Below, piece after piece: positions 1-36,542 of a stretch of DNA of 36,542 nt (position 1 is the first letter of the stretch; the number at the start of each line of letters is the position of its first letter). The notes under the pieces are model-generated. The model was not told where the DNA came from. It was given only the letters and a program-made list of their open reading frames with translations, and searched no databases. The translations under genes were made by a program, and so were the position numbers. The stretch comes from Rickettsiales bacterium (GTDB taxonomy: Bacteria; Pseudomonadota; Alphaproteobacteria; Methylaequorales; Methylaequoraceae): the NCBI GenBank assembly GCA_002691145.1, contig NZHE01000026.1, positions 178,546 through 215,087 of the forward strand, given 5' to 3'.

Positions 1-1
1 A

Positions 2-841
2 TTAATATCAGGACAAATACTTGATCTGGACGAACTTTCCTCAATTTACGTGGCCGCGTCGTGCGAGCTAATACATAATGCTTCCCTTGTTCATGATGAT
101 CTTCAAGATAGAGACTTATTGAGAAGAGGAAGTCCTACAATTTGGAGTCGTTTCGGAGATCCTTCAGCTATAAATTTAGGTGACTATTTTATTTCCAGTT
201 CTTTTGAAATTCTTTCTAATACACCTTCTAGTGAAAAATTTAAATGTATGGCTATCAAAGAATTCAGTAAATCAATTAAACAAGCTGTAGCAGGTCAAAC
301 TAGAGAAATACAAACAAGAGCAGACTTAAATTTACAATTAGAAGACTACGAATCTATGGCTAGAGCAAAAACTGGAAGCTTGCTTAGTCTACCTGTAAAA
401 CTAATTATGATACTTACAGGTAGAAATAACCAGCTTGATATTTCTTTAAAGTCTATTTATGAAGCAGGCGTTGCGTACCAAATTCAAGACGACTTATCTG
501 ATTTCATTGGAATAAAGGAGAGAGATTTACCAGGAAGAGACCTCAAAGAGGGCAAAATGAGTGCACTAATAATAAATTATATTAATGAGGCGTCAATATC
601 TGAGAAATATTTAATAAATTCTTTTCTAAAAAAAAGGTTTGATTCTATTTCAGAGGAAGAAATATTTTTTTGGATTACAAAAATGCAAAAAAAAAATATT
701 ATTGAAAAGACTATAGACTACTTACACCAGGTGATAAAAAAATCTATAAATATTTCTGAAAAGAATGGTAGAGAGTACACATCCATAACAAAATTTATTA
801 TTAAGAATATTTTATCAAGAATATCTAAAAAAATAGTTTAA
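2..841 (+). CDS. crtE: Geranylgeranyl/polyprenyl diphosphate synthase (CrtE), 5'-truncated by window edge
   Basis: Condenses IPP with allylic diphosphates to give geranylgeranyl-PP, the C20 precursor of the carotenoid pathway encoded just downstream. The reading frame is open from base 2, so the start lies left of the window; the GTG at 50 is an internal valine codon. Of the 279 residues visible, the first Asp-rich motif DDLQD is at about 33-37 and the second, QDDLSD, at about 162-167; both bind the Mg-diphosphate. About 20-30 N-terminal residues are probably missing. First visible gene of a plus-strand operon with crtI, crtB, crtY and blh. Family assignment is firm; GGPP rather than FPP specificity is inferred from context. 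Confidence 0.93.
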   Translation, partial: LISGQILDLDELSSIYVAASCELIHNASLVHDDLQDRDLLRRGSPTIWSRFGDPSAINLGDYFISSSFEILSNTPSSEKFKCMAIKEFSKSIKQAVAGQTREIQTRADLNLQLEDYESMARAKTGSLLSLPVKLIMILTGRNNQLDISLKSIYEAGVAYQIQDDLSDFIGIKERDLPGRDLKEGKMSALIINYINEASISEKYLINSFLKKRFDSISEEEIFFWITKMQKKNIIEKTIDYLHQVIKKSINISEKNGREYTSITKFIIKNILSRISKKIV

Positions 842-870
842 TCTAAATAAGTTTGCTTATATTTATTAAT

Positions 871-2346
871 ATGAAAAAATCAGCAATTGTAATTGGCTCA
901 GGTTTTGGTGGCATTTCATCTGCTCTGAGATTAAGAGCTTTAGGTTATGATGTCTCTATTTATGAAAAACTTAATCAATTAGGTGGAAGAGCCAGAGTGT
1001 TTAAAAAAAACGGATTTACATTTGATGCTGGACCCACTGTGATTACAGCGCCATTTTTATTTGATGAACTTTTTAGTTTATTTAAAAAAGAAAGAAAAAA
1101 TTACGTTAAATTTGTGCCTTTGAACCCTTGGTATCAATTTTATTTTAATGACACCAAAAAATATTTTAATTATGGAGGTTCAATAAAGGATACTGAAAAT
1201 GAAATAGAAAAATTTGAGCCAATGGATGTATTAGGATACAGAAAACTCGTTAAAATGTCTGAGAAAATATTCGAAACTGGTTTTAATAAACTATCTCATG
1301 TCCCGTTTGATAGTTTTCTGTTTATGCTTAAACAAATACCGGAATTAATTAAACTTAAAAGTTATCTAACAGTTTCACAACTTGTTGCAAAGTATATTAA
1401 AAATCATGAGATTAGAAAAGCACTGAGTATCCAACCTCTATTACTTGGAGGTAACCCGTTTACTACAACTTCTATTTATAATTTAATTCATTATTTAGAG
1501 AGAAAATGGGGGGTACATTATGCTTTAGGGGGAACGGGAGCAATTATAAATGCTCTGACTAAATTAATGCGTGAGGAGGGCATAAAAATAGTTCTAAACC
1601 AACAAGTGAAAATGATAAAATTTAAAGGCAATGTTGCTGTGGGAATCGAACTTGAAAATGGAAAATCTGTACATTCAAATATAGTTGTGTCAAATTGCGA
1701 TCCTGCACATGTTTACAATAACATGATAAATGCAAAAAAGATAAAAACATGGAAAAAAAAGAAAGTTGATAACTGTGAGTTTTCAATGGGTTTATTTGTA
1801 ATATTTTTTGGGACAAAAAAAAAATATAAGAACGTAGAACATCATACTATATGGATGGGAAATAGGTTCAAGGGGTTATTAAATGATATTTTTAAAAATA
1901 AAATCTTAGCAAAAGATTTTAGTCTTTATTTGCATAGACCCACAGCTACTGATAATTCAATGGCTCCAAAAGGATCTGATTGTTTTTATGTTCTTTCACC
2001 TGTTCCTAATCTCTCGTCAAAAATAAATTGGAGTGAAAATGCTGAAGATTATAAAGAAAAAATTTTGGAAGCACTTGAAAAATCAATTCTACCTAATCTA
2101 AAAAAGAATTTGACTACCTGTTTTTATATGACTCCAGAAGACTTTAAAAATGACTATTTATCTGAGTATGGTTCAGGATTTTCCATTTCACCAATCTTTA
2201 CTCAATCAGCTTGGTTTAGGTTTAATAATAAATCTGAAGATTTCAAAAATTTATACTTCGTAGGTGCAGGAACGCATCCTGGTGCTGGAGTTCCTGGGGT
2301 AATAAGTTCAGCTAAAGTTTTAGAAAATTTATTAAAAAATGGATAA
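871..2346 (+). CDS. crtI: Phytoene desaturase (CrtI)
   Basis: FAD-dependent desaturase that converts phytoene to lycopene. The 491-residue product starts with a dinucleotide-binding motif (GSGFGG at 9-14, followed by an acidic YEK strand end) and ends with the CrtI signature around FVGAGTHPGAGVPGV, both family hallmarks. I chose ATG 871 because it places the FAD motif at the normal distance from the N-terminus; an in-frame TTG at 853 would add six residues. No clear Shine-Dalgarno is seen. The stop overlaps the start of crtB by 8 bp, indicating translational coupling. Length is normal for bacterial CrtI. Confidence 0.96.
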   Translation: MKKSAIVIGSGFGGISSALRLRALGYDVSIYEKLNQLGGRARVFKKNGFTFDAGPTVITAPFLFDELFSLFKKERKNYVKFVPLNPWYQFYFNDTKKYFNYGGSIKDTENEIEKFEPMDVLGYRKLVKMSEKIFETGFNKLSHVPFDSFLFMLKQIPELIKLKSYLTVSQLVAKYIKNHEIRKALSIQPLLLGGNPFTTTSIYNLIHYLERKWGVHYALGGTGAIINALTKLMREEGIKIVLNQQVKMIKFKGNVAVGIELENGKSVHSNIVVSNCDPAHVYNNMINAKKIKTWKKKKVDNCEFSMGLFVIFFGTKKKYKNVEHHTIWMGNRFKGLLNDIFKNKILAKDFSLYLHRPTATDNSMAPKGSDCFYVLSPVPNLSSKINWSENAEDYKEKILEALEKSILPNLKKNLTTCFYMTPEDFKNDYLSEYGSGFSISPIFTQSAWFRFNNKSEDFKNLYFVGAGTHPGAGVPGVISSAKVLENLLKNG

Positions 2347-3190
2347 TTTCATTTCATTAAAGAAAAGATCAAAAAGTTTCTTCTGGGCGTCTTTTTTTTT
2401 TTCCAAAAATGAAACAGATCAAATTAATATCTTATATTCTTTTTGTAGATTAATTGATGATATTTCTGATTCAAATCGTTTTGATAAGAAAACATCGAAA
2501 AAAATTTTAAATAAAATTAAAATTGAAATTATTAATAAAAAGTCCAACGAAATAACTGTTAAAAATTTCATAAAATTAATTAAATTCTTAAATATAGACG
2601 AAAAGATACCGTGTGAACTTATTGATGGTGTGAAGTCAGATTTAAAGAAAGTAAATTTTACTAATATTAGAGAATTAGAAAATTATAGTTATTTTGTAGC
2701 GGGCACAGTAGGGTTAATGATGTGTTCTATAATGAAAGTAAAAAAAAAATCTCTTTATAAACATGCTATTGAGTTAGGAATTGCTATGCAAATTACTAAT
2801 ATAGCCAGAGACTTACGTGAGGATTTAGATAGGGCAAGGATATATTTGCCCGAAACGTTTAGAAGTTTCAAATTTAAAAATGTTGAAGAACTTAGAAATA
2901 ATAAAACAAAGATCAACTTATTTTGCAACGACAACGTAAAATTAATATTGTATTCTGATGTAGTTTATTCATCGGCTAGACAGGGAATATACCAACTTCC
3001 AATGAAACACAGAATTCCGATAATGCTTGCTTCTAATCTATATCAAGAAATTGGAAAAAAAATTATAAGAAATCCAATCAATGTATGGAATACGAGAGTT
3101 TATGTAAGCTTTCAAAAAAAAATTCTTATTACTATTAAAACAATTTTAATTTGTATCTTACCACTTCATAAAAAAAAGAATAATATTTGA
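2339..3190 (+). CDS. crtB: Phytoene synthase (CrtB)
   Basis: Head-to-head condensation of two GGPP molecules to phytoene. The 283-residue protein carries both Asp-rich substrate-Mg motifs: FCRLIDDISD (D40, D41, D44) and the block ending RDLREDLDRARIYLP (R157 to P171), characteristic of the squalene/phytoene synthase family. It overlaps crtI by 8 bp and is followed after 13 bp by crtY. The gene contains an 11-T run (2392-2402) that stays in frame as a Phe stretch. Basic, Lys-rich C-terminus. Confidence 0.95.
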   Translation: MDNFISLKKRSKSFFWASFFFSKNETDQINILYSFCRLIDDISDSNRFDKKTSKKILNKIKIEIINKKSNEITVKNFIKLIKFLNIDEKIPCELIDGVKSDLKKVNFTNIRELENYSYFVAGTVGLMMCSIMKVKKKSLYKHAIELGIAMQITNIARDLREDLDRARIYLPETFRSFKFKNVEELRNNKTKINLFCNDNVKLILYSDVVYSSARQGIYQLPMKHRIPIMLASNLYQEIGKKIIRNPINVWNTRVYVSFQKKILITIKTILICILPLHKKKNNI

Positions 3191-3203
3191 TTAATAGAAA
3201 AAA

Positions 3204-4319
3204 ATGAAAAGTTTTGACATAATTATAATTGGTTCTGGGTTATCAGGTTTATCTCTAACAATAGAACTTTTGAAAAAAACAGATAAAACCGTTTTAATAT
3301 TAGAGAAAAAAAAAAAATTAGTTAGAGATAAAAATTTCTGCTTCTGGAATTCTCCTAAAAACTCTTTTACTAATCAGTGTGATACAATATGGAAGAAAAT
3401 TAAAATCAAAGAACAAGACAGAACTATTATTAAGAGTCATAAGGATTTTTACTATTGCCATTTATCCTCAAGTACATTTTATAATAATTGCCTCAACACA
3501 ATCAAAAAAAATAAGAATGTGAGTATCTTGTTTAATCAAAAAATAAAGTCAGTTATTTCCAAAAAAAACCACGTAATTGTGGATTCAAATAACAAAGCTT
3601 TTAGCTCGAATTTATTATTTGATAGTAGACCAAAGAAATTTGTAAAGTATAAATTATTGCAACATTTTTATGGAATTGAAGTTACATCAAAAAGTAATAT
3701 TTTTGATGAGAATGAGGTTACCCTTATGGACTTAAAACCAGATAAAATGAAAACTCACTTTTTTTACATATTACCTTTTACAAAAAATAAAGCATTGATT
3801 GAAAGTACATATTTTTCTAATAATATTTATCCAAAAAAAAAATATAAATTTGAAATATTTAATTATCTAAAAAAAAATTATCCTGGAGAAGTTTTTAAAT
3901 TAGGATTTGAAGAATATGGTGTTATCCCTATGCACAAAATCCCGGAAAGCGTTTCAAAATGCAGTAAGATCATCAATATTGGTACTAGTGCCAATTGGAT
4001 AAGGATGTCGACAGGATATAGTTTCCAAAATTCATTTATAAATAGTCAAATATTAGTTAATAAAATCATAAAAAAAAAAAAAATTAAAATTGAAGAAAAA
4101 AAAATAACCAATTTTCTAGACAACATTTTTTGTATTTTTTTATCAAATTTTCCAGAAAAAACTAATGTAACATTTTTTAATTTTTTTTTAAAAAATAAAT
4201 TAGATACAATTGTTAGATTTTTAACTGATAGTTATACTTATAAAGATATGTTTAAAATTATTTTCTCACTACCAAAAAAAGAATTGATATATTGTGCATT
4301 TAAATACATCATAAAGTAA
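3204..4319 (+). CDS. crtY: Lycopene beta-cyclase (CrtY type)
   Basis: Flavoprotein cyclising both ends of lycopene to beta-carotene. The 371-residue product has an N-terminal FAD-binding fold (GSGLSG at 10-15, acidic ILEKK at 32-36), the FCFW motif near residues 45-48 and a late S-T-G-Y-S-F motif, all typical of the CrtY family and distinct from the heterodimeric CrtYc/d type. The C-terminal half is extremely Lys/Asn/Phe-rich and contains a 14-A run at 4070-4083 that remains in frame. The TAA is directly abutted by the ATG of blh with no spacer. Confidence 0.92.
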   Translation: MKSFDIIIIGSGLSGLSLTIELLKKTDKTVLILEKKKKLVRDKNFCFWNSPKNSFTNQCDTIWKKIKIKEQDRTIIKSHKDFYYCHLSSSTFYNNCLNTIKKNKNVSILFNQKIKSVISKKNHVIVDSNNKAFSSNLLFDSRPKKFVKYKLLQHFYGIEVTSKSNIFDENEVTLMDLKPDKMKTHFFYILPFTKNKALIESTYFSNNIYPKKKYKFEIFNYLKKNYPGEVFKLGFEEYGVIPMHKIPESVSKCSKIINIGTSANWIRMSTGYSFQNSFINSQILVNKIIKKKKIKIEEKKITNFLDNIFCIFLSNFPEKTNVTFFNFFLKNKLDTIVRFLTDSYTYKDMFKIIFSLPKKELIYCAFKYIIK

Positions 4320-5204
4320 ATGCAGAAAAAAATTGAATTATATATATTCTTATTTTCAATATTATTTTTTAGTGTTACTATTTTTTCATTTGAAGAAATA
4401 TTCAAAAATAACCTAAGAAATCAATTTCTTCTCATTATAATACCTCTCTTATGGCCTGGTATAGCGCACGGTAGCCTTGATTTACACATTGCACAAAGAT
4501 TGAAATTTGTTGAAAATAAGTTTAATCTACTTTTATTTTCATTTGGATATATATTGATTGCGACTGCTTATTTTATTCTATGGCTTATAAATTCGGAATT
4601 ATCTTTGTACCTTTTTCTTTTAATTTCAATTATTCATTTTGGAATAAGTGATACCTTAAATACATCAAATACAAAGTTTTTCTATTTTGAGCTTTTTCTT
4701 AGGGGAACGATTCCTATTATTGTGCCTATAATTTTTTATGAACAAATTACAGATTCAATTTTTTCCTTATTATCAACTAGCAATAACCTCTCACAAATAA
4801 TCAATCAATATTTATATTTTTATTTCGTAATCTTATTAATTGTGTTTTTTAAGGATTTATATACAAAAAAACTTTTTATTAAAGAGCATTATTATCAAAG
4901 CTTGATAGAGATTTTTTTTATTTTTTTGTGTTTTGTTAGTTTTGAGCCTTTAATCGCATTTTCGATATATTTTTGTTTTCTTCACTCAATAAGGCATCTT
5001 TTTGATGAAAAAATTAAATTAAAATTTACTACTAAAAAGCTTATAAAGGCAACTCTACCTCTCACTTTAATTACTACAATTATAATGATATGTATTTATT
5101 ACATGATAAAAGATTTTGAATATATTTATATCTCATTATTATTTATCATTTTATCATGTCTTACAGTACCACATATGCTTTTAGTTAACTTTACAAAAAG
5201 TTAA
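4320..5204 (+). CDS. blh: Brp/Blh-family beta-carotene 15,15'-dioxygenase
   Basis: Integral-membrane Fe(II) enzyme cleaving beta-carotene into two retinal molecules, the chromophore of microbial rhodopsins. Family motifs are visible in order: IAHGSLD (H50, D54), IIHFGISD (H106, D111), LHSIRH (H222, H226) and PHMLL near the C-terminus (H285); these His residues are the expected iron ligands. Most of the 294 residues are hydrophobic helices. It is the last gene of the crt operon, starting one base after the crtY stop, and ends 3 bp from a convergent oxygenase gene. Its presence implies retinal production and hence a rhodopsin elsewhere, since none is in this window. Confidence 0.94.
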   Translation: MQKKIELYIFLFSILFFSVTIFSFEEIFKNNLRNQFLLIIIPLLWPGIAHGSLDLHIAQRLKFVENKFNLLLFSFGYILIATAYFILWLINSELSLYLFLLISIIHFGISDTLNTSNTKFFYFELFLRGTIPIIVPIIFYEQITDSIFSLLSTSNNLSQIINQYLYFYFVILLIVFFKDLYTKKLFIKEHYYQSLIEIFFIFLCFVSFEPLIAFSIYFCFLHSIRHLFDEKIKLKFTTKKLIKATLPLTLITTIIMICIYYMIKDFEYIYISLLFIILSCLTVPHMLLVNFTKS

Positions 5205-5207
5205 ATT

Positions 5208-6050
5208 TTAAAGGGGCCTATTTGTAAAGCAGTTTCTAAACCATTCTTTTTTTTTTTTTTCAAAATTTCCGTCTAGCATTTTTGGTATAGCATAATTATA
5301 CGAATCTGTCTTAGTAACAGTTCTAGTTTCTAGATTAAGTCTATCATGTATCCCTGAATTACTTCCATGCAAATGATGTCCTGAAAAACAAACAATATCC
5401 CCCACTCTAAGTTTAATAACAACTTTATCATTTATATCTACTTTACCAATAATAGTTGGTGTTGAATCTAAATTAATTTTATTTTTTAAGTACTTTTCAA
5501 ATGACCATAAACTAGAATTGTTAATAATTTTTTGATTAAAATATTTTGGTGAAATGAATAAAGTATTATTGCTTAAAATGTCGATTGCAGGGAACCACCA
5601 ATTAATTTGTTCCAAAATATTTGACGCCCACGTGTCTCTGTGTGCTTTTGTATGTTTCAAATTTCCAACAATTTTGTCGTTTTTTTTGGGAATATATCTT
5701 ATGCAAATTCTGTCAATATAAGTATCATGAATACTAAAATCTAACGTTTGTAAAAATAAATTAAATAACTTTTTTATTAACAATGATTTTTTAACTTCTT
5801 TTTGTATATTTAGAAACCTAATATTTAAACTTTTCTTTTCAAAAGAACTTGAATAGTTAAAAATATTGTAGCAAAAAAAATTTTCTACAATATTTCTGAC
5901 TTCTTTGATAATTTTTTTTACTATACTAGAGTTTCTAAAAATAATGATGTGACCTGAAAAAATTTTTACTTTTAAAAATTTCTGAATATTAGTATCTTTG
6001 ATTCTATTAAAACTGTTTGTATTTATCGTTATTATTTTTTTATGGCGCAT
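5208..6050 (-). CDS. Putative Fe(II)/2-oxoglutarate oxygenase (phytanoyl-CoA dioxygenase-like)
   Basis: A 280-residue soluble protein. The visible basis is an HxD pair (H137, D139 in AHRDTW) followed about 90 residues later by GDIVCFSGHHLHGS with candidate distal His ligands (H225-H228), then Arg residues (R237, R243) able to bind 2-oxoglutarate; this is the 2-His-1-carboxylate arrangement of PhyH-type oxygenases. The NWWFPAID segment right after HxD fits the second core strand. No signal peptide or membrane span is seen. It is convergent with blh (3 bp) and divergent from the LOV gene (33 bp). Substrate unknown: a carotenoid, retinoid or unrelated small molecule are all possible. A 14-T run at 5247-5260 lies inside, in frame. 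Confidence 0.72.
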   Translation of the reverse strand: MRHKKIITINTNSFNRIKDTNIQKFLKVKIFSGHIIIFRNSSIVKKIIKEVRNIVENFFCYNIFNYSSSFEKKSLNIRFLNIQKEVKKSLLIKKLFNLFLQTLDFSIHDTYIDRICIRYIPKKNDKIVGNLKHTKAHRDTWASNILEQINWWFPAIDILSNNTLFISPKYFNQKIINNSSLWSFEKYLKNKINLDSTPTIIGKVDINDKVVIKLRVGDIVCFSGHHLHGSNSGIHDRLNLETRTVTKTDSYNYAIPKMLDGNFEKKKKEWFRNCFTNRPL

Positions 6051-6083
6051 GCTTTAATATATTAATATTATTTTAAAATATAA
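6051..6083. promoter_or_regulatory. 33-bp divergent control region between oxygenase and LOV genes
   Basis: These 33 bp, almost entirely A/T, separate the divergent ATGs of the oxygenase (minus) and the LOV protein (plus). Several TATAAT-like hexamers are possible (for example TAAAAT at 6074-6079), but base composition makes them uninformative. Either the two promoters overlap here or they sit inside the opposite gene, so the pair probably shares control. No Shine-Dalgarno is visible for the LOV gene. Confidence 0.4.
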
Positions 6084-6500
6084 ATGAAAAATTTAGATTT
6101 AAAAAAAGTTCTTGAATTACTTAAAACTAATTCTATCAATCATAGTGTTGTGATCTCTGATCCAAATATTAAGGACTGCCCAATGGTATATATTAGTGAC
6201 GAATTTGTAAAACAGACAGGGTATTCAATCGAAGAATCTTTGGGTAAAAATTGTAGATTTTTACAGGGACCAGAGACTGATCCTAGAGATATTGATTGTA
6301 TTAGAGTGGCAATAAAAAGACAAAAAAGTATTACCATAGATATTTTAAATTACAAAAAAAATGGAGAAAAGTTTTGGAATAGACTGCGAATAAGACCACT
6401 TTTTGATCAAAAAAAGAAGTTAATTTATTTTGCGGGAGACCAAAACCCAATATCTCTAGAACAAGTTCGAAGATATAACTTCAATAAAATTCTCGATTAA
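6084..6500 (+). CDS. Single-domain (short) LOV blue-light photoreceptor
   Basis: A 138-residue protein made almost only of a flavin-binding LOV (PAS) domain. The photoactive motif GKNCRFLQG is at 54-62, with C57 as the adduct-forming cysteine. Other flavin contacts fit the family: N89 in the LNYKKNG strand, N99 in FWNRL, and Q120 in YFAGDQ as the flipping glutamine. No kinase, HTH or other effector domain follows; about 18 residues remain after the core, so it belongs to the short-LOV class known from Dinoroseobacter and Pseudomonas. It sits next to the retinal operon and divergent from an oxygenase. It presumably signals by dimer change or a partner protein. Its stop overlaps the next, convergent gene. 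Confidence 0.92.
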   Translation: MKNLDLKKVLELLKTNSINHSVVISDPNIKDCPMVYISDEFVKQTGYSIEESLGKNCRFLQGPETDPRDIDCIRVAIKRQKSITIDILNYKKNGEKFWNRLRIRPLFDQKKKLIYFAGDQNPISLEQVRRYNFNKILD

Positions 6501-6946
6501 TCATTAAATTTATACTGTAAATCAAGATACGAACCACCTTCACATTGCAGAACATTTTCTGGCCCTTTGTTATTATTTGCATTTTTCTTTTGTATCAAAA
6601 ATAAATTTTGATAAAAGATGGCCTGTCTTTCTTGTAATGTCCAAAGAGTATGTTCATCAAGATCAAACTCTTTATTTGAATTTTTTTGATAATGATGAAT
6701 TAATTCATGTAAAATGATTGATTGATCACAAACATCTTTTAAGGGTTTAAGTGTGTTGATATAAAAAATACCTTCGTTTTTAACATAATAGGCTTTTACT
6801 TTACAATTTTTATCAGAAAAACATGCCTTATCAGACATTTCATCTTTACTAATAGAAAAAAAATTGGGTGGTTCAATAACACTATTAAATTCTGTGTTAT
6901 CTATAATCCAAGATGCTAGAAGAATAAGTAATTTTTGACTAATCAT
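6497..6946 (-). CDS. Small HExxH-motif protein (putative zincin-like)
   Basis: A 149-residue protein with HELIHHYQ at residues 80-87, i.e. an HExxH zinc-site motif, followed by WTLQERQAIFYQN where E106 could be a third ligand. Four cysteines at 42, 48, 73 and 134 could form disulfides, suggesting export, yet the N-terminus (MISQKLLILLASWI) is not a clear signal peptide. It resembles small uncharacterised alphaproteobacterial proteins with a conserved HELxHxxQ core; proteolytic activity is not established. Overlaps the upstream membrane-protein gene by 8 bp, so the two are probably co-transcribed. Confidence 0.6.
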   Translation of the reverse strand: MISQKLLILLASWIIDNTEFNSVIEPPNFFSISKDEMSDKACFSDKNCKVKAYYVKNEGIFYINTLKPLKDVCDQSIILHELIHHYQKNSNKEFDLDEHTLWTLQERQAIFYQNLFLIQKKNANNNKGPENVLQCEGGSYLDLQYKFND

Positions 6947-7229
6947 ATCTTAAATTCAATGTTTTAATAGTTTTTCCATCGCTTAAATCAATAATTTTAA
7001 TTAAATCATTTTTATCATTAGATAAATGTAAATATAGTAAATTATTTTCAATTTCAAATGAAATAACTTTTAGATCTATATCTATATAATTGTATAAATC
7101 AGTTTCCTTTAAAGACTCTGCTTCTTTATCTATGTTTAATCTAGTGAAAACAGTGTATACTACTATAATTAAAAGAATAATTATTAAAAAAGCAAGAGTG
7201 ATTACAATTTTTTTTAATGAGTTAAGCAT
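6939..7229 (-). CDS. Small membrane-anchored protein of unknown function
   Basis: A 96-residue protein with one N-terminal membrane span (about 8-28, LKKIVITLAFLIIILLIIVVY) shortened here to its flanks LKKIV...VVYT, then a short soluble domain with alternating hydrophobic residues that looks like beta strands. Its place beside an RluA-type synthase and rpoH matches the position of small DUF6476-like proteins in other Alphaproteobacteria, but I assign that from location and topology only. Its ATG and the TTG of rluD on the other strand share base 7229. No function is claimed. Confidence 0.6.
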   Translation of the reverse strand: MLNSLKKIVITLAFLIIILLIIVVYTVFTRLNIDKEAESLKETDLYNYIDIDLKVISFEIENNLLYLHLSNDKNDLIKIIDLSDGKTIKTLNLRYD

Positions 7230-8248
7230 TGGTAGTTGAAATAATTAACATAAGTATAACTAATGAGGATATAGACAATAGAATAGATTTTCTACTTTCA
7301 AAAAAAATTTCTAAATTTTCAAGAAATAAAATTCAATATATGATTTTAAATGGTCTAGTTGAATACAACTCAAAGATAATTAAAAATAGTTCTTTTAAAG
7401 TAAAAGAAAAGGGTTCTATTAGACTAAAAGTACCTGCCCCAAGAGCCTCAACTATCAAAGCTCAAAAGATTAATTTAGATGTATATTATGAGGATAACGA
7501 CTTAATAATAGTAAACAAACCACCAGGTATGGTAGTTCATCCAGCAGTTGGTAACAATGAGGGAACTTTAGTCAATGCTTTGCTTCATCACTGCAAACAA
7601 AGCTTATCAGGTATTGGTGGCATCGAGAGACCAGGTATCGTTCATAGACTAGATAAAATGACTAGTGGATTACTTATTGTAGCAAAAAATGATTTTGTTC
7701 ATATATCCCTATCAGAACAATTTAAAAAAAAAGATATTACAAGAAAATATAAGGCAATCACCGTTAATAAATTACTTGATTTTAAAGGAGACATTAAAAA
7801 AAACCTTGAAAGGTCAAAATTTGATAGAAAAAAAGTTTGTGTTACAAGCCCTAATAGAGGAAAATTTGCTCATACAAATTATAACCTTGTTAATAAGTTT
7901 GTAATTTCAGATTCTTTAACACTTAATTACATCAACTGCGAGTTATTGACTGGGAGAACTCATCAAATTAGAGTTCATATGAGTTCAATTGGTTCTCCGA
8001 TTCTTGGTGATATAAGTTATGGAAGAAAATTTGATATTAAAAGTAAAAAATTTGAAAAACACTTTTGTGAACTGATCATTAATGACTGGTATTCAAAAAA
8101 AAGACATGCTTTGCACGCTGAAACTTTAGGCTTTTTTCATCCGGTAAAAAAAAAAAAAATGTATTTCAAAAGTACTTTACCTTCTGACTTCTCTAAACTA
8201 TTGAAATATTTAGAAAAATTTAGTATTAATAATGATAATGAATCTTAG
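7229..8248 (+). CDS. rluD: 23S rRNA pseudouridine synthase, RluA/RluD family
   Basis: Isomerises specific uridines of 23S rRNA helix 69 if it is a true RluD. The 339-residue protein has an N-terminal S4 RNA-binding domain (about 17-75) and the RluA catalytic domain with HRLDKMTSGLL, where D142 is the nucleophilic aspartate; HPAVGN and GRTHQIRVH motifs also match. The only standard start is TTG 7229: an in-frame TAA lies at 7223-7225. A 14-A run at 8146-8159 is in frame (a Lys stretch). Located just upstream of rpoH, a common alphaproteobacterial arrangement. RluC- or RluA-type specificity cannot be ruled out. Confidence 0.88.
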   Translation: MVVEIINISITNEDIDNRIDFLLSKKISKFSRNKIQYMILNGLVEYNSKIIKNSSFKVKEKGSIRLKVPAPRASTIKAQKINLDVYYEDNDLIIVNKPPGMVVHPAVGNNEGTLVNALLHHCKQSLSGIGGIERPGIVHRLDKMTSGLLIVAKNDFVHISLSEQFKKKDITRKYKAITVNKLLDFKGDIKKNLERSKFDRKKVCVTSPNRGKFAHTNYNLVNKFVISDSLTLNYINCELLTGRTHQIRVHMSSIGSPILGDISYGRKFDIKSKKFEKHFCELIINDWYSKKRHALHAETLGFFHPVKKKKMYFKSTLPSDFSKLLKYLEKFSINNDNES

Positions 8249-8270
8249 TCTGGAATAATTCTAATTAAGG

Positions 8271-8299
8271 TTGACATTCTGTTTTAAGAACACAATAAT
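8271..8299 (+). promoter_or_regulatory. Near-consensus sigma-70-type promoter of rpoH
   Basis: TTGACA at 8271-8276 is a perfect -35 hexamer; after 17 bp comes AATAAT at 8294-8299, five of six matches to TATAAT. Transcription would start around 8305-8307, on or next to the rpoH ATG at 8306, which predicts a leaderless mRNA. No Shine-Dalgarno precedes the ATG, in keeping with this. It is the best promoter match I find in the window. Confidence 0.72.
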
Positions 8300-8305
8300 A
8301 ATCTT

Positions 8306-9199
8306 ATGTTAAAAAAAATTAAGCATACAATTTCTAAAACTTTGGATGAAAATGGGTTATCTAAATTTTTAAGAGAAATTAGAAAGTTTCCTGTATTAAC
8401 TTTTGATGAAGAAAATAAGTTAGCAAATGATTGGGTAAAACATAAAAATCCTAAATCCGCACACAAACTCGTAAACAGTCATCTTAGATTAGTCGTTAAA
8501 ATTGCAATGGGTTTTAGGGGTTACGGTATACCCCTTAATGAATTAGTTTCTGAGGGTAACGTTGGTATGATTCAATCTCTTGAAAGATTCGATCCCAGCA
8601 AGGGATTTAGACTCTCAACATATGCCATGTGGTGGATTAGAGCGTCTATCCAGGAATATATATTACATTCTTGGTCCATGGTGAAAATTGGAACTACTGC
8701 AGCCCAAAAAAAACTTTTCTTTAATTTACGCTCATTGAAAGGAAAATTAAAAGCTATTGAGGATGGTGATTTGCAACCTGAACTAGTTACTGAAATAGCA
8801 GATAGATTAGACGTTTCAGAGTTAGATGTTATTGATATGAACAGAAGAATGTCAGGGCATGATCATTCTTTGAATTCACCCCTATCTGATGATAATGCGA
8901 GTGAGTGGATCAATGGTATTATTGATGACCGAGACTCTCAAGAAAATGAGATTATACATAAAGATGAGTTTTTCAAAAGAAAACAGATCTTAATGAAGGC
9001 TCTTGAAAACCTAAATGAAAGAGAGAGACAAATTCTTGTGAAAAGACGATTAACAGACGAACCTTTAACTTTAGAGGAATTAAGCAAGTTTTATGGAATT
9101 TCAAGAGAAAGAGTTAGACAAGTAGAAGTCAGAGCTTTTGAAAAATTAAGAAAAGTTGTAAAAAACATTGATTACAATTCAAAAAACTTTAATCAATAA
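8306..9199 (+). CDS. rpoH: RNA polymerase sigma-32 factor (heat shock, RpoH)
   Basis: Directs RNA polymerase to heat-shock-type promoters. The 297-residue protein has sigma regions 1.2-2.4 (about 16-125, including GFRGYGIPLNELVSEGNVG and STYAMWWIR), the RpoH-specific box QKKLFFNLR at 134-142 that separates it from housekeeping sigma factors, and a C-terminal region 4 helix-turn-helix (GISRERVRQVE). Length is typical. The ATG at 8306 is chosen because the following GLSKFLREIRKFPVL segment starts at the normal distance. Its 3' end overlaps the convergent purA by 11 bp. Confidence 0.95.
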   Translation: MLKKIKHTISKTLDENGLSKFLREIRKFPVLTFDEENKLANDWVKHKNPKSAHKLVNSHLRLVVKIAMGFRGYGIPLNELVSEGNVGMIQSLERFDPSKGFRLSTYAMWWIRASIQEYILHSWSMVKIGTTAAQKKLFFNLRSLKGKLKAIEDGDLQPELVTEIADRLDVSELDVIDMNRRMSGHDHSLNSPLSDDNASEWINGIIDDRDSQENEIIHKDEFFKRKQILMKALENLNERERQILVKRRLTDEPLTLEELSKFYGISRERVRQVEVRAFEKLRKVVKNIDYNSKNFNQ

Positions 9200-10481
9200 A
9201 TGGATCTTTTACTAAAATTGTATCCTCACGGCTAGGACTAGTAGATAGTATTGAAACTTGATTGTTTATTAGTTCTTCAATTCTTCTGACATACTTAATA
9301 GCTAATGCCGGCAATTCTGACCAGCTTCTAGCCCCTTTAGTGCTAGATAACCACCCTTTATGCTTTTCGTAAACAGGAATTAGATTTTTTTGCTCGTATT
9401 CTGATAATGGAAAATATTCGATTTTCTTTCCAAAAAGTTTGTAACCTATACAAATCTTAATTTCTTTAAAACCGTCTAAAACGTCTAGTTTAGTTAGCGC
9501 TATTCCATTCGAACCTGATATCTCTAATGAATACTTGGTAAGAATAGCATCAAACCATCCACATCTTCTTTTTCTTCCAGTTACCGTCCCAAATTCTTTA
9601 CCAATTTCTCCCAATTTTTGGCCAGTTTTATTATTTAATTCGGAGGGGAACGGTCCACTTCCAACTCTTGTTGTATATGCCTTTACTATTCCAAGAATAA
9701 AACCAAGTTGTTTTACAGATACCCCCGAACCAACAGATGCTGCCGCAGAAATAGTATTTGAAGAAGTTACGTACGGATATGTTCCATGATCAACGTCTAA
9801 CATGACCCCTTGAGCACCCTCAAAAAGAATTTTTTTTTGCTTTTTTTTTGCTTCATCTAAAATTGGAGTTAATCTTTTTGAATAATTCAAAAGAATTTTT
9901 GAAACCTGCTTTAACTCATCAAAAACTTCATCAGTTTTTATTTCAGGAGAATTAAGACCTCTTAAAATTATATTATGGAATTCCAAAAGAGCATTTATTT
10001 TTGTTCTTAAGTGAGATTCGTTTTTTAGATCATGAATCTTAATTGCTCTTCTTCCAACTTTGTCTTCGTAAGCTGGTCCAATCCCTCTTCCAGTTGTACC
10101 GATTTTGTTTTTACCTTTGATATTTTCTCTTAATTGATCAATTTTCTTGTGTAAATTAAGAATCAAACAAGCATTTTCTGATATTATTAAGTTTTTTGTA
10201 GAAATTTTAATTCCTGACTTAGTAATCTTATTTATTTCTTGAATTAATGCAGAGGCATTAACAACTACCCCATTACCTATAATTGCAATCTTATTTTTTC
10301 TTAAAACACCTGACGGTAGTAAACTTAAAGAGATTTTTTTTTTATTAATAACAATTGTGTGACCAGCATTATTACCTCCCTGAAACCTAACAACAATATC
10401 TGCCCTACTAGATAACCAGTCAACAATCTTTCCCTTACCTTCATCACCCCACTGAGCGCCAATTACAGTTACATTTCCCAT
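9189..10481 (-). CDS. purA: Adenylosuccinate synthetase (PurA)
   Basis: GTP-dependent first step from IMP to AMP. The 430-residue product starts MGNVTVIGAQWGDEGKGK with the GTP-binding loop, catalytic D13 and H41 (in NNAGHT), and shows the GTTGRGIGPAYEDK and KRRCGWFD motifs. I place the start at the ATG at 10481; an upstream TTG adding 15 residues would overlap hisZ and is unlikely. It begins 4 bp after the hisZ stop, so it is the last gene of the permease-serC-hisZ-purA operon. Confidence 0.96.
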   Translation of the reverse strand: MGNVTVIGAQWGDEGKGKIVDWLSSRADIVVRFQGGNNAGHTIVINKKKISLSLLPSGVLRKNKIAIIGNGVVVNASALIQEINKITKSGIKISTKNLIISENACLILNLHKKIDQLRENIKGKNKIGTTGRGIGPAYEDKVGRRAIKIHDLKNESHLRTKINALLEFHNIILRGLNSPEIKTDEVFDELKQVSKILLNYSKRLTPILDEAKKKQKKILFEGAQGVMLDVDHGTYPYVTSSNTISAAASVGSGVSVKQLGFILGIVKAYTTRVGSGPFPSELNNKTGQKLGEIGKEFGTVTGRKRRCGWFDAILTKYSLEISGSNGIALTKLDVLDGFKEIKICIGYKLFGKKIEYFPLSEYEQKNLIPVYEKHKGWLSSTKGARSWSELPALAIKYVRRIEELINNQVSILSTSPSREDTILVKDPFID

Positions 10482-10485
10482 ATTA

Positions 10486-11613
10486 TCAAGTCTTATAAGG
10501 TTGACTGTTAAAAATATAAAAATCACAACCTAATTCTATTGCTTTTTTATGCAGTTTAGTTCTGTTCATTTTTTCGTTTACATGTACAAAATAAAAATTT
10601 TTTTTAACTAACGAAATTCTATCAAAATCAATCTCATTTATCGGTACTAAAATCCTTTTTTTTTTTTTTAAAATAATATTACTTTCTTTCATCATATTTT
10701 CAATCAATCCAGAAAATCCTATACATTTTTTGTCCTCAATTTTATAACAACCACCACTAAATAAATCTGTTAAATTCTTAGAGTAAAATTTAAACATTAT
10801 ACCATTATGATATCCTGATTTATCTATTTCTACAGGATCAATATTCATATCAATATTTTTCAATTTCCTATCTATCAACTTTAATGTCTCTAAAAATTTA
10901 TTTATTTCTATTTGTGTAAATCTGGAAAATTTAAAATTACTTAATTCTTTTATTTTATTTTTAAAGTCTCCCTCGTTTTTTAATAAAACTGAGGAAATAT
11001 CAAAAAGTTTTTTTGGAAAGCTTTGTATTTCCGTTAGATTTTTATTACTAAGTTTTTCTTTGAGATTTGTTACCTGACTTCCCTTAAGCTTAAAATCTTT
11101 TATAATAGCATCGAATATTGAAGGCATCGAAAAAATTAAAGAAAAATCGTTAATTTTCATTAATTTTAATAAACTTATGGTCAAAATAATTATCTCAATT
11201 TCAAAATTACTATCTTTATAATCAATAATTTCTGCTCCAATCTGAGTTGATTGTCTAGATACATTTAGTTGATCGCTTTTAACCTTCAGTATTTCACCAA
11301 TGTAACATAATCTTAACGGTTTGTTTTTCTTGGTTAGTGAACTTGATGCTATTCTGGCAATCTGAGATGTTATATCAGAGCGAAGAGCCATCATTTTTTG
11401 TGATAAAGGATCAAGTAATCTAAATGAATTTTTATTTATCTGTTTTTTTGATAAAAGGGAAAAAGAGCTTTCAAATTCTAATAATGGAGGTATTACGACT
11501 TCAAATCCATTGTTAGTTATGAAATTTAAAAATGAGTTTACAATCAAATATTCTTTCTCAGCTAGTTCTGGTAAACTGTCTCTAAATCCCTCAGGAAGTA
11601 AAAAATTTTGCAT
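10486..11613 (-). CDS. hisZ: ATP phosphoribosyltransferase regulatory subunit (HisZ)
   Basis: Class II aaRS-like protein that partners the short HisG to form the allosteric first enzyme of histidine synthesis. The 375-residue product starts LLPEGFRDSLPELA and contains MMALRSDITSQIARIA, the HisZ version of synthetase motif 2, but lacks an anticodon-binding domain, which separates it from HisS. GFSGLIENM is near the C-terminus. HisG is not in the window. The gene starts 1 bp from the serC stop and ends 4 bp before purA. A 14-T run at 10656-10669 is in frame as Lys/Arg residues. Confidence 0.88.
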   Translation of the reverse strand: MQNFLLPEGFRDSLPELAEKEYLIVNSFLNFITNNGFEVVIPPLLEFESSFSLLSKKQINKNSFRLLDPLSQKMMALRSDITSQIARIASSSLTKKNKPLRLCYIGEILKVKSDQLNVSRQSTQIGAEIIDYKDSNFEIEIIILTISLLKLMKINDFSLIFSMPSIFDAIIKDFKLKGSQVTNLKEKLSNKNLTEIQSFPKKLFDISSVLLKNEGDFKNKIKELSNFKFSRFTQIEINKFLETLKLIDRKLKNIDMNIDPVEIDKSGYHNGIMFKFYSKNLTDLFSGGCYKIEDKKCIGFSGLIENMMKESNIILKKKKRILVPINEIDFDRISLVKKNFYFVHVNEKMNRTKLHKKAIELGCDFYIFNSQPYKT

Positions 11614-11614
11614 C

Positions 11615-12709
11615 TTATTTAAAAAATTTATAAAAAGACCAATCTAGCCATTTTGTTAAAGCAATCAAATCTTTTTTTAAAATTGTTGGACCGGTCCAAA
11701 TTCTAATACCAATAGGCATTTTTCTATACGCTTGAATGTCAAATGCTATTTTTTCATGTTTTAAATATTCAAAAACTTTTTCAAGAGCTCTTGATTTATT
11801 CTGGTTACTTAATAAAAAATAAGAACAAGATATAGCTTGATGTTTTGAATCTTTTACAAAATATTCAATATTTGTATTATTTTTTACTAGTCTTCTTAAA
11901 ATCTGACAATTTTCATTGGATGTTTTATTTGACCAATTTAAACCACCTTTTTTTTTTAACCAATCTAGGCAAAATTTAAAATCTGCAAAACATAATAATG
12001 AAGGTGTGTTAATCATAAAATTATTCTCACTAATATTTAAAATTTTAGGAAAAATCTTTTTTTTTTTTTTGAATTTTAATCTTTCTAATGCTTTTGGACT
12101 TAAAATAATTAGGCCGTGTTGAGATTCAGAGCCAAGAGCTTTTTGCCATGAAAAGAAAGAAACGTCTAATTTTTTCCAATTAATTTTTTCAATAAAAACA
12201 CTTGAGGAAATATCTGAAATCACTAATCCCTCATGTTTATTAGATATCCAATTAATTTCATTAATAGAAATACCGGCTGACGTTCCAGTCCAAACAAAAA
12301 AAATATCACTATCAGTTTTAATATTTTCAAGTGGAGGAACAACTCCATATCTTTTGTACCTCACTTCTTGCTTATATTTTGCTTTAATTATTTCATCTGA
12401 CCACAATTTACCCCAATAATCGTAGATGATTGATGTAATCACTCTATCTCCGAGCAAAGAATGGATAATAGCTGTCATTGCTCCAGTACATGAACCAGGA
12501 GATAATAAGATTTTATAATTTTTTGGTATTTTAAGAATATATTTTACTAATAACAAAATTTCATTTAAGTAATTTTTTACCTCCATACTTCTATGATACC
12601 TACCTAAGAATGAATAATTGAGTTTGGATAAAGACCATTCACTTGGTTTTTTTGTAGGTCCAGAGGAAAAATTTGTAAATCTAGGTTTTTCTTTTGGCTT
12701 TAAAATCAT
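11615..12709 (-). CDS. serC: Phosphoserine aminotransferase (SerC)
   Basis: PLP enzyme interconverting 3-phosphohydroxypyruvate and phosphoserine in serine synthesis; it may also serve pyridoxal phosphate synthesis. The 364-residue protein begins PRFTNFSSGPTKKP and has the cofactor lysine in SWQKALGSESQHG (K190), matching the alphaproteobacterial SerC subgroup. SPGSCTGAMTA (70-80) is the phosphate-binding loop region. ATG overlaps the permease TGA by 4 bp. In many alphaproteobacteria serA follows serC; here hisZ comes directly instead. A 14-T run at 12057-12070 is in frame. Confidence 0.9.
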   Translation of the reverse strand: MILKPKEKPRFTNFSSGPTKKPSEWSLSKLNYSFLGRYHRSMEVKNYLNEILLLVKYILKIPKNYKILLSPGSCTGAMTAIIHSLLGDRVITSIIYDYWGKLWSDEIIKAKYKQEVRYKRYGVVPPLENIKTDSDIFFVWTGTSAGISINEINWISNKHEGLVISDISSSVFIEKINWKKLDVSFFSWQKALGSESQHGLIILSPKALERLKFKKKKKIFPKILNISENNFMINTPSLLCFADFKFCLDWLKKKGGLNWSNKTSNENCQILRRLVKNNTNIEYFVKDSKHQAISCSYFLLSNQNKSRALEKVFEYLKHEKIAFDIQAYRKMPIGIRIWTGPTILKKDLIALTKWLDWSFYKFFK

Positions 12710-14541
12710 ATTTTATAGTACCAAGGAAAAAAAATCGTAAAAGTAATCCATGAGACAATGGTTAAAGGTAAACCAAATTTTAGAAAATCATGAAATTTAT
12801 AATGACCTGGTCCCATAACCAAAAGATTTGTTTGATAAGCCAAAGGAGTCAAAAAAGAAGTATTTACAGCAAATATCAAACTTATAGCGAATATTTTTGG
12901 ATCAATATTTACTTTACTAGCAAGATCTAATGCAATCGGAGTGAATAATATTGCACATGCATTATTAGATATAAAGTTTGTTACAACAGCAACAAATATA
13001 AAAAAACAGGATAGTATCATTACCGGAGACGAATCTTTTAATAACAAAAAGAAAACTTCTGACAAATAAGATGCAGTTCCAGTCTCCTGAATCATAGTTC
13101 CTAAAGCTAACGAGGTTACAACAAGTAATAATAAATTACTGTCAACAGATTGGAGGGTTTGTCTAATTGTTAATATGTTGAAAAAAAGCATTCCAAAAAC
13201 ACCCAACATAGATGCAACTACAATTGGTAAAATATCAAAAGCACTCATAAGTATAACTCCCAGGAAAATAAATAAAGATTTGGTAGCTAATTTTCTTTTT
13301 ATAATTTCAGTAGATGCCCATTCCATTGGCATAATATCACTATGATCTCTTAGATTTTTTATTGCACTTTTAGTACCTTGAATCAGCAAAACATCTCCAG
13401 TTTCTAGTGCAATCTCCGTCATTCTATTTCGAATCATTCTAGACCTCCTCTGAAGACCTATTACTATGCAATCAAATCTATATCTAAAACTTATATTTTC
13501 TATTGTCTGACCTACTAGGGACGATGGAGGAGTTATCATTGCTTCGGTAAGAACCTGCTCAGTTAACTCATCTTCGTCTTGATTATCAATTGAAGTTCTA
13601 TGAGAAATTGTTACCTCAATTTTTTTAGAAATTATCTCACTCAGAGCTTCTCTAGTCGTAGCGATTACTAAAAGGTCATCTTTTTGTAGCTCAAAATCTT
13701 CAAAAGGGCCTATTTCTGCATGCTCTTTCCTTTGAATTGACAATATCGATATCTTTTCTAAGTCTGGAAATATGTTAGATTTAATTTTTTTCCCAATTAA
13801 ATTTGAACTTTCAGGAATGCTCACTTGAGCTATAAATTGTTTGTCACTCTCTCCGATAAGCTCTTTAGCCATTGCTTTATTGTTTTTTAAAAGAAATCTT
13901 GAAAAAATTATCAAATAAAAGATTCCCGCAAGTGCAATCACTGAGCCAGGAATTAAAAAGTCAAAAAAACCAATTTTTATGTCACTAAGTTGATAAAGTG
14001 AGTTTGCAACTAAAAGATTAGTACTTGAACCAATTAAAGTTGTCATACCCCCCAGAATTGCAGCAAAACTTAACGGCATTAAAAACTGGCTCGCAGGTTG
14101 ATTAGTTTTTTGAGCTAGACCCTGCAAAATAGGTATAAAAATAATTACTACAGGTGTATTATTTAGAAATGCACTTAATGTAAGTACAATAATTAAAGAA
14201 ATAACAAAAACAAAATTTGGACTATTTGGAAAAAGGTTTATTATTTGCGAAATGAAGTTATCTAAAACCTTTGTTTTTACGACACCTTGACCTAAAACGA
14301 TTAAACAAATAACTGCAATCAAACTTGTATTACTAAATCCATTAAGAATAACTGAGGGAGATAATTTATTAACATTATTTTCATCGAGATATGGAAAAAT
14401 TGAAAAAAAAACTAGCAGAAATGCAAGAACAAATATACTTTTATAAAAAATACTCCATTTATCAATGGCATAAAGTGTTACTGTCATTATAACAAAAAAA
14501 AGGCTAAAAAATATGAAGTATTCTTGAGTTAAATTAAACAT
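12706..14541 (-). CDS. SLC13/DASS-type permease with two internal RCK_C (TrkA-C) domains
   Basis: A 611-residue inner-membrane transporter: an N-terminal hydrophobic half (about 5-215), two soluble TrkA-C domains in the middle (about 236-302, from SIPESSNLIGKKI; about 333-397, from PPSSLVGQTIENI), and a second hydrophobic half to the C-terminus with SNNACAILFTPIALD and TPLAYQTNLLVMGPG. This layout is typical of bacterial SLC13 relatives annotated as sulfate, dicarboxylate or unspecified anion permeases. Substrate cannot be assigned; being first in an operon with serC could hint at sulfate or carboxylate supply but that is weak. Confidence 0.88.
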   Translation of the reverse strand: MFNLTQEYFIFFSLFFVIMTVTLYAIDKWSIFYKSIFVLAFLLVFFSIFPYLDENNVNKLSPSVILNGFSNTSLIAVICLIVLGQGVVKTKVLDNFISQIINLFPNSPNFVFVISLIIVLTLSAFLNNTPVVIIFIPILQGLAQKTNQPASQFLMPLSFAAILGGMTTLIGSSTNLLVANSLYQLSDIKIGFFDFLIPGSVIALAGIFYLIIFSRFLLKNNKAMAKELIGESDKQFIAQVSIPESSNLIGKKIKSNIFPDLEKISILSIQRKEHAEIGPFEDFELQKDDLLVIATTREALSEIISKKIEVTISHRTSIDNQDEDELTEQVLTEAMITPPSSLVGQTIENISFRYRFDCIVIGLQRRSRMIRNRMTEIALETGDVLLIQGTKSAIKNLRDHSDIMPMEWASTEIIKRKLATKSLFIFLGVILMSAFDILPIVVASMLGVFGMLFFNILTIRQTLQSVDSNLLLLVVTSLALGTMIQETGTASYLSEVFFLLLKDSSPVMILSCFFIFVAVVTNFISNNACAILFTPIALDLASKVNIDPKIFAISLIFAVNTSFLTPLAYQTNLLVMGPGHYKFHDFLKFGLPLTIVSWITFTIFFPWYYKI

Positions 14542-14595
14542 AAAAATTACTTAGAATAAAAATAAAAGTTTGTTTTTTAATTTACTTATGTAAGA

Positions 14596-14601
14596 ATTAT
14601 A
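14596..14601 (-). promoter_or_regulatory. Candidate -10 box for the SLC13-serC-hisZ-purA operon
   Basis: Read on the minus strand this is a perfect TATAAT, about 54 bp upstream of the permease ATG, predicting a leader near 48 nt. No good -35 hexamer is present at 16-18 bp spacing (best is AT-rich), so the call rests on the -10 only, in an A/T-rich background. Confidence 0.4.
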
Positions 14602-14662
14602 GTTGAAAAGTATGATTTGATTATTACTTAAATTTAATACTTTCATATTTTCACATATTAAA

Positions 14663-17255
<2,593 letters not shown>

Positions 17256-17261
17256 TTTTTT

Positions 17262-17267
17262 ACCTTT
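17262..17267 (-). promoter_or_regulatory. Ribosome binding site deciding the ATT start of thiD
   Basis: On the minus strand AAAGGT stands here, with the last G seven bases from the ATT codon at 17255. It is a good match to the anti-Shine-Dalgarno core at ideal spacing and lies between the glmM stop (17269) and the ThiD homology start, supporting initiation at ATT rather than at the internal GTG. Confidence 0.6.
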
Positions 17268-17268
17268 T

Positions 17269-18609
17269 TTATTTATTACATAGTAAAAAATTAGTTAAAT
17301 CGTCTGTAATTTTTTTTGTTAACTTTAGATTTTCCGATTGAGCCATAATTCTTAATACATCCTCAGTACCTGACTTTCTAACTAGTACGGAACCATTTTT
17401 TCCCAGTTTTTTTGTATAATTATTTATCAAATCTAAAAATTTTTTTTTTCTAAGATTTTTTTTTGAAAGTGTTGAAAGTTTTAAATTTACTAATTTTTGT
17501 GGGAAAATATTAAAGTTTTGAAGGATTTGAGATAATTTTCTATTACTCAATTTCATAATAGATAATATTAAAAAAGCTGTCATTATTCCATCACCAGATG
17601 GACTTAAGTCTGAAAAAATGATGTGTCCAGATTGTTCTCCACCAAGATTACTATTTTTTTTTCTCATTCCCTCTGAAACATATTTATCTCCGACAGGCGT
17701 CTTAAATAATTTTAAACCGTTACTTTCCAAATATTTTGAAAGGCCTAAATTAGCCATATGAGTGGAAACTATATATTTACTTCTTAATTTTTCTTGTTTC
17801 TGAAGATATGTACTTACAATTGCGAGAATTTTATCACCATTTATTATCTCCCCTTTTTCATCACTAACTATTAAACGATCTGCGTCACCGTCAAAAGCAA
17901 TACCAATATCAGCATTATTTAAAACTACTTTTTTTGATAAATTTTTTGAGAATAAGGCTCCGCATTTTGAGTTAATATTAATACCATTTGGTTTAGTAGA
18001 ATCTAATATAAGATCAATACCAAATTCAGTAAAAATCTCAGGTGCAATTCTAAATGCTGATCCATTCGCACAATCCACAACCATTTTTATATTTTTAAAG
18101 TTAACTCCGGATGGTATGATTTTGAAAATATTATTTTTATATTCGGAAAAGTTGTTTACTATTGATGTTTTACCAATTTTATTTGGTAAACAAAAATCTA
18201 CTAGATATTTTTTTTTAATAATTTCTTCAATTTTTAATTCCTCATCGTCACTTAGTTTCTCACCTTTATTGTTAAAGATTTTTATTCCATTATCATAGTA
18301 AGGGTTATGTGAGGCAGAAATCATAATTCCCAAATCACCCTTTAATACCTTTGTCATATATGAAAGTATTGGCGTTGTCGAAATCCCAATTAAACTTACA
18401 TTCACTCCCGTCGAACAAAAACCAGATACTAAAGAATTCTCAATCATATCACACGAGTTTCTTGTATCTTTTCCAATAATTACTCTGCAATTACTTTTTT
18501 TAATAAATTTGGAAACGCGTAAAGAAAAATCAAGAAAAAAACTACTTGTTATTGGATATTGATTTACTTGACCCCTAATACCATCTGTTCCGAAATACTT
18601 TTTTTTCAT
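17269..18609 (-). CDS. glmM: Phosphoglucosamine mutase (GlmM)
   Basis: Converts glucosamine-6-P to glucosamine-1-P for UDP-GlcNAc, hence peptidoglycan and LPS. The 446-residue protein begins KKYFGTDGIRG, carries the phosphoserine loop SASHNP (S100), the metal loop DGDADR (D240, D242, D244), the sugar loop GGEQSGH and a C-terminal phosphate loop RKSGTEDVLRIM; all are GlmM type. It starts 2 bp after the folP stop, giving the ftsH-folP-glmM order well known in proteobacteria. Confidence 0.96.
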   Translation of the reverse strand: MKKKYFGTDGIRGQVNQYPITSSFFLDFSLRVSKFIKKSNCRVIIGKDTRNSCDMIENSLVSGFCSTGVNVSLIGISTTPILSYMTKVLKGDLGIMISASHNPYYDNGIKIFNNKGEKLSDDEELKIEEIIKKKYLVDFCLPNKIGKTSIVNNFSEYKNNIFKIIPSGVNFKNIKMVVDCANGSAFRIAPEIFTEFGIDLILDSTKPNGININSKCGALFSKNLSKKVVLNNADIGIAFDGDADRLIVSDEKGEIINGDKILAIVSTYLQKQEKLRSKYIVSTHMANLGLSKYLESNGLKLFKTPVGDKYVSEGMRKKNSNLGGEQSGHIIFSDLSPSGDGIMTAFLILSIMKLSNRKLSQILQNFNIFPQKLVNLKLSTLSKKNLRKKKFLDLINNYTKKLGKNGSVLVRKSGTEDVLRIMAQSENLKLTKKITDDLTNFLLCNK

Positions 18610-18611
18610 GT

Positions 18612-19703
18612 TTAAAGCTCTAGTTTAATCCAAGTCTCAAGGGCCTGAATTGTTTCTTTGACATCATGAACCCGCATTATTTGAACACCTTGATTAAACC
18701 CATTTATAACTGCTGAGAGCGAACCAGGAAGTCTTTCTTTTGGAACATCCTCTTTAATGATTGAGGAAATAAATCTTTTCCTTGATACGCCTAACATAAT
18801 TGGACAACCAAGTGAATGAAACAGTGATATATTTTTAAGAATTTCAATGTTTTGTTCGTAGTTTTTGCCAAATCCAATACCTGGATCAATTATAATCTGT
18901 TCTTTTTTCAATCCATTTTTAACACAAAAATTTATTCTTTCTTCAAAAAAATCAAATAAATCTAACACTACGTGCTTATAGATATTTCGTCTCATCATGG
19001 TTCTTGGGTTTCCTGGCATATGCATTATTATTACAGGAACTCTAAATTCATTTATGACTTCAACGCTACTTTTATCACCTCTCAAACCGCTAACATCATT
19101 AATTAAATTAACTCCTGAAAGTAATCCATATTTCATTGTGTCTGAGTTTCTGGTGTCGAGTGAAATTTTTTCTTTTTTTTTTTTTAGTTTTTGAATTACT
19201 GGAAGCACTCTTAATATTTCTTGAGATGGTCGTATTTTCTTAGCGCCTGGTCTTGTAGATTCTCCACCAATATCAATATAATCAACACCAGAATCAATCA
19301 TCCTACTTGCTTCATCAGATGCCTTATCTGAATCAAGAAAATCGCCACCATCGGAAAAACTATCAGGTGTGATGTTTAAGATACCAAATACATGATAATT
19401 TTTTTTCTTAAAAAACCTACTGTTCTCTAAAAGTGGCTTTTTTTTTGTAATTTTATTTAATAGATCATACAATGTTTGATTTTTTTTTTCATCCAAAAAA
19501 GCTTTGAATGATTTTATATCCATAAATTCAGAATTAACTATACTTTTGTTATTTTTTATTAGGACCTCAACATTAAGGAAATATCTTTCTGAACCACCAA
19601 TTCTTAGGGATATTCCTTTTTTATAGAAATATTTTCCTAATTGGGTTGGAACAAAAGAACAGGGCCTTAAATAGATCTTATCTGATTTGCAAAATTTCAG
19701 CAA
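18612..19703 (-). CDS. folP: Dihydropteroate synthase (FolP) with N-terminal extension
   Basis: Joins pABA to dihydropterin-PP in folate synthesis; the sulfonamide target. The TIM-barrel core starts at about 103 (FGILNITPDSFSDGG) and shows YIDIGGESTRPGA, LINDVSGL, IIMHMPG and IDPGIGFGK. About 100 N-terminal residues precede it, as in other alphaproteobacterial FolP proteins of about 360 residues; their role is unknown. The start is weakly supported: TTG at 19703 follows the ftsH stop by 8 bp and has no good Shine-Dalgarno, but no ATG occurs before residue 61. Confidence 0.92.
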   Translation of the reverse strand: MLKFCKSDKIYLRPCSFVPTQLGKYFYKKGISLRIGGSERYFLNVEVLIKNNKSIVNSEFMDIKSFKAFLDEKKNQTLYDLLNKITKKKPLLENSRFFKKKNYHVFGILNITPDSFSDGGDFLDSDKASDEASRMIDSGVDYIDIGGESTRPGAKKIRPSQEILRVLPVIQKLKKKKEKISLDTRNSDTMKYGLLSGVNLINDVSGLRGDKSSVEVINEFRVPVIIMHMPGNPRTMMRRNIYKHVVLDLFDFFEERINFCVKNGLKKEQIIIDPGIGFGKNYEQNIEILKNISLFHSLGCPIMLGVSRKRFISSIIKEDVPKERLPGSLSAVINGFNQGVQIMRVHDVKETIQALETWIKLEL

Positions 19704-19711
19704 ATTTAATA

Positions 19712-21625
19712 TTATGAACCTATCGCAGGTTCGGGATTAAGATTTATAGGTTTTTTGTCAGAACTATTTGGCATAGATGTTTTTTTCATCTTTGGTTTAT
19801 TATTTTGACTTGAACTCTTAATTTTTTTTCCATTAATCAAATTATCCACATCCTCACCAGATAAAGTTTCATACTCAAGCAAAGCCTTTGCCAATGCGTG
19901 AAGATGCTTCAAATGCTTTTTCAGTATTTTTCTTGCCTGTTTTTCACCGTTATCAATTAACAACCTTATTTCATCATCAATTAGTTTAGCTGTTTCGTCT
20001 GACATAGTTTTACTTTGGGTTACAGATCTGCCCAGAAAAACTTCTTCCTCATTTTCTGAATATCGTAAAGGACCTAATCTATCGCTCATACCCCATTCAA
20101 CGACCATTGACCTTGCTTTTTTTGTGGCCTGTAAAATGTCATTAGATGCTCCTGAAGTAATATTATCTTTACCGAAAATTAATTCTTCTGCGACCCTGCC
20201 TCCAAACATCATAGCAATCTTCGCATTCATTTCATTTTTAGATTCTGAATATCTGTCACGCTCTGGTAGATTCATTGTTACGCCTAATGCTCTACCCCTT
20301 GGAATAATGGTAACTTTATGAAGAGGATCATTCCCAGGTGTGAAAATACCGACTAATGCGTGACCAGCCTCGTGATAAGCTGTTAGTTCTTTTTCTTTTA
20401 GAGTCATTACCATAGATCTGCGCTCAGAACCCATCATAACTTTGTCTTTCGCGTCTTCAAACTCTAACATTGTTACTAATCTTTTATTTCTTCTAGCTGC
20501 TAATAAAGCAGCTTCGTTAACCAAATTCGCCAGATCAGCTCCTGAAAAACCTGGTGTACCTCTGGCTATAACTTTTACATTTACATCAGGGGACAGTGGG
20601 AGTTTTTTTATATGCACATTTAAGATTTTATCTCTACCTACTATATCTGGGTTAGGAACAACAACTTGTCTATCAAATCTACCGGGTCTCAAAAGAGCAG
20701 GATCTAATACATCCGGTCTGTTGGTAGCTGCAATTAAAATTACACCTTCAGCCGCGTCGAATCCATCCATTTCTACTAACAGTTGATTTAATGTTTGCTC
20801 TCTTTCGTCATTTCCACCACCAAGACCAGCTCCTCGATGTCTGCCGACTGCGTCAATTTCATCTATAAATATAATACAAGGGGCATTTTTTTTGCCTTGA
20901 TCAAACATATCTCTAACCCTACTAGCGCCTACTCCAACAAACATCTCGACAAAGTCAGATCCAGATATTGTGAAAAATGGAACATTAGCTTCACCAGCAA
21001 TTGCTCTTGCTAGCAACGTTTTTCCAGTACCTGGAGGTCCAACTAATAATGCGCCCTTGGGTATTTTTCCACCAAGTCTTTGAAATTTTGATGGATCTTT
21101 TAAAAATTCTACTATCTCTTCAAGCTCAGCTTTTGCTTCATCAATTCCTGCCACGTCAGCAAAAGTAACTCTATCCTTTTTTTCGTTTAACAATTTTGCT
21201 CTCGATTTTCCAAAGCCCATAGCTCTTCCACTTCCTGATTGCATTTGTCTCATAAAGAATATCCAAACACCAATCAATAACAACATCGGGAACCAAGATA
21301 TTAATACATCCAATAAAGTTGGGCTCTTACCGCTTGGTGGAGATGCAATAATCTCAATATCATTTTTTTGTAATTTATCGATCAAAGTGATGTCACCTGG
21401 GGAGTATGAAAGGAACTTCGAACCGTTTGCATATTTTCCAGTAATATTGTTACCTTGAATCTCAACAGAGGAGATATTGCCTTTTTCAATTTCTTTGAGG
21501 AATTGGGAATAAGGGACGTTGCTAACCTGACTTTTTGGTGAACTAGATTCAAAAAAATCAAGTATCATAAATAAGATAAAACCTATTAAGGCCCATATTG
21601 CTATGTTTTTCATTGTATTGTTCAA
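19712..21625 (-). CDS. ftsH: ATP-dependent zinc metalloprotease FtsH
   Basis: Membrane AAA+ protease that degrades unassembled membrane proteins and, in many bacteria, RpoH and LpxC. In the 637 residues: two membrane spans (about 8-24 and 105-125) around a periplasmic loop, AAA domain with Walker A GPPGTGKT (196-203), Walker B IIFIDEID and SRH region, then M41 peptidase HEAGH (H418, E419, H422). TTG 21625 is preferred over ATG 21613: GGAG lies six bases upstream of the TTG, and the resulting MNN...KNIAIW start matches the family. The rpoH gene is also in this window. Confidence 0.97.
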
Positions 21626-21687
21626 TATAATCTCCGTATAAGTTGTTTTGATTATATAGTATTCTTTTTAACAAACTCAATTAATAA

Positions 21688-22983
21688 TTAAAATTTATTA
21701 TTGGTAAGTTGAGTTTTTGGATTAAAAAAAAAACTTATTTTATTTTCATGCATTAATTTAGGACAAAGAAAAGGAATTAAAAAAATTTTCTTAATATGAA
21801 TTAAAGGAAGTGACTTTATAATCTCAAAATTGATATTATAGTATTTTTCTATCACCAAGTTTTTTTTAATCTCAAACCAATTTTTTGAATTTATCACGCT
21901 ACACACTATATCGTCGGATTGGCAAGAAAGTCTGAATCTATAATCCCAGATTGCTGAATTGTTTTTTTTTATAGATAACCCATTTTTCATATTTAATGAT
22001 GTTTTAAAACTCTCTCTATAAATTTTAAATTTAGTTATACTTGTCTCAATTATTGATGAATGAAGAGTGTGCAACGATTGTTGACTTTTGCTTGAATAAA
22101 TAAGACGGTTTACTGATTTTTTTTTTGGAGGATAACTTTTACCTGAACATGAAGTTAGTAACCTTTTTATAATTTCTACTTGTATATCATTGTCATATTC
22201 ATAAAGTGCTTCTTTTTTAAATTCGAAAACACCACAATTGTAAAAATATAAGTTTTTTAAAAAAAAATTTGAAACTTCTTTTTCTATATTTTTTGTTTTA
22301 TTTACATATTTTCTAATGTTTTTTTGAATATCCAAGAAATATTGATTTTTTTTGACACTTAAGTATTTTCTTATTCTAATTCTTTCATATTTTTCACAGC
22401 TATTTGTTGGATCATTTATCCACTGCTTGAGGAACAACTTGCAAGTTTCTTCTAATCTTTTTTTCTTAATTTGTAAAAATGGTCTTATAATTCTAACAGA
22501 GTTGAAATGTACTAAAGGTGATATTGAGGAAAGACCAATAATATTTCCCTTTCTCTGTGCTCTCATTTTATAGGTCTCAATGTTATCATTTAATTGATGC
22601 CCAACTAACAAATGCATTATATTTAAATTCTTGCACTCGTTTAAGACTATCTCGTATCTTTTTTTTCTCGCTGTCTCTAACAAACTAGAACTTGGTTTTC
22701 TCTCATTCCAACTTAAAATTTTAGTTTTTACATTAAGATTTTTTATCCATTTTTTTACTTGCAAGCATTCTGATGTGGAATTTTTTCTAAGTTTATGATC
22801 AAGGATTAGTGCAGTTATAGTTCCTCCCTTATGCTTGATCCAATTGTTCATTAAATATAATAAACTCATGCTATCAGAGCCACCTGATACGGACACTGCA
22901 ACATCAGGGTTATCCTCAAATTTACAAATTTTTTCTAATAATTTTCTAAACTCTTTATCGGAAATTGAGTTATTAACAGGCAT
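21688..22983 (-). CDS. tilS: tRNA(Ile)-lysidine synthase (TilS)
   Basis: Modifies C34 of the CAU-anticodon tRNA-Ile to lysidine so it reads AUA; AUA is very frequent in this genome. The 431-residue protein carries the N-type ATP-pyrophosphatase loop SGGSDS (33-38), the HKLRKNS segment, LLVGHQLNDNIET and WINDPTN motifs of TilS. The C-terminal 200 residues are poorly conserved, Lys/Asn-rich, with an IPxLCP-like end typical of the family. It starts 2 bp after cpoB; 62 bp separate it from ftsH. Confidence 0.9.
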   Translation of the reverse strand: MPVNNSISDKEFRKLLEKICKFEDNPDVAVSVSGGSDSMSLLYLMNNWIKHKGGTITALILDHKLRKNSTSECLQVKKWIKNLNVKTKILSWNERKPSSSLLETARKKRYEIVLNECKNLNIMHLLVGHQLNDNIETYKMRAQRKGNIIGLSSISPLVHFNSVRIIRPFLQIKKKRLEETCKLFLKQWINDPTNSCEKYERIRIRKYLSVKKNQYFLDIQKNIRKYVNKTKNIEKEVSNFFLKNLYFYNCGVFEFKKEALYEYDNDIQVEIIKRLLTSCSGKSYPPKKKSVNRLIYSSKSQQSLHTLHSSIIETSITKFKIYRESFKTSLNMKNGLSIKKNNSAIWDYRFRLSCQSDDIVCSVINSKNWFEIKKNLVIEKYYNINFEIIKSLPLIHIKKIFLIPFLCPKLMHENKISFFFNPKTQLTNNKF

Positions 22984-22985
22984 AT

Positions 22986-23825
22986 TTATTCTTGAATACA
23001 GTCTAACTTTTCTTTTTCACTTAACGCTCTTTGCAACACATCCTTAGAGGCACTAGGATATTTTACTTCTAATTCAAAAAAAACATTACATGCCTCAACT
23101 TTTTTTTTAAGGTTAGCAAATGATAGACCTAACTTAAGCATATTATCGGGACCTTTTATTGAATTAGGATAATTTTCTAAACCTTCACCAAACTCTAGAA
23201 TAGCTCTACTAAAATCTTTCTTTTCATAAAAAACTTCACCTAACCAATACTGTATATTAGGCATTAAATCTTGAGGTTTCATTGATTTTAAATCTAATAG
23301 TTCAGCCATAGCCTCATCTAGTTTATCAGCCCATAGTAACTTAATAGCATTTTCGTACTTTTTTTTTGCCTCTTCTACATTAATCATATTTTCTTGTTGA
23401 AGTTCATTTTTTATTTCACTTTCACTTTCAACAAAGTTACTCGTTTTAGAGCCTCGAATAGGATCACTTAGACTGAGTTTATTTTGAAAAATTTTTTTAA
23501 TTTCATCCAACTGAGTAGAAATATCTATATTTAGCAACTCAATTTTTTTCTCAATTTCATTAATTCTATTTTCTAAAATCTCGAACTTACCAAAATTATT
23601 TTGGGTTGCCGTCTCTATTTCATCAAGTCGCTTTTCATTTCTAGAAATATAACCAGAGGAAAGATTACTAGAATCATCATTTAAGTTAAATTTCTGTAAA
23701 TCATTTATATTGTTTTCTATTCTATTTATTCTATCAAGAATATCGTCACTATCTAATTCCTGTGAAATTACAAAGCTTGCGAAAAGTGAAAGATAAAAAA
23801 ATGATACTAAATGAAAAAAAATCAT
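22986..23825 (-). CDS. cpoB: Cell-division coordinator CpoB (YbgF), TPR/coiled-coil periplasmic protein
   Basis: Periplasmic partner of TolA and PBP1b that couples peptidoglycan synthesis to outer-membrane constriction. The 279-residue protein has an N-terminal signal peptide (hydrophobic 3-19, cleavage near ISQ), a long heptad-rich coiled coil (about 30-120), then TPR units from about 150 (ENAIKLLWADKLDEA, LGEVFYEKKDFSRAI, MLKLGLSFANLKK). This is the classic CpoB arrangement. It follows pal after 50 bp that contain a strong hairpin. Confidence 0.88.
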   Translation of the reverse strand: MIFFHLVSFFYLSLFASFVISQELDSDDILDRINRIENNINDLQKFNLNDDSSNLSSGYISRNEKRLDEIETATQNNFGKFEILENRINEIEKKIELLNIDISTQLDEIKKIFQNKLSLSDPIRGSKTSNFVESESEIKNELQQENMINVEEAKKKYENAIKLLWADKLDEAMAELLDLKSMKPQDLMPNIQYWLGEVFYEKKDFSRAILEFGEGLENYPNSIKGPDNMLKLGLSFANLKKKVEACNVFFELEVKYPSASKDVLQRALSEKEKLDCIQE

Positions 23826-23838
23826 ACCGATAAATTAA

Positions 23839-23862
23839 GAGCTGCTGTTTAATAAGCAGCTC
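23839..23862 (-). terminator. Perfect 8-bp hairpin between pal and cpoB (attenuator or processing site)
   Basis: GAGCTGCT at 23839-23846 and AGCAGCTC at 23855-23862 form a perfect 8-bp stem with an 8-base loop, in a 50-bp gap of otherwise plain A/T. In the direction of transcription only a weak T-rich stretch (TTAATTT) follows, so it is probably a partial terminator or a 3'-end stabiliser for pal mRNA rather than a full stop. The stem ends 13 bases before the cpoB ATG and could also mask its ribosome binding site. Confidence 0.65.
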
Positions 23863-23875
23863 AAAGTAAAAAAAA

Positions 23876-24361
23876 TTAATCACTGATTATTGTGACGACT
23901 CTTCTATTTTCCGACCATGCTTCAGATGTGCTTCCCTCAGCAGCAGGTCTCTCTTTACCGTAACTTCTTGTTTCAATTCTACCTGTGTCAACACCAAGGG
24001 AAACTAAAAAATCCTTGACTGAGTTAGCCCTTCTATCTCCTAAAGCTAAGTTATAGTCTCTCGTACCTCTCTCATCACAATGTCCCTCTAATAAAATAGT
24101 AAAACCCGGAGTAGCTTTTAACCAATTTGCTTGGGCCTCTAGCGTAAAAGCAGATGCTGAACTAATATTATGCTTATCAGTATCGAAATAAACTCTATCT
24201 CCAACTTCCTTTTGAAGATATGATTGGAGATCCGCAACACTAGAACCAGGTGCAGGGTAATTATTTGTAGGAACAGCGTCTCCTGAACTAGTTCCTGTAG
24301 TTTCACAGCTTGCTAGAAAGAATGTGATTAGTATTAAGTGTAGAATATAATTTTTTTTCAT
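23876..24361 (-). CDS. pal: Peptidoglycan-associated lipoprotein Pal
   Basis: Outer-membrane lipoprotein that binds meso-DAP in peptidoglycan and TolB. The 161-residue precursor has a short lipoprotein signal with lipobox LASC (C19 is the lipidated residue), a flexible linker, then an OmpA-like domain with VYFDTDKHNIS, LEGHCDERGTRDYNLALGDRR and RSYGKERP, the Pal signature. The start has a good Shine-Dalgarno, AGGACC, eight or so bases upstream. Placed after tolB (89 bp gap) in the standard tol-pal order. Confidence 0.96.
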   Translation of the reverse strand: MKKNYILHLILITFFLASCETTGTSSGDAVPTNNYPAPGSSVADLQSYLQKEVGDRVYFDTDKHNISSASAFTLEAQANWLKATPGFTILLEGHCDERGTRDYNLALGDRRANSVKDFLVSLGVDTGRIETRSYGKERPAAEGSTSEAWSENRRVVTIISD

Positions 24362-24390
24362 AATAAAGGTCCTATAATTGTTAATTCTTT

Positions 24391-24419
24391 TTTTTACAAC
24401 CTGAAGCTCTATAAGTCAA
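24391..24419 (-). promoter_or_regulatory. Possible pal promoter in the tolB-pal gap
   Basis: On the minus strand TTGACT (24419-24414, five of six to TTGACA) is followed after 17 bp by TAAAAA (24396-24391, four of six). It would give pal its own transcript with a leader near 25-30 nt that includes the Shine-Dalgarno. The -10 is weak and A-rich sequence makes chance matches likely. Confidence 0.35.
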
Positions 24420-24450
24420 ATCAATTAGCGTATTTACTAAATATAAATTA

Positions 24451-25773
24451 TTATGGTAAAAGACCAGACCATGCCGGATCAGAAGCGTCTGATGGTGTTA
24501 TAATTTCTCTTAAATTACTTCCCGTTAAATCAATAATTTTGATTCTTGGCGGTGTAATTTTATTTTTTTTTATTTTAGTCTGACTATAAAAACTTAATAC
24601 CCTTCCGTTCGGAGCCCAAGTCGGTCCTTCAACTAAATAAGAGCTGTAGAGAACTCGTTCTCCCTTTCCGTCGGTATACATAACACCAATATAAAATTCA
24701 CCTCCTAATAATTTCGTAAATGCGATAGTATCTCCTCTCGGTGACCACACAGGTGTTGCATATCTTCCATTTCCGAAACTGATTCTTTTTTTTTTCTTTG
24801 TTTTCATATTAAGCACATAAATTTGTTGGCTGCCGCTTCTATCCGATTCGAATACAATGTTTTTACCATCAGGAGAATATGATGGGGCCGTATCTATCCC
24901 TTTATAAGTTGTAATCTGTTCTAATTTTCCAGTTTTCAAATTCATTTCATATATGTCTGTATTTCCTTTTTTTGCTAAGCTCATAATAATTTTTTTTCCA
25001 TCAGGTGAAAATCTAGGCGCAAAAGACATACCAGGAAAATCTCCCAAAATTTTCTGATAACCAGTATCTAGATCTAATAAAAAGACACGCGGATCTCCAT
25101 TATGATAAGAAAAATAAGCTATTTGTTGCGCAGCTGGAGAAAATCTTGGTGTTAAAGCTAGATATGAGCCATCAGTCAAAAATTTATGATTTGCTCCATC
25201 TTGATCCATAATTGCCAACCTCTTTCTTTTATTTTTTTTTTCTCCAGATTCTGAAATGTAAACAATTCTTGAATCAAAATAACCGGACTCGCCTGTAATT
25301 CTTTGATAAATTATATCAGAAATTACATGGGATATTCTTCTCCAATTGGTTCTTTTCGTTGTAAGCTGTTGAGCAATCATTTGTTTTTCAGATAAAATAT
25401 CCCATAATCTAAATTCAATTCTAATTTCATCTACATTTATTTTTATTATTCTCCCATGAATTAAACCCTGTGCTTTTGTTATTCTCCAATCAGAAAAAGA
25501 AGGTTTTGAATTAAAAGAAATTTTCTCTTCCAAAAAAATTTTTTTGTCTAAGATCTCAAAAAGACCGGATCTTTCTAAGTTATTTGAAACAACTTTGATA
25601 ATTTTTTTTGTAATTTTATCATCCTCTTTATTATTTGAACTAAAGTTTAATAATGCTAAAGGGATAGGCTCTGTATTTCCCTCAGTAATGTCAATTCTTA
25701 AATTTGCATGGCTTGAGTTAAACAAAAAAATCAATAAAAAAGTTGGTAAATATATTTTAAATAAATTCTTCAT
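24451..25773 (-). CDS. tolB: Tol-Pal system periplasmic protein TolB
   Basis: Beta-propeller protein linking TolA in the inner membrane with Pal in the outer membrane during constriction. The 440-residue precursor has a signal peptide (cleavage near SHA at 23), an N-terminal alpha/beta domain (about 25-160) and WD40-like/PD40 repeats with recurring FSPDGKKI, YSPDGKNI and WSPRGDTI blades. Start ATG 25773 lies 2 bp from the tolA stop. Normal length and order. Confidence 0.97.
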   Translation of the reverse strand: MKNLFKIYLPTFLLIFLFNSSHANLRIDITEGNTEPIPLALLNFSSNNKEDDKITKKIIKVVSNNLERSGLFEILDKKIFLEEKISFNSKPSFSDWRITKAQGLIHGRIIKINVDEIRIEFRLWDILSEKQMIAQQLTTKRTNWRRISHVISDIIYQRITGESGYFDSRIVYISESGEKKNKRKRLAIMDQDGANHKFLTDGSYLALTPRFSPAAQQIAYFSYHNGDPRVFLLDLDTGYQKILGDFPGMSFAPRFSPDGKKIIMSLAKKGNTDIYEMNLKTGKLEQITTYKGIDTAPSYSPDGKNIVFESDRSGSQQIYVLNMKTKKKKRISFGNGRYATPVWSPRGDTIAFTKLLGGEFYIGVMYTDGKGERVLYSSYLVEGPTWAPNGRVLSFYSQTKIKKNKITPPRIKIIDLTGSNLREIITPSDASDPAWSGLLP

Positions 25774-25775
25774 GG

Positions 25776-26513
25776 TTAAAACATACTAGGATCAAAGTTT
25801 AGAGTTATATTTTTCCAGATTTCATATTTTTTTTCAGGAACTTTAAGTTTTTTGCATGATGGATGTTTGACTGCTCTTAATGCACTCTCAGCTGCAGCCT
25901 TAAAAAAGGGATCACTTAACCTTCCAGTATTAAGTAATTTTGAACTTATAACGTTTCCCTCTCTGTCTAGTGAAATTTCAACTGTAACTTTTAAATTTTT
26001 TATATTTTTAGCACCTGCAGGAATGTTCCAACATGAAATAAATTGTCTTCTCACTAAATCTATCTCACTAATTGTTAATTTTTCTTGAAATTTATTAATT
26101 TCACTAGTTTCAATTTTTTTTTCTTTGCTTTTTTTATTTTCCTCAATTTTAATCTTATCTATCGACTTTAGTATTGAAGAGAGTCTATTTTCATTTTTTT
26201 TTTCTACTTTATCTTCTTGTTTTACTTTTTTTTTTTTCTTTTTTTTTTCGATTTTTTCTATGAATTCTGGTGGCTTCGGTTTTGAAATAACTTGGGGTGG
26301 ATTAAAAGCTAAAACTGCTTCTTTACTTTTTTTCAATTTTTTATTTTTTTTTTCCTGCTTTTCTGTAATTGTTTTCTCAGAAACCTCGACTACTTCTATT
26401 GGTATTTCGTTGATTACAGTTTTCTTTGTTAAATTAAAATGATTTGAAACTAAAATTATAATCATCACAATAAAAACATGAAAAATTACTGATTTAATAA
26501 AATTATGAATCAT
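25776..26513 (-). CDS. tolA: TolA-like envelope-spanning protein
   Basis: Inner-membrane anchored rod that connects TolQR with TolB/Pal. The 245-residue protein has one N-terminal span (about 7-24), a long Lys/Glu-rich linker (about 45-150) with a PPQVISKPKPPEF segment, and a C-terminal TolA/TonB-like domain from about 160 (CWNIPAGAKNIKNLKVTVEI ... AAAESALRAVKHPSC). Shorter than E. coli TolA (421) but in the range of alphaproteobacterial forms. The linker DNA contains extreme poly-T runs (26221-26250) that are in frame. Confidence 0.88.
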   Translation of the reverse strand: MIHNFIKSVIFHVFIVMIIILVSNHFNLTKKTVINEIPIEVVEVSEKTITEKQEKKNKKLKKSKEAVLAFNPPQVISKPKPPEFIEKIEKKKKKKKVKQEDKVEKKNENRLSSILKSIDKIKIEENKKSKEKKIETSEINKFQEKLTISEIDLVRRQFISCWNIPAGAKNIKNLKVTVEISLDREGNVISSKLLNTGRLSDPFFKAAAESALRAVKHPSCKKLKVPEKKYEIWKNITLNFDPSMF

Positions 26514-26524
26514 TATTAAAATCT

Positions 26525-26941
26525 TTATTTTATCTTAGTTACTAATGCAACCTTTTTAAAACCCGCTTTAGTTATTTTCCCCATTATTGAAATTACATCA
26601 CCATAATTTAAATCTTTATCACCTCTTATATAAATTTTTAAATTCTTATCTTGTTTCTTAAGTTCAAATAATTTTAACATCAACTTTTTTTCAGAAACTT
26701 TTTGCTTTTGTAAAAAAATTTCTCCTTTTTTGTTGATACTTACAGTTATTGGCTCATTTTTTTCAGAAAGGGTTTTATTGTTGCTTTCCGGCAAATTTAC
26801 TTTTATTCCTGCTGTTAATAATGGAGCTGTGACCATGAAAATTATCAATAATACAAGCATTACATCTACAAATGGGGTAACATTAATTTCTGAAATAGCC
26901 GTTCTTTTTCCTCTTTGTTTTTTATTTAAATGAATTCCCAT
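26525..26941 (-). CDS. tolR: Tol-Pal system protein TolR (ExbD family)
   Basis: Part of the proton-driven TolQR motor. The 138-residue protein begins with a short basic cytoplasmic segment and SEINVTPFVDVMLVLLIIFMV, whose single membrane span (about 22-43) includes the conserved D27 in the FVDVMLVLLI motif, thought to carry protons. The periplasmic domain ends GDVISIMGKITKAGFKKVALVT, the ExbD/TolR signature. Nine bases after tolQ. Confidence 0.95.
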   Translation of the reverse strand: MGIHLNKKQRGKRTAISEINVTPFVDVMLVLLIIFMVTAPLLTAGIKVNLPESNNKTLSEKNEPITVSINKKGEIFLQKQKVSEKKLMLKLFELKKQDKNLKIYIRGDKDLNYGDVISIMGKITKAGFKKVALVTKIK

Positions 26942-26950
26942 GACTAATTT

Positions 26951-27670
26951 CTAATCCTTAAAAATTTCTTTTGATATAATAATCGACATTTCCTCTATTA
27001 ATAATTCAGCTCTATTACTATACTGAGCTATGAGATCGTTTAGTTTGTTATATGCTAAAACTGCTGGGATTGCAGCTACTAACCCTAATGCTGTAGCAAA
27101 TAAAGCTTCAGCAATACCAGGAGCAACGACAGCTAAACTAGTATTTTGTGAAATTCCTATTGCAGTAAAACTATTCATAATACCCCAGACAGTTCCAAAT
27201 AAACCTATAAATGGTGCTGTTGAACCTACAGAAGCAAGGAAATTCATGTTTTTTGAAAGAAAGTCTAACTCTCTTTCATTTACTACATACATTTCTTTTT
27301 CAATTCTTTTACAGAGATTTTTTTTAAATTCTACGTTTTTGTTTACTGTACCAAGTTTTATTTTATCAAGATAACTCATGCATGAAAAAAAAATTGCTTC
27401 AAATGGATTAGTTGGGCTATTTCCAAGTTTATTGGACAGTTTTTGAAGCGTTGAACTTGAATAAAAACTTTCCTCAAAATCTTCAGCTTCTTTAAATAAG
27501 TTTTTTAAAGTTGAAAATTTTGAAAATATAATAGTCCATGACCAGATTGATGCAAAAATCAGGATAACGATCACCGACTTTACTACAATATCAGCATCAA
27601 GAAAAAGAGACATTAATGAAAAAGTCGAAGATGTTTCATCAAGCACAATTTTCTCTAAAGTTTCATCCAT
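26951..27670 (-). CDS. tolQ: Tol-Pal system protein TolQ (ExbB/MotA family)
   Basis: Five-subunit stator part of the TolQR proton channel. The 239-residue protein has three membrane spans (about 28-50, 147-170 and 185-205) with the conserved [25 protein letters not shown] and [19 protein letters not shown] motifs shortened here to their key stretches [14 protein letters not shown] and [12 protein letters not shown]. Starts 7 bp after ybgC and leads the tolQRAB-pal-cpoB series. Confidence 0.96.
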
Positions 27671-27677
27671 AAATAAT

Positions 27678-28112
27678 TTATACTAATTTTATTTCATTAA
27701 GTAAAAAACTTAATTCATTAATTATTTTTGTGGGTCTTTGATTTTTGCTACTTATCCAAACCAGTTGAACATCCATGATGCAATGTTCTTGTGTGTTTTT
27801 TTTTAATATCTGTTCAAGCCATATTGAAGTTTTGGTAACTTTTTTTAAAATTGTTGAAATAACTAAATCATCAAATAACAAACAAGGTCTTAAATAAGTT
27901 ACATTTATTTTTCTAACAACAAAAAAAAAATCACCATTTTGAAGTATTTTTTTTATTTTTGGATATAGAGTTATTAATAGATTAGTTCTAGCTCTTTCAA
28001 AATATTTCAAGTACGAAGCGTAGTAAACAACGCCAGCGCAATCTGTATCTTCATAAAATACTTTTATTTTAAAATTTGATTTTTTGAGTTTATTAACCTT
28101 TGTGATTTTCAA
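27678..28112 (-). CDS. ybgC: Acyl-CoA thioesterase YbgC (hotdog fold)
   Basis: Tol-Pal associated hotdog thioesterase. The 144-residue protein has the family motif [25 protein letters not shown], with the catalytic Asp in EDTD (positions 21-24), and normal length. The only usable start is TTG 28112, ten bases after AAGGA, inside the last codons of ruvB: the two genes overlap by 20 bp. The thioesterase substrate in vivo is unsettled for the family. Confidence 0.9.
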
Positions 28113-29096
28113 TATGTAATAATCCTTTCTTCGATAAAACCCTTCCTCTGGAAGTTCGTTGAACTAATCCTTTTTGGATAAGGAATGGTTCAACCACATC
28201 TTCGAGAATGTCTTTTTCCTCCAGTAATGCAGCACTTAAATTTTCAATGCCAACAGGTCCTCCCTCGTAATTTTTTACTATACAGTTCATATATTTTCTA
28301 TCCATTTCATCTAAACCCAAAGCATCAATTTTTAAATTCTTTAATGACTGATTTACTATTTCTACATCTATTTTCCCTGAATCCTTGACAACAGCAAAAT
28401 CTATTGTCCTTTTCAATAATCTAATTGATATACGCGGTGTTCCTCTAGATCTTATTGCTATTTCAATTGCGGCTTCTTCATTAATATGAACCTTCATTAA
28501 TTTTGCAACTTTAATTATAATGATTTTTAGATCCTCTGGTTTATAAAAACTTAATTGAAGTGGAATACCGAATCTATCTCTCAATGGTCTGGATAGCAGT
28601 CCTAATCGAGTAGTTGCTCCAATAAGAGTAAATTGCTCAACTGAAATTTGCATCACTCTTGCTGATGGACCCGAACCAATAACATAATCACATTTAAAAT
28701 CCTCCATAGCGGGGTATAATGTTTCTTCAATTATTGGAGATAATCTGTGTATTTCATCTATAAATAAAATATCTCCATTGGAAAGGTTACTTAATAGAGT
28801 AACAAGATCCCCTTTTTTTGTAAAAGCTGGTCCACTAGTAATGTGTATATTCGTTTTTTTTTCATTTGAAACGATTTTAGCCAAAGTAGTCTTACCCAAG
28901 CCTGGTGGTCCGTAAAAAATTACATGATCAAGGATTGTTTTTTTTTTATAGAGGCCTGAATAAATGTATTAAGGTTTAATTTTAAAGTTTTTTGTCCAAT
29001 GAATTCACTCAATAAATTTGGTCTCAAGCTCAAAATTTCAGAATCTTCTTTTAATTTCTTAAGTCCAGTTATCTTTTCATTTTTAATTTCTATCAT
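28093..29096 (-). CDS. ruvB: Holliday junction helicase RuvB, interrupted by a -1 frameshift at a 10-A run
   Basis: AAA+ motor that with RuvA drives branch migration. ATG 29096 opens a frame reading MIEIKNEKITG...LRPNLLSEFIGQKTLK, the RuvB N-terminus, but it stops at 28920 after 58 codons. The rest, from LDHVIFYGPPGLGKT onward (Walker A, IDEIHRLSP, GATTRLGLLSRPLRDRFGI, C-terminal winged helix), is in the -1 frame. One extra A in the run at 28938-28947 would restore a 334-residue RuvB with no gap in homology. So this is a sequencing error, a recent lesion, or a slippage-expressed gene. Starts 10 bp after ruvA; overlaps ybgC by 20 bp. Confidence 0.9.
28938..28947 (-). other. Poly-A frameshift site in ruvB
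   Basis: Ten consecutive A on the coding strand (zero-frame codons ATA AAA AAA AAA CAA). Homology requires moving to the -1 frame here. The sequence contains the slippery heptamer A-AAA-AAA in frame, and a run this long is also prone to RNA polymerase slippage. Confidence 0.85.
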
Positions 29097-29106
29097 CTAA
29101 GAGACT

Positions 29107-29703
29107 TTATTTTGTTTTTATAAGTTTTAAAGCTTTTGGTATTAAGTTTTCTAATTCATTATCACTATTTTCGGAGATAACAGAAATTGCAACATCCTCT
29201 GAAATTTTGTTCTGAAATCCTAAATTTACTAAACAGGATGTTAAATCTTGTAATTTTTTCTCATAAATTGAGGATGATTTGATATTTTCATCAAATAGAG
29301 TAGTCTCTATTTTATCCTTCATTTCATTAATAAGTCTTTGTGCCAATTTATTTCCTACCCCCGAAATTTTTTTGAAATTTAATAACTTATTTTGCTGAAC
29401 TGATTGTATAAGTTCTTTGATATTCATTATTGAAAGAATATTTAATGCCATTTTACCTCCAACTCCATGAACTTTTATTAAGTTTTCAAACATAATTTTT
29501 TCATTCAAATCTAGAAAACCAAAAAAAAAGTTTCCATCATCCCTGAAAATCTGATTTACATGGACTTCAATCGTTTTAGAATCTTCAGTAATTAAATTTA
29601 AATCTCTAGTTGTAGCAAAAATTTTATATGTAATCCCATTTACATACAGATGAAGCGAATCATCTTTTATTTCCTCTACATGTCCTTTAAATTTAACAAT
29701 CAC
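29107..29703 (-). CDS. ruvA: Holliday junction DNA-binding protein RuvA
   Basis: Tetrameric junction-binding partner of RuvB. The 198-residue protein has an N-terminal OB fold (MIVKFKGHVEEI, VHVNQIFRDDGNFFFGF), tandem helix-hairpin-helix motifs (VHGVGGKMALNIL and ISGVGNKLAQRLI) and a C-terminal domain III after an acidic linker. The start is GTG 29703, which overlaps the ruvC TGA (GTGA); no better start exists and MIVKFKGHV matches the usual MIGKLKG start. Confidence 0.95.
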   Translation of the reverse strand: MIVKFKGHVEEIKDDSLHLYVNGITYKIFATTRDLNLITEDSKTIEVHVNQIFRDDGNFFFGFLDLNEKIMFENLIKVHGVGGKMALNILSIMNIKELIQSVQQNKLLNFKKISGVGNKLAQRLINEMKDKIETTLFDENIKSSSIYEKKLQDLTSCLVNLGFQNKISEDVAISVISENSDNELENLIPKALKLIKTK

Positions 29704-30206
29704 TTCTTGAAATTTACCTTTTTATTAAAATTCAAACGCATTGAATGACAAATTGCAACTGCTAATGCATCACCTGAATCATTATTATAAATATTTATAC
29801 CAGGAAATAATCTTTTCAACATTTCATTAATTTGTATTTTTGTCGCATGTCCGTAGCCGACTAAATTTTTTTTTACTTGATTAGGTGAGTATTCGTTAAT
29901 TTCAATTTTGTTTATTGCAGCAGATAAAAAGATAATCCCCCTTGCCTGTGCAAGTTTTATTGAACTCTCAGGATTAATATTAATAAAAATATTTTCAACA
30001 GCTAGATAACTTGGTTTAAAAAATTTAATCATTTTATTCAATTCATTGAAAATTTTCTCAAGTCTAAAACCAATGGTTAGATTCGAATCTGTAATAACGG
30101 CCCCATTATCCATGTGTTCATCTCTGTTACCTTGATTTTCAATTACGCCCCAACCTGTTGAACTGAGACCTGGATCCACTCCTAAGATAATTGCATTATT
30201 TTTCAT
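29700..30206 (-). CDS. ruvC: Holliday junction resolvase RuvC
   Basis: Endonuclease that cuts the junctions held by RuvAB. The 168-residue protein has the RNase H-like fold with catalytic acids in VDPGLSSTGWG (D11), AVENIF (E71) and DSGDALAVAICH (two Asp near 143-146). QARGIIFLSA and NQVKKNLVGYGHATK are also conserved. ATG 30206 is 1 bp from the yebC stop; its TGA overlaps ruvA. Complete and apparently active. Confidence 0.95.
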   Translation of the reverse strand: MKNNAIILGVDPGLSSTGWGVIENQGNRDEHMDNGAVITDSNLTIGFRLEKIFNELNKMIKFFKPSYLAVENIFININPESSIKLAQARGIIFLSAAINKIEINEYSPNQVKKNLVGYGHATKIQINEMLKRLFPGINIYNNDSGDALAVAICHSMRLNFNKKVNFKK

Positions 30207-30941
30207 TCATAAAATATCATTTGGAATTTTCAAATTAGAATATAAATTTTGCACATCATCAATATCTTCAAGCTTTTCAAGTAATTCAATAACTTTAACT
30301 ATTTTCTCTTTTTCAAGTTGCAAGAGTTCTTTCGCTTTCCATTCAACGCTGGAGGACACTGGTAATTCATATTTAACCTCAAGTTTCTCAAGAATTGCAT
30401 GAAACTCTTCATTTGGTATTGTTAGTTCGTAATGTTCTTCAGTTTCTTGTATATCAATCACACCAACGGATATAGAAAATTCAAAAATATCTTCAAATTC
30501 GCAAATATTTTTAGAATAAACTGCTATTCCAACTTTCTCAAAAAAGTGCCTGACGCTACCCGAAATGCCAAGATTACCATTATTTTTAGAAAAAGTTGAT
30601 CTTATTTCGGAGGCAGTCCTATTTTTATTGTCTGTGATACATTCTATAATTACAGCTATACCAGAGGGACCATAGCCTTCATAAACAATTTCTTCGATTA
30701 GACTATTTTTTTCATTTTCAGAGTGTTTCCTTATAGCTTTGTCAATATTGTCTTTAGGCATGTTTGCTGCAAAAGCATTGTTTATGGCAGTTCTCAATCT
30801 TGGATTAACATTTGGATCAGGTATTCCTAGCTTTGCAGAAACAGAAATTTCTCTAGTTAATCTCGAAAAAAGCTTTGCCCTTTTTTTGTCTTGAGAACCC
30901 TTTCTATGCATAATATTTTTAAACTTTGAATGACCTGCCAT
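30207..30941 (-). CDS. yebC: YebC/PmpR-family protein
   Basis: Widely conserved family described as a transcriptional regulator and, more recently, as helping ribosomes through proline stretches. The 244-residue protein opens AGHSKFKNIMHRKGSQDKKR, continues with KLGIPDPNVNPRLRTAI, YEGYGPSGIAVIIECITDNKNRT and NGNLGISGSV, all family signatures. Directly upstream of ruvCAB, the usual place. The efp gene for the analogous elongation factor P is also in this window. Confidence 0.95.
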   Translation of the reverse strand: MAGHSKFKNIMHRKGSQDKKRAKLFSRLTREISVSAKLGIPDPNVNPRLRTAINNAFAANMPKDNIDKAIRKHSENEKNSLIEEIVYEGYGPSGIAVIIECITDNKNRTASEIRSTFSKNNGNLGISGSVRHFFEKVGIAVYSKNICEFEDIFEFSISVGVIDIQETEEHYELTIPNEEFHAILEKLEVKYELPVSSSVEWKAKELLQLEKEKIVKVIELLEKLEDIDDVQNLYSNLKIPNDIL

Positions 30942-30942
30942 T

Positions 30943-31746
30943 TTATTTATTCCCTATGATGCCACCAATTTTTATTTGTTTGAATGATTGAACCTTTAGA
31001 CTCATTTCATCAATTTTTAAAATTATACCACATAAAGTGGCTTCTCCATTTGCAGGCTCAAATCGACTTTTTTTATGTTTATGCAAAAATCTTGACAAAG
31101 ATATGGTCTTATCCATTCCAACTACAGAATTATAATCGCCACACATACCAAGATCAGTTTGATAAAAAGTTCCTTTCTCTAGTAAGTGTGGATCAGCTGT
31201 TGGAACATGAGTGTGTGTTCCTACAACAGCAGAAACCTTCCCATCTAAATAATGCCCTAAAGCCATTTTCTCAGAAGTTGCTTCTCCGTGGATATCAACT
31301 ATAATTATGGTTTTTCCCAATTGATTATCTAATTTATACAAAACAGATTCGATGGCTCTGAAAGGATCATCATAAAGATCCATAAATAGTCTGCATATCA
31401 GGTTAATTACAACTACATAGGTTCCGTTAACCATAGAAAAAACTCCATACCCATTTCCTGGTGAATCAGTTGGAAAATTTATTGGTCTTAAGAGTCTTTT
31501 ATCGTTTCCGATATATCCTGTTATTTCCTTTTGATCCCAAACATGATTACCAGTTGTTATGACATCAACTCCAATGTTATAAAACTGTTGGCAAATTTTT
31601 TTTGTAATACCAAAGCCATTAGCAGCATTCTCACCGTTTACGACTATAAAATCTAAAGATTCCTCAGTTTTTAATCCGGGAATTTTATTTTCAATAATTT
31701 CTCTTCCAGATTTTCCAACAACATCACCACAAACTAAAATTTTCAT
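30943..31746 (-). CDS. YmdB-like metallophosphoesterase
   Basis: A 267-residue member of the YmdB/TIGR00282 calcineurin-like phosphoesterase family; the Bacillus protein is a 2',3'-cAMP phosphodiesterase. Metal-site motifs are visible: CGDVVGKSGR (D8), VVNGENAANGFG (N39 region), TTGNHVWDQ (H near 68) and GTHTHVPTAD. It starts 1 bp after the restored stop of the cyclo-ligase gene and ends 1 bp before yebC. Natural substrate in Alphaproteobacteria is unknown. Confidence 0.9.
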   Translation of the reverse strand: MKILVCGDVVGKSGREIIENKIPGLKTEESLDFIVVNGENAANGFGITKKICQQFYNIGVDVITTGNHVWDQKEITGYIGNDKRLLRPINFPTDSPGNGYGVFSMVNGTYVVVINLICRLFMDLYDDPFRAIESVLYKLDNQLGKTIIIVDIHGEATSEKMALGHYLDGKVSAVVGTHTHVPTADPHLLEKGTFYQTDLGMCGDYNSVVGMDKTISLSRFLHKHKKSRFEPANGEATLCGIILKIDEMSLKVQSFKQIKIGGIIGNK

Positions 31747-31747
31747 A

Positions 31748-32307
31748 TTACTTAATTATACTAGTTGGAGTAATAATAAAATCTAATTTTTGATCAAAAT
31801 AATTTTTTGGTACCTTTTTTGTAACTTGTTCATCAAAAGATACTCCAATTGCTACAATATTTTTTTTTTTCTTAAATATTGAATTGTTTTGTCATAATAT
31901 CCTCCTCCATAACCAATTCTGTATTTCAATGAATCAAAACAAACAAGAGGAACAATTAATAAATCCGGTTCAATTTCACACTTAGAAAATGGAACCTTTA
32001 TATTGAATTTTCCAATTTCTAATGGTTCATTAAAATCCCAAAAACTAAAAAATAATCTTTCTTTTAAATTTTTTATAAAAGGGAAACAAATTTTGGTGTT
32101 TTGCTCCTTTAAAAAATTTAAAGTATAAAAAATATCGACCTCATTTTTCGTTGAAAAATATCCAGAAATGATTTTCGTATTATACTTACTTAAAAATTTT
32201 AATAGCCTAAAATTTAAACTAAAAGTTTTCACTAATTTTTTTTTTATATTTTGTCTTTTTTTTAAATAAATGATTCGTAACTGCTCTTTAGCTTTAGATT
32301 GTTTCAT
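31748..32307 (-). CDS. 5-formyltetrahydrofolate cyclo-ligase, interrupted by a -1 frameshift at an 11-A run
   Basis: ATP-dependent conversion of 5-formyl-THF to 5,10-methenyl-THF. The first frame gives 151 residues with the ATP-site motif YRIGYGGGYYDK and then ends early at a TAG just after KKKIL. In the -1 frame the missing end continues at once: VAIGVSFDEQV, KKVPKNYFDQKLDFIITPTSIIK, stopping at 31748-31750, one base before the ymdB-like start. One more A in the run 31860-31870 would give a complete 186-residue enzyme. Same type and direction of lesion as in ruvB. Lies 5 bp after zapA. Confidence 0.88.
31860..31870 (-). other. Poly-A frameshift site in the cyclo-ligase gene
   Basis: Eleven A on the coding strand (zero-frame AGA AAA AAA AAA ATA TTG TAG). 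Homology requires the -1 frame (AAT ATT GTA GCA). It also includes an in-frame A-AAA-AAA slippery heptamer. Twelve A would restore the enzyme. Confidence 0.85.
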
Positions 32308-32312
32308 CTTAG

Positions 32313-32588
32313 TTAATCTATATTTTTTTCAAGTTTCTGAATAAGTTTTTCAACATCCTTTAAAATACTTTCCTGTTTTGTAATTATATCTTTTCTCTCA
32401 TTGTATTCACTGGCAAGTAAAATTGCCACCATAAGAAGTTTTGTTTTTTTTTGAATATGGACCTCATCTTTAAAAATATCCATTTTTTGATTAACAATTT
32501 TGACCGCTCTTGTTAATTCATCCTCTTCACCTTCCTCACATTGAAGTGTATATTCATCTTTATTAACAATTATTTTGATTTCCGGCAT
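32313..32588 (-). CDS. zapA: Cell division protein ZapA
   Basis: Stabilises FtsZ filaments at the Z ring. The 91-residue protein has the ZapA N-terminal strand pair (IKIIVNKDEYTLQC), the central ELTRAVKIVNQKMD helix and LLMVAILLASEYNERK, then a C-terminal coiled coil. Followed after 5 bp by the cyclo-ligase gene, as in many proteobacteria, but without the 6S RNA gene that often lies between them. Confidence 0.9.
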   Translation of the reverse strand: MPEIKIIVNKDEYTLQCEEGEEDELTRAVKIVNQKMDIFKDEVHIQKKTKLLMVAILLASEYNERKDIITKQESILKDVEKLIQKLEKNID

Positions 32589-32589
32589 A

Positions 32590-32766
32590 CTATTTTTTTT
32601 CTAATCTTTTTATTGAGTTCTCAAGAGCATTGTGTGCTCTAATTAGAAATTCTTTATTGATAGAAACTTTTGTCGATGTGTTAATAAAATCCAAATCTCC
32701 TTTATCTAAAATATAAATGATTTTTTTAACTCTTAATGATAATTTATTTAGCTCATTTAAATTCAT
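32590..32766 (-). CDS. Small helical protein upstream of zapA (possible DUF4164-like)
   Basis: From ATG 32766 a 58-residue protein, all helical in character with heptad-like hydrophobic spacing (LNELNKLSLRVKKIIYILDKG and ALENSIKRLEKK). A TTG at 32796 would add 10 hydrophobic residues but is less likely. It ends 1 bp before zapA, so is co-translated. In other Alphaproteobacteria a short coiled-coil DUF4164 gene holds this position; the assignment here is positional only. Confidence 0.6.
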   Translation of the reverse strand: MNLNELNKLSLRVKKIIYILDKGDLDFINTSTKVSINKEFLIRAHNALENSIKRLEKK

Positions 32767-32856
32767 AATTAAAAAAAATAAAATTATTTTACACAAAGTC
32801 TTTACATTAATCCAATAACTATTTAATCAGTTAAATAACAAAATGGGAAATAAAAA
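32767..32856. promoter_or_regulatory. Divergent intergenic region (zapA block / gap)
   Basis: 90 bp between the start of the 20-gene minus-strand block and gap. It should hold promoters for both. On the minus strand TAAAAT (32791-32786) is a fair -10 with TTGGAT 18 bp upstream; on the plus strand TTTACA (32801-32806) is followed 17 bp on by a poor TAATCA. Neither is convincing. An ATG at 32843 is out of frame with gap. Confidence 0.35.
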
Positions 32857-33873
32857 ATGTCTTTAAAAATAGCAATTAATGGATTTGGAAGAATTGGAAG
32901 ATTAACTTTAAGAGCTTTGATTGAAAGAAACGAAAAACATATAGATGTAGTTGCAGTTAATGATCTAGGAGATTTCAAATCAAACTTACATTTACTTAAA
33001 TATGATTCTGTGCATGGTCAGTTTAAGGAAAAAATTGAAGTTAAAGAAAATATTTTAAAAGTCAATAGTCAATCTATCAACTTTTATAATGAAAGAGAAC
33101 CAAATAAACTTCCATGGAAAGAACTTAATGTTGATGTGGTTATTGAATCAACTGGCGTTTTTACCAATAGAAAACAAGCTTCAAAACACTTAGAGGCGGG
33201 GGCTAGAAAAGTTTTAATTTCTGCACCCTCATCTGATGCTGACCAAACCGTAGTGTTCGGGGTAAACCACAAAAATATTAAGAATACTGATTTGTTAATT
33301 TCTAATGGTTCATGCACTACCAATTGTTTAGCACCACTTGCTTTTATTCTTCACAAAGAATTGGGAATTGAGTCAGGTTACATGACTACTGTTCATGCAA
33401 TTACAGGTGATCAAAATACCATAGATACATTTCACAAAGATCTTAGAAGAGCACGTAATTCTATTTCCTCAATGATTCCAACCTCTACAGGCGCAGCAAA
33501 AGCTGTCGAAGTTGTAATGCCTGAACTCAAAGGTAAACTTGATGGAAGTGCTATTAGAGTGCCAACTACAAATGTTTCACTTGTGGATTTTTGCTTCAAA
33601 ACAAAGCAAAGTACTGACGTAGAAAAAATAAATTCCTTGTTTAAAAAAGCTGAATTATCTGATTTTAAAAATATTGTTCAAACAATAAATTCTCCTCTGG
33701 TTTCTTCGGATTTAAATCATAACCCACATAGTTCAATTGTTGATACACTTGAAACAAAAGTTGTTGACCAAAATTTTTGCAGAGTGTTATCTTGGTACGA
33801 CAACGAGTGGGGGTTCTCGAATAGACTAATTGATGTATCATTATTCATTTTTAATTTAAATGCTTCAAAATAA
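32857..33873 (+). CDS. gap: Glyceraldehyde-3-phosphate dehydrogenase, type I
   Basis: Converts glyceraldehyde-3-P to 1,3-bisphosphoglycerate. The 338-residue protein has NAD-binding NGFGRIGR (8-15), VNDLGD at 34-39, the catalytic SNGSCTTNCLAP with C153, and H180 in TTVHAITGDQ; WYDNEWGFSNR closes the C-terminal part. In many bacteria pgk follows; here an unrelated small gene overlaps its end by 14 bp and pgk is absent from the window. Confidence 0.97.
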   Translation: MSLKIAINGFGRIGRLTLRALIERNEKHIDVVAVNDLGDFKSNLHLLKYDSVHGQFKEKIEVKENILKVNSQSINFYNEREPNKLPWKELNVDVVIESTGVFTNRKQASKHLEAGARKVLISAPSSDADQTVVFGVNHKNIKNTDLLISNGSCTTNCLAPLAFILHKELGIESGYMTTVHAITGDQNTIDTFHKDLRRARNSISSMIPTSTGAAKAVEVVMPELKGKLDGSAIRVPTTNVSLVDFCFKTKQSTDVEKINSLFKKAELSDFKNIVQTINSPLVSSDLNHNPHSSIVDTLETKVVDQNFCRVLSWYDNEWGFSNRLIDVSLFIFNLNASK

Positions 33874-34231
33874 TTCAAATAATCAAATAACAGAGCAGGA
33901 TTATATTGAAAGAATAAATATCTTATACAAAAAAAAAGTAAATATTATTTATCCATACAGATTAGCAGTTTGGAAAGGCAGTCCCTATATTAAAGAACTT
34001 TTTTTTTATTTAAAAAAAAGACGCATAAAAATATTTATTAATTGTGAGGATGATCTAAATCTAGTTCTTCAACTAATTGAAGTTAACATAAATACAATTA
34101 TATTTTCACCTTCAAATACAGAGATTAGAAAAAAAATAAAAAGCCTTGCAAAAAAATATGATGTGGAAATTTTTGAATATCAAGAATTATATAAAAAAAA
34201 CATTACTCTTTACGAGTTTATGAAAAATTAA
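33860..34231 (+). CDS. Unknown 123-residue protein between gap and thiE
   Basis: I do not recognise this family. The protein is soluble, Lys/Ile-rich, with an alternating strand/helix look: VNIIYPYRLAVWKG, KIFINCEDDLNLVLQLIE, NTIIFSPSNTEIRKKI, YDVEIFEYQELY, suggestive of a small alpha/beta fold. No signal peptide, membrane span or catalytic motif is obvious. It starts inside gap (14-bp overlap, different frame) and ends 2 bp before thiE, so it is translated as part of the gap-thiE-efp-suhB operon. Base composition matches its neighbours. Confidence 0.7.
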   Translation: MLQNNSNNQITEQDYIERINILYKKKVNIIYPYRLAVWKGSPYIKELFFYLKKRRIKIFINCEDDLNLVLQLIEVNINTIIFSPSNTEIRKKIKSLAKKYDVEIFEYQELYKKNITLYEFMKN

Positions 34232-34233
34232 TA

Positions 34234-34878
34234 ATGAAGGCTTATTTAATCTCCCCGCCTTGTGAAGATAAGGCATTCGATAAATATATTTTTGAAGAAA
34301 TTACAAAAAATATTAACATAGAATTTTTTCAACTAAGACCTAAGTATGAAAAAATTAAAAAAAACAGAGATTTCATAGAAAAATATCACAAGGAATTATA
34401 TGATATTTGTAAAAAAAAAAATATTAAATTTATAGTAAATGATGATATTGAATTAGCAAAAAAGCTAGAATTTGATGGAGTTCATTTGGGCCAAAGTGAT
34501 ACTAATTGCGTAGAAGCGAGAAATTATTTAGGTAATGATTTTGTCATAGGTATAAGCTGCGGGAAATCTATTAAAAAAGCTATTAAAGCTGAAAAAAACG
34601 GTGCTGATTATATTGCTCTAGGTCCGTTATATAAATCAAAAACAAAAAAAACTTACAGAAAAAATCTTTCTGAAAAACTTTTTTATGAAATAAAAAAAAA
34701 TGTAAACATTCCGATAACACTTATTGGCGGAATTAATCATAAAAATTTTTATAAATTAAAAATATTAAAACCAGATAACTTTGCTATTATAAATCAGATT
34801 TGGAATTTTAATGAAGGGCCGGTAAGATCATCAAAAAAATTTCAAAATTTATTAAAAATAAATCGGAGGAATCTTTGA
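34234..34878 (+). CDS. thiE: Thiamin-phosphate synthase (ThiE)
   Basis: Joins HMP-PP and thiazole phosphate to thiamin phosphate. The 214-residue TIM barrel shows FFQLRPK near the start, FIVNDDIELAKKLEFDGVHLGQSD (ND pair and GVHLGQ), GISCGKSIKKA, DYIALGPLYKSKTK and ITLIGGIN, all in ThiE order. The TSTK loop is changed to SKTK and several loops are drifted, so the enzyme is divergent but has its main motifs. With thiC and thiD this is the third thiamin gene, at a separate locus. TGA overlaps the efp start. Confidence 0.85.
   Translation: MKAYLISPPCEDKAFDKYIFEEITKNINIEFFQLRPKYEKIKKNRDFIEKYHKELYDICKKKNIKFIVNDDIELAKKLEFDGVHLGQSDTNCVEARNYLGNDFVIGISCGKSIKKAIKAEKNGADYIALGPLYKSKTKKTYRKNLSEKLFYEIKKNVNIPITLIGGINHKNFYKLKILKPDNFAIINQIWNFNEGPVRSSKKFQNLLKINRRNL
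34865..34870 (+). promoter_or_regulatory. Shine-Dalgarno for efp (decides TTG start)
   Basis: GGAGGA ends four bases before the TTG at 34875. It is the clearest Shine-Dalgarno in the window and fixes the start of elongation factor P at TTG, inside the last codon region of thiE. Confidence 0.8.
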
Positions 34879-35441
34879 AAATAATCGCTAATTTAATAAG
34901 AGTTGGAAATATTATTAAGTATCAAGAAAAAATCTACCAAGTTCTAAATACAAATACAATTAAACCTGGAAAAGGAGGTGCCTTTATTCAAGTTGAGATG
35001 CGAAATTTATTAACTGGTCTCAAAACAAACGAAAGATGGAGAACTTCCGAAAATATTGAAAAATTAAATACAGAAGAAATTGAATGTACATATTTATTTA
35101 AGGATTCAGATTCATTAACTTTAATGAACAAAGAAAACTTTGAACAGTTCCAATATGACATAAAAAATTTAGGTAACAAAATTCATCTTCTAGAAGATGG
35201 AATGACATTAATTGCGGATTATATTGACAATAAAATTATAAATATAAAGTTTCCTAAATCTGTCAAAATCAAAATTGAATCTGCTGATGCAGTAGTAAAA
35301 GGGCAAACTGCATCTACTTCTTTCAAAAATGCTGAAACTGATAATGGATTGCGTGTTTTAGTTCCCCCACATATTAAATCAGGTGACAAAATAATTATTA
35401 ACTCTGAGAATTTTGAATATATTGAAAAATCAAAAGATTAA
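34875..35441 (+). CDS. efp: Elongation factor P
   Basis: Tripartite tRNA-mimic that relieves ribosome stalling at polyproline. The 188-residue protein has the N-terminal KOW domain with KPGKGGAFIQVEMRNLLTG, where K33 in PGKGG is the residue that can be modified, a central OB domain, and the C-terminal domain with ADAVVKGQT and a GLRVLVPPHIKSGDKI end. TTG start at 34875 overlaps the thiE TGA (TTGA). The long-standing neighbour of a suhB-like gene in Alphaproteobacteria. Confidence 0.95.
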   Translation: MKIIANLIRVGNIIKYQEKIYQVLNTNTIKPGKGGAFIQVEMRNLLTGLKTNERWRTSENIEKLNTEEIECTYLFKDSDSLTLMNKENFEQFQYDIKNLGNKIHLLEDGMTLIADYIDNKIINIKFPKSVKIKIESADAVVKGQTASTSFKNAETDNGLRVLVPPHIKSGDKIIINSENFEYIEKSKD

Positions 35442-35444
35442 GTC

Positions 35445-36197
35445 ATGGTATACATAAATCCAAGTATCAACATATTGTCTAAATCTCTTAGGAATATTGG
35501 CAGAAATATCTTGAGAGACTTCAGTGAAGTTGAAAAACTTCAGAGTTCAATTAGAGGGACAGAGGACTTTTCAAGAAAAGCAATTATAAAAATAAAGCAA
35601 AAAATTCAAATAGTTTTAAGTGAGTTCAAGCCAAATTATTCATTTCAATTTTCTGACACTAATAATATTAAAGAGAAATCGAATGATTTTTTTTTTGTAT
35701 GTCCCTTAAATGGCTTTATTAACTTTTCTCATGCCATTCCTCATTTTTGTATGTCCATATCTATGAGTGAAAATTCGAAAATAGTTACAGAACTAATTTA
35801 CGATCCGATAAAAGATGAGATGTTTTATGCCTCAGAGGGTAAAGGAGCATATTTAAATGACTCAAGAATCAGAGTATCACTAAGATCAAAAATTGAAAAT
35901 TCACTTCTCATTGTAAATAATATTGAAAAAACAAAAGAATCTCTAAAAGTAAAAGAAAAATTTATATTTTTAAGAGAAACTGGATGTTCTAATTTAGATA
36001 AATGTTATGTAGCTTCTGGACGAAGTGAGGCATTGATTCAAATGAACTTAAAAAACAATGAGTTTATTCCAGGAACATTGATTATAAGAGAGGCCGGAGG
36101 TGTTGCAGAAAACTTGAATATTAACAAAACAAATCTTTTTTATGCGAGTAACATAAAATGTCAAAACTCAATAAAAGAAATCATAAATAATATGTGA
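35445..36197 (+). CDS. SuhB/inositol monophosphatase-family protein with degraded metal site
   Basis: The 250-residue protein aligns over its length with the efp-linked IMPase/SuhB family: NILRDFSEVEKLQSSIRG, INFSHAIPHFCMSISMSE, ELIYDPIKDEMFYASEGKGAYLND, CYVASGR and LIIREAGG are recognisable. The Mg-binding motifs are not intact: canonical DPLDGTTNF reads CPLNGFINF (C86, N89), the EE pair of motif 1 reads SD (70-71), and the late WD is NE (205-206). It is therefore probably not an active phosphatase. A non-catalytic role, such as the RNA polymerase/antitermination role known for E. coli SuhB, is possible. Starts 3 bp after efp. Confidence 0.85.
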   Translation: MVYINPSINILSKSLRNIGRNILRDFSEVEKLQSSIRGTEDFSRKAIIKIKQKIQIVLSEFKPNYSFQFSDTNNIKEKSNDFFFVCPLNGFINFSHAIPHFCMSISMSENSKIVTELIYDPIKDEMFYASEGKGAYLNDSRIRVSLRSKIENSLLIVNNIEKTKESLKVKEKFIFLRETGCSNLDKCYVASGRSEALIQMNLKNNEFIPGTLIIREAGGVAENLNINKTNLFYASNIKCQNSIKEIINNM

Positions 36198-36227
36198 AAA
36201 AAAATAAAAAAAGGATATAATTTAAAT

Positions 36228-36542
36228 ATGCGTATATTTAATTTTATAAATTATTTTATTGTTATCTTTCTTTTATTTTTTCAAATTGATTATTTATATT
36301 CTAATGAAAAGAATGTAAATAATAAAAACAAGTTAAAAATTGAAATACCTTTATCTTCCGAAAGAGTTTTAATGCCTCAAATTGGTGTTGATGGGGAAAA
36401 AGAAATAATTTTGATACCTCCTAAAAATCTAATAGAAATAAATAAAAAAGCTGAAGAGGAACGTAAACTCAAAGAACAAGAAGCTTTAAGAAAAGCTGAA
36501 GAAGAGCGTAAACTTAAAGAGCAAGAAGCTTTAAGAAAAGCT
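36228..36542 (+). CDS. Exported or anchored protein with charged 15-residue repeats, 3'-truncated by window edge
   Basis: ATG 36228, preceded by AAGGA about twelve bases upstream, opens a frame to the window end (105 codons). The N-terminus is a signal peptide or anchor (hydrophobic 5-20, FINYFIVIFLLFFQI), then a short segment containing SSERVLMPQIGVDGEKEIILIPP, then Lys/Glu/Arg/Ala-rich repeats KAEEERKLKEQEALR that would form a long alpha-helical rod or coiled coil. It could be a TolA-like or other envelope-spanning protein, but the defining C-terminus is outside. It starts 30 bp after the suhB-like gene. Confidence 0.75.
   Translation, partial: MRIFNFINYFIVIFLLFFQIDYLYSNEKNVNNKNKLKIEIPLSSERVLMPQIGVDGEKEIILIPPKNLIEINKKAEEERKLKEQEALRKAEEERKLKEQEALRKA
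36447..36542 (+). repeat. 45-bp in-frame tandem repeat (15-residue units), continuing past the window
   Basis: Unit 1 is 36447-36491 and unit 2 is 36492-36536; both encode KAEEERKLKEQEALR and differ only at a few third positions (GAG/GAA, GAA/GAG, CTC/CTT, GAA/GAG). A third unit begins at 36537. Synonymous differences show the protein repeat is older or selected rather than a very recent DNA duplication. Confidence 0.88.

Follow-up and report, generated by a model that had tools for sequence, protein, structure and literature searches.

A one-base frame break at a poly-A run in a marine alphaproteobacterial cyclo-ligase gene most probably reflects a homopolymer-length error

The window (the whole stretch of DNA analyzed here, 36,542 nucleotides) forms the right-hand end of a contig of 215 kb in a bin of 2.03 Mb, which comprises 29 contigs with about 28–30% G+C in the main ones. 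The bin belongs to a marine alphaproteobacterial family whose sister genera have genomes of 0.9–1.6 Mb, versus 2.0 Mb for the bin, and in our comparison it alone represents its genus. The features on which the present analysis is based are as follows.

31852..32307, minus strand: N-terminal 151 amino acids of 5-formyltetrahydrofolate cyclo-ligase in frame 0, matching positions 1–151 of Pfam PF01812
31860..31870, minus strand: A11 run (T11 on the plus strand), the point of frame change, in a Lys/Asn-rich protein loop that is A-rich family-wide
31748..31859, minus strand: -1 frame, homologous C-terminus (IVAIGVSF...TSIIK) closed by a TAA, with the next gene one base further
30943..31746, minus strand: next operon gene, 267 amino acids
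28938..28947, minus strand: A10 run at which ruvB is divided into an N part (29096..28920) and a main part (28899..28093), a break of the same kind and sign as that in the cyclo-ligase gene

As assembled, the cyclo-ligase gene has no single uninterrupted reading frame. Its frame 0 (minus-strand open reading frame 32307..31852) encodes 151 amino acids and ends in LRKKKIL, with the stop codon just past the A11 run at 31860–31870, so that the earlier note was right to place the end of this frame after 151 residues at KKKIL. The C-terminal stretch in the other frame reads IVAIGVSFDEQVTKKVPKNYFDQKLDFIITPTSIIK and is followed by a stop codon; in this -1 frame the C-terminus starts with IVAIGVSFDEQV and closes with PTSIIK. 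The TAA lies at 31750–31748, a single spacer base follows at 31747, and the ATG of the next gene, which we take to encode a YmdB/TIGR00282-type metallophosphoesterase, is at 31746. Both these coordinates and homology support the claim that the missing C-terminus continues in the -1 frame and ends one base before the next gene. The two frames differ by one base, and joining them gives a product of 186 amino acids, the length that had been predicted for one more A in the run.

The N-terminal part belongs to the PF01812 family, matching the profile from position 1 to 151 (1.9e-17, 64.2 bits against the family's curated cut-off of 27), and the 35-amino-acid C-terminal part alone matched positions 158–186 (0.0017, 18.7 bits). 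Moreover, the intact 190-amino-acid cyclo-ligase of a relative could be aligned to both pieces in different frames, with 3.7e-9 for the C-terminal part. The two-part profile match and the two-frame alignment of the relative's protein thus indicate that the split is exact and not due to chance. The two halves match consecutive parts of the family profile and occupy the expected place in the operon, and solely the one-base frame change at A11 sets this cyclo-ligase apart from other members of the family. No second cyclo-ligase locus that could be used for comparing run lengths was found in the bin, and an Rfam scan of the window for structured RNA near zapA and the cyclo-ligase gene yielded nothing above threshold.

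A broken frame, as assembled, is what would be expected if the cyclo-ligase had recently been lost in this lineage and the gene were a genuine pseudogene. A Pfam search found no PF01812 member in 19 of 60 relatives, which might also agree with such a loss, although many of those genomes are incomplete. We consider this very improbable, however, because both halves are well conserved without a second lesion, and the same type of lesion occurs in unrelated household genes of the bin (see below).

The earlier note had proposed alignment to close relatives as a check, and our comparison of this site covered about twenty members of the family. The loop was Lys/Asn-rich and A-rich throughout, its A runs differed in length, and the relatives compared read through it without interruption except in two cases: the window bin, whose A11 run is one base short, and TMED13, a member of another genus, whose A11 run in the same A-rich loop (L160, 4906–4916) is one base too long. 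An interruption at one A-rich loop in two genomes from different genera could suggest that frameshifting or slippage is programmed in the cyclo-ligase family and serves regulation. Conservation of the interruption among relatives was not observed, and the intact relatives read through the site despite their varied run lengths, which argues against programmed slippage. In addition, the two breaks are of opposite sign, and the same lesions appear in unrelated genes, making this reading extremely improbable. Judging from these sequences, two independent breaks of opposite sign, both in metagenome-assembled genomes (MAGs), would fit miscounting at a hot spot and not a conserved programmed shift.

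Further investigation of the window showed that ruvB (28093–29096, minus strand), 3 kb from the cyclo-ligase gene, is interrupted at its A10 run, with the P-loop motif directly after the break in the other frame. The two breaks do run in the same direction, as had been claimed, whereas 16 of the 24 breaks detected genome-wide go in the opposite one. Many long runs in the window are in frame; in particular, five A or T runs of 14 nt within its open genes (4070–4083, 5247–5260, 8146–8159, 10656–10669 and 12057–12070) are all in frame. On the basis of these A14/T14 runs, most long runs are correct and homopolymers are not badly handled overall in this assembly, a point against the length-error reading given below. 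The frame of thiD (16485–17268, minus strand) is open well upstream of its listed GTG start and reaches a conserved SIAGSD motif, with no ATG, GTG or TTG at the head, where we suspect a rare start codon or another nearby length error. It was left out of the count of breaks, as its frame is open upstream and merely lacks a canonical start. Elsewhere in the window, a carotenoid cluster is located at 50–5204 (plus strand); its last gene encodes a 294-amino-acid membrane protein, presumably resembling Brp/Blh beta-carotene dioxygenase, which suggests a supply of retinal for a rhodopsin encoded elsewhere in the genome.

To place the two breaks in a wider context, approximately 804 kb of the bin, sampled in stretches, were compared with the proteins of relatives by tblastn, and a break was scored where neighbouring, colinear parts of a gene lay in different frames. 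When the proteins of the single-cell relative AG-349-G20 (G006) served as queries, the 304 kb of homologous coding DNA contained 14 breaks, almost all of which lay at A/T runs of 9–15 nt; the reciprocal test on G006 revealed one break, which lies at a G5 run. With proteins from three relatives as queries, 24 breaks at A/T runs of at least 8 nt were found in the approximately 443 kb of the bin's coding DNA that homologs covered, and a single break was located away from such runs; it should be noted that the 24 breaks, not all of which were inspected by eye, refer to conserved genes that could be aligned to relatives, and that three-base changes are invisible to this method. Broken genes included household ones, such as ruvB and those for an RNase J homolog, a GlnD-like protein and a ThiO-like oxidase, whose halves were otherwise well conserved.

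The fraction of broken runs rose with run length: 1 of 420 runs of 8 nt, 3 of 200 of 9 nt, 5 of 84 of 10 nt, 6 of 29 of 11 nt and 9 of 43 of at least 12 nt. Altogether, homologs covered 156 coding A/T runs of 10 nt or more, and the frame was broken at 20 of them. Thus, breaks in the bin are confined almost entirely to homopolymers and increase with their length, as expected of homopolymer errors. The direction of the 24 breaks was mixed, with an extra base in 16 and a missing base in 8, which fits miscounting of run length.

The way in which a genome had been obtained appeared to matter more than its lineage. Our MAG set contained three genera: the window bin (counted as a MAG, its method being judged from its Ns only), TMED13 and MED715. 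The single-cell set contained G006 plus eight further single-cell loci of the same family. TMED13 showed breaks at A9, A11, A11, A12 and A13 runs. In MED715, which represents another genus, they were found at A11, A13, A15 and A15 runs (L178, 6045–6055; L183, 7692–7704; L185, 2482–2496; and L192, 5097–5111), each with one extra base, and additionally at a run of 9. By comparison, no breaks at runs of at least 9 nt could be observed in G006 and the eight other single-cell loci. For coding A/T runs of at least 10 nt, 28 of 292 were broken in the MAGs vs 0 of 105 in the single cells (Fisher P=2e-4), a comparison in which method is partly confounded with genus; for runs of at least 11 nt, the numbers were 23 of 134 and 0 of 50, respectively (P=7e-4). 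This contrast between assembly types is the deciding evidence and points to homopolymer-length error over new biology. The significance that the earlier note had hinted at in the shared direction of the ruvB and cyclo-ligase breaks is not supported, as breaks go both ways, become more frequent with run length, recur in two other MAGs and are absent from single-cell relatives.

It is therefore most probable (roughly 0.78 by our own estimate) that the cyclo-ligase gene is an ordinary gene for a 186-amino-acid protein and that its split is an artefact, namely a one-base error in the length of A11 in the metagenome-assembled consensus. According to this explanation, long A/T runs would be miscounted through polymerase stutter during library amplification, or when a mixed population is assembled and merged into one consensus, and the error would become more probable the longer the run. 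In an AT-rich genome (28% G+C) with many coding runs of 10–15 nt, a predictable share of genes, including those for RuvB and the cyclo-ligase, would then appear frame-broken. For short-read data, it has been documented that PCR amplification gives rise to indel errors at poly-A/T (PMC4240813). The breaks described here resemble homopolymer errors in amplified short-read or metagenome assemblies in that they are one-base changes at long A/T runs, depend on run length, go in both directions and affect unrelated genes, while single-cell relatives are clean. We infer that the error was introduced in vitro or in silico; PCR stutter, the choice of a bubble by the assembler and contig merging are candidate steps.

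Several properties of the bin bear on its quality. Within the 804 kb sampled, 333 scattered single Ns were found vs none in the single-cell sequences. In the stretches L118–L123 and L130–L134, single Ns occur at approximately one per kb across more than 100 kb and are absent from adjoining stretches; they look as if a merged consensus had marked differences between strains. Ns were also considered as markers of breaks; this was rejected, since the window contains two breaks and no N. The lack of Ns in the window also counts against the length-error explanation. Seven contigs (L085, L086, L088, L090, L091, L092 and L094) have 35–44% G+C vs 28–30% in the large contigs; they are possibly foreign and may also account for the larger genome size. 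Based on its mixed G+C contigs and scattered Ns, the bin is a consensus of uneven quality. A search of the bin for a 16S rRNA gene, which might have hinted at how it was assembled, found none, and the Ns suggest that the bin may have originated in a merge-type pipeline. The accession of MED715 falls within the range of a published set for which samples were assembled singly and Minimus2 was then used to merge contigs from different samples at 95% identity (PMC5769542).

When a population is mixed, any of its alleles can enter the consensus, and the bin does contain single-N ambiguities. Long A runs mutate fast by slippage, so it could be that poly-A replication slippage breaks the frame in some cells and that the consensus took this real minority or fluctuating allele. 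If such alleles were common, they would be expected in single cells of related genera, in which none of the 105 long runs was broken, and hence this possibility appears unlikely.

On the other hand, the indel might be real and fixed, with slippage of RNA polymerase or a -1 slip of the ribosome at A11 re-phasing part of the output to give full-length enzyme, as reported for genes of Buchnera and Blochmannia. Eight such slippage-type genes, including dnaX and dnaG, have been described in Blochmannia vafer (PMC3017870), and A/T runs of at least 9 are slippage-prone in many bacteria (PMC1088944). The cyclo-ligase C-terminus is conserved and rightly placed, A11 exceeds the length of about 9 A/T at which slippage is expected, and a one-base change restores the frame. 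The likeness to these endosymbionts extends to the AT-rich genome and to one-base indels in A9–A12 runs of household genes that are otherwise intact (PMC3017870; run lengths, PMC1088944). However, the present organism looks free-living and marine, its bin of 2.0 Mb exceeds the 0.9–1.6 Mb of sister genera, and dozens of its genes would need leaky rescue. Moreover, neither the presence nor the sign of the cyclo-ligase break is conserved among the relatives compared, TMED13, with the opposite sign, being the one other broken case. Breaks occur in MAGs of other genera but never in single-cell relatives, although the runs of the latter are just as long. We therefore regard slippage rescue at this gene as quite unlikely. 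In its genome-wide form, in which RNA polymerase would re-phase A/T runs of at least 10 and a free-living AT-rich marine lineage would thereby tolerate dozens of broken household genes, it is distinctly unlikely.

Thus, the cyclo-ligase break is most probably a homopolymer-length artefact, and our results call for caution: in AT-rich MAGs such as this bin, about one-eighth of coding A/T runs of at least 10 nt may be off by one base. Since one-base errors are possible at long runs, claims of gene loss, pseudogenes or split genes at such sites need support from reads or from a single-cell genome. Should the indels prove real after all, slippage-rescued genomes would extend from insect endosymbionts to free-living plankton, and this would be a genome-wide habit outside endosymbionts.
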